DNA of 36,808 nucleotides. It comes from Deltaproteobacteria bacterium. Its GTDB lineage: Bacteria; SZUA-79; Acidulodesulfobacterales; Acidulodesulfobacteraceae. This document shows, one piece after another, positions 1 to 36,808 of the stretch. Positions within the stretch are counted from its first letter, which is position 1. Each line of letters opens with the position of its first letter. Position numbers and translations under genes: made by a program. Below the pieces are notes generated by a model. It saw nothing but the letters and a program-made list of their open reading frames with translations. It was not told the origin of the DNA and searched no databases. Where the stretch lies: NCBI GenBank assembly GCA_023489335.1, contig JAMDCP010000019.1, forward strand, positions 1 to 36,808, read 5' to 3'.

Positions 1-1
1 A

Positions 2-745
2 ACATTTTTTATGACTATGATAATTTATGAATGGCAAGAAAGTAAAAAATTCGATAATTTGTTTTTAGATAATCGTTTATTTGCAGAAACTATCAGAATT
101 AGATTATTTTTGTATTTTAACGGAATTAAAAAAGGTAGTTTTAATTTTTTAGAAAAATATAGAATATTACCCGAAAAATTACATGGTATGTTCTATGACA
201 TCATTATAAAAACATTAAATTTAATTATCGATGCTGCAGACAAGGATAAATGTGAAAAGGCTATAGATATTGATATCGCGGAAAACTATTGGATAAGACC
301 ACAAATAGAATATTTTAAAAATGCTATAGAGCGAAATAAGAATATATTAAAATTTTGGGACGAAACAAAGAATTTAAAAATATTAAAATATATTTTTTTT
401 GGGGTTGTCATTATCTCCTTGATTATTTATTTTTTAAGTACTTATTTAAAATTTCATTCTAAATCATTTATTTATTTTATTATTGTTGGTTTCTTTTTTA
501 TATCCGCAATTTTATCAATTTATAGAGCTTATATAAAACATAGGAGCATTAGAGAAGAAAAATATCAATATGAAAGAATGTCAGAAATATTTTCTAATGC
601 CAAAGTGAGTTTTGAAAATATAAAAAATAACATTGATAATGGAAAGTCAAAGGAAGATATTATAATTGAACTTGGCAATCGCGCATTAAGTCAAAACATC
701 GAATGGTACATTACTCATCGAGAGCATCCTTTGGAGTTTGATTAA
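2..745 (+). CDS. SLATT-like two-helix membrane effector (5' partial)
   Basis: The reading frame is open to the window edge, and the first ATG (position 11) has no ribosome binding site, so this is probably the C-terminal part of a longer gene. Numbering from that ATG, residues 14-45 resemble the family segment written roughly as DYRALAEALRVQ, here DNRLFAETIRIR. Two membrane helices follow at about 125-146 and 152-172. The C-terminus ends with the family-like motif NIEWYITHREHPLEF. From memory this matches SMODS/SLOG-associated 2TM (SLATT-type) effector proteins, which usually carry an N-terminal sensor domain and are thought to act by damaging the membrane in anti-phage systems. The missing N-terminus would identify the sensor. 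Base composition is visibly more AT-rich than the housekeeping genes. The next gene is a TIR protein in the same direction, which supports a defence setting. Family assignment is by pattern only. Confidence 0.5.
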   Translation, partial: TFFMTMIIYEWQESKKFDNLFLDNRLFAETIRIRLFLYFNGIKKGSFNFLEKYRILPEKLHGMFYDIIIKTLNLIIDAADKDKCEKAIDIDIAENYWIRPQIEYFKNAIERNKNILKFWDETKNLKILKYIFFGVVIISLIIYFLSTYLKFHSKSFIYFIIVGFFFISAILSIYRAYIKHRSIREEKYQYERMSEIFSNAKVSFENIKNNIDNGKSKEDIIIELGNRALSQNIEWYITHREHPLEFD

Positions 746-800
746 GAAATGTACAAGTTTCTAATTAATATTCTAAAAATTGTTTAATCTTGGATACTTT

Positions 801-2144
801 ATGAATAATAATGAAAGTAAAAAAGATTTTTTTATAAGTTTTAAAAGCCACGACGGGGAAGTTTATGTTGAATGGCTTAAAAAATTATTGGACGCCGGGA
901 ATTATAGTTATGTGTCTATGGATAATTTTGATCCAGGTATTGACTTTGAAAAACAGATTAACATTATATTTGGTACTACCCGTGGGACAATTGCCGTTGT
1001 TACTAAAAAATATTTTGAAAACTATGAAACAGATGATTGGTGTTTTAAGGAATTTTCAGCAGCTTATCATAAGCATGAGAAAAATAATGGGTATTCTTTT
1101 ATTCCTGTGCGATTTGAAGAGGTTGCTGATGATAGCATACCGGCAACTTTTGGAAGAACAAATTATACAGATTTATATAAATGCGCCACTGATGAGGAGA
1201 AAGCGAAAGAATTATTGCGAAGATTAAAAAAGGTAACCGCAACTACGCCAAATGCTCCACCTAAATTTGTGGACATAGCCAAATCTGAGATTCCTATAGG
1301 GAAAAAGGTAGCTATACCAAATGTTCTACCCGAATCCAACCTCCCTACAAGGAAAAAAAATACAAAATCTTATCAAATTGTAATATTTATAATATTAGCT
1401 ATTATAACATTGAGCATTTATGGCTTTACACAAATTAGAGGCAAAATTAATTTAAATGCCAGAGTCAAAAAAATTAGCAAATCAAATCCCATACCTACCA
1501 AGGTAATCATAAGAAAAAAAAATACAAAATCTTATCAAAGGGTTATTAACAAAATACATAGAATACAGCCAAATCCACCTGCCGAACCTCCCCCAAGATC
1601 AACCCCCATAAGTGTTTCACACTCAATTAAAAGCTCGCCACGCACTGTTGTTGCTTATGTCCCTCGTCCAGTTTTACCGCCGCCAACCATTCCAACTCTT
1701 AAGGTTGACATATCAGGAAACTGGATAGGTTTTTTTACGAAATCCACTTCATCCGGTAAAACCAAATTAATTCCCTTTACGATGGACATCCATGAAAATG
1801 GGGATAAAATAAGTGGCACTATGAAAAACAAAATGTTTGGGGGTGTACATAGGGCTGATATAACCGGCACAATAATCGGCAGTGATATTTCTTTTACGAC
1901 CATGTATACTTTTACAACCTCTAAATATGTATTTTCTGGGAAAATAGCAAAAAACAGGGTTAAAGGAAAAGGTACATGGAAATATTATTTTGAAAATGGG
2001 AGATGGCTTATTGCCAGACCAAATTCTGGTTCTAAGATAGTAAAAAAATATAATGAGTTAAAAAATGCCAAAAAAAACAGCAAGACTTCAAATTATAATG
2101 TTCATATTCATTGGGGCAGTGTTTTTCGCAATTTATTTAAATGA
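801..2144 (+). CDS. TIR-domain membrane protein with C-terminal beta-rich domain
   Basis: Residues 8-130 form a TIR domain: the opening strand DFFISFKSHDGE is followed by DDWCFKEF, whose Glu84 sits where bacterial TIR NADases have their catalytic glutamate. One membrane helix lies at about 191-209. A basic, proline-rich linker (about 210-305) leads to a beta-rich C-terminal domain (about 305-410) with a GNWIGFFTK...SGTM...FSGKI pattern like small lipocalin-like exported domains. A TIR domain in the cytoplasm with a beta domain outside is the likely topology. An upstream ATG at 780 adds seven residues; neither start has a good ribosome binding site, and 801 was chosen because the TIR fold begins just after it. 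The SLATT-like gene lies 55 bp upstream. TIR proteins often deplete NAD in anti-phage defence; that role is inferred here. Confidence 0.75.
   Translation: MNNNESKKDFFISFKSHDGEVYVEWLKKLLDAGNYSYVSMDNFDPGIDFEKQINIIFGTTRGTIAVVTKKYFENYETDDWCFKEFSAAYHKHEKNNGYSFIPVRFEEVADDSIPATFGRTNYTDLYKCATDEEKAKELLRRLKKVTATTPNAPPKFVDIAKSEIPIGKKVAIPNVLPESNLPTRKKNTKSYQIVIFIILAIITLSIYGFTQIRGKINLNARVKKISKSNPIPTKVIIRKKNTKSYQRVINKIHRIQPNPPAEPPPRSTPISVSHSIKSSPRTVVAYVPRPVLPPPTIPTLKVDISGNWIGFFTKSTSSGKTKLIPFTMDIHENGDKISGTMKNKMFGGVHRADITGTIIGSDISFTTMYTFTTSKYVFSGKIAKNRVKGKGTWKYYFENGRWLIARPNSGSKIVKKYNELKNAKKNSKTSNYNVHIHWGSVFRNLFK
1353..1539 (+). repeat. 25-bp direct repeat inside the TIR gene
   Basis: The 25 bases at 1353-1377 recur exactly at 1515-1539, 162 bases (54 codons, in frame) apart. 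Both encode KKNTKSYQ, once just before the membrane helix and once in the linker after it. This looks like a recent local duplication that lengthened the linker. Confidence 0.85.
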
Positions 2145-2167
2145 AAATGCTAATTTCTTGTCAGACG

Positions 2168-2199
2168 GCGTCCGGCTTTTATTTATAAAAACCGGACGC
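2168..2199 (+). terminator. Hairpin after the TIR gene
   Basis: GCGTCCGG (2168-2175) pairs with CCGGACGC (2192-2199), and the TTTTAT/ATAAAA bases inside extend the stem. It lies 24 bases after the TIR stop codon and between convergent genes. There is no clean T-run after it, so efficiency is uncertain. Confidence 0.55.
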
Positions 2200-2251
2200 A
2201 AGTGTTATATCTATTTTGGGGTATATTTAGCTTTCGTTAATTTTTAATATT

Positions 2252-3037
2252 TTACGGCAATAAATTGGCAATCGAATGAGCCATCTGCTGTTTTAATAAA
2301 GGCTCGGCAGAAGCAAATTCCAGATTCATTGCCGATGCCTGCGATACGATTCTATCCCTGTATATGGCCCAGTTTTTAACGCCTGCATTATAAGTAGTAA
2401 TGGTGCTTGCCGTTCCCTGGCTGGCGGCGGTGGAGTTTGTGGTGTAAGTTCCTGCCTGCCTCTGTTCAAGCTGAATATCTACAATCATCATATAGTTTTT
2501 GTTTTGAAACATGGAACCTATAATGCCGCCTGCTAAGGCGCCCAACGCTCCGCCCGCTACCATAGATGTGCCTGAATTATATCTCGAGCCTATGAAAGCG
2601 CCGCCGAAACCGCCTGCCAAAGCACCAGCCATTGTATAATTTTGTGATTCTTTGCCGATGTAAAGAACATTGGACATTAGCATAAAGTTGGCTTCTTGAG
2701 GGTTATTAGTAATGCGATAGCCTTCGCCGATTAAGGCTGAAATAAGTTCGTTTCTGAAATTAAGCCCGGTAGCCGTCGAAGTGTTTCTTACACTCACATA
2801 TACAATTTTGTTTTGAGGAGCGACAGGCTGCAGGAATATGCTTGAACTCATTTTAGTGCTTAATGCGACATTGCCGGAAGACAGCCCGCTTGCACTGGTT
2901 GTTGGTCCGGCGGTTGTAGCGCATCCGGAAAAAGCAAGAACAGGCAAAAGAAGAAGCATTGCAAGAGTTGCAAGGACTATTTTCCGCTTTTGAAACAAAA
3001 ACGAAGTTTTTATTAGCGCATTTAAGGATTTCCTCAT
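2252..3037 (-). CDS. traT: TraT-family outer-membrane lipoprotein
   Basis: The 261-residue protein has a long basic N-terminus, a hydrophobic stretch and a lipobox ending at Cys39 (LAFSGC). The mature part follows TraT closely: a KMSSSIFLQPVAP segment near the start, glycine-rich hydrophobic stretches (GALAGGFGGAFIG, GGALGALAGGIIG), then QNKNYMMIVDIQLEQR and a final LLKQQMAHSIANLLP. F-plasmid TraT is a surface-exposed lipoprotein giving surface exclusion and serum resistance. Chromosomal relatives occur widely without conjugation genes, and none are seen here, so the role in this organism is unknown. GGAGG 8 bases before the ATG is one of the few strong ribosome binding sites in the window, which suggests high expression. 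It stands alone, with 154 bp of AT-rich DNA separating it from mltG. Confidence 0.85.
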   Translation of the reverse strand: MRKSLNALIKTSFLFQKRKIVLATLAMLLLLPVLAFSGCATTAGPTTSASGLSSGNVALSTKMSSSIFLQPVAPQNKIVYVSVRNTSTATGLNFRNELISALIGEGYRITNNPQEANFMLMSNVLYIGKESQNYTMAGALAGGFGGAFIGSRYNSGTSMVAGGALGALAGGIIGSMFQNKNYMMIVDIQLEQRQAGTYTTNSTAASQGTASTITTYNAGVKNWAIYRDRIVSQASAMNLEFASAEPLLKQQMAHSIANLLP

Positions 3038-3191
3038 TGTTTTTCCTCCATAAAATAAAAATTTTAAAACATGTAAAATATAATAAATTTTATTAAAAAC
3101 TTTATTGATTAATATTCCAAGCCTTCTTTATATTAACATTAACATTATAATACATTTTTAAAAATAAATTAATTTATTTTTATGTTTTTAC

Positions 3192-4232
3192 TTATTTAAG
3201 GTATTTATTAATATTTTCATTTTGGCTTATTAATGTCCTGGCAAATATTGTTTTCCCTGTTTTTGTGGACATATAATATAAATATCTTGTTTTTTTCGGA
3301 TTTACGGCAGCCTTAATTGCCCTAATGTTCGGGTTTGCAATGGGCGACGGCGGAAGGCCGTATTTTAGGTATGTATTATACGGGGACTTTATTTTTAAAT
3401 AAGACAGGTTCATATTAAGGTCGATTTTAAATTTATCCTTCTTTTTTATATATTTTTTATAACTTAATAAATTTTTACCGTATATGGAAGTTGAATCGAT
3501 ATCGAGAGGCATGTTTATCTTAAGCCTGTTGTGTATTACGGATGAGATTAGCTTCATGCTGTTTTTATAATTTCCGTCCGCCTCTTTAATAATCATGGAT
3601 GCTATTATCAAATCATTGTAGCCAAGTTTTAGGTTTTTTGTTTTTAAATTAAATTCGTTTACCATTTCTTTAATTATGTTTTGCGGGTTCGAGTGTATTT
3701 TAAAAATGTAAGTATCCGGATATAAAAACCCTTCCGCAGTTTTTTTGTTTATCTTAAGGCTTAAAAGAAATCTTTTGTCAAAGCACTCTTTTAAAAACCG
3801 TTTTCGTCCGGTAATTTTCTTTTTTGCCAGAATTTCGGCTATTTGAAAAATATTTAATCCTGGCGGAATGGTTATCTTAGCCGATGCCACATTGCCGTTC
3901 ACAAATTTATGGTAAATGGAAGCGGGGGACTCGCTTGCGGATACATAATAAGTTCCGGCCTCGATATATCTCGAATAGCCGCTGATAAAACCTATAAAAT
4001 AAAATAGATAGGGGTTGTTTATCAGTTTTTTATCGTAAAGTTTATATGTTATCTCCTTTAAGGAATTTCCGCGGGTAATCGTAATAAGTTCGGGCTTTTT
4101 ATAGCGGTATGATTGCGGAAGAAACGCATATGACGCAATGAAGGCAATAATGGTTAAGGGAATAATAAATTCTAATATTAACGCAATCTTTTTAAATCGT
4201 TTATGGGCAGGATAGCCAACAAAATAACACAT
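3192..4232 (-). CDS. mltG: Endolytic murein transglycosylase MltG
   Basis: MltG cleaves nascent peptidoglycan strands at the inner membrane and helps set glycan length. The 346-residue protein has one N-terminal membrane helix (about 14-38), a LysM-like region (about 48-115; ITITRGNSLKEI) and the YceG catalytic domain. The motif ASMIIKEADG places the catalytic glutamate at E217. It is followed by SSVIHNRLKINMPLDIDSTS and the family C-terminal pattern YGLPPSPIANPNIRAIKAAVNP. Length is normal for the family. No Shine-Dalgarno sequence precedes the ATG. In many bacteria mltG and ruvX (yqgF) are neighbours, as here with 185 bp of AT-rich DNA between them. Confidence 0.93.
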   Translation of the reverse strand: MCYFVGYPAHKRFKKIALILEFIIPLTIIAFIASYAFLPQSYRYKKPELITITRGNSLKEITYKLYDKKLINNPYLFYFIGFISGYSRYIEAGTYYVSASESPASIYHKFVNGNVASAKITIPPGLNIFQIAEILAKKKITGRKRFLKECFDKRFLLSLKINKKTAEGFLYPDTYIFKIHSNPQNIIKEMVNEFNLKTKNLKLGYNDLIIASMIIKEADGNYKNSMKLISSVIHNRLKINMPLDIDSTSIYGKNLLSYKKYIKKKDKFKIDLNMNLSYLKIKSPYNTYLKYGLPPSPIANPNIRAIKAAVNPKKTRYLYYMSTKTGKTIFARTLISQNENINKYLK

Positions 4233-4417
4233 TCAATAAATTTGCCGTTTTTTTTAAATTATTATCTTAATCTGCGTTTTTCATGTTTCATAAATTTGCC
4301 GTATATATTTTATTAATTATATTTATTAATATTATTAATATCTTAAATATTTTACCAATTATATAAAATTATATAAAATTAAGTAAATAAAAACTTTCAT
4401 AATTACAATTAATTTAA

Positions 4418-4876
4418 TTATAAGTTTTTATCGTTTTTTTTATTTTTATCGAGATAGGATTGCAATATAAAAGTGGAAGCCACGGAATCTACAATCTCCT
4501 TCCTTTTCTTTCTTTTAACATTTTGGCTTATCAGGCTTTTTTGAGCCTGAACGGTTGAAAATCTTTCATCGTAAATTACGATAGGAATTGGATTTTTGGT
4601 TTTGCATAGAGAATGGGCGAAAGCGAGTTCCTTAGCAAATTCATTTATTTTTAACGATAAATCGGTTTGTTTTCCCTTAAGGCCCAACGGCATCCCAATT
4701 ACGATTAAGCCGATATTTTCGTTAGAAATAATCTCTTCTAATTTGGCAATTATTTCTTTTAATGAAGTGTTAGGGATATATTTGAATGGAAATGCAATTG
4801 TTTGAGTGTCGTCGCTTAGCGAAAGCCCAATCCGTTTTAAGCCGTAATCTATGCCGAGGGCTTTTTTATTTGACAT
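4418..4876 (-). CDS. ruvX: RuvX/YqgF pre-16S rRNA nuclease
   Basis: This RNase H-fold protein is the YqgF/RuvX enzyme, which matures the 5' end of 16S rRNA and was earlier called a putative Holliday junction resolvase. The motifs are ALGIDYGLKRIGLSLSDD (Asp10), IGMPLGLKG, VIYDERFST and EIVDSVASTFIL, which supply the acidic active-site residues. The start was placed at 4876 (MSNKKALGID) because the fold begins immediately; a start at 4903 would add nine residues with no homology. The ATG lies inside the end of bioB, an 11-base overlap that suggests translational coupling. The 152-residue length is typical. Confidence 0.9.
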   Translation of the reverse strand: MSNKKALGIDYGLKRIGLSLSDDTQTIAFPFKYIPNTSLKEIIAKLEEIISNENIGLIVIGMPLGLKGKQTDLSLKINEFAKELAFAHSLCKTKNPIPIVIYDERFSTVQAQKSLISQNVKRKKRKEIVDSVASTFILQSYLDKNKKNDKNL

Positions 4877-5867
4877 ACCCCGCCTTTTCAAGCCCCAGGT
4901 CATTTATTAATTCCATGTCAAGGGATGGGTTTCTTCCGGAGGTAAGCAGATAATTTCCTAAAAGCAGTCCATTTGCACCCGCCATAAGGGCAAGGGGCTG
5001 TAGTTGGCGAAGATTGTATTCCCTGCCTCCCTGCGCAAGGATGTTTTTTACAGGGTTTACAAATCTAAATATTGCAAGAGTTTTAAGGCATTCCATCGGG
5101 GTAAGCTCTTCCGTATTTTCGAGGGGGGTGCCCTGGATCGGATTTAAAAAATTGACGGGAATATTGTCAACATCAAGCTCTTTTATCTCCTTTGCCATCC
5201 TTATCCTATCAAGCCTTGATTCACCCATTCCGATTATGACGCCGGAGCATACCTTAAGTCCGGCTTTTTTAGCAGATTTAACGGTGCGGGTATTGTCTGC
5301 GAAAGAGTGGGTGGAACAGATTTTTGGGAAAAAGTCGCTGCTGGTTTCGATATTATGATGAAATACTTCAAGCCCGCAGTTTTTTAAATATAATAAGTGT
5401 TCATATTTCATAAGTCCGAGTGAGGCGCATGGAGTAATGCCGACCTCTTCTTTAATTCGTTTAACGGCATTGGCAATTATGCTAAGTTCATTTTCATTAT
5501 TTATAGAAGTTCCGCTCGTCACTATGGAAAATTCGTTTGCGCCGTTGTTTTTGGCAATTTTTGCGGCTTCGACTATTTCAGATACGGATAGGAGAGTATT
5601 TACTTTTATTTTTTTTCCTTTTTTGCCGGCTATCGCGGATTGGCCGCAAAATGCGCAGTCTTCCGAACATATTCCTGTTTTTGCGCTAATAATCGAACAA
5701 AAATTAACCTTTTTTCCAGCATATTTTTCTTTAAGTTCGAGCGCTAAAGAAAAAAGTTCCATGAGGGTTGAACCGGATGCCTCATAAATGGACAAAAGCA
5801 TATCGTCAGGCAGTTCTATACCCTTATTGATTAAGTTTTTTATTTGAAAAGCGAGTGAAAAAGACAT
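4866..5867 (-). CDS. bioB: Biotin synthase BioB
   Basis: BioB is the radical SAM enzyme that inserts sulfur into dethiobiotin. The CxxxCxxC motif that binds the [4Fe-4S] cluster is CSEDCAFC (Cys67, Cys71, Cys74). Family segments follow: SIVTSGT, a central HHNIETS, VCSGVIIGMGES, NFLNPIQGTPLE, and LAQGGREYN near the C-terminus with the arginine that contacts the second cluster. The 333 residues span the whole family. It sits first in a two-gene unit with ruvX, about 10 kb from bioC and bioF, so biotin genes are split in this genome. No strong ribosome binding site is seen. Confidence 0.96.
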   Translation of the reverse strand: MSFSLAFQIKNLINKGIELPDDMLLSIYEASGSTLMELFSLALELKEKYAGKKVNFCSIISAKTGICSEDCAFCGQSAIAGKKGKKIKVNTLLSVSEIVEAAKIAKNNGANEFSIVTSGTSINNENELSIIANAVKRIKEEVGITPCASLGLMKYEHLLYLKNCGLEVFHHNIETSSDFFPKICSTHSFADNTRTVKSAKKAGLKVCSGVIIGMGESRLDRIRMAKEIKELDVDNIPVNFLNPIQGTPLENTEELTPMECLKTLAIFRFVNPVKNILAQGGREYNLRQLQPLALMAGANGLLLGNYLLTSGRNPSLDMELINDLGLEKAGYVK

Positions 5868-5920
5868 ATCTTATAAAATTTTATTGTTTTATGTTTATTA
5901 AAATATAGATTAAATAAATA

Positions 5921-6277
5921 TTAAATATTTTCGCCGTTATCCGTATTTTTAAAAATACCCGTTCTTTCAAGTATAAAGATAAGCTCGTCAATGCTCTTAG
6001 ACTTGTCTATCGATTCGAATATAGTTTTAATTTTAGTCTGATAATCTATGATTTTTCTTCTTAAATTAAGTATTATCGATACACCTTCGTTATTAACCCC
6101 GAGCTCGTTTTGAATCTCGGAAATGAGCCTGAGGGTGTCGGCTGTTTCGCTGTCTATAAAAAATTCGTCTTCCTGTTTTTTAACGGAGATTGAACCCTCG
6201 TAAACAAAAAACATTGCAGACTCTTTATTTAAGTTAATTTCATCGCAAAAACTTGCCAGGCTAATAAAATAATCCAT
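5921..6277 (-). CDS. CbpM-like modulator beside a DnaJ protein
   Basis: A 118-residue, mostly helical protein with the layout of CbpM/MerR-type winged-helix chaperone modulators: a short N-terminal wing (EGSISVKKQEDEFFI) followed by a helix like DTLRLISEIQNELGVNNEGV, then a coiled helix LNLRRKIIDYQ. In CbpM the helical part binds the J-domain of CbpA and inhibits it. The CbpA-like gene ends 31 bases before this one starts, in the same direction, which is the usual cbpA-cbpM order. The sequence is divergent, so the call rests on layout and context. Confidence 0.6.
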   Translation of the reverse strand: MDYFISLASFCDEINLNKESAMFFVYEGSISVKKQEDEFFIDSETADTLRLISEIQNELGVNNEGVSIILNLRRKIIDYQTKIKTIFESIDKSKSIDELIFILERTGIFKNTDNGENI

Positions 6278-6308
6278 AATTAATAAATTTAATATACGAT
6301 TAAATTTT

Positions 6309-7217
6309 TTAAATTCCCTCTTTAGAAAGCTCCATAAATATTTTTTTTATTTTTTCGGCAATATTCGAAGGAACCTCTACCTGTATTATAACTATTAAAT
6401 CGCCGGATTTTTTTGCCTGCATATCCGTTGCACCCTTTTTTGGAACACGAAACTTTGCTCCGTTTTGGGTTCCAGCGGGGATTGTCAGCATAATCTTTCC
6501 GTCAACAGTTGGAACTTCCACCTTTGCCCCGAGGACAGCCTCGGTTAATTTTATTTTTTTATTTACATAGATGTCGTTCCCTTTTCTTTCGAAGATATTG
6601 TCGCTTAAAACGGCAATATTGATATAAAGGTCGCCGCTCGGCCCGCCGTTTAAACCAGGGGAACCCTTTCCCGAAACCTTTATTTTTCCGCCATTTGCAA
6701 TGCCTGCGGGTATTTTTACCTTTATTTTATCACCGTTGATATTAATTATCCTTTCGGTCCCCTTAACGCTTTCGATAACGGAAATTTCGAGTGCGGCGCT
6801 CAAATCGTTTCCCTTAGCCGGACCCTGTTTCCTTCCGGACCTGCTAAAAAGGTCCGAGAATATATCTTCGAAGTTGAAACCTGCCCCTCCGCCGGTGTTA
6901 AAAGTGAATCCCGATGGGCCGCCGCCTGTATAATCATAGTAGTATTCCCCTTGCGTTGGGCCTCCGCCCGCTCCGGCCCCGGCATTTTTAAAGTTAAAAT
7001 AATTAGGCCCTAACTCGTCATACTCTTTGCGCTTTTTTTCATCCTTAAGGACATCGTATGCTTCCTGTAATTCCTTGAATTTTGATTCCGCAGTTTTATC
7101 GTTGGGATTTACATCGGGATGATATTTTCTTGCCAATTTTCTGTAAGCCTTTTTTATATTATCCGAAGAAGCGGTTTTATCTACGCCGAGTATTTTATAA
7201 TAGTCTTTGTATTCCAT
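6309..7217 (-). CDS. DnaJ-class co-chaperone without zinc finger (CbpA type)
   Basis: The N-terminal J-domain (residues 4-70) carries the HPD motif at 33-35, which stimulates DnaK ATPase. A glycine/phenylalanine-rich linker (about 78-125) follows, then two beta-sandwich substrate-binding domains (about 135-300), with [20 protein letters not shown] and [19 protein letters not shown] as the two halves. There is no CxxCxGxG zinc finger, so this is a type II protein like CbpA, and its 302 residues fit. No dnaK or grpE is nearby. It is likely co-transcribed with the CbpM-like gene downstream. Confidence 0.9.
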
Positions 7218-7288
7218 ATTTATATATTTATATCAAAAATTGTAGAAAATTTCAATATGTCATTCCTTAGATGCCATTCCTGTTGAAA

Positions 7289-9598
7289 TTAAAACGGTTG
7301 GTTTAAACCGATATAATACCTTGCGCCGTATTCCGAACTTACGCCGCTTCCAAATGCTTTGGCTGCATAAATGCTTATCATTTCGGGATATATTCCAAAA
7401 AAATAGGTTTTAAAATGAATTCCGAGCCCTGCAAAACTATAAAGAGGGCCTTTATTAAAGGCTGACGGAACGGTGTCTCCTATTTTGCCCGCTCCCGTGA
7501 TAATGTCGGCAGTTACGGCCCTTATATTTAAAAGATTATTTAAAATATCGATATCTAATCCGCGGTAAATATTTCTTCTATAATCTATTTCGGCAATAAG
7601 GGTGTCATTATTAACAAAAGGAAGGCTTGCAGGTATTCCCATAATTCCGTTTATACCGCCAAGGTTGTAGTCGAGGGCGGTGGGGACGCTTCCGAGCGCA
7701 AAAACCCCGATTCCTCTAAGCGCTATTATGTTGCCCGCGTTAATCTTCAAATTTTTAATATATTGCAGCATAAATTGACTGAAAGAAAACGGGGAGAAAA
7801 GATTGGAATTGGCAATATTATATGAAAAACTGAACGAAGAACCGTATTCCGGATTGATATTGTAATCGATAGAATTATAAGCGTAACCCAGACTAAATTC
7901 CGCCACCCTTTTTGGATGCAGGTAAACAAAAGAGTTGCCCGATGCCTCGGGGCTTATTTCCATGAGGTTTAACAATCCGAAAACAGACTGCTTGTACATT
8001 TGCGGTATAGGGAAAAACCTGCCGATTTGGCGGGAAAATCCTATGCTGAAACCCCTGTTGTAATAATTTTTGAATACGCCGAATAAAAGATTGTTCCTAT
8101 AACTGAATCTTTTTGTCAGGGTAAAGTTTATATACCCTTCCGTTCTTCCGCTGTTCGGACTGATATTTCCGCCTGCGCCGCTCACAAAAACGGTATAATA
8201 ATCTTTTTTCTTCAGATTTAAAAATTCGGCCTTTATTTTCTTGTAGGGAATAAGGTTTAAATCGTTATTATAATAATAAACGCTATTTTTTAATGCATGC
8301 GTGCGGGGAAAACCAGTAAAGTAAATATAAGAAAGAGGGAATATCGGGTGGTTTATAATCGTGTTGACCCCCTGAATAAAATTAAAATGTTTTAAAAATG
8401 TTTTTATATCCGGATTTTTTTTAGAATATTTAATTAAAAATGCTTTAAAATTAATAAATGAAAGCCTTTGTAATCTTTGGGAATAAAAAGGATAACCGTT
8501 TTTACCCGCCTTTTCGAACATTGTTTTTTCTGAATTTATTAAATTTAAATAAATTATTCCCCTTATAAGGTTCAGTTTTTGGTATATGTAAAAATTAGGA
8601 AAAACGCTTGCGAACCGCGTGTTGACAAGAAGGGTGTTCGAGCGCAGCGGAGGTTTTAGCCACATGCTTCTTCTTAGATGGACATAAACAATGTTTATCC
8701 GTTTTAATTTTATTTCATGGAATCTGTTTAATAATTCCATCGCGGCATAAATTTTTTTATTTTTATTATTAAAATTATAAGGGTAAGGAGAGAAAAAATT
8801 TAACGATACGGTATTTAAATGTAATTCCTTTTTTCTGAATTTTTTAGATAATATAATAGAAATAAAATTTGTGGTTTGGGCAATGAGTAATCTATGCGTA
8901 TAAATTTTTCCGTTAAAAAATGCTTCATACCCGTTTTTTATTGCTAAATTTATTTTAAAGCAGGTATTTACCGGCGGATTTGAGTTTTTATTTGCCGAAA
9001 TATATGGATAAAAAGGGGCATTTAATACTATTTCTTTTTTAAAATATCCAAAATTGCCAAACGCCTCTGGAATTTTTGTTCTAAATTTAATTTTAATTAT
9101 ATATAGCTTATATAATCTGTTTATCATAATCTTTTCCGATAATTTATCCACAGCTATAGATCCTTTATTGAAAATATATGGATAAAGTTGATGAATATTA
9201 TAGTCTCTTAAGCGCTTCGGCTTTTTATAAAAATTATTGGGATAAAGCATTAAATATAGATTAGCGGATAGCTTTACATATAACCCTCTGATATTTTTAA
9301 ATCCACCCCCGAAATTTTTAATTTTCTTTATGCGGATACCATTGCGGGTTCGAAAATTATTTGCAACCTGCTTAGCGCTTTGAATATTTTTAATATATTT
9401 TATGGTTTCCGTGCCTTTTATTATTTTCCTTAAAGGAATGACGACTGCTTTTATAGTAATAGTTTGAGAGGGGTTGGTTATTTTTAATGCTTTAGCAAAA
9501 GAACAGCCGCTTGAAAATATTAAAACAAAAATTATCAGGCAGCCGTAAAATGAAATTTTTATAAATTTTTTATTTATGAAATTTATAACAGTTTGCAT
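7289..9598 (-). CDS. Predicted outer-membrane beta-barrel protein
   Basis: A 769-residue protein with an N-terminal hydrophobic segment (about 16-33) ending in SSGCSFAKA, which may be a signal peptide or an imperfect lipobox. The first half is basic and rich in aromatic residues, without a domain I recognise. The second half (about 470-769) has alternating aromatic/polar strands (SYRNNLLFGVFKNYYNRG, EFSLGYAYNSIDYNINPEYG) and ends with GARYYIGLNQPF, a terminal phenylalanine as in BAM-dependent barrels. The late segment LGGINGIMGIPASLPFVNND resembles the barrel of BamA/TamA-like surface antigens, but clear POTRA domains are not visible. It lies alone between dnaJ and the divergent cupin gene. 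Confidence 0.6.
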   Translation of the reverse strand: MQTVINFINKKFIKISFYGCLIIFVLIFSSGCSFAKALKITNPSQTITIKAVVIPLRKIIKGTETIKYIKNIQSAKQVANNFRTRNGIRIKKIKNFGGGFKNIRGLYVKLSANLYLMLYPNNFYKKPKRLRDYNIHQLYPYIFNKGSIAVDKLSEKIMINRLYKLYIIKIKFRTKIPEAFGNFGYFKKEIVLNAPFYPYISANKNSNPPVNTCFKINLAIKNGYEAFFNGKIYTHRLLIAQTTNFISIILSKKFRKKELHLNTVSLNFFSPYPYNFNNKNKKIYAAMELLNRFHEIKLKRINIVYVHLRRSMWLKPPLRSNTLLVNTRFASVFPNFYIYQKLNLIRGIIYLNLINSEKTMFEKAGKNGYPFYSQRLQRLSFINFKAFLIKYSKKNPDIKTFLKHFNFIQGVNTIINHPIFPLSYIYFTGFPRTHALKNSVYYYNNDLNLIPYKKIKAEFLNLKKKDYYTVFVSGAGGNISPNSGRTEGYINFTLTKRFSYRNNLLFGVFKNYYNRGFSIGFSRQIGRFFPIPQMYKQSVFGLLNLMEISPEASGNSFVYLHPKRVAEFSLGYAYNSIDYNINPEYGSSFSFSYNIANSNLFSPFSFSQFMLQYIKNLKINAGNIIALRGIGVFALGSVPTALDYNLGGINGIMGIPASLPFVNNDTLIAEIDYRRNIYRGLDIDILNNLLNIRAVTADIITGAGKIGDTVPSAFNKGPLYSFAGLGIHFKTYFFGIYPEMISIYAAKAFGSGVSSEYGARYYIGLNQPF

Positions 9599-9776
9599 TG
9601 CTTTTATAATTTTAGAAATGGTTGAAATTAAAAATTTAATAGCATATAATTTAACTTACCCTGTTAAGCATATAAACTTGCGGGAGCGCTTAGTTTTGCC
9701 CATTGTTTCCGCATTCATTGTAGTTATAATTATAGTTTAATAATATCTTAAAATCATAAAAAATAAAGGCTATTAA

Positions 9777-10259
9777 ATGAATTTTTCTTTTAAATTATCC
9801 GAAATTAAAGATGTCGTTATTAAAGATATTCAAAAACATATCGACGAGAGGGGCTGGCTTGCCGAACTATACAGGAGCGACGAGATAGATGATTCAATCT
9901 TTCCGCAGATGGCCTATGTTTCTTTAACGATGCAAGGCGTTAAAAGAGGGCCGCATGAACATGTTTACCAGACGGATTATTTTTGTTTTTTAGGTCCCTC
10001 CGATTTCAAGATTATATTATGGGATAATAGAAAAGATTCGCCGACATATCTCAATAAAATGATATTATTTCTTGGCGAGAATAGGCCTGCCGCGCTTATC
10101 GTTCCGCCCGGCATTGTCCACGCCTATAAAAATGTGGGCGGGAAAAACGGTTTAGTTATTAATGCCGCAAATAAACTGTATGCCGGAAAAATGAAAAAAG
10201 AGCGGGCAGATGAGATAAGGCATGAAAATGATGCCCTTACCGCCTTTGTTTTTGATTAA
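9777..10259 (+). CDS. RmlC-like sugar-nucleotide epimerase (cupin)
   Basis: This 160-residue cupin resembles dTDP-4-dehydrorhamnose 3,5-epimerase. Landmarks are DERGWLAELYRSDE near the start, the GVKRGPHEH segment that replaces the usual RGLHxQ catalytic histidine region, WDNRKDSPTY, and PPGIVHAYKNVG late in the fold. It is shorter than typical RmlC (about 180 residues). Related short cupins act on other dTDP-sugars or only bind them, so the exact substrate is unclear. No rmlA, rmlB or rmlD is adjacent. The next gene starts 10 bases after its stop, so the two are probably co-transcribed. Confidence 0.65.
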   Translation: MNFSFKLSEIKDVVIKDIQKHIDERGWLAELYRSDEIDDSIFPQMAYVSLTMQGVKRGPHEHVYQTDYFCFLGPSDFKIILWDNRKDSPTYLNKMILFLGENRPAALIVPPGIVHAYKNVGGKNGLVINAANKLYAGKMKKERADEIRHENDALTAFVFD

Positions 10260-10269
10260 TTTAAAAAAA

Positions 10270-10653
10270 ATGAAATTCATACATTCTGCAATAAGGACAA
10301 ACGATTTAAACAAGTCTATCGATTTTTACGCTAAATTTTTTGGCTTTGCCGTAAGGGAAAAAAGATATATAGAGGCTCATAAAACCACCTTAGTTTTCTT
10401 AAAAGATTTAAAAACAGGCTTCGAAATCGAACTTATAACCGAAGATAACCCAAAACAACTTAAGCTATGCGAAAATTCCTTTGCTCATTTTGCATTTCAA
10501 ACGGATGATATTGACGGGGATGCCTGCAAAATGAAAAAAGACGGTGCGGTTTTTTCAAGAGACCCTTTTTATTCGATGGATAAGAGCATGAAAATTGCTT
10601 TCCTGAACGATCCAAACGGGATCATGATAGAGCTTATAGAGTATTTGAAATAA
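10270..10653 (+). CDS. Glyoxalase/VOC-family metalloprotein
   Basis: A single vicinal-oxygen-chelate domain of 127 residues. It starts MKFIHSAIRTNDLNKSIDFY, the standard first beta-alpha unit with a possible metal ligand at His5. Later come FEIELITEDN (metal Glu region), SFAHFAFQTDDIDG (second histidine) and FLNDPNGIMIELIEY (final Glu). This set matches lactoylglutathione lyase (GloA)-like proteins. The start at 10270 was chosen over an ATG at 10222 because the fold starts directly there and the longer form would overlap the cupin gene. The substrate cannot be told from sequence; methylglyoxal detoxification is one possibility. Confidence 0.8.
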   Translation: MKFIHSAIRTNDLNKSIDFYAKFFGFAVREKRYIEAHKTTLVFLKDLKTGFEIELITEDNPKQLKLCENSFAHFAFQTDDIDGDACKMKKDGAVFSRDPFYSMDKSMKIAFLNDPNGIMIELIEYLK

Positions 10654-10654
10654 T

Positions 10655-10687
10655 CCCGCCCATCCTTTCTTTGTTAAAGGCGGGCGG
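10655..10687. terminator. Hairpin after the VOC gene
   Basis: CCGCCC (10656-10661) pairs with GGGCGG (10682-10687), and CCTTT (10664-10668) pairs with AAAGG (10676-10680) inside it. It starts just after the VOC stop codon and lies between it and the oppositely oriented peptide-gene remnant, so it could end transcription from both sides. T-runs are weak. Confidence 0.6.
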
Positions 10688-10695
10688 AATAAAGC

Positions 10696-10710
10696 GGCGC
10701 TAACTGCGCC
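10696..10710 (-). promoter_or_regulatory. SECIS-like hairpin of the truncated peptide gene
   Basis: On the minus strand GGCGC (10710-10706) pairs with GCGCC (10700-10696) around the loop AGTTA. The loop begins 20 bases after the in-frame TGA (10727-10725). Position and size match the hairpin of the intact copy, but every stem base pair differs from it. That is expected if structure rather than sequence is kept, though only two copies are compared. Whether SelB would bind this loop is unknown. Confidence 0.5.
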
Positions 10711-10806
10711 TATTTGCAGGACTTTCAGAAATAGCACGAATCCTTAATCCCGTAACCTTCCATAATTAAACTGTAAAATTCTTCGGCGGGGATTTCCTGA
10801 AATAGC
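10710..10806 (-). pseudogene. 5'-truncated second copy of the selenopeptide precursor
   Basis: Bases 10722-10806 match 13695-13779, the precursor gene, over 85 positions with one mismatch. The shared frame begins LFQEIPAEEFYSLIMEG, continues YGIKDSCYF, then an in-frame TGA (10727-10725), then KSCK and a TAG stop. The first eight leader residues and the Shine-Dalgarno sequence of the intact gene are gone. Upstream, the same frame stays open for some 35 more codons, back to about 10911, without an ATG; that stretch (for example PEYFPLSHLPLFYFDHRY) is not recognised. The remnant may be dead, or may start from a non-standard codon. The region 10654-11029 holds no other gene I can support. Confidence 0.7.
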
Positions 10807-11029
10807 AAATTTCTACTTGGAACATACCTGTGATCAAAATAAAATAAAGGAAGGTGTGATAGCGGAAAATATTCAGGCAAGTAATAAAATATATACTTGT
10901 GTTACTTACAATATTTTTGAGTAATGGCTCAATAATTTAGAAAATTAAAAATAAAATTAAACATATCCTCTGTATTTTGAAGGGTTTGTTTGAATTAAAT
11001 GCTATCCAAAAACTTATCTAAAAATCTAA

Positions 11030-13486
11030 TTATTTTTTATTAATAATAAAATTTTCAGCTATTTTTTTAATTATTAATTTTGTAAAATTAAAATCATTCC
11101 ATTGAGCTTTTTTTTCAAAATCATTAATTTTTTCTGGAAATAAAATATATGAAATCAAAATTGGGGTAAATGAAAAAATTCCGTTCAGTTCATTTATTAA
11201 ATCATTTATATTTTCCAGAACTCTTAATGCCTCATCTTTGCAATTTTTGGCAATAAGATTCAGACCCAAAGCCTCTGAAGCTAATAAAATTCCAGATTTA
11301 TAACCTATGTTTTTATTGGATTCTATTGCTCTTTTTGCGATTTCAATGCCCAAGTCTGGGTCAGAAAAAGCCAGTGCAATTGATTGCGATATTAAACCTC
11401 TATTCATTTGAATCGGTTCATTTAATTGTTTGCTACGTTCTATTGCATATTTTGAAAATTTTAGAGATCTGGATTGATTTGTAAAACGTAACGACTCAGC
11501 CATACAATTGAGAACAACATTTTCTTTATTATAGAGTGAATTAATTGATTTACACACTTGCAATGCCTCCATAAAATATTTTTTGGCATTAAAAAAGTCA
11601 AAATTATAACAGTAAATATCACCTTCCAGCATTAACTTTCTTAATTTTTCATCTTGATTTAAATTTTGAATATTCCCCATATTGTTTAATGAATCCTTAA
11701 AATTACCCTTTAAGGATAAAATTACAGAAATCCTTTCGAAACTCCTATCTTTAATTTCTGCGTCATTGTTATTGGTAATAGAAATGCCAGAAAGCTCTCT
11801 ATAGATGTCCAAACTTGTATCATAATTGCCAAGCAATTGATTGCAAAAACCAATATAAAAAAGATTATGATATTTCCATTCCCCCATACCTTTATCGTTT
11901 AAACTTTTAAATATACTTAAGGCCTTTTCCAAATCTTCACCCATAAATAGACAAGTTGCATATAAAAAATTTAAAAAATTATTTGAAGAAATAATCTCGC
12001 TTCCAAGATTATTGATACCTTTTCCAACATCTTTTCCGTATCCTTCGAAAATAAGTTTATGTCCTATTTCTACTATTATAGTAACATGACCCGGTTTAAT
12101 ATCGGATATTCCGAACTTTTGAAGAAAAGTGAGGCTCTGTTGATATATCCAGTTAGTTCTGTTTTTTTGATTTTCATAATAAAGTTCCTTAGAATATTCA
12201 ATCAAAGTAGAAAAAATCTTATATGCAGTTTCCTTTTCTATTTCTCTGTTTAAAAAACTTCTTATGGTATCATGAATCTTAAAAATTTTATTTTGCTCAT
12301 CTATTGCTATTGCAAAAGATGCTTCACAAAAATCGTTAAAACAGGTATAAGGAATATTAATATTTAGCTCTTTGGCGAATTTAAGGAACAATTCTATATC
12401 GAACTGCTCTAGTGATGCCATTATTTTAAGCGCTTCCGCTTCATCTTTATCAAGATAGTTCATAAAATTTCTTATAACATCATTTTGGGCAAGTTTAAAA
12501 TTTTCGGGAGAAATATTCTTGCCTTCCTGCTCTAGACTCATATAAATTCCGACACATAAGTCCAAATATAATGGCAAACCCTGAGAAACATCAATAATTG
12601 CTTTCTTTATTAAAACATCGTTTATTGGCACTCTGGAAAGAAAATAATCTACATCTGTCTCTGATAGCCCGCCTAAAATATGTTGTTCTAAGAAGCCTGA
12701 CCATTCCCCGTTTAAATCTGCCCATTTTAAATACTCCCTGCCCGCAATTACATACAAACCATTTTCAGCTGAGCCTATTAATTCTCTCAACCATTCATCT
12801 TCTGGTGAATTTTTATCTATTAGTTTATCAATAGAATCTATAAAAAAGATAAAATATTGATTATGGTAGTTATTTTCTATTGTTTTCCCAAGATAGTAAG
12901 GGAGTTTTTTTTCTAATTCTTTCTCTGTTAGGGCATTTATTTCATTAATAAATTTTTTATTACCGCCTAATCTCACGTATAGGCTTTCTTTTCCCCATGA
13001 AAGTAATTTATAAGAAAGTTTGACCGGAGCAAAAATACCGAATAATTGAGCGATAAAACCAACTATATCAAACAATATGCTATTTTCATTAAACTTATAA
13101 TTTTTTAAATCTGAAATCGGTCTTTTGGTTATCAGAAAATAGCGGCTCATTGCATATTCAAATTCTTTGGAGCAAATTTTAAGTTGTGCGTAAATATTTA
13201 AAAGATAATCAGCAGGATTTTTAAAAGCGGAAATATCAAGATTTATATTAACAATGGTAATATTAAGATGGGTTTTTTTATTTTCTTCTATTGCATAATT
13301 TTTAAGTTCTTTTAATAAAGATGTTTTTCCAATTCCTCCAATCCCATAATAGACGAGAATATTTAATTTCTTTTTTTTATTCTTATAGTCATCGAATGCT
13401 TTAAGAAAGATTTTCTTTGACTCATCTCTATCGGTAAATTCTTTTGTTGCTTTAATGTTGCTTAAAGTTTTTATTTTACTCAGCAT
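11030..13486 (-). CDS. STAND-type NTPase with C-terminal helical repeats
   Basis: The 818-residue protein has a P-loop GIGGIGKTS at about 48-56, a Walker B strand FIFFIDSID at about 213-220 and the STAND-typical GLPL motif at about 303-306, followed by a winged-helix-like region (about 330-420). The remainder (about 430-800) is an array of helical hairpins resembling TPR repeats, for example KALSIFKSLNDKGMGEWKYH and FFNAKKYFMEALQVCKS. STAND proteins are signalling switches, many of them phage sensors whose repeat region binds a trigger. No obvious effector domain is fused at either end: the protein opens directly with the FTDRDES segment before the P-loop. Base use is AT-rich relative to neighbours, and direct repeats flank it, consistent with acquisition by transfer. 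Confidence 0.8.
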   Translation of the reverse strand: MLSKIKTLSNIKATKEFTDRDESKKIFLKAFDDYKNKKKKLNILVYYGIGGIGKTSLLKELKNYAIEENKKTHLNITIVNINLDISAFKNPADYLLNIYAQLKICSKEFEYAMSRYFLITKRPISDLKNYKFNENSILFDIVGFIAQLFGIFAPVKLSYKLLSWGKESLYVRLGGNKKFINEINALTEKELEKKLPYYLGKTIENNYHNQYFIFFIDSIDKLIDKNSPEDEWLRELIGSAENGLYVIAGREYLKWADLNGEWSGFLEQHILGGLSETDVDYFLSRVPINDVLIKKAIIDVSQGLPLYLDLCVGIYMSLEQEGKNISPENFKLAQNDVIRNFMNYLDKDEAEALKIMASLEQFDIELFLKFAKELNINIPYTCFNDFCEASFAIAIDEQNKIFKIHDTIRSFLNREIEKETAYKIFSTLIEYSKELYYENQKNRTNWIYQQSLTFLQKFGISDIKPGHVTIIVEIGHKLIFEGYGKDVGKGINNLGSEIISSNNFLNFLYATCLFMGEDLEKALSIFKSLNDKGMGEWKYHNLFYIGFCNQLLGNYDTSLDIYRELSGISITNNNDAEIKDRSFERISVILSLKGNFKDSLNNMGNIQNLNQDEKLRKLMLEGDIYCYNFDFFNAKKYFMEALQVCKSINSLYNKENVVLNCMAESLRFTNQSRSLKFSKYAIERSKQLNEPIQMNRGLISQSIALAFSDPDLGIEIAKRAIESNKNIGYKSGILLASEALGLNLIAKNCKDEALRVLENINDLINELNGIFSFTPILISYILFPEKINDFEKKAQWNDFNFTKLIIKKIAENFIINKK

Positions 13487-13608
13487 AATAAAATTAACTT
13501 ATTTCAATATATTTTGCATCACACATCTCAATATAACCTAATTAAGAATAAAAATAGAGATATTAATTAAGCCTATATTCCTAAATTTATCAAAAATTTA
13601 TTAAAATA

Positions 13609-13642
13609 AAATATCTCCCTATTCTTAAATAGGGAGATATTT
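13609..13642 (-). terminator. Strong hairpin terminator after the selenopeptide gene
   Basis: A perfect 15-bp stem (13609-13623 with 13628-13642) around the tetraloop CTTA. On the minus strand it is followed by a T-rich tract. It lies about 40 bases past the precursor stop codon, closing the radical SAM-PqqD-precursor unit before the STAND gene. Confidence 0.85.
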
Positions 13643-13661
13643 AAGAACACAAGCTTTTTTT

Positions 13662-13678
13662 ATGTGCAACCTGCACAT
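13662..13678 (-). promoter_or_regulatory. Candidate SECIS element of the selenopeptide gene
   Basis: On the minus strand ATGTGC (13678-13673) pairs with GCACAT (13667-13662) around the loop AGGTT. The loop starts 26 bases after the UGA at 13700-13698. Bacterial SECIS elements place a short hairpin with G and U in the loop at roughly this distance. The E. coli fdhF element has GCAGGUCUGC at its apex, close to GCAGGUUGC here. The hairpin overlaps no other coding sequence and is separate from the terminator. Confidence 0.7.
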
Positions 13679-13679
13679 T

Positions 13680-13802
13680 TCATTTTTTGCATTCCTTTCA
13701 GGAATAGCACGAATCCTTAATCCCGTAACCTTCCATAATTAAACTGTAAAATTCTTCGGCGGGGATTTCCTGAAATAGCGGGGCTTCATAAATCTTTTTC
13801 AT
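13680..13802 (-). CDS. Selenocysteine-containing RiPP precursor peptide
   Basis: AAGGAGG sits 8 bases before the ATG, the best ribosome binding site in the window. The frame encodes a leader starting MKKIYEAPLFQEIPAEEF, a style common in radical-SAM RiPP precursors, then YSLIMEGYGIKDSCYS, an in-frame TGA (codon 35), KECKK and a TGA stop. If codon 35 is selenocysteine the peptide has 40 residues and a core Cys32-x-x-Sec35-x-x-Cys38. Support for readthrough: a SECIS-type hairpin downstream, a second copy keeping Sec-Lys-x-Cys-Lys, and selA and selD in the same window. If the TGA were a real stop, a 34-residue peptide ending CYS would result. It lies 63 bases after the PqqD-like gene, in the same direction. 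The product is unknown. Confidence 0.72.
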
Positions 13803-13865
13803 AAATTTCACCTCCTTAGTTTGGTTTTTTGGTTATAGTTGAGTTATGTCAAGCTGTTTTATAAT

Positions 13866-14150
13866 TTATATACTTGAAATATACCGCCTTGCCGAAAGGA
13901 GCTGTATTAAATCGTTAAAATCTTTTGCCGCCTCTTCCCTGCCGGCATTAAAAGTATTCGTTATGTTTTTTATTATATCCTCATCCGTGTTTTTTCCGTC
14001 GCACAACGATAAAATTTTATACGATACCTCATTTAATTTATAAATATCTCCATTCAGGTTATCAAAAAGCATATAATTTTTCCCATCCTGTTTTATGCTT
14101 ATATTATCCGCAAGTTTTAATATTCGAACTTGCGCGGGCGGTTGACTCAT
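13866..14150 (-). CDS. PqqD-like RiPP recognition element protein
   Basis: A 94-residue protein of the PqqD fold: beta strands (VRILKLADNISIKQDGKNYMLFD) followed by a winged-helix part with NLNGDIYKLNEVSYKILSLCDGKNT, EDIIKNITNTF and a final helix DFNDLIQLLSARRYI. Such domains bind the leader of a ribosomally made peptide and present it to a radical SAM enzyme. An AGGGAG ribosome binding site precedes the ATG. It lies between the radical SAM/SPASM gene and the tiny precursor gene, all on the minus strand. The partner peptide is almost certainly the one 63 bases downstream. Confidence 0.85.
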   Translation of the reverse strand: MSQPPAQVRILKLADNISIKQDGKNYMLFDNLNGDIYKLNEVSYKILSLCDGKNTDEDIIKNITNTFNAGREEAAKDFNDLIQLLSARRYISSI

Positions 14151-14198
14151 TTATTCTCCCTTTCCTTTAATTATTATTTTCAATTCTTGCTTTTAATT

Positions 14199-14243
14199 CC
14201 CCTTTTTTAAAAGGGGTGTCATTTTGCCTGAAGGCAAAATGAC
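14199..14243. repeat. Two adjacent inverted repeats between maturase and carrier genes
   Basis: CCCCTTTT/AAAAGGGG (14199-14216) and an 11-bp perfect stem GTCATTTTGCC/GGCAAAATGAC around TGAA (14218-14243) stand side by side in the 120-bp gap between the radical SAM and PqqD-like genes. They could attenuate transcription or protect the mRNA end, or be a small palindromic repeat element. Confidence 0.7.
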
Positions 14244-14270
14244 GGGGTATTTATAATTAAACATTTCAAC

Positions 14271-15287
14271 TCATATCCAGCATTGCGGATCTTTTGTATT
14301 TAAATCTCCGTTATGGTAATAACTTATAGCCTTGCACCCGCCGCACCTTTCGATATGCGGGCAATTCGAACATTCGTTTTCGTCCGTCCTTTTTCTCATT
14401 TGCCATAAAATTTCGGAGTTATACCACACCTTAAAAAACCCGTCGGATAAAATATTGCCGAGCGGCAAATAAAGTCTCCTGCACGGCAGCAAAGTGCCGT
14501 CATGCAGAACGCATATGGAAGAAAGCCCGACAGGGCAGTAACCGCCGCAGTTTTCGTCTACAAGGTTCCACAGCGGCCTCGATGTGGCAAGTTTAGTGCT
14601 TTTATTAAAAAACTCCTTTTTTGCTTTATAATAGACATCCGAATAAATCCTTTTTAATTCCTGAGCCCCGATAAAAAATTCCTCTTTTTCAGTCTCGCTC
14701 ATGGCCGTCATTCGTTCGACGGTCAGGGCATCCGCATTCAAAGAAGAGGCCAATTCCGGCATATTTACGGCAGATTCTTTGTTTTTTTTATGAAGGGTGA
14801 ACATTATAGATGTTTTAATACCGGCGTTTTTAAGTTTTTTGACGGATTCCGCCGCTTTTAAAAAGGTTCCCTTCCCCCTTATTTTATCGTGCGTTTTTTC
14901 GTTATGTCCATCTAAAGAAATTTGAATTTCCGAAATCTTTTTATATTTTTTTATTTCGTTAACCATATTATCATCGATTAATGTGCCGTTGGTTAATATT
15001 GCGATATTCTTAAAATTATCCGATTCTTCGATTAAGCTTGCCAGGTAAAAAAGGCCGTCCGGCCTTAGAAACGGTTCCCCGCCCGTTAATGAAATAAAGC
15101 ATTTCGTTTTCCATTTAGACATAGCCTCGTCGATTTTAAAAAAAATTGACCCCAACAGGTTTAGGTCTATATCTTTATGGTTATAATTATTTTGATAACA
15201 ATGGATGCATCTTAAATTGCAGGATTCAATAAAATGCCATTGGACATAAAACTCATTATTCCGGTTTTGATTATTATACGCATCCAT
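14271..15287 (-). CDS. Radical SAM/SPASM peptide maturase
   Basis: The 338-residue enzyme has the radical SAM cluster motif CNLRCIHC (Cys23, Cys27, Cys30) and a SAM-binding GGEP at 69-72. Its SPASM domain begins near 245 with Cys247, Cys251, Cys259 and Cys269, and continues with CSNCPHIERCGGC (Cys306-Cys318) and Cys336 in DPQCWI. These ligate two auxiliary [4Fe-4S] clusters. Proteins of this type modify ribosomal peptides, for example forming thioether or carbon-carbon links at cysteine or other side chains. The PqqD-like carrier and the selenocysteine peptide downstream are the likely partners. The start ATG has no Shine-Dalgarno sequence, but a good promoter lies just upstream. The modification made cannot be read from the sequence. 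Confidence 0.88.
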   Translation of the reverse strand: MDAYNNQNRNNEFYVQWHFIESCNLRCIHCYQNNYNHKDIDLNLLGSIFFKIDEAMSKWKTKCFISLTGGEPFLRPDGLFYLASLIEESDNFKNIAILTNGTLIDDNMVNEIKKYKKISEIQISLDGHNEKTHDKIRGKGTFLKAAESVKKLKNAGIKTSIMFTLHKKNKESAVNMPELASSLNADALTVERMTAMSETEKEEFFIGAQELKRIYSDVYYKAKKEFFNKSTKLATSRPLWNLVDENCGGYCPVGLSSICVLHDGTLLPCRRLYLPLGNILSDGFFKVWYNSEILWQMRKRTDENECSNCPHIERCGGCKAISYYHNGDLNTKDPQCWI

Positions 15288-15318
15288 AAAAAATATATTT
15301 ATTTTAGGTTTATTATAA

Positions 15319-15346
15319 ATAATATCACAGGATTAAAATTTTTCAA
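15319..15346 (-). promoter_or_regulatory. Candidate sigma-70 promoter of the RiPP cassette
   Basis: On the minus strand TTGAAA (15346-15341) and TATTAT (15324-15319) are separated by 16 bases; each matches the consensus at five of six positions. Transcription would begin near 15312, about 25 bases before the radical SAM start codon, leaving a very short leader. Confidence 0.5.
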
Positions 15347-15370
15347 TTTTATAAAATTTATAAAAAGGTA

Positions 15371-15398
15371 TTGATTTTTTTTTAAATAATGATATAAG
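15371..15398 (+). promoter_or_regulatory. Candidate promoter upstream of pal
   Basis: TTGATT (15371-15376) and TATAAG (15393-15398) with a 16-base spacer, facing pal and divergent from the RiPP promoter. It would give a leader of roughly 165 bases. The AT-rich background makes chance matches likely. Confidence 0.3.
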
Positions 15399-15572
15399 TA
15401 TGATATATGAAATTAATGGGGTATTTTATTCAACTTTAATTTATTAAGGAGAGTGGTGCGTTTATTTTTTGATTTTGTTAATAATTACTTTTAATTTAAT
15501 TTGATTTCATTAAGTTTAGGCTCTAAAAGTTTTTAAAAATTTAAAATTAATTTTTAAAGGAGAAAATTTACG

Positions 15573-16133
15573 ATGAACAAAAAAACAAAGATTGGATTAT
15601 CAATTCTTGGTTTAGTTTTTGGCGTTTCCGCCGTTCTTTCGGGCTGCGCCCCCAAGGTGACCAAAACTACTTCAAGCGCTTTGCCCCCGGCACAAAAGCC
15701 TGCCGTTGCAGTTTCGCCGACAGCCCCGTCGAAAGCTGTGGAACAAGTTCCGTCATACGCCAAAGAATACCCCTGGCTTGCAAGTTATAACATTCAGGCG
15801 AACTCAAACAATATCCATTTTGCCTTCGATAAATCTATTCTCACCCCGCTTGCCAAGATGGTGCTTAAAAAAGATGCAATTTACCTTAAGTATAATCCAA
15901 CCGAAGTTATTCAAATACAGGGCAATTGCGATAGAAGAGGTTCCGAGGCTTATAACCTTGCGCTCGGCTGGAGAAGGGCAAATGCCGCAAAGGCATATCT
16001 TGAGGATCTCGGTGTAGCCGCGGATAGGCTTAAGACCATAAGCTACGGTAAGGAAAGACCGTTATGCAGGGCGCATACAAGGGTATGCTATGCCATCAAC
16101 AGAAGGGATCATTTTGTAGTCGTTTCAAAGTAA
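15573..16133 (+). CDS. pal: Peptidoglycan-associated lipoprotein Pal
   Basis: Pal anchors the outer membrane to peptidoglycan as part of the Tol-Pal system. The lipobox LSGC gives a lipidated Cys25. A proline/alanine-rich linker leads to the OmpA-like domain (about 75-186): NIHFAFDKSILTP, IQIQGNCDRRGSEAYNLALG with the diaminopimelate-binding Asp and Arg, and RRANAAKAYLEDLGV. GGAG (of AAAGGAGA) lies about 11 bases before the ATG. A cysteine pair in PLCRAHTRVC near the C-terminus occupies the site where other Pal proteins also have cysteines. No tolB or tolQRA is next to it. Confidence 0.93.
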   Translation: MNKKTKIGLSILGLVFGVSAVLSGCAPKVTKTTSSALPPAQKPAVAVSPTAPSKAVEQVPSYAKEYPWLASYNIQANSNNIHFAFDKSILTPLAKMVLKKDAIYLKYNPTEVIQIQGNCDRRGSEAYNLALGWRRANAAKAYLEDLGVAADRLKTISYGKERPLCRAHTRVCYAINRRDHFVVVSK

Positions 16134-16182
16134 AGCCTTGCATCATATTTCGCTTATTTTAATACGGCAGGTAAATTATAAA

Positions 16183-16223
16183 ATAAAAAAGCCCTAACTA
16201 TTAAATGTTTAGGGCTTTTTTAT
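16183..16223. terminator. Bidirectional terminator between pal and bioC
   Basis: GCCCTAA (16191-16197) pairs with TTAGGGC (16209-16215), flanked by A-runs on one side and T-runs on the other that extend the stem and act as U-tracts in both directions. It contains the last codons and stop of bioC. Confidence 0.85.
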
Positions 16224-17145
16224 TTTCATTAGTTTTTTTTAGCACTAAATAAGCAATTTTATAAGTAGCGTAAACTTTACCTGCGCAATTGCGGTAGGAT
16301 TTATCGTAGATATTTAAGATCCGCTTCAATAAGCTAAGAGGCATCTGTCCGGCGTTAAGGGCATTTTTGGCTCCGAGCATGTTTATTCTTTTCAGTAATA
16401 CTAAGGAAGAATCCGCAGTTTCGACATATTCAAATACTTTAGAGTCTATTATTTCTAAACCGGATTTATTTATTTCTTTTTCCATATAGGTTGGACATGG
16501 AAATTTATGAAGCTTAAAATCTTCAATTTTAAAATTGCAGGGTTCGCTTCCCGCCTGCTCCCGTCTTTCAATTAAGGCATCTTTAAGGCATTCGGATAAT
16601 TCCCTTAGTGTCCCGAAGCTTAAAAATGACAATATAACGATACCCTCGTCTTTTAATGCGGATTTAACATTTTTCAAGAAATGCAGGGTATTATTTAACC
16701 AGTGAAGCGCCATATTTGAAAATATTATGTCGAATTTTTTATCTTTTAGCGGCGGCAGTTCGGCATCGGCGCAAATTAGCAAGAAATTATCCCTATTGCC
16801 CGAAATTGAAAAATTTTGTTTTGCCCTGTCTAAGAGTCCAATTGCAAAATCAAGTCCAAAGTAATTAAATTTATAGTTTGGAATAGCTTCATTAACGATA
16901 AAATATCCCTGCCCCGTCCCGCATCCTATATCTAATATGTGTTTTGGCGGTGCAGGCGCATTATTTTTATTTAAATAATTTTTTATCGTTTGAGATATCA
17001 TTTTAAGGGTTAAATTATGATAAGAGGTAAAGCTATCGTAATTTGCGGCATTCGAGAAATTTCTTTTTACTTTATTTTTATTTATTTTGCTTGCGTTTAC
17101 TTTCCCTGCATTCGCTATATTATCTTTATTTGCAATTATTCCCAT
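16201..17145 (-). CDS. bioC: Malonyl-ACP O-methyltransferase BioC
   Basis: BioC methylates malonyl-ACP (or CoA) to start pimelate synthesis for biotin. The class I SAM-binding motif is HILDIGCGTGQGYF (about 69-82), with DAELPPLKDKKFDIIFSNMALHWLNN later in the Rossmann fold, the BioC-typical ALHW sequence. Residues 1-27 are a low-complexity Asn/Lys-rich extension; the family proper begins at VKRNFSNAANYDSF. The start codon overlaps the end of bioF by 10 bases, so the two genes form an operon. The C-terminal codons are embedded in a terminator hairpin. No bioH or bioG esterase is seen here. Confidence 0.9.
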   Translation of the reverse strand: MGIIANKDNIANAGKVNASKINKNKVKRNFSNAANYDSFTSYHNLTLKMISQTIKNYLNKNNAPAPPKHILDIGCGTGQGYFIVNEAIPNYKFNYFGLDFAIGLLDRAKQNFSISGNRDNFLLICADAELPPLKDKKFDIIFSNMALHWLNNTLHFLKNVKSALKDEGIVILSFLSFGTLRELSECLKDALIERREQAGSEPCNFKIEDFKLHKFPCPTYMEKEINKSGLEIIDSKVFEYVETADSSLVLLKRINMLGAKNALNAGQMPLSLLKRILNIYDKSYRNCAGKVYATYKIAYLVLKKTNENKKALNI

Positions 17146-18368
17146 GTTTGTTCCACAACTTTTACGAGATTTTTTAATACATTTTTAAGATTTGCAAAAC
17201 CTATCGCCGCATTTATACTCAATCTTAATCTTGCGCTGCCCTTTGCAACCGTGGGGTATCTGACAGCTTTAAGATATATTCCGTCTTTCAAAAGTCTTTT
17301 TTCTATCTTAACGGCGTTTTCTTCGGTTCCGATTAACACGGGAATTATGTGGGTAGTAGAATTCAATATGTTTAATCCCGAGTTTTTCAAAAAATTCCTT
17401 GCAAATTCCGAATAGTTTTGCAAAGTTGCAACTATTTCCGGATTTTCCTTTATAATATTCAGCGCTTCAAGGCTTGCCGCGCTTGAAGCCGGGGGTATGC
17501 CGGTAGAAAATATAAAAGGCCTGCTAAAATTAATTAAATATTCGATAACTAAATGATTAGAAAGGACAAAAGCCCCGTTAGATGCTAATGCCTTGCCGAG
17601 CGTTCCTATAATTATATCAGGTTTTACTTTGTGAAAATCGACGCTGCCGCCGCCTTTATTTCCTATAGTTCCCGTTGCATGCGCATCGTCTATAATGCTT
17701 ACGGCATCATGGTTTTTTGCGATATTTAAAATGCCCTGCAAATCAGGGACATCGCCGTCCATGCTAAAGACGCCTTCGGTTATAATAAGTTTTATTTCTT
17801 TATCTTTTTGGCTCCCTAATATATTATCCAAATGGCATAAATCATTATGTTTAAAGCTTTTAAATTTAACCTTAGCGCCTAAAACCCCATCGACTATCGA
17901 TGCATGGGATAACTCATCGAAGGCTATAAAGGTTTTGAGAGGAGATATATTTGACAGCGCCTTTATTATGCCGATATTCGCCTGATAGCCTGATGGATAC
18001 AGTATGCATCTTTCATAGCCGCCTTTAAATTCGCACAGCAAATCCTCAAGGTTTCTATGGGGCGGGGTATGGCCATATATCAGAAAAGAAGAAGAACTCG
18101 AAGTTCCGTAAATATCGATGGCTTTTTTAGCCGAGTTCTTTATTCTTTCGCTTGAAGAAAGCCCGAGGTAGTCATTTGTTGCAAGATTAACAAACCCCGT
18201 GTTATAATCTAATTGAGGGTTGAAATCCGGGCTTGAGCTAAAATCGTTATTAGAATAAAAACAGGGTTCGGTGCCTTTGCTGGTGAAATTAAACTCGGGT
18301 ATTTTTCTATAAAGTCCGAGCTTTTTGTTTTCTTCGAGCTTTTTGGAAATTAAATCTAATATAGGCAT
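17136..18368 (-). CDS. bioF: 8-amino-7-oxononanoate synthase BioF
   Basis: BioF is the PLP enzyme that condenses pimeloyl-ACP with alanine in biotin synthesis. Motifs: NLATNDYLGLSSS, a GTSSSSSFLIYGHTPPHRNLE substrate loop, DELSHASIVDG, IIDDAHATGTIG, and the PLP lysine in GTLGKALASNGAF (Lys259). The length of 410 residues is somewhat longer than usual because of an insert around 30-58 (STKGTEPCF... to DYNTGF). Related KBL enzymes are possible, but pairing with bioC makes BioF very likely. It is read first in the bioF-bioC operon from a divergent promoter region shared with gatD. Confidence 0.92.
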   Translation of the reverse strand: MPILDLISKKLEENKKLGLYRKIPEFNFTSKGTEPCFYSNNDFSSSPDFNPQLDYNTGFVNLATNDYLGLSSSERIKNSAKKAIDIYGTSSSSSFLIYGHTPPHRNLEDLLCEFKGGYERCILYPSGYQANIGIIKALSNISPLKTFIAFDELSHASIVDGVLGAKVKFKSFKHNDLCHLDNILGSQKDKEIKLIITEGVFSMDGDVPDLQGILNIAKNHDAVSIIDDAHATGTIGNKGGGSVDFHKVKPDIIIGTLGKALASNGAFVLSNHLVIEYLINFSRPFIFSTGIPPASSAASLEALNIIKENPEIVATLQNYSEFARNFLKNSGLNILNSTTHIIPVLIGTEENAVKIEKRLLKDGIYLKAVRYPTVAKGSARLRLSINAAIGFANLKNVLKNLVKVVEQTWE

Positions 18369-18381
18369 CGCTTTTTGTTAT

Positions 18382-18417
18382 GATAACATATTTATAAATA
18401 TTTATAAATATGTTATC
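18382..18417. promoter_or_regulatory. Perfect 36-bp palindrome between bioF and gatD
   Basis: The palindrome begins GATAACATATTT and ends AAATATGTTATC, with all 18 base pairs matching. It sits 14 bases before the bioF start codon on one side and 46 bases before gatD on the other. A dimeric repressor site is the likely use. BirA operators have two-fold symmetric TTGTnAAC-type arms, but these arms and their spacing differ, so the regulator is not named. Confidence 0.6.
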
Positions 18418-18462
18418 AAAATCGTTAAATTACGGACTTTATTTTAAGATTTATTTAAAATT

Positions 18463-19215
18463 ATGAAAAAGACTTTTGAATTAACGGCAATAGATTTATA
18501 TCCCGAAATTATGAACATATATGGGGACAGGGGGAATATTCTTTATTTTAGATACAGGGCGTCTATATACGGGATCAATCTGAAAATTGAAAATATTTCA
18601 TTGGAAAACGGTTTCAAGATAGATAATGCGGATATTATTTTCATGGGCGGCGGACAGGATGCGGAGCAGGCTTTGATTTATGACGATTTTATAAAAAATA
18701 AAAAAAATATATTAAAGGAAGCGCTGGACAGGCATGTAATAATGCTTGCCGTTTGCGGCAGTTATCAGCTTTTATGCGATTATTATAAGTCCTTGGACGG
18801 TAAAATTATCGAAGGGATTTCCCTGTTTAAAGGTTATACGGAGGCTAAAAGCCCAAGGCTTATCGGGAATATTGCAATAAAATTTAATAATACGGTTGCG
18901 GTTGGTTTCGAAAACCACGGCGGCAGGACATATTTGGAAAAGGCCCAAAAAGCTTTTGGGACTGTCCTGCGCGGATTCGGTAATAACGGGGAAGACAAAA
19001 CAGAGGGGGCAAGGACGGATAACTTTTTCGGCACATATCTGCACGGAAGTTTTTTACCTAAAAATTTTGTTTTCTGCGACTACTTAATTGATATTGCGCT
19101 AAAAAACAGATATAATGCCTCGCTTGACGAGGTCATCAAAATAAATCGTGTTAAAATCGATAACAGTTTTGAAATAAATGCAAGAAAAGATATTAAAGAG
19201 CTAAGGAAATTTTAA
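18463..19215 (+). CDS. gatD: Lipid II isoglutaminyl synthase, glutaminase subunit GatD
   Basis: GatD is the CobQ-like glutamine amidotransferase that supplies ammonia to MurT for amidating D-glutamate of lipid II. The nucleophile is Cys98 in LAVCGSYQLL, with family segments DLYPEIMNIYGDRGN at the start, FMGGGQDAEQ, GFENHGGRTYL and GTYLHGSFLPKN containing the likely catalytic His194. The 250-residue length matches. Its partner murT lies about 4.1 kb downstream on the same strand with queF, murI and metH between; in most genomes the two are adjacent. Confidence 0.88.
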   Translation: MKKTFELTAIDLYPEIMNIYGDRGNILYFRYRASIYGINLKIENISLENGFKIDNADIIFMGGGQDAEQALIYDDFIKNKKNILKEALDRHVIMLAVCGSYQLLCDYYKSLDGKIIEGISLFKGYTEAKSPRLIGNIAIKFNNTVAVGFENHGGRTYLEKAQKAFGTVLRGFGNNGEDKTEGARTDNFFGTYLHGSFLPKNFVFCDYLIDIALKNRYNASLDEVIKINRVKIDNSFEINARKDIKELRKF

Positions 19216-19220
19216 ACCCT

Positions 19221-19625
19221 TTATTTTCTTTTGCTTTTATACGCGGTCCTGACGACGGTATCGAGCCCGCCCCTGGATTCGAATCTTGCTTCGACTTCCA
19301 TAGACTTAGGTTTAAGCAATTTGCTTAAATCGTTTATAATTCTGTTTACGGCGTGTTCCTGCAATATTCCGACATTTCTGAAGGATAAAAGGTAGTACTT
19401 TAGGGATTTCATCTCAACCAATTTTTTGAACGGGCTATATGTAATTAAGAGCTCGGCAGTATCGGGAAGCCCCGTCCACGGGCAAACCGAGGTAAATTCT
19501 TTGGTTCTTATAGTTACCGAGGTATCGCTTGCAGGGTAATTAAAGGCAATAGTTTCTAAAATATCCAAATCAATGTTATCTTCGGTCAAAACATCGAATC
19601 TTTTTTTTAAATATTTATTTTCCAT
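19221..19625 (-). CDS. queF: NADPH-dependent preQ0 reductase QueF
   Basis: QueF reduces the nitrile of 7-cyano-7-deazaguanine to preQ1 for queuosine in tRNA. The 134-residue protein is the short (type I) form. The catalytic Cys48 and Asp55 lie in EFTSVCPWTGLPDTAEL, seven residues apart as in the B. subtilis enzyme. Further motifs are LKYYLLSFRNVGILQEHAVN, with the substrate-binding Glu and His, and ESRGGLD. It is convergent with gatD, only 5 bases from its end. Other queuosine genes are not in the window. Confidence 0.95.
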   Translation of the reverse strand: MENKYLKKRFDVLTEDNIDLDILETIAFNYPASDTSVTIRTKEFTSVCPWTGLPDTAELLITYSPFKKLVEMKSLKYYLLSFRNVGILQEHAVNRIINDLSKLLKPKSMEVEARFESRGGLDTVVRTAYKSKRK

Positions 19626-19775
19626 TTTATAAATTAATTAATTAAGTTAATTTTATTTAAATTTATATTGTTTTTTATTTGATATAATAGGTTTCTTTAT
19701 TTTATAATAGCTATAAAGCGCGCATATATGCCTTTGATATTTTACTATATTTAACGAAATAATTACAATTATTAT

Positions 19776-20621
19776 ATGAAATACAATAATTCCCCTATAG
19801 GAATATTTGACTCGGGACTTGGCGGTTTAACGGTTTTTAAAGAGGTAAGAAAGATTTTACCCTATGAAGATTTAATATATTTTGGGGATACCGCAAGGGT
19901 TCCTTACGGTAATAAATCGAAAGAAACGATTCTCAGATATTCAATGGAAATTTCAAAATTCTTAATAAGCAAAGGAGTTAAAATTGTTGTGGCAGCCTGC
20001 AATACTTCTTCAAGCCTGGCGTTAGACGGCTTGCGAAAAGAAGAAAGCGTTCCCATATTCGGCGTTATAGAACCGGGAGCTAAAAAGGCCGTAGAGGTTT
20101 CTTCCGGAGGGAATATTGCGGTAATCGGGACATCGGCCACAATTAAGAGCAGGGCATACTCAAGGGTTATATACGAAGAAATTAATGTTTTAAAAGGAAA
20201 CGGTGGATATAAGTTTAAAAATGACTTTAAAGTTATAGAAAAAGCCTGCCCCCTTCTTGTTCCTTTTGTTGAAGAGGGTTTTTTAAATGAAGAAATAACA
20301 AAAAAAATAATAAATTACTATTTAAATCCCGTAATTTGCGAAAAACCTTCCTGTCTTGTCCTCGGCTGCACCCATTACCCGATTCTTAAAGATTTAATAT
20401 TGGAGGAGGTAGGACAGGACATGCAAATAATAGATTCGGGGATCGAAACCGCGAAAGCCGTTAAATGTTTTTTGGAAAAAAACGGCATGTTAAAAGATGG
20501 GGCAACAAAGGGCAGCGAATTGTTTTTTGTCAGCGACGACCTTGAAAAATTTAAAGAATTGGGCGAAAGGTTTTTGGGCAGGAAGATAGAAAATGTTAGC
20601 ATCGTTAATCAATTTTTATAA
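19776..20621 (+). CDS. murI: Glutamate racemase MurI
   Basis: MurI makes D-glutamate for peptidoglycan. The two catalytic cysteines are Cys75 in VAACNTSS and Cys198 in LVLGCTHYP; the N-terminal IGIFDSGLGGLTVFKE is the family signature. The 281-residue length is slightly above average because of a small insert near 140-150. It lies close to gatD and upstream of murT, so D-glutamate supply and its amidation are encoded together here. No Shine-Dalgarno sequence precedes the ATG. Confidence 0.95.
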   Translation: MKYNNSPIGIFDSGLGGLTVFKEVRKILPYEDLIYFGDTARVPYGNKSKETILRYSMEISKFLISKGVKIVVAACNTSSSLALDGLRKEESVPIFGVIEPGAKKAVEVSSGGNIAVIGTSATIKSRAYSRVIYEEINVLKGNGGYKFKNDFKVIEKACPLLVPFVEEGFLNEEITKKIINYYLNPVICEKPSCLVLGCTHYPILKDLILEEVGQDMQIIDSGIETAKAVKCFLEKNGMLKDGATKGSELFFVSDDLEKFKELGERFLGRKIENVSIVNQFL

Positions 20622-20655
20622 TTATAATATATAAAATAAATTCGAGATTCATTTT

Positions 20656-23109
20656 ATGATAAAGGATTTTAGGAGCGAACTGAAAAAAAGATTGATACTT
20701 TCGGACGGGGCTATGGGAACGGTTCTTCAGCTAAAAAACCTGCTTCCCAAGGGTTTGCTTCCGGAAAGTTTTAATGTTTCGGAAAAAATAAACTATATAA
20801 AAGATGTGCATAAAAGTTATTTTACGGCGGGAAGCGAGATAATAGTCGCCAATACATTTGGCGGCAATAAAATAAAACTCGCCGAATACGGCATGTCAGA
20901 CAGGTTATATGCCGTAAATTTTAATGCGGTTAAATCGGCTAAGGAAATTGCGGGCGATAGGGCGCTTGTTGCAATGTCGTTAGGCCCTACCGGAAAATTT
21001 ATTTACCCCGTAGGGGATTTGGCTTTTAAAGAAAGCGTTGAAATCTATAAAGAGCAGATTAAAGCGGGATTAGACGCAGGAGCTGATATATTCCAACTCG
21101 AAACCATGATAGATTTGCAGGAGGTAAGAAGCGCTATCATTGCGGTTAAGGAGTTATGCGATAAACCCGTTATTGCCATGATGACATTCGATAATACCTT
21201 CAGGACGATATTAGGAACAACTCCCGAGGTTTTTGCCATAACGGCAGACAGTCTCGGAGCAGATGTAATAGGCGCAAACTGTTCCGTGGGTCCATCGGGA
21301 ATATATGAAATTTTAAAAAAAATGGCCGCCGTAACCGAAATACCGCTTATTTCCAAGCCAAATGCCGGGATACCGAAATTAGAAGGCGGAAAGACCGTTT
21401 TTCCGGGTAAACCGGAAGATTTTACCTCATTAGTTTCGGAACTCGCATTAATAGGCGTAAGGGTAATTTCGGCATGTTGCGGAAGCAACGATTTGTTTAT
21501 CAGAGCGCTTAGAGATGAGATAGATACGGTAAATAAAAGCGGTCTGCCCGAAAAGGGTATAAAGAAAGAGATTGGACTTTTTTTAACATCGAGAACAGAT
21601 TTTGTATCTTGCGGTTATAATCATATGCCTATCGTTATAGGCGAAAGAATAAATCCTACCGGTAAAAAAGATTTTATAGAAGAACTTAAAAACGGAAAAA
21701 CCAATTATATCAGGAAAACTGCCTTAAAACAGGTTGAAGCGGGCGCAAAGGTGCTTGACCTTAATGTGGGTGTTCCCGGAACCGATGAAGCGGCTTTGAT
21801 GAGAAAAGGAATAATTGCGGTAACTAATGTCGTGCATACGCCTGTTTCTATAGATTCTTCCGATCCGGCCGTTTTAGAAGAAGCTCTTATGCTCTATCCC
21901 GGTAAACCGCTTATAAATTCGATAAGCGGTGAAGAAAAGAAACTTGTAAAAATTATGCCTCTGATTAAAAAATATGGGGCGGGCGTTTTGATTTTAGCCT
22001 TAGATGATGCGGGGATTCCGGAGACCGCGGAAAAAAGGCTGGAAACGGCATATAAAGTATATCAAAGACTTGTAGATTACGGCATAAAACCTTATGACAT
22101 TATCGTCGATTTTCTTACCCTTCCGATAAGCGCGGGGCAGGAAAAGGCAATGGTAACAATAGGCGCGCTTTCAAAAAATAAAACTTTACTGAATCTTCCT
22201 ACCGTTTTAGGCATCAGTAATGTATCGTTCGGACTTCCAAAAAGGTCTTATATTAACTCGTCATTTTTATCGCTGTGCCTTAAAGAAGGTTTAAGCGCTT
22301 CTATAATAAATCCCGAAGACAGCTATCTAATGGCGAATTTTTATGCCATGAATGCCCTGCTGGGGAAAGACTATCTTTTCAAGAATTACATAAACAGGTA
22401 TTCGGCGGAAGCCAGAGACTATGCAGGCGATATAGATAGGGAGAAAAATCATGACCTTGTTTCCGGAAAAACCGCTGGAGTTCAGTTATATGACGCCGTT
22501 GTTCATGGAGAAAAGGAACATATCGTAGATTATGTCGAAAAACTTTTAGGGGGCGGAGATTTGCCCTTAGATATCGGAAATAAGTATTTAATACCTGCAT
22601 TAGAAGAGGTCGGCAGGCTTTTTGATAAAAATGTCTATTTTCTTCCGCAGGTTATGGAAAGCGCCGAGGCTATGAAAATAGCCTTTAACAGAATTAAACG
22701 GGAGCTGCCTAAAAATAGCGCTTCCACAGGGCCTAAAATTTTAATGGCTACGGTTGAGGGCGATGTCCACGATATAGGAAAAAATATAGTATCCATGCTT
22801 CTTGAAAATAACGGCTACGAGGTTATAGACCTTGGCAGGAATGTAAAGACCGAAAGGATAGTGGAAGAAGCTATAAAAAATAAAGTTGATTTCGTAGGCC
22901 TTTCGGCTTTGATGACAACGACCGTTACGGAAATGGAGCGTGTTATCAAAGAACTGAAGAAACATAATTTAAAGGTATTTTCAATGGTTGGCGGGGCCGT
23001 CGTAACGGATGATTACGCAAAATCGATAAATGCCGATATTTATGCTAAAAATGCAATGGAAGCGGTCGAAAAAATTAAACAACATTTGTCCCGCCCGTTA
23101 CAGCGGTAA
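20656..23109 (+). CDS. metH: Cobalamin-dependent methionine synthase MetH without activation domain
   Basis: MetH transfers a methyl group from methyltetrahydrofolate to homocysteine through cobalamin. Residues 1-300 are the homocysteine domain with zinc ligands Cys209 (GANCS) and Cys274/Cys275 (ISACCGS). Residues about 320-580 are the pterin domain (PIVIGERINPTGKK). A B12 cap (about 585-685) and the Rossmann B12 domain follow, with the cobalt-ligand histidine His705 in EGDVHDIGKN. The protein stops at 817 residues and lacks the C-terminal SAM-binding reactivation domain of E. coli MetH (1227 residues). Such short forms occur in Thermotoga and many anaerobes and need a separate activator; a RACo-like gene lies 9 kb downstream. 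Confidence 0.94.
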   Translation: MIKDFRSELKKRLILSDGAMGTVLQLKNLLPKGLLPESFNVSEKINYIKDVHKSYFTAGSEIIVANTFGGNKIKLAEYGMSDRLYAVNFNAVKSAKEIAGDRALVAMSLGPTGKFIYPVGDLAFKESVEIYKEQIKAGLDAGADIFQLETMIDLQEVRSAIIAVKELCDKPVIAMMTFDNTFRTILGTTPEVFAITADSLGADVIGANCSVGPSGIYEILKKMAAVTEIPLISKPNAGIPKLEGGKTVFPGKPEDFTSLVSELALIGVRVISACCGSNDLFIRALRDEIDTVNKSGLPEKGIKKEIGLFLTSRTDFVSCGYNHMPIVIGERINPTGKKDFIEELKNGKTNYIRKTALKQVEAGAKVLDLNVGVPGTDEAALMRKGIIAVTNVVHTPVSIDSSDPAVLEEALMLYPGKPLINSISGEEKKLVKIMPLIKKYGAGVLILALDDAGIPETAEKRLETAYKVYQRLVDYGIKPYDIIVDFLTLPISAGQEKAMVTIGALSKNKTLLNLPTVLGISNVSFGLPKRSYINSSFLSLCLKEGLSASIINPEDSYLMANFYAMNALLGKDYLFKNYINRYSAEARDYAGDIDREKNHDLVSGKTAGVQLYDAVVHGEKEHIVDYVEKLLGGGDLPLDIGNKYLIPALEEVGRLFDKNVYFLPQVMESAEAMKIAFNRIKRELPKNSASTGPKILMATVEGDVHDIGKNIVSMLLENNGYEVIDLGRNVKTERIVEEAIKNKVDFVGLSALMTTTVTEMERVIKELKKHNLKVFSMVGGAVVTDDYAKSINADIYAKNAMEAVEKIKQHLSRPLQR

Positions 23110-23144
23110 CCTATAAGCGATTTATGTGGTTTTATGAAAGTTAT

Positions 23145-23188
23145 GTTACAGTTATATTACAATTTTGTTACAGTTTTATGACAATTTC
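23145..23188. repeat. Tandem 22-bp imperfect direct repeats
   Basis: Two units, 23145-23166 and 23167-23188, begin GTTACAGTT and match at 19 of 22 positions. They lie head to tail in the metH-murT gap and resemble protein-binding iterons. No function can be assigned. Confidence 0.6.
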
Positions 23189-23233
23189 ACAATGGTTGTA
23201 AAATTTTTTTCAAAAGCCTTAATCTTATAAAGC

Positions 23234-23279
23234 CGATTTGTTAAACAAATCGAATAATTAATCAAATTGATTAATTATT
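23234..23279. promoter_or_regulatory. Two back-to-back palindromes upstream of murT
   Basis: CGATTTGTT-A-AACAAATCG (23234-23252) is followed with no gap by a 27-bp perfect palindrome (23253-23279) beginning AATAATTAATCAA. Both have a single central A. They lie about 60 bases before murT and 125 bases after metH. They may be regulator sites or a metH terminator; there is no T-run directly after. Confidence 0.55.
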
Positions 23280-23336
23280 AATCAATATTAAGTTATTAAT
23301 ATTTATAACAAAACATTATAACTTATTGAATTTATT

Positions 23337-24749
23337 ATGACTTTAAGATTTAAAAATAAAATCGAGATTCTTTTTTATAAATTTTTTAAAAATATTTTAA
23401 ACATTTTTTTTAAAAGGGAAGGCGATGTTTTGCCTGCCTATATTTTAAAAAAATTAGATAAGGATATTTTCGACGATTTTTCAAAAGGCATTAATTCATA
23501 CAATGTTCCCATTATTATCGTTACCGGAACCAACGGGAAAACTACAACCTCAAATCTAATTTCGGATACCCTTAAAAATTCGGGTAAAAATGTGTGTACT
23601 AATTCGAACGGCGCTAATATGCCGAACGGAATTTTTGGATCCATTATAGGTTCTTATGATTTAATGCTGAAATTTAACGCCGATTTTATCGTTATGGAGG
23701 TGGATGAAAAGGTTTTTCCTGATATAGTTTCAAAGTTAAGCCCGAATGTTATCGTTATTACCAATTTCTACAGGGACCAGTTAGACAGATACGGCGAGGT
23801 CAATATAACGGTAAATAAGATAAAAAACGCTATAAGAAATTTGCCTTATTCGCCCAAACTCATTTTACCCTCCTACGAGCCTTTGGGGTCTTTTATCGGC
23901 TACGGCCTTAACAATCCGCAGATTTATTACGGTTTTAACGAAAACTTCTTTGAAAATGAGATAAATAAAATTAATGGGTTTTCTTCCAATTTATCCGATG
24001 CCTTAACCTGCCCTAATTGCGGACATATTCTTTTTTGTGAAAAAAATTTAAATAAGAATATATTTTTATTAAGATTTAATTGCAAATATTGCGGATTCGA
24101 GGGTAAGGAACCAGAAATTTATGCCTGTAAATTTAACGATAAAGGAATAAAGGGTTTATATGATAAAACTGCTGACAAAATATTTTATTTTAAGCCAAAG
24201 TTATCGGGCGATTACAATATGGCTAATTATGCGGCGGCTTATGCGGTTTTAAAAAATTATGAACTTGATGGTGAAACCATAAGGGCTTCATTTGAGAATT
24301 TTAGGTCAAAATTTGGAAGGTCGTATAAAAGTTTTTTAAAAGGAATCGAAATTAATATCGACCTTGTTAAGAATCCGACCGGATTTAACAGGGTTTTAGA
24401 AAAGATCGCGGGCGAAGATGGTTTTATAAATGTTTTATTTGCTTTTTCTGACAGGGATGCCGACGGCAGGGATGTTTCGTGGATTTGGGATGTCGATTTC
24501 GAGGCGTATGCCGGTAAACTCGGCAAAATCGTAATTACGGGTACCCGCCCGTTTGACATGGCAATAAGGCTGCAAACTGCCGGCGTTAATAAAGACAGCA
24601 TTGTAGTAGATCATAACTTAAAAAGTTCTTTAAAAAGGATTATGAAAATTTGCAGTGAAGGCGGCGGCAATACAGGCGGCGGGAATAAAAGAATTTTTAT
24701 TTTACCCACTTATACCGAGCTTTTGAAATTTAAAAAGTATATAATATAA
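23337..24749 (+). CDS. murT: Lipid II isoglutaminyl synthase, ligase subunit MurT
   Basis: MurT is the Mur-ligase-like ATPase that, with GatD, amidates the alpha-carboxyl of D-glutamate in lipid II. The ATP loop is VTGTNGKTTT (about 62-71). A MurT-specific zinc ribbon sits in the central domain with Cys225, Cys228, Cys249 and Cys252. The C-terminal DUF1727 has KNPTGFNRVLEKI and the highly conserved DADGRDVSWIWDVDFE (from Asp374). At 470 residues it is near full family length. Its presence in an apparent diderm is unusual. A short membrane-protein gene follows 9 bases after its stop. Confidence 0.93.
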   Translation: MTLRFKNKIEILFYKFFKNILNIFFKREGDVLPAYILKKLDKDIFDDFSKGINSYNVPIIIVTGTNGKTTTSNLISDTLKNSGKNVCTNSNGANMPNGIFGSIIGSYDLMLKFNADFIVMEVDEKVFPDIVSKLSPNVIVITNFYRDQLDRYGEVNITVNKIKNAIRNLPYSPKLILPSYEPLGSFIGYGLNNPQIYYGFNENFFENEINKINGFSSNLSDALTCPNCGHILFCEKNLNKNIFLLRFNCKYCGFEGKEPEIYACKFNDKGIKGLYDKTADKIFYFKPKLSGDYNMANYAAAYAVLKNYELDGETIRASFENFRSKFGRSYKSFLKGIEINIDLVKNPTGFNRVLEKIAGEDGFINVLFAFSDRDADGRDVSWIWDVDFEAYAGKLGKIVITGTRPFDMAIRLQTAGVNKDSIVVDHNLKSSLKRIMKICSEGGGNTGGGNKRIFILPTYTELLKFKKYII

Positions 24750-24758
24750 ATATAAATT

Positions 24759-25127
24759 ATGCTGACAAATCCTTATATCTTTATGGGTCTTGCCGTTATA
24801 TTTACATCGCTTGGGCAAATTTTGCAAAAAATCGGCTCGGGCATGGTTAAAAAGGAGCACTTAAAGCTCGGTGTAAGGTCTATTCTAGTTTTTTTTAACC
24901 CGTTTATATTTAGCGCGCTGGTAATGCTTTTTTTTGCGACGATATTTTACCTTCTTGCCCTGTCTAAACTGCCTCTTTCCATTGCATATCCGATGCTTTC
25001 AAGCGGATATGTACTTGTGGTTCTTTTATCTAAAATATTTTTAAAGGAAGAAGTCAGTCTTAAAAGATGGCTTGGAGTTTTTATAATCATGCTTGGAATA
25101 TTTATAATATTTAATTCGGGAAAATAA
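24759..25127 (+). CDS. Small four-helix DMT/EmrE-like membrane protein
   Basis: A 122-residue protein with four predicted membrane helices (about 4-20, 40-62, 68-92, 100-118). The pattern GLAVIFTSLGQILQKIGS, then LALSKLPLSIAYPMLSSGYVLVVLLSKIFLKEEVSLKRWLGVFIIMLG, is that of half-size drug/metabolite transporters (SMR, ArnE/ArnF or EamA-type). The EEVSLKRWLGVFIIMLGI ending is typical. The substrate cannot be inferred; ArnE/F-like proteins flip undecaprenyl-linked sugars, and the murT neighbour would fit a lipid carrier, but that is speculation. Confidence 0.75.
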   Translation: MLTNPYIFMGLAVIFTSLGQILQKIGSGMVKKEHLKLGVRSILVFFNPFIFSALVMLFFATIFYLLALSKLPLSIAYPMLSSGYVLVVLLSKIFLKEEVSLKRWLGVFIIMLGIFIIFNSGK

Positions 25128-25149
25128 ATAATTCTACATCTTCTATGCT

Positions 25150-25929
25150 ATGAAATTATTCTCTACAAATGCATTTGTGATATATATAAAAAAATTAAAC
25201 GAGGCCGATTTGCTTTTGAGCTATATCACCGAAGATTACGGAAAGATTACCTGTTTTGCCAATAATGCAAGAAAAAGCAGGAAAAGATTCCTGGGCAAAT
25301 TAGAGCCTGCAATGCTCACTAATATAAAATTTTATGAAAAGGCGGGCATGACTTTAGATATTTTATATGAAGCAGATATAGTCGAAGATTATAAGAATGT
25401 GAGAAAGGATATAGATATCTATCTTTTTTTAACCAAGATTGCCGAGATTGCAAGGGTTTTATGCCAGGAAAGGGATAACAATAAAAATATTTTTTATCTT
25501 ACCCGCGCTCTTTATAAAGGTCTTAACCGCGTTGACGCAAAGGCTTCTTCGCCTAATTTTTCTATGAGCGCAACATTGCTTAAATATGAGATTTACTTTA
25601 TATCTAATTTGTTAAAATATACGGGTATATTTCCTAACTTTTCAACATGCACCATTTGTTCGGAGAAAAATGCAGGCAACGGATTTTATTTTAGTTTAAA
25701 AAAAGGGGGCGTTGTTTGCGGGTCGTGCGCCGGTTCAGGAAATAATACAGGAATAAGAAATTTGCCCGTTAATTTTATTAATTTATCTAATTTAATGATA
25801 GAATCGGATTTGTCGATAATAAATAAATTGGTCGTTAAAGAAGAATTATTAAGGGAATGTTCCACATTTTTGGAGGATTTTTTATCATTTCATATAGGTA
25901 AAAGGTTAAAATCTTTTGAGAGCCTTTAA
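25150..25929 (+). CDS. recO: DNA repair protein RecO
   Basis: RecO loads RecA onto SSB-coated DNA with RecR. The N-terminal OB fold (1-80) starts STNAFVIYIKKLNEADLLLSYITEDYGKIT and has GKLEPAMLTNIKFYE. The helical part follows, with a zinc site at Cys167, Cys170, Cys190 and Cys193 (CTICSEK...CGSC). The length of 259 residues is typical. The second of two nearby ATGs (25150) was used because the OB fold begins there. It is followed 21 bases later by selA. Confidence 0.88.
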   Translation: MKLFSTNAFVIYIKKLNEADLLLSYITEDYGKITCFANNARKSRKRFLGKLEPAMLTNIKFYEKAGMTLDILYEADIVEDYKNVRKDIDIYLFLTKIAEIARVLCQERDNNKNIFYLTRALYKGLNRVDAKASSPNFSMSATLLKYEIYFISNLLKYTGIFPNFSTCTICSEKNAGNGFYFSLKKGGVVCGSCAGSGNNTGIRNLPVNFINLSNLMIESDLSIINKLVVKEELLRECSTFLEDFLSFHIGKRLKSFESL

Positions 25930-25950
25930 AATTGTAAATCAAAAAAGTTT

Positions 25951-27408
25951 ATGGAACATAATAAAAATGAAATATTAAGGAAATTTCCGGGCGTCTATGA
26001 AATCCTTGAAAATAAGGATGTTGAATTGCTTAGCAAGGATTTTTCTTATAATTTTGTAAAAGAAAGGCTTAATGCTTTAATAAAACAGGAAAAAGATAAT
26101 GTTTTAAATCTTTTAAACACGGAAACCGCGGAAGCCGGAAATTTAGGTGAGGAAAGATTTAGAGTTGAATATTTTGTCGGCAGGCTTAAAAATGATTTAA
26201 ATAATTTTTCTTTTAGTTTAAAAAGAGTTGTCAATGGGACGGGCGTCGTTATCCATACAAATTTAGGGCGTTCCATTTTGCCGGAAAGGGCAGTTAAAAA
26301 TGTTGCGCAAATATCGTCATCCTATTCAAATTTAGAATTTAGTTTGACGGAGGGTAAAAGGGGCAAAAGATATTCGCATGTAGAATATCTACTTCAAAAA
26401 ATTTTAAAATGCGAAAAGGCTATCGTCGTGAATAATAATGCAGCCGCTGTTTTTATGGCGCTGTCATCATTTTGCGCGGAACAAAAGAAGGAAGTAATAG
26501 TTTCAAGAGGGGAACTTATCGAAATTGGCGGGTCGTTTAGAATACCCGACATAATGAAAGCTTCGGGTGCTGCTTTAGTGGAAGTCGGTACGACAAATAA
26601 GACAAAGCCTTCGGATTATGAAAAAAACATAAATGAAAACACCGCTCTTTTATTAAAAGTGCATCATAGCAATTTTAGAATGAGGGGTTTTGTCGGCGAG
26701 CTATCGAGCAAAGATCTTGTTTCCATTGGTAGAAACTACCATATACCAGTTATGGAAGACCTGGGTTCGGGCAGTTTTGTGGGTATTGAAAGATTTGGGC
26801 TGCCTCACGAACCCACTGCCCAGGAGGTTGTTAACGCAGGCGTGGATATTATCACATTTAGCGGTGATAAACTGCTGGGGGGGCCTCAGGCAGGGATAAT
26901 AGCGGGAAAAAAAGAGTATGTGGATTTAATTGCATCGAATCCCTTAAACAGGGCATTTAGAATAGATAAAATGACGCTTGCCGCGCTTGAAGCCGTCCTC
27001 TTCGAATATTTAGATATAGAAACCGCGGTGAAAAGGATACCCACACTTTTTTTTCTTTCGCAAAGCGGAGAAGACATTAAAAGAAAAGCATTCAGGCTTT
27101 TAAATAAAATTAAAAAACTTGAATACGCAAATAAAAATATATATAATTTTAAGGTAGTAGAGGATTTGAGCATCGTTGGAGGCGGAGCTTTGCCGGACTA
27201 CGAACTCAAAACATATTCCATAAGCATTGCCCATAAAACATTAAGCGCCGATAAATTAAGCCGGATTTTTCGCAGCTTTCGTGTTCCGATTATTGGAAAA
27301 ATAAAAAATGAAGAGTTTTTAATTGATGTTAGAACCGTGCTCGAAACAGATTTTAAAGATATAATTCAGGCGTTAAAATCTATCCCGGACAGGGAATATG
27401 AATATTAA
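25951..27408 (+). CDS. selA: L-seryl-tRNA(Sec) selenium transferase SelA
   Basis: SelA converts Ser-tRNA(Sec) to selenocysteinyl-tRNA(Sec) using selenophosphate. The PLP lysine is Lys307 in TFSGDKLLGGPQAGII. Other family motifs are VVNGTGVVIHTNLGRS, NNNAAAVFMAL, VSRGELIEIGGSFRIPDIM and LLKVHHSNFRMRGFVGE. The 485-residue length covers the whole family, including the N-terminal tRNA-binding helices. With selD in the same window this shows the organism makes selenocysteine. selB and tRNA(Sec) genes are not seen here. Confidence 0.97.
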   Translation: MEHNKNEILRKFPGVYEILENKDVELLSKDFSYNFVKERLNALIKQEKDNVLNLLNTETAEAGNLGEERFRVEYFVGRLKNDLNNFSFSLKRVVNGTGVVIHTNLGRSILPERAVKNVAQISSSYSNLEFSLTEGKRGKRYSHVEYLLQKILKCEKAIVVNNNAAAVFMALSSFCAEQKKEVIVSRGELIEIGGSFRIPDIMKASGAALVEVGTTNKTKPSDYEKNINENTALLLKVHHSNFRMRGFVGELSSKDLVSIGRNYHIPVMEDLGSGSFVGIERFGLPHEPTAQEVVNAGVDIITFSGDKLLGGPQAGIIAGKKEYVDLIASNPLNRAFRIDKMTLAALEAVLFEYLDIETAVKRIPTLFFLSQSGEDIKRKAFRLLNKIKKLEYANKNIYNFKVVEDLSIVGGGALPDYELKTYSISIAHKTLSADKLSRIFRSFRVPIIGKIKNEEFLIDVRTVLETDFKDIIQALKSIPDREYEY

Positions 27409-27500
27409 TACGAATATTTTTAGTTTTTTATTTTTTTGATTTGCTGATATAATGGTTTGGTAAGACTATAATATTTATTTAATCAATTTTAATAAAAATT

Positions 27501-28100
27501 ATGCTTTCATCAAGCGTTCTTGTTTTAAACAAATCTTTTTTGCCCGTTCATGTTACATCCTTAAAAAGGGGTCTAATCCTTCTTTATCAGGGTGTTGCTA
27601 AGGCTGTGGATGAAAATTATAGAACATTCAGCTTTGATTCGTGGCAGAGCCTGTCCGTCATCGAGGAATCTAAATCAATCGGGCTTGTAGATAGAATGAT
27701 CAGGGCGCCAAGGGTTATAATCCTTGCCAACTACGATAAACTACCCAAAAGATATATAAAATTTTCAAGGGCTAACATATTTCTAAGGGATAAAAACAAA
27801 TGCCAGTATTGCGGCAAGGAATTTAAAAAAACCGAGTTAAATCTCGACCATGTTATTCCAAGGACGCATGGCGGGGTTTCATCGTGGGAAAATGTTGTAT
27901 GCAGCTGTATCCCCTGCAACAGAAATAAAGGCGGGAGAACGCCCGAAGGGGCAGGAATGAAACTTATCAGGAAACCCCGGAAACCCGAATGGTCCCCTTA
28001 TTATCATATATCCCTTACAAATGTTATGTATAAAGAGTGGATGCCTTTTCTAAGCCTTGTCGATAACGCTTATTGGCATGTAGAGCTAGAGGAATCATAA
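27501..28100 (+). CDS. HNH endonuclease family protein
   Basis: A 199-residue protein with an HNH domain at about 98-150: CQYCGKEFKKTELNLDHVIP (zinc Cys101 and Cys104; Asp116-His117 of the active site), then GGVSSWENVVCSCIPCNRNKG with a second cysteine cluster. The N-terminal part (MLSSSVLVLNKSFLPVHVTS) matches a widespread bacterial HNH family of unknown role, often in a chromosomal rather than phage setting. Possible -10 sequence TATAAT at 27448-27453, without a good -35. Confidence 0.88.
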   Translation: MLSSSVLVLNKSFLPVHVTSLKRGLILLYQGVAKAVDENYRTFSFDSWQSLSVIEESKSIGLVDRMIRAPRVIILANYDKLPKRYIKFSRANIFLRDKNKCQYCGKEFKKTELNLDHVIPRTHGGVSSWENVVCSCIPCNRNKGGRTPEGAGMKLIRKPRKPEWSPYYHISLTNVMYKEWMPFLSLVDNAYWHVELEES

Positions 28101-28159
28101 TAAAGTATTGGCCGCTCTAAGGCATTTGCGAAATTATAAATATTAATGTATATAGTTCA

Positions 28160-28939
28160 ATGGATGAAATACTCGCCCCTTTTGAAGGTATCGGTAAATT
28201 TATATTAAAAACAATCGATGAATTGGGTTCCCTCGTTATTTATCTGTGGGAATCCACTCTTTCTATATTCAGGTATTCCATAAATTTCGGCAATCTAATC
28301 GATCAGATGGCTTTTATCGGCGTCGATTCCTTTTATGTTGTCGGCTTAACAGGCCTTTTCACAGGCATGGTATTATCGATCCAGTCGTATTATGCGGCTA
28401 AAATAGTCGGCGTAACCTATATGATAGGCCCTACGGTCGCTTTATCCATGACAAGGGAACTGGGACCGGTTTTAACCGCGCTTATGATAACGGCAAGATG
28501 CGGTTCGTCTATGGCTTCCGAAATCGGCACAATGAAAGTAACGGAGCAAATAGACGCGCTTGAAGTGATGGCCGTCGATCCGTACTATTATCTTTCGATT
28601 CCCCGAATTTTGGCCGCCATGATTATGCTCCCCATTATGACAATCTTGTGTTCGCTAATCGGCATAATAGGCGGTTATATCGTTTACGCATATTTTTTAG
28701 GGCTCAATCATGCTACTTATATAGAAAAAATATACCAGTATATGAAACTAAGCGATATATATAACGGCCTTTTGAAGGCGGTTTTCTTTGGTATAATACT
28801 TGCGACGATCAGCACATTTAAGGGTTTTGAAACAACCGGCGGGTCGAGAGGAGTCGGCCGTTTTACGACCCAGGCCGTAGTATTAAGTTCGGTATATATT
28901 CTTTTTGCGGACTATATTCTTACATCCATCCTTTTTTAA
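28160..28939 (+). CDS. mlaE: MlaE-type phospholipid ABC transporter permease
   Basis: MlaE is the inner-membrane permease of the Mla/MCE lipid transport system. The 259-residue protein has about five membrane helices and the family signature MTRELGPVLTALMITARCGSSMASEIGTMKVTEQIDALEVMAVDP around residues 93-137. It is followed by mlaF (65 bp gap) and mlaD (18 bp gap), the usual order. The system moves phospholipids between inner and outer membranes and is strong evidence for a diderm envelope. Confidence 0.95.
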   Translation: MDEILAPFEGIGKFILKTIDELGSLVIYLWESTLSIFRYSINFGNLIDQMAFIGVDSFYVVGLTGLFTGMVLSIQSYYAAKIVGVTYMIGPTVALSMTRELGPVLTALMITARCGSSMASEIGTMKVTEQIDALEVMAVDPYYYLSIPRILAAMIMLPIMTILCSLIGIIGGYIVYAYFLGLNHATYIEKIYQYMKLSDIYNGLLKAVFFGIILATISTFKGFETTGGSRGVGRFTTQAVVLSSVYILFADYILTSILF

Positions 28940-29004
28940 TAGATTTTTATTTTAATAGATTTTTAAAAATTTAGTTAAAATTGTCAAAATCATTTTAAAG
29001 TGCT

Positions 29005-29757
29005 ATGATTGTTCTTGAACGATTAACAAAGTCTTTTAACGGTATTAAGGTACTCGATGACCTGAATATTAAATTCGAAGACCAAAAAATCACCGTTGTA
29101 ATCGGCAGGAGCGGCGGCGGAAAAAGCGTCATGCTTAAGCATATAATAGGCTTAATCAGGCCGGACTCGGGAAGAGTTTTGGTAAACGGCATAGATATAG
29201 GTACTTTAAAAAGAAAGGAACTCAACGAAATCAGGAAAAAATTCGGAATGGTTTTTCAGGATGGAGCGCTTTTCGACTCCATAAATATATTTGAAAATAT
29301 AGCTTTCCCGATAAGACAGCATACTAAACTTAAGGAAAGCGAGATTAAAGATATGGTTTATTCGATGCTTGGCGATGTAGGGTTGAGCGGACAGGAATTA
29401 AAGGTGCCGTCGGAGATTTCCGGCGGCATGAGAAAAAGGGTGGCCGTGGCAAGGGCTTTAATACTTAACCCCGAAATAGTTCTTTTTGACGAACCCACCA
29501 CGGGACTTGACCCGATTATGTCGGACGCAATAAATAATTTAATTATATCGATTCATAATAAATTCAAATTCACTGGGATAATAATAAGCCATAATATAGA
29601 AGGCGCATATAAAACCGGAGATGTAATTGCAATGCTTTATGGCGGCCGCATTATTGAAATGGGAAGCCCTGCGGAAATTAAAAATTCAAAAAATCCAGTC
29701 GTGAACCAGTTTGTTACCGGAAGTATGAGCGGTCCAATTAATTTTAACATTATTTAA
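29005..29757 (+). CDS. mlaF: MlaF-type ABC transporter ATPase
   Basis: ATPase subunit of the MlaEFD complex. Walker A is GRSGGGKSV (about 34-42), the signature is [17 protein letters not shown] and Walker B is [14 protein letters not shown], followed by a switch histidine in IIISHN. The SGGMRKR form of the signature is typical of MlaF rather than other ABC proteins. Length 250 is normal. There is no Shine-Dalgarno sequence. Confidence 0.95.
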
Positions 29758-29759
29758 TT

Positions 29760-29791
29760 ATGAAATTAAATAAAGATGAAATTAAATAAAG
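29760..29791 (+). repeat. 16-bp tandem duplication at the mlaD start
   Basis: ATGAAATTAAATAAAG occurs twice in a row (29760-29775 and 29776-29791). The first copy's ATG opens a nine-codon frame ending in TAA that overlaps the real mlaD start; the second ATG starts MlaD. Confidence 0.9.
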
Positions 29792-31362
29792 AAACAAAGG
29801 TCGGTATTTTTACCGTAATCGTTTTATTAATACTCGCCTATTTTTCTATCAGGGTTGGAAAGATTTATATCTTTAAACCGCCCACCTATACCATATCGGC
29901 TTATTTTAAATCGGCAAACGGCATCGGTATAGGAACGGATGTTACTATGGCGGGAATAAAAATAGGAAGGGTCGAAAAAATTAAATTGGAAAACGGCATG
30001 GCAAGGGTTTACATGGCGATAGAGTCCCGATACAAAGTTTATCCCCAATATGTCGCATCGATAAGGTCGATGAGTTTATTGGGGGAGAGTTATATCTCTA
30101 TTTCGCCTGTCAGCATGCCGCCGGCGGTTGAAACAAAAGAACTTTTAAACGGTGAAACCGTTAAGAGTGAAATATCGCCCCAAAGCATGTCTGCGCTTAT
30201 CATGAAGTTTGCCAAAACCGCGGACGATTTAGAAAAAGTTTCCAGATCGCTTAGAAATTCCGTTGGAACAAAGACCGGAGAAAAACATATAAAGGCAATT
30301 CTTTATAATATTGCCATGCTTTCAAAAAATTTAAACAGGCTTGTTTATTTAAATCAACGGAATGTTAATGTAATTTTGTCTAATTTTGCTTCCATTTCCA
30401 GACATATTAACGGTCTGGCCGTTAAAAACGATGCGGCTATCACAAGAACGATTCATAATTTTGATTCCATATCTTATAATTTAAAACGGGAACTTCCCGC
30501 TATTACGGAAAACATAAAAGGTCTTTCCGGGAATTTAAATCATATTGTGGCTAAAAATAAAGATAATATCAATGAAAGCCTGAAGAATATTAATGCCGAC
30601 ACAAAAAAATTACAACTATCGTTAAATGAAATATACGGTATATCTTCAAAAATAAACAAGGGGCAGGGAACAATCGGAAAACTTGTGAACAGGAATTCGG
30701 TATATAATAATTTAAATGGTTCTCTTAAGGGTATTAATAACTTAGTAGGCGGTTACAGCCGGTTTCAGGTTAAAATGAATATGAGTTCAAAATACCTTGT
30801 CGGAAGTAAAAGCTCCGTTACCCAGGTAAATGTTAAACTTCAGCCATCTCCGGGCCATTATTACGAATTGGGTGTTGCTTCCGTGCCTATGGGTTACGGC
30901 AATACCTTTGGACAAACGCAAACGACGACATACACTACTAATAGCCCGCCCTCGGGGCAGTTTTATCCATCGAGCGTAACCACAAACACGACGCAATATA
31001 CATATTCCAATAGTATAAAATTTAATGCCTTAATAGCCAAAAATTTTTATAATTTTACTCTTCTTGCCGGTTTATTATATTCGACAGGCGGGGTTGGGGT
31101 TAATTACTATATACCGGGCACAAATAAGAATGTTAAACTTTACGCAAGGGCATTCGGGTTTAATTCTACCAATGGTAGTGTCAACGAATATGTCGATGCG
31201 GGTATCGCCTACACATTTTATAGGCATATATTTTTAGATGCGGGATATGACAATATCTTTAGCAATAATCATAACAGGTCCGTTTATATCGGCGGCGGCG
31301 TTAAATTTACGGATAAAGACCTTAAATATCTTATAGTGGGCGGAAAAATGCCTATGCCGTAA
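29776..31362 (+). CDS. mlaD: MCE protein (MlaD-like) with long C-terminal extension
   Basis: An N-terminal membrane helix (about 9-24) leads to one MCE domain (about 35-117; ISAYFKSANGIGIGTDVTMAGIKIGRVEKI), which forms the lipid channel. A long helical region (about 130-330) follows, rich in Asn and Lys. The C-terminal part (about 335-528) has alternating strands such as YYELGVASVPMGYG, NFYNFTLLAGLLYSTGGVGVNYY and HIFLDAGYDNIFSNN, which look like an outer-membrane-type beta structure. E. coli MlaD has only 183 residues, so this 528-residue form might bridge the periplasm. The extension is inferred from strand patterns. selD follows 17 bases later. Confidence 0.88.
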   Translation: MKLNKETKVGIFTVIVLLILAYFSIRVGKIYIFKPPTYTISAYFKSANGIGIGTDVTMAGIKIGRVEKIKLENGMARVYMAIESRYKVYPQYVASIRSMSLLGESYISISPVSMPPAVETKELLNGETVKSEISPQSMSALIMKFAKTADDLEKVSRSLRNSVGTKTGEKHIKAILYNIAMLSKNLNRLVYLNQRNVNVILSNFASISRHINGLAVKNDAAITRTIHNFDSISYNLKRELPAITENIKGLSGNLNHIVAKNKDNINESLKNINADTKKLQLSLNEIYGISSKINKGQGTIGKLVNRNSVYNNLNGSLKGINNLVGGYSRFQVKMNMSSKYLVGSKSSVTQVNVKLQPSPGHYYELGVASVPMGYGNTFGQTQTTTYTTNSPPSGQFYPSSVTTNTTQYTYSNSIKFNALIAKNFYNFTLLAGLLYSTGGVGVNYYIPGTNKNVKLYARAFGFNSTNGSVNEYVDAGIAYTFYRHIFLDAGYDNIFSNNHNRSVYIGGGVKFTDKDLKYLIVGGKMPMP

Positions 31363-31379
31363 TACGCTAATAAATAAAT

Positions 31380-32435
31380 ATGACAGCAAAAAAATATAAA
31401 CTTACAAGTTTGGCAAGCGCCCACGGCTGAGGATGCAAGATAGGTCCGGAGGACCTCTCGAAGATTCTCGAAAAATTGCCTGTTCCAAAAAACGATAATG
31501 TTTTGGTTGGATTTGAGTATAAAGATGATGCGGGTGTTTATAAAATAAGCAATGATTCCTGTCTTATTCAAACAGTTGATTTTTTTACGCCTGTGGTGGA
31601 CGACCCTTATACTTTTGGCCAGATTGCTGCCGCAAATGCGCTTTCGGATGTCTATGCCATGGGAGGAAAGCCGATAACGGCTTTAAATATTGCCTGTTTT
31701 CCGGTTAAGGAAACAGAAAAAAAAGTTTTTAACCTTATACTTCTTGGCGGTTTGGATAAGATAAACGAGGCAGGGGCAGCGCTTTTAGGCGGCCACTCGA
31801 TAGACGACAAAGAGCTTAAATACGGGCTTAGCGTTACGGGGGTTTGCAATATAAATGAAATCTATTCTAATAAAGGAGCAAGTCCCGGAGATATTTTATA
31901 TTTAACAAAAAGCCTTGGAACGGGGTTTGTTGTCAGCGCTATTTGTACGGATTTTTTAAGCGCGGATTCGCTGAACGAAGCCTCTTTATCTATGTCAAAG
32001 CTTAATAAAAGGGCTTCCGAGATTGCCGTTTCTTTAAAATCGCCAAACGCTCTTACGGATGTTACAGGTTTCGGACTCATTGGGCATTTAAGCGAGATGA
32101 TGCTCGCAAGCGGCGCCGCTTGCGAGGTTGATTTATCCTCCCTGCCTGCCATAAACGGGGTATATGAATTAATAAGGAAAGGGATAAACCCGGCAGGGAC
32201 CAAGCGAAACAGAAAATATTTTTCAAAATATGTATCTACCTCGAAAAATGTTGATGAAAATTTACTATGGTTAGCTTTTGGCGCAGAGACTTCGGGCGGA
32301 CTTGTGATGCCGGTTCCCGAATCAAAATCGGACGCGCTGGAACTTGCTTTTAAAAACGCCGAAGAGCCGCTGCGCAGGATAGGTAAAGTATTGCAAAAAG
32401 AGCATGATAAAGGTACCCTTATTTATTTGTTTTAA
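31380..32435 (+). CDS. selD: Selenophosphate synthase SelD, itself a selenoprotein (Sec17)
   Basis: SelD makes selenophosphate from selenide and ATP. The frame starts at ATG 31380 (MTAKKYKLTSLASAHG), reads through TGA at 31428-31430 and continues GCKIGPEDL. The Sec is residue 17 and Lys20 follows, matching Cys17 and Lys20 of E. coli SelD. Later motifs are LVGFEYKDDAGVY, TVDFFTPVVDDPYTFGQIAA, AMGGKPITALNIACFPV, LLGGHSIDDKELKYGLSVTG, TDVTGFGLIGHLSEM and AETSGGL. Without decoding of the TGA a gene finder would start at a TTG (31476) and lose the catalytic residues. The 351-residue product has normal length. It closes the mla gene run; the RACo-like gene starts 6 bases later. Confidence 0.95.
31442..31456 (+). 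promoter_or_regulatory. SECIS element in selD
   Basis: AGGTCC (31442-31447) pairs with GGACCT (31451-31456) around GGA; two more pairs continue outward after a mismatch. The loop begins 18 bases after the TGA, in the window used by bacterial SECIS elements. It lies within the coding sequence, as usual for bacteria. Confidence 0.8.
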
Positions 32436-32440
32436 TTATA

Positions 32441-33700
32441 ATGCAAAATAAATATTTTCTGGCGATTGATCTTGGAACAACCACGGTTGCCGCAGCTTTA
32501 GTGAATCATGAAAATTCCCTTATTTCGAGTAAAAGCATATTAAATTTCCAATACCCCGAATTTGGCATTGATTCCATTAAAAGGATACAGAACGGTTTAG
32601 ACCAAAATTCCGTTAAAAAATTGCAACAAAGGGCAGTCTCAACTATAAATGCCTTAATAGGCGATATTAAAAAGGAAACAGGATTAGGCTGTAACGATAT
32701 CGAAATTGTTGCAATAGCCGGCAATACGGCCATGGAAATGGCCTTATGCGGCTATCCGCTTATTTCACTTTCCAAACCGCCTTATAGGCCGTCGTCTGCC
32801 CTGTTCTTTCCTGATAAAACCGATTTTTTACCTGATTTTAACTTAAAAAACAAAGAGTTATTCATATTTCCAATATTGGATGGATTTGTCGGAGGCGATA
32901 CGACGGCGTCTATTTATTATCTGGATATAGAAAAAAGAGACAAACCGATTTTTATGGCCGATTTTGGAACAAATGTCGAAATAGCTATAGGGAATAAACA
33001 TAAAATATATACTACTTCAGCTCCCGCAGGTCCGGCGTTTGAAGGCGGGAACATTAAGTTTGGCATGACGGCGGAAACCGGCGCTATTTTTGATGTAAAA
33101 CTTAAAGACGGCATATTTGAATTTAAGACAGTGGAAGGCGCCAGGCCGAAGGGAATTTGCGGAAGCGGCATAATGAGCCTTGTGCATGAGCTTTTAAGGG
33201 AAAATGTTATAGATAGAAACGGAAGAATTCTCCCCCCGGATTTAATAAATTCCGAAAGCTATTCCGTCGTAGCCAATGCGCCCAGCGGCGAGCATGAGGT
33301 TGTCCTGTATTTCGACGATAAAATTAACATGCGGTTTTTTCAGGAAGATGTCAGGCAATTTCAATTAGCCAAATCGGCAGTTAAATCTGCATCGGAAATC
33401 CTGCTCGAAAAATTTAAAATTTATAATGGCGATGACTTCGATGTTTACCTTTCAGGGACATTCGGCAGTCATATAAAGCCCGAAATTATCGATTTAATAG
33501 ATATTCTTCCGTTTAAGGGGAAAAGGATAAATTTTATCGAGAGTTCGGTCATTTTAGGATGCAGGAAATATATAACATCAAAACCGCCCGAAAGGGAAAA
33601 GGATTTAAGCAATATAATCAGAATTTCAAAAAACTTTCCTCTTTCCGGCAGCAAGCTTTTTGAAAAACATTTTATCAAGAATATAGCGTTTTCGCCGTGA
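32441..33700 (+). CDS. RACo-like corrinoid-protein activator ATPase (ASKHA domain)
   Basis: A 419-residue protein with the ASKHA (actin-like) ATPase core of corrinoid-enzyme reductive activators: FLAIDLGTTTVAAAL at the start, VAIAGNTAMEMALCG, LDGFVGGDTTASIYYLD, MADFGTNVEIAIG, SAPAGPAFEGGNIKFGM and GICGSGIMSLVHELL. Full RACo/RamA-type proteins also have a ferredoxin domain; it is missing here, so an external electron donor would be needed. Such proteins reduce cob(II)alamin using ATP. The MetH encoded in this window lacks its own reactivation domain and is a plausible client. The end overlaps the convergent rlmN by 26 bases. Confidence 0.75.
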   Translation: MQNKYFLAIDLGTTTVAAALVNHENSLISSKSILNFQYPEFGIDSIKRIQNGLDQNSVKKLQQRAVSTINALIGDIKKETGLGCNDIEIVAIAGNTAMEMALCGYPLISLSKPPYRPSSALFFPDKTDFLPDFNLKNKELFIFPILDGFVGGDTTASIYYLDIEKRDKPIFMADFGTNVEIAIGNKHKIYTTSAPAGPAFEGGNIKFGMTAETGAIFDVKLKDGIFEFKTVEGARPKGICGSGIMSLVHELLRENVIDRNGRILPPDLINSESYSVVANAPSGEHEVVLYFDDKINMRFFQEDVRQFQLAKSAVKSASEILLEKFKIYNGDDFDVYLSGTFGSHIKPEIIDLIDILPFKGKRINFIESSVILGCRKYITSKPPEREKDLSNIIRISKNFPLSGSKLFEKHFIKNIAFSP

Positions 33701-34721
33701 GTTGCCCGCACCCGCCGTTTATTGATTGCGCCTTAGAAAATCTTGTTGTTACGGTAAATCCCGCCTTCAGCAGTTTAACTTTGAAACCTTCAATTGCATC
33801 ATCGCCCGGCCTTTCGAAGTTTTTTAAAAATATGGAATTTTTTCCTTTATTTAATGGTATTAAGTTAAATTTTACTTTTGAAGGAGAAAACATTTTTATG
33901 AGTTCTTTTGCGTTTGAAATATTATCATTTATCCCTTTTATCAGTACATACTCTAATGTTATTTTATTATGAACGGAAGGTTTTTTACTATTTATTAAAT
34001 TAACGATATTTTTCAATGGAAACTTTTTATTGACTGGCATCAGCCTGTTCCTTGTGCTTTCATCGGAAGCGTTTAAAGATATAGCTATTTTACATTTGAA
34101 TTTTTCGATATCGTTAAGTTTATCCAATAAGCCGCAGGTTGAAACGGTGATTTTTCGAGGCGCTATAGCAAGAAATTTATTATCCGACATAATATTTAAC
34201 GATTTTTCCACTTCTACTATATTGTCTAACGGTTCGCCCATACCCATAAAAACTACATTTGTAATTTTTTCTTTTATATCCTCACTTATTAGTAATATTT
34301 GTGATATTATTTCACCGGAGGATAAGTTTCTGCCCGCGCCGAGCCCGGCAGTTTCACAAAATGCGCAGCCCATTTTGCATCCTATTTGGGACGAGACGCA
34401 TAAAGTTTTTCTGTTATTATAATTTATTAATACCGATTCTATGGTCATACCATCCGCAAGCCTGATTAAATATTTTTTTGAATAGCCGTTTATATCATCT
34501 TCATATATTGTGTTTACTACCTCGGGGAGGTTAGTATGAAAATTATTTAATAATTCGTCCCTTAAGGGTTTCGGAATGTCGGTCATTTTAGTAAAATCAA
34601 AGATTTGATAAAAATAAACCCATCTCATAACCTGATGAGCGTTATACTTTTTAAACCCCTTTAAAACGCAGAATTTTTCTAATTCCTGCTGCGATTTATC
34701 AAATAGCGGCGCTTTTTTCAT
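33675..34721 (-). CDS. rlmN: 23S rRNA A2503 / tRNA A37 methyltransferase RlmN
   Basis: RlmN is a radical SAM enzyme that puts a C2 methyl on adenosine 2503 of 23S rRNA. The cluster motif is CKMGCAFC (Cys115, Cys119, Cys122), and the methyl-carrying cysteine is Cys338 in NGGCGQL near the C-terminus. Other landmarks are GMTIESVLI, VVFMGMGEPLDN, ISLNASDESTRNRLMP and LEYVLIKGIND. Absence of the Cfr-specific pattern and standard length (348) favour RlmN. Its last codons overlap those of the RACo-like gene on the other strand. Confidence 0.95.
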   Translation of the reverse strand: MKKAPLFDKSQQELEKFCVLKGFKKYNAHQVMRWVYFYQIFDFTKMTDIPKPLRDELLNNFHTNLPEVVNTIYEDDINGYSKKYLIRLADGMTIESVLINYNNRKTLCVSSQIGCKMGCAFCETAGLGAGRNLSSGEIISQILLISEDIKEKITNVVFMGMGEPLDNIVEVEKSLNIMSDNKFLAIAPRKITVSTCGLLDKLNDIEKFKCKIAISLNASDESTRNRLMPVNKKFPLKNIVNLINSKKPSVHNKITLEYVLIKGINDNISNAKELIKMFSPSKVKFNLIPLNKGKNSIFLKNFERPGDDAIEGFKVKLLKAGFTVTTRFSKAQSINGGCGQLTAKTLYS

Positions 34722-34738
34722 TTTTATTTTTTAATTTA

Positions 34739-34755
34739 ACAAGTTCGGAACTTGT
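34739..34755. promoter_or_regulatory. Short inverted repeat between rlmN and cbiC
   Basis: ACAAGTT (34739-34745) and AACTTGT (34749-34755) flank CGG in the 127-bp divergent region between rlmN and cbiC. It could be an operator; nothing else was recognised there, and no cobalamin riboswitch was evident. Confidence 0.4.
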
Positions 34756-34848
34756 CTTAAGTTGTAAAGTGTGATAAATTCTATTATATAAATTTATCAA
34801 TTAAAATATATTATAACATTTACTAAAGATTATTAAAACATTGCGCTT

Positions 34849-35571
34849 ATGCCTAACATCGGCGAAGAAATTTATAATAAAAGCATAACCATAATAGATT
34901 CTTTACTGAAAGGCAATCCCCGCTTCGATAATTTTTATTCCGAAGCCGAAAAGGCCGTTATTAAAAGAGTCATTCATGCCACAAGCGATGTAAATTATGC
35001 GGAAGCCCTTTTCTTCACAAACGATTCGGTTCAAAAGGGGACAAACCTGATTAGTGAAAAAATTAAAAAAAAGGAACCGTTAAAAATTGTATGCGACTCC
35101 GAAATGACGAAGGCCGGTATAAGTAAAAATGTCAATAAAAATATTATACTTGACTTAAATTGTTATATAGGCCTTAATTATGATGTTTTATTGAAAAAGC
35201 AGCAAAATTTAGAAAATAAATATGAATTTTTCAATAAGGTTAAAGATAATGTAAGTAATTATAATAATATAACAAAAACGGCTTTTTCAATAAGGCTGGC
35301 GACAATGGAAAAGTTACCGGATATAATCGTGGTTGGAAACGCTCCGACGGCGCTTATAGAGGTCATGGATTTATGCAAGCGGCTTTATAGTTTTATAAAT
35401 TACAATCCGCCTATAATAATCGCTATGCCTGTGGGTTTTGTCGGGGCGGCAGAGTCCAAAAAATTACTTTACGAAGATAATTTTTATTCTTCTATCGGTA
35501 ATTTCGGAAATTTTGGGGGGAGTTCGCCGGCCGCTTCCGCGGTAAATGCCCTTTTGTCCTGTAGTTTATGA
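34849..35571 (+). CDS. cbiC: Precorrin-8X methylmutase CbiC/CobH
   Basis: CbiC moves the C11 methyl group to C12 in corrin synthesis. The catalytic histidine is His43 in RVIHATSDVNYAEAL, equivalent to CobH His43. Other family segments are VCDSEMTKAGIS, VGNAPTALIEVMDL and PIIIAMPVGFVGAAESKKLL. At 240 residues it is a little longer than usual because of an inserted lysine-rich helix at about 114-147. Other cobalamin synthesis genes are not in the window. The ATG of the next gene overlaps its stop codon (ATGA). Confidence 0.93.
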   Translation: MPNIGEEIYNKSITIIDSLLKGNPRFDNFYSEAEKAVIKRVIHATSDVNYAEALFFTNDSVQKGTNLISEKIKKKEPLKIVCDSEMTKAGISKNVNKNIILDLNCYIGLNYDVLLKKQQNLENKYEFFNKVKDNVSNYNNITKTAFSIRLATMEKLPDIIVVGNAPTALIEVMDLCKRLYSFINYNPPIIIAMPVGFVGAAESKKLLYEDNFYSSIGNFGNFGGSSPAASAVNALLSCSL

Positions 35572-36167
35572 AAAAATATTTTATAAAAAAATATGTATAT
35601 TTGTTACCCGTTTTTGCTTCTTTTTGCTTAATTAATTTTGTTAATCTCAGGGCAGGGGTAGCCGATATTTATATGCGCGTCGGCAAAAACGGAACGGTTT
35701 ATTTTTCTAATGTTCCCGTTTCAAATAACTATCGGCTTTATATGAAGACCGGACGGCGTTCTAATAATTTTAAGCGGTATAATAATGTCTTATACAAAAA
35801 AATAATACTTAAAGCCTCAAATAAATATAAAGTTAGTTCCAAATTGATAGAAGCCGTTATAAAAGCAGAATCGGGATTTAATGACGATGCAGTTTCGGAT
35901 AAGGGCGCCGAAGGGCTTATGCAATTAATGCCCGGGACACAGAGGCAGCTTAATGTCTGGAAGCCGTTTAATCCGTCTCAAAACATTTATGGCGGAACGA
36001 AATACTTAAAAAGCCTTATTGTCAAGTATAACGGGAATCTGCCTCTGGCTCTCGCCGCATATAATGCGGGAAGCAAAGCCGTTAAAAAATACGGCGGCAT
36101 ACCTCCTTACAGCGAAACCCGCAGTTATGTTGACGAGGTAATGAAGTATTACAAGGGAGGGAGGTAA
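35568..36167 (+). CDS. SLT-type lytic transglycosylase
   Basis: A 199-residue exported enzyme: signal-like helix at about 9-30, a short DUF4124-like segment (IYMRVGKNGTVYFSNVPVS), then a Slt70-type lysozyme-like domain (about 80-195). The catalytic glutamate is Glu101 in AVIKAESGFNDDAVS, followed by GAEGLMQLMPGT, IYGGTKYLKSLI, LALAAYNAGSKAV and IPPYSETRSYVDEV. It cleaves peptidoglycan glycan strands in the periplasm. It overlaps cbiC by four bases, so is probably translated with it. Confidence 0.93.
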   Translation: MKKYFIKKYVYLLPVFASFCLINFVNLRAGVADIYMRVGKNGTVYFSNVPVSNNYRLYMKTGRRSNNFKRYNNVLYKKIILKASNKYKVSSKLIEAVIKAESGFNDDAVSDKGAEGLMQLMPGTQRQLNVWKPFNPSQNIYGGTKYLKSLIVKYNGNLPLALAAYNAGSKAVKKYGGIPPYSETRSYVDEVMKYYKGGR

Positions 36168-36169
36168 CA

Positions 36170-36730
36170 ATGCAAAGTAAAAAACAAATATACAACCTGC
36201 CCAATCTTTTGACGATGTCCAGGATTTTAATTATACCTGTAATATTTGCGTTGTTATTTTTCAAAAAAGAAATCTACGGCATATATGCCTCGGTTTTTTT
36301 TATCTTTGCCGTATTAACGGACTTCATAGACGGCTATATAGCAAGAAAGAAAAAATTGGTAACAAATTTAGGCATTTTTTTAGATCCTATTGCCGATAAA
36401 CTTCTTGTAGTAACAATTCTTATAATGCTTATCCCATTAAATAGAATTCCGGCATGGGTGGTCGTTATAATTATATTCAGGGAAATATTTATTACCGGGT
36501 TAAGGGCTATTGCCAGTGAAAAAGGGGTAGTTATTTCTGCCGGAAAGGAGGGAAAATGGAAAACTGCTTTCCAAATGTTCGGCATATTTTTTTTATTGAT
36601 TTATTATGAGCATTTTAATATAAATTTTGGAAGCATAGGTCTTATACTGATTTTTATCAGTATAATATTTTCGCTGATTTCTTCGTATAAATATTTAAAA
36701 AGCGTGTCGGGCGTGCTCTTAGGAAGTTAA
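36170..36730 (+). CDS. pgsA: Phosphatidylglycerophosphate synthase PgsA
   Basis: PgsA joins CDP-diacylglycerol and glycerol-3-phosphate, the first step to phosphatidylglycerol. The CDP-alcohol phosphotransferase motif is complete: Asp51, Asp54-Gly55, Ala58-Arg59, Gly68, Asp72 and Asp76 (TDFIDGYIARK...GIFLDPIADK). Several membrane helices and PNLLTMSRILIIP at the N-terminus fit PgsA. A strong GGGAGGGAGG ribosome binding site overlaps the end of the previous gene. The last 78 bases of the window after it hold nothing I can support. Confidence 0.93.
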   Translation: MQSKKQIYNLPNLLTMSRILIIPVIFALLFFKKEIYGIYASVFFIFAVLTDFIDGYIARKKKLVTNLGIFLDPIADKLLVVTILIMLIPLNRIPAWVVVIIIFREIFITGLRAIASEKGVVISAGKEGKWKTAFQMFGIFFLLIYYEHFNINFGSIGLILIFISIIFSLISSYKYLKSVSGVLLGS

Positions 36731-36808
36731 TGGACAGGAGTTAATTTTATTTGCAAAACTTGTTATTTTGCTGGTTTACCCTTGCTTCTTCTATTAAAAG
36801 CTCATAAT

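What the first reader, a model, noticed from the sequence alone, without database searches (positions are those of the whole stretch)
10696..10806. Second peptide-gene copy keeps UGA, Sec-x-x-Cys and a differently built hairpin
The copy shares an 85-bp block with one mismatch, then diverges after the UGA. The residues after the UGA change (Glu to Ser) but Lys36, Cys38 and Lys39 are kept. The downstream hairpin has a completely different stem (GGCGC/GCGCC rather than ATGTGC/GCACAT) at a similar distance. Preserved structure with changed sequence is what a functional SECIS would show.
Basis: partly seen in the sequence, partly recalled or inferred. Interest (0 to 1): 0.8.

Follow-up and report, generated by a model that had tools for sequence, protein, structure and literature searches.

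The report
Truncated second copy of selenocysteine peptide gene
The stretch is a leftover tail of a duplicated small gene whose intact copy nearby very probably encodes a short selenocysteine-containing peptide with its own modifying enzyme; comparing 36 gene copies from 27 related genomes shows that the RNA hairpin goes with the selenocysteine codon, as a real insertion signal should.

Summary
The hairpin interpretation is right for the gene family, but copy 2 is not a complete gene. On the minus strand, copy 1 (13680-13802) is a 40-codon gene with a ribosome-binding site, MKKIYEAPLFQEIPAEEFYSLIMEGYGIKDSCYS-U-KECKK. It follows a PqqD-type RRE and a radical SAM/SPASM enzyme, so it is a RiPP precursor with a Cys-x2-Sec-x2-Cys core. 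Homologues occur in 27 of 30 genomes of Ca. Acidulodesulfobacterales (SZUA-79). Of 36 copies, 26 have UGA and 10 have Cys at that site. The published bacterial SECIS rules are met by 25/26 UGA copies and 2/10 Cys copies, and stem pairs covary. A covariance model built without this genome finds exactly these two sites in it. selA, a UGA-containing selD, selB and tRNA-Sec are present. Copy 2 starts at codon 9, with no in-frame ATG or GTG and no Shine-Dalgarno site, and has Ser34 changed to Phe. Its 3' flank matches the single gene of a sister species. It is most likely the original gene's 3' end, displaced when AT-rich DNA carrying a STAND NTPase entered the gene and supplied a new 3' end and hairpin. 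A selenocysteine RiPP is known (SbtA/SbtM); this family is a new variant.

The parts
10722..10805 (-). Copy 2: 3' two-thirds (from codon 9) of the peptide gene, 84 bp identical to copy 1 but for one base (Ser34 to Phe); no in-frame ATG/GTG or Shine-Dalgarno upstream
10725..10727 (-). UGA of copy 2, followed by Lys-Ser-Cys-Lys-TAG (10724-10710)
   Evidence: sequence
10696..10710 (-). SECIS-like hairpin of copy 2, GGCGC-AGTTA-GCGCC
13680..13802 (-). Copy 1: intact 40-codon RiPP precursor gene with in-frame UGA, MKKIYEAPLFQEIPAEEFYSLIMEGYGIKDSCYSUKECKK
13809..13817 (-). Shine-Dalgarno AAGGAGGTG of copy 1
   Evidence: sequence
13698..13700 (-). UGA (Sec) codon of copy 1
13662..13678 (-). SECIS-like hairpin of copy 1, ATGTGC-AGGTT-GCACAT, just past the stop codon
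13609..13642 (-). Separate terminator-like hairpin with T run downstream of copy 1; not the SECIS
13866..14150 (-). PqqD-family peptide chaperone (RRE), PF05402
   Evidence: 48.3 bits, cut-off 23.4
14271..15287 (-). Radical SAM/SPASM peptide maturase, 338 aa
11030..13486 (-). STAND-like NTPase with TPR repeats in the inserted segment; found in no other genome of the family
10807..13694 (.). Inserted AT-rich segment (27.6% GC; window 35%) between the two peptide-gene copies; absent from sister genomes
25951..27408 (+). selA
   Evidence: 565.9 bits, cut-off 267.9
31374..32435 (+). selD with in-frame UGA at 31428-31430 (SAHGUGCK) and its own hairpin AGGTCC-GGA-GGACCT; positive control for UGA decoding

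Best explanation
The intact gene (copy 1) encodes a selenocysteine-containing RiPP precursor. SelB carrying Sec-tRNA binds the hairpin just past the end of the reading frame and decodes UGA as Sec in the core Cys-x2-Sec-x2-Cys. The PqqD-type RRE protein presents the leader to the neighbouring radical SAM/SPASM enzyme, which modifies the core. Copy 2, the stretch in the finding, is the displaced 3' end of the original resident gene. Foreign DNA with a STAND NTPase recombined into the gene inside the conserved 84-bp block, bringing a replacement 3' end and hairpin. Copy 1 was thereby completed, and copy 2 was left with a UGA and hairpin but no start. Shown: gene order, conservation past UGA, UGA/Cys exchange, covariation, coupling of hairpin to UGA, Sec machinery, flank collinearity. 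Inferred: actual Sec insertion, chemistry of the modification, and the recombination route.
For: 36 copies with the motif in 27 genomes; UGA in 26, TGC/TGT in 10, at the same position. After UGA, all 26 have Lys or Arg and 25 have Cys, with synonymous changes (AAA/AAG, TGC/TGT). bSECIS rules as given in PMC13188914 (I relaxed its energy limit and applied it to the hairpin alone) are met by 25/26 UGA and 2/10 Cys copies. Covariation score 0.391 against 0.176 (sd 0.033) in shuffles, 0/500, and far above slid registers (also 75). A model built without this genome finds only these two sites. SelA, SelD (itself with UGA in 30/30 genomes), SelB and tRNA-Sec are present. rSAM-PqqD-peptide order is conserved; 17 of 18 copies directly after PqqD have UGA. 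Distant rSAM relatives in Lachnospiraceae and Hydrogenedens have the same order and a peptide with a WCFGCTNC core, with Cys where Sec stands. Copy 2: no in-frame ATG/GTG before a stop; its flank is collinear with G002 for 1.08 kb at 89.6%; the segment between copies is unique to this genome and AT-rich.
Against: No proteomic or selenium-labelling data. The sequences are related, so copy counts overstate independent events (about five or six losses of Sec). The selD hairpin of these genomes has a different apical loop (GGA) from AG[GU]U, though both meet the rule of a G in the first loop positions. No Rfam SECIS family matched. G002 (97% complete) keeps the UGA peptide but has no related rSAM at 1e-40, so modification is not proven essential. 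No transporter or peptidase was identified. No integrase lies in the inserted segment, so the insertion route is unknown.
Confidence: 0.85

Rival explanations
1. UGA is an ordinary stop codon and the hairpin is a transcription terminator or other 3' element.
For: The copy 2 hairpin scores as terminator-like with a weak GCTTTATT tail. Single-sequence folding energy of copy 2 is not exceptional (z -0.41).
Against: Conserved Lys-x-Cys-Lys after UGA with synonymous changes, exact Cys replacement at the UGA in ten homologues, hairpin decay in Cys copies, a separate strong terminator downstream of copy 1, and full Sec machinery.
Confidence: 0.05
2. Copy 2 is a second functional precursor gene, translated from a TTG or an internal ATG, and its hairpin is maintained by selection.
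For: UGA, Cys38, Lys39, stop codon and hairpin are intact in copy 2. Several relatives carry two or three complete copies.
Against: No in-frame ATG/GTG or Shine-Dalgarno, loss of the first eight residues, Ser34 changed to Phe (no Phe at this site in any other copy), and truncation exactly where homology to copy 1 stops. The intact hairpin is also expected if the displacement is recent.
Confidence: 0.08
3. The two copies arose by local tandem duplication or unequal crossing-over and later gene conversion, not by entry of foreign DNA.
For: Tandem copies exist in G005, G008 and G023, and G003 seems to hold two copies at a contig break. The two G000 copies share bases that differ from G001-G003 in the block.
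Against: The segment between copies is found only in G000 among 30 genomes and is 27.6% GC. Copy 1's downstream end does not match the sister species, while copy 2's does.
Confidence: 0.25

Closest known systems
SbtA/SbtM thio(seleno)oxazole RiPPs (TIGR04082; Lewis et al. 2021, as reviewed in PMC11002830)
   Same: Precursor with UGA-encoded Sec followed by a SECIS; radical SAM/SPASM maturase
   Different: SbtM model is 516 positions and only its later part (197-515) matches; our enzyme scores 128 bits against a cut-off of 350 and uses a separate PqqD. No precursor family matched. Core is C-x2-U-x2-C.
GeoRSP and ACGX radical SAM systems (TIGR04303, TIGR04340)
   Same: Best-scoring maturase families; GeoRSP also has a separate PqqD-like protein (TIGR04302)
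   Different: 133 and 129 bits against a cut-off of 400; no precursor family matched
Sactipeptide/ranthipeptide maturases (SkfB 6efn; 5wgg, CteB from my own knowledge)
   Same: SkfB is the best sequence match among solved structures, 5wgg third; Cys-rich core
   Different: Remote; separate RRE protein; Sec in the core; cross-link not shown
Bacterial SECIS elements (model in PMC13188914, also PMC1088965)
   Same: Loop, stem and spacing rules met
   Different: Hairpin lies at or past the stop codon, because Sec is four to six codons from the end; bacterial elements are described as lying in the coding region (PMC1088965)
Unnamed rSAM-PqqD-peptide cassettes of gut Lachnospiraceae and Hydrogenedens
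   Same: Gene order; C-x2-C-x2-C core; 43-47% identical maturase
   Different: Cys in place of Sec

Membership tests
[quoted passage not shown]
   Both copies; 25/26 UGA homologues
Bacterial SECIS element | Covariation of stem pairs | tested here: met
Bacterial SECIS element | Match to a library SECIS model | tested here: not met
   No SECIS family of Rfam reached E 5 in window 10000-15000; I did not check whether Rfam holds a general bacterial SECIS model
Bacterial SECIS element | SelB binding and UGA read-through | not testable with these tools
   Experiment needed
Selenoprotein gene (bacterial) | In-frame UGA conserved, with Cys homologues at the same site | tested here: met
   26 UGA, 10 Cys
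Selenoprotein gene (bacterial) | SelA, SelB, SelD, tRNA-Sec in the genome | tested here: met
Selenoprotein gene (bacterial), copy 2 | Start codon and ribosome-binding site | tested here: not met
Radical SAM RiPP cluster | Short precursor next to RRE and rSAM/SPASM genes, conserved order | tested here: met
SbtM family (TIGR04082) | Score over the curated cut-off | tested here: not met
   128 bits against 350
SbtA/SbtM thio(seleno)oxazole RiPP | Thio- or selenooxazole product | not testable with these tools
   Needs mass spectrometry or NMR
Sactipeptide/ranthipeptide | Thioether (or selenoether) cross-link | not testable with these tools
   Needs mass spectrometry

The most novel reading that the evidence does not exclude
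The selenopeptide gene serves as an integration target. Incoming DNA carries a spare 3' gene end with its own SECIS, so that entry swaps the resident selenocysteine signal for its own while keeping the gene whole, and the radical SAM enzyme acts on Sec itself to form a selenium-containing cross-link or ring.
Probability: 0.15. Interest if true: 0.8.

Novelty: new variant of a known kind. Interest (0 to 1): 0.6.

Why it matters
Selenocysteine RiPPs are represented in what I could search by one studied system. This is a second, apparently unnamed family, found throughout a lineage of uncultivated acid-mine bacteria, with a natural series of Sec and Cys versions of one peptide. It makes testable whether the radical SAM enzyme needs selenium: 21 of 23 UGA-bearing genomes carry the maturase, but only 1 of 4 Cys-only genomes does.

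Tried and rejected
Rfam scan of the region: only sub-threshold PyrR/PyrG leader hits over the downstream terminator, taken as chance. NCBIfam and Pfam for the precursor and its gut relatives: nothing relevant. Viral contigs: only weak rSAM hits, 20-35% identity, not followed. Molybdopterin oxidoreductase Fe4S4 domain (formate dehydrogenase type) as a further UGA control: no in-frame stop in any domain hit. PADLOC: weak AriA match for the NTPase and viperin match for the rSAM, the latter read as general radical SAM similarity. Folding energy of single hairpins: uninformative for copy 2. The first best-stem script preferred overlapping stems in some copies, so I anchored on the loop and applied the published rules. 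Papers on Sec with PqqD and SECIS: none held; Lewis et al. 2021 itself is not held.

Full report
What is there. Two minus-strand stretches share 84 bp with one mismatch: 13778-13695 and 10805-10722. A whole-genome search finds no third copy. Copy 1 is a complete small gene, ATG at 13802, Shine-Dalgarno AAGGAGGTG, reading MKKIYEAPLFQEIPAEEFYSLIMEGYGIKDSCYS-U-KECKK with U at TGA. Directly upstream are a PqqD-family protein (13866-14150) and a radical SAM/SPASM enzyme (14271-15287). That is the layout of a RiPP precursor with its RRE and maturase.

Copy 2 is a remnant. Homology begins at codon 9. Upstream in frame there is no ATG or GTG before TAA at 10904, only TTG without a Shine-Dalgarno site. 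The one mismatch in the block turns Ser34, next to the UGA, into Phe, which no other copy has. UGA, Lys, Cys, Lys and the hairpin remain.

Relatives. A search of 146 genomes finds the peptide in 27 of 30 genomes of the window's own family and no convincing match elsewhere. Named records place the family in SZUA-79 / Ca. Acidulodesulfobacterales (described in PMC6776010). Thirty-six copies carry the core motif: 26 have TGA and 10 have TGC or TGT at the same codon. Behind the TGA the frame is conserved: Lys or Arg in 26/26, Cys in 25/26, with AAA/AAG and TGC/TGT alternating.

The hairpin. A recent review gives the bacterial SECIS rules as a 3-9 nt loop with G in its first two positions, a 4-16 bp stem, 16-37 nt from UGA and a free energy of at most -7.5 kcal/mol (PMC13188914). 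With a looser energy limit applied to the hairpin alone, 25 of 26 UGA copies and 2 of 10 Cys copies qualify. The one UGA failure is an evident pseudogene in G018 with an upstream stop and Cys changed to Tyr. Fisher tests on closely similar counts gave p about 1e-6 to 2e-5, but the copies are related and this overstates the evidence. Nineteen distinct hairpins show 93.9% paired cells, four pairs changed on both sides, and a covariation score no shuffle reached; slid registers fall to 0.11 or less. A covariance model from 17 sequences without this genome gives 42.3 and 41.7 bits for the two copies, and the next hit in 1.8 Mb is 16.6 bits. The model includes sequence as well as structure, so this confirms membership in the family more than structure alone.

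Sec machinery. selA lies in the window (25951-27408), selD at 31374-32435 with its own UGA, selB and tRNA-Sec elsewhere in the genome. SelD carries an in-frame TGA in all 30 genomes, so UGA decoding is ordinary in this lineage. Its loop (GGA) differs from the peptide's (AG[GU]U).

How copy 2 arose. The sister species G002 has one peptide gene. Its 3' flank runs collinear with the window from copy 2 outwards (10806 to 9732) at 89.6% over 1.08 kb, and it ends in KSCK-stop with an AGCGC hairpin, much as copy 2 does. The DNA between the two copies has 27.6% GC against 35% for the window, holds a STAND/TPR NTPase seen in none of the other 29 genomes, and has no counterpart near the peptide gene elsewhere apart from the hairpin itself. 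The simplest account is an insertion within the 84-bp block that supplied a new 3' end (KECKK and the ATGTGC hairpin). The two hairpins therefore probably have separate histories; the contrast between them is not by itself a case of compensatory evolution in place. The route of insertion is unknown; no integrase was seen.

What it does. The core C-x2-U-x2-C matches C-x2-C-x2-C in peptides that follow the same two genes in Lachnospiraceae and Hydrogenedens, whose maturases are 43-47% identical. Seventeen of 18 copies directly after PqqD have UGA. Twenty-one of 23 UGA-bearing genomes have the maturase; one of four Cys-only genomes does. This suggests the enzyme acts on the Sec form, but G002 and G003 keep UGA copies without it. 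Several Cys copies instead follow a DsrE-like protein. The modification is inferred only; oxazole formation as in SbtM (PMC11002830) and a thioether or selenoether cross-link are both open.

Verdict. Observation confirmed. The SECIS reading is well supported for the family; a functional second gene is not. The family is a new variant of selenocysteine-containing radical SAM RiPPs. I found no description of it in the papers held, which do not include most subscription journals.

Noticed in passing
window 31374-32435 (+): selD with in-frame UGA at 31428-31430, read as a stop by the plain ORF list (which starts at 31476); selA at 25951-27408
   Followed up: yes
window 11030-13486 (-): STAND-like NTPase with TPR repeats, absent from 29 related genomes, in AT-rich inserted DNA
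   Followed up: partly
L051 9450 (G002): UGA peptide gene intact with hairpin, but rSAM and PqqD deleted from the locus and no related rSAM in the genome
   Followed up: partly
L079 1-190 and L054 1-308 (G003): Two peptide copies behind differently truncated radical SAM remnants, at contig ends
   Followed up: partly
L053 8094-8180 (G018): Pseudogene copy keeps UGA but has lost the hairpin and the downstream Cys
   Followed up: partly
L063 7878-8544, L071 9898-10502, L055 3006-3696, L062 331-1004: Cys versions of the peptide directly follow a DsrE-like protein with a signal-peptide-like start
   Followed up: partly
L126 5290, L127-L133 about 5270: rSAM-PqqD-peptide cassettes in Lachnospiraceae and Hydrogenedens with a WCFGCTNC core and no library family
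   Followed up: partly
G015:C24:113176-113679: Several partial copies of the SelB C-terminal winged-helix domain in tandem next to selB
   Followed up: no

Follow-up and report, generated by a model that had tools for sequence, protein, structure and literature searches.

A short frame on the minus strand of the 36,808-nt stretch of DNA analysed here (the window) runs through an in-frame UGA and lies beside genes for a PqqD-family protein and a radical SAM/SPASM enzyme. The locus raises the question of whether this UGA is read as selenocysteine (Sec) and, if so, whether the resulting peptide is a precursor on which the two neighbouring proteins act.

The peptide gene and the reading of its UGA codon

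A preliminary description of the window had reported a 40-codon frame with a strong Shine-Dalgarno site and an in-frame UGA at codon 35, placed in a minus-strand unit with PqqD and radical SAM/SPASM genes and closed by a perfect hairpin. All of these elements were found again, with the Shine-Dalgarno site, ATG, UGA and stop at the same sites and both partner genes upstream of the peptide on the same strand (Table 1). Translation of the gene (copy 1, 13802 to 13680) gives MKKIYEAPLFQEIPAEEFYSLIMEGYGIKDSCYS-U-KECKK, a peptide of 40 residues which ordinary gene finders overlook, the in-frame "stop" codon being read as selenocysteine. The description had overlooked a SECIS-like hairpin between the UGA and the terminator-like hairpin, as well as a second peptide copy and the selA and selD genes of the window.

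Table 1. Coordinates of the features discussed, numbered from the first nucleotide of the window.
Feature	Position	Strand	Details
SECIS-like hairpin, copy 2	10696..10710	-	GGCGC-AGUUA-GCGCC; loop 19 nt after UGA
Peptide copy 2, 5'-truncated	10710..10805	-	...FQEIPAEEFYSLIMEGYGIKDSCYF-U-KSCK, stop TAG; UGA at 10725-10727
STAND/TPR ATPase gene	11030-13486	-	818 codons; between copies 1 and 2
Perfect hairpin, terminator-like	13610..13641	-	14-bp stem, then U-rich stretch
SECIS-like hairpin, copy 1	13662..13678	-	AUGUGCA-GGU-UGCACAU; apical loop 26 nt after UGA
Predicted Sec-containing precursor peptide, copy 1	13680..13802	-	leader MKKIYEAPLFQEIPAEEFYSLIMEGYGIKD, core SCYS-U-KECKK
Stop at codon 41, copy 1	13680-13682	-
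UGA codon 35, predicted Sec	13698..13700	-	UGA in 26, Cys codon in 10 of 36 homologous copies
Start ATG, copy 1	13800-13802	-
Shine-Dalgarno site	13811..13817	-	AAGGAGG; comparable sites 5' of homologues
PqqD-family leader-binding (RRE) protein	13866..14150	-	Pfam PF05402, E 1.3e-12
Radical SAM/SPASM maturase	14271..15287	-	PF04055, PF13186; CxxxCxxC and seven SPASM cysteines
SelA, L-seryl-tRNA(Sec) selenium transferase	25951..27408	+	TIGR00474, 566 bits
SelD, itself read as selenoprotein	31380..32435	+	TIGR00476; MTAKKYKLTSLASAHG-U-GCKIGPEDL...; UGA at 31428-31430

Homologues were sought in 146 genomes with a single sequence as query and in 386 genomes with a profile. The preliminary description had proposed such a search within the same lineage, and it yielded 36 copies; of the 30 genomes in the window's bacterial family (Ca. 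Acidulodesulfobacterales), 27 have at least one. The copies lie mostly beside radical SAM/PqqD genes. No credible peptide match was obtained outside this family in the profile search of the 356 other genomes, and no relative of the peptide was found among the viral contigs and plasmids searched. When 84,980 species genomes were scanned for the peptide, 21 loci were returned; one of them is from Ca. Acididesulfobacter diazotrophicus AP1, which belongs to the Ca. Acidulodesulfobacterales (PMC6776010). One weak match, in G024, was rejected, as the protein is unrelated and has a CxxCGxC stretch.

The same description had named a TAA or TAG at codon 35, or loss of the Sec-x-x-Cys tail, as observations that would speak against the gene. 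At codon 35, 26 copies have TGA, 10 have TGC or TGT and none of the 36 has TAA or TAG, and the Cys-x2-[Sec/Cys]-x2-Cys tail is intact in every copy except one which is decayed. The frame lies far beyond chance, because the UGA/Cys position is common to 36 homologous copies. Purifying selection on the peptide is strong (pN/pS 0.12 for close pairs), and codons 3' of the UGA vary mostly at silent sites (pS 0.99 vs. pN 0.12). Residues Y5, P8, E16, E17 and F18 of the leader are invariant, with a YxxP motif at residues 5–8. At least four switches between Sec and Cys are required on a short and weak nucleotide tree, and the two versions occur together in three genomes (G007, G008, and G023), providing a natural experiment on what selenium contributes. 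Very short Sec genes of this sort, missed by standard gene calling, can be found by alignments which permit UGA/Cys exchange.

The published bSECIS model calls for a loop of 3–9 nt, a stem of 4–16 bp and a G within the first two loop positions, at 16–37 nt from the UGA (PMC13188914). This shape is present in 23 of the 24 tabulated UGA copies, the sole failure being a decayed one (G018:C88); the UGA copies of G011 and G029 are identical over the SECIS stretch to scored ones and were counted once. A hairpin with the loop AG[G/U]U, located 19–26 nt downstream of the UGA, is likewise found in 23 of the 24, compared with only two of the ten Cys copies (Fisher p 2e-5, a guide only, with kinship ignored). 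All four core stem pairs form in each of 17 aligned sequences, with none broken and with compensatory changes at two of the four. The model also sets a free energy limit at or below -7.5 kcal/mol (PMC13188914), which the isolated hairpin reaches in 9 of the 24 UGA copies; the hairpin of copy 1 has -6.6 kcal/mol and that of selD in the same window -7.4.

The machinery for Sec is found in the same genome, with SelA and SelD encoded in the window (Table 1), SelB above its cut-off and tRNA-Sec above the Rfam cut-off. The UGA of selD is accompanied by its own SECIS-like hairpin. Mechanical ORF calling shortens SelD to a TTG start at 31476 (31380-31480 of the window). Of the 30 family genomes, 27 encode a SelB that passes the cut-off, among them all four Cys-only genomes, and a link of Cys-type copies to SelB loss, sought among the 30 genomes, was not found.

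UGA35 is predicted with near certainty to encode Sec, because homologues, selection, the SECIS-like hairpin and the machinery agree. Standard gene calling would terminate at this codon, leaving a product of 34 residues ending in DSCYS. This reading was rejected as very improbable, however, as 10 homologous copies have Cys at codon 35, the K-x-C-K beyond the UGA is conserved with synonymous third-base changes, the hairpin is tied to the UGA and the genome possesses Sec machinery. Reassignment of UGA throughout the lineage (e.g., to Trp or Gly), which has the open frame itself in its favor and nothing further, was rejected as verging on the impossible, since UGA terminates the radical SAM gene as an ordinary stop in the same genome and homologues without a UGA at this position invariably have Cys there.

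Relation to known precursors and maturases

The SbtA/SbtM system also combines a Sec precursor, with a SECIS just after the UGA, and a radical SAM/SPASM maturase (PMC11002830; PMC13188914), and the present locus resembles it (TIGR04081/TIGR04082) in these three respects. SbtM turns Cys or Sec substrates into thio(seleno)oxazole (PMC11002830). This acceptance of either residue favors a divergent SbtA-like system, in which Sec or Cys and a neighbouring residue would be converted by the same chemistry, as does the score of the maturase with the SbtM model, 128 bits over its radical SAM part, near its best with any model (133). However, this score is far under the cut-off of 350, covers only positions 197–515 of 516 so that the first 196 are unmatched, and is similar to those with the GeoRSP, ACGX and AhbD models; no SbtM hit at E 1e-60 was obtained in any genome of the window's group. 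In contrast to the SbtA core, which has an SGUG motif and two Sec (PMC13188914), the core here is C-x2-U-x2-C (SCYSUK[S/E]CK), with a single Sec and no SGUG. Chemistry of the SbtM type is consequently considered unlikely. Beside true SbtM genes at L141–L144 no SbtA-like Sec peptide was recognised.

The preliminary description had left it possible that the peptide belongs to a known family of Sec peptides, the one now called SbtA. This has been ruled out, because TIGR04081 matches none of 18 precursors (entered as Cys) and nothing in the window's genome; the peptide is not SbtA/selenobacteriocin. Of the 119 prokaryotic selenoprotein families catalogued in 2026, selenobacteriocin is the only modified Sec peptide, and within the open-licence literature covered the catalogue has no entry for a C-x2-U-x2-C peptide of such kind (PMC13188914). 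Given this absence and that of any TIGR04081 match, the C-x2-U-x2-C Sec peptide is, as judged from sequence, a new family separate from SbtA. NCBIfam and Pfam scans of the 18 precursors gave chance hits only, with no NCBIfam target-peptide model matched. If the assignment is true, this would be the second modified Sec peptide family, with its own core and its own maturase pair.

The best models for the maturase include GeoRSP TIGR04303 and ACGX TIGR04340 (133 and 129 bits, among the top scores), with AhbD about equal, yet all of these scores are far under the cut-offs, which are 400 bits for the former two. Searches of solved sequences and folds gave, among the closest but distant relatives, the thioether maturases SkfB and CteB. 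These enzymes and PapB are SPASM maturases which act on Cys of their precursors and are distant in sequence from the window maturase; natural Sec is not known in their substrates. An AlphaFold model of the maturase (from 15 sequences) has a mean pLDDT of 70, with the SPASM half too weak for the chemistry to be read from it. Ten cysteines are invariant (C23, C27, C30, C251, C269, C306, C309, C315, C318, and C336), those of the SPASM part being spaced C251-x12-G-x4-C269, C306-x2-C-x5-C-x2-C318 and C336. With CxxxCxxC and seven invariant SPASM cysteines, two auxiliary clusters are therefore expected.

In lasso leaders, YxxP is the motif that contacts PqqD-like RRE proteins. Lasso-peptide precursors have both a leader of this type and a PqqD-like RRE in common with the present locus; their core is unrelated, and neither a lasso cyclase nor a lasso protease was seen here. 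NCBIfam PqqD-type models score below cut-off with the PqqD protein of the window.

Two sister clusters, at L124:3036-4481 (G030, of another family) and L099:3990-5411 (G009), are all-Cys and have the same order of radical SAM gene (35–38% identical), PqqD gene and short peptide gene. The sister peptide has a YxKP leader (...YEKPIL...) and ends in VCRQCSGCHGCR / VICRQCSSCHACR, with four Cys, a Cys at every third residue and no Sec; that of L099 may start at ATT. A search with it finds just L124 and L099 and never the Sec family, and it has no NCBIfam target-peptide model. These clusters are apparently an undescribed RiPP type, and their occurrence is consistent with a type of substrate that has Cys or Sec at every third residue. 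Small Cys- or Sec-rich peptides were not found beside the more distant maturase homologues (L125–L134).

Linkage to the maturase and a proposed mechanism

The order radical SAM–PqqD–peptide is found in most genomes and recurs across several genera. The usual flanking genes are OmpA-like and BioC-like on one side and cupin and glyoxalase on the other, but the order also occurs at loci with different flanking genes, and the link is therefore beyond mere synteny. A conserved transporter or peptidase gene was not recognised near the peptide loci. A maturase homologue at ≥60% identity is present in 23 of the 30 genomes.

The linkage is not complete. A full-length maturase was not detected in five peptide-bearing genomes, all drafts, namely G002 and G003 and, with Cys forms of the peptide, G012, G014, and G019. 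The peptide gene is intact in G003 and also in G002 (97% complete, 7 contigs), where it has both Sec and SECIS. In both G003 and G009 the intact peptide gene is directly preceded by a decayed piece of the maturase gene, and in G001, G007, G009, and G011 there are peptide loci apart from the maturase. All of these observations would suit an unmodified small selenoprotein, with C-x2-U-x2-C serving in redox or metal binding and the radical SAM/PqqD pair acting on another target; C-x2-U is in addition a common redox motif (PMC13188914). Against this stand the repeated occurrence of the peptide gene in close, ordered association with the PqqD and maturase genes, the YxxP leader, the related all-Cys cluster with an equivalent set of three genes from a different bacterial family (L124) and the retention of a maturase elsewhere in the genome in G001, G007, G009, and G011. 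An unmodified selenoprotein is accordingly regarded as improbable.

The claim of the preliminary description that the peptide is the precursor of the PqqD/radical SAM pair thus gains support from the linkage in most genomes, though not in the five where a full-length maturase escaped detection. From linkage, co-occurrence and the leader motif, the peptide is very likely a precursor served by this pair. The maturase is missing from three of four Cys-only genomes vs. 2 of 23 Sec-bearing ones (p 0.013, uncorrected, in draft genomes), which is suggestive of its more frequent absence from Cys-only genomes. The decayed 5' maturase fragments (L058:5336-5500 and L007:4-111) both end near codon 58, in two genera.

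In the mechanism proposed for such a precursor, SelB would deliver Sec-tRNA(Sec) to UGA35, guided by the hairpin 19–26 nt downstream, and the ribosome would complete a peptide of 39–40 residues ending in SC-x-x-U-x-x-CK. The PqqD protein would then hold the leader via YxxP at residues 5–8, while the radical SAM/SPASM enzyme would modify the C-terminal SCYSUK[S/E]CK segment, most plausibly by cross-linking carbon to sulfur or selenium. This would yield a small peptide that contains selenium and is redox-active or binds metal. The reading as a Sec-containing RiPP precursor as a whole, its exact chemistry aside, is held with good confidence, and the modification probably falls on the Cys/Sec core. 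The SPASM enzyme PapB is reported to form a selenoether on a Sec-substituted peptide (PMC10470005). A thio- or selenoether rather than other chemistry is a tentative guess from the nearest relatives, given slightly less than an even chance. Its chief competitor among the chemistries is thio(seleno)oxazole, and what weight these two and an unmodified peptide leave falls to other reactions. Evenly balanced is the fuller proposal that the acid-mine Acidulodesulfobacterales may possess a second natural Sec-RiPP family, its C-x2-U-x2-C core being selenoether- or otherwise Se-cross-linked by its own PqqD/radical SAM pair.

The second copy and other neighbouring genes

Copy 2 of the peptide gene lacks a start and a Shine-Dalgarno site and shares a block of ~75 nt identical to copy 1, and is probably a remnant. 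Its 3' side resembles the locus of relatives, where the peptide gene is followed by a glyoxalase gene (e.g., in G002). Copy 1 has a different 3' end and SECIS. This arrangement is most simply explained by an insertion into the peptide gene, or a recombination there, through which it regained a functional 3' end carrying another SECIS.

DsrE-family or GcvH-like neighbours of the peptide loci occur in G008, G014, G016, G019, and G023 (assigned in G014 and G019 from similarity in sequence to the gene of G008); they are not conserved family-wide and offer hints of sulfur handling or trafficking. Several Cys-type copies lie directly 3' of an exported DsrE-family gene (L047, L049, L008, and L015), and GcvH-like genes are found near the G008 and G016 loci. 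Near the maturase-PqqD pair in G008, a gene at L096:3524 encodes a small exported protein in which NPCG/ACGK/SCGK motifs recur, and a protein with a similar NPCG-like start is encoded between peptide copies at 5947-6582 of L047.
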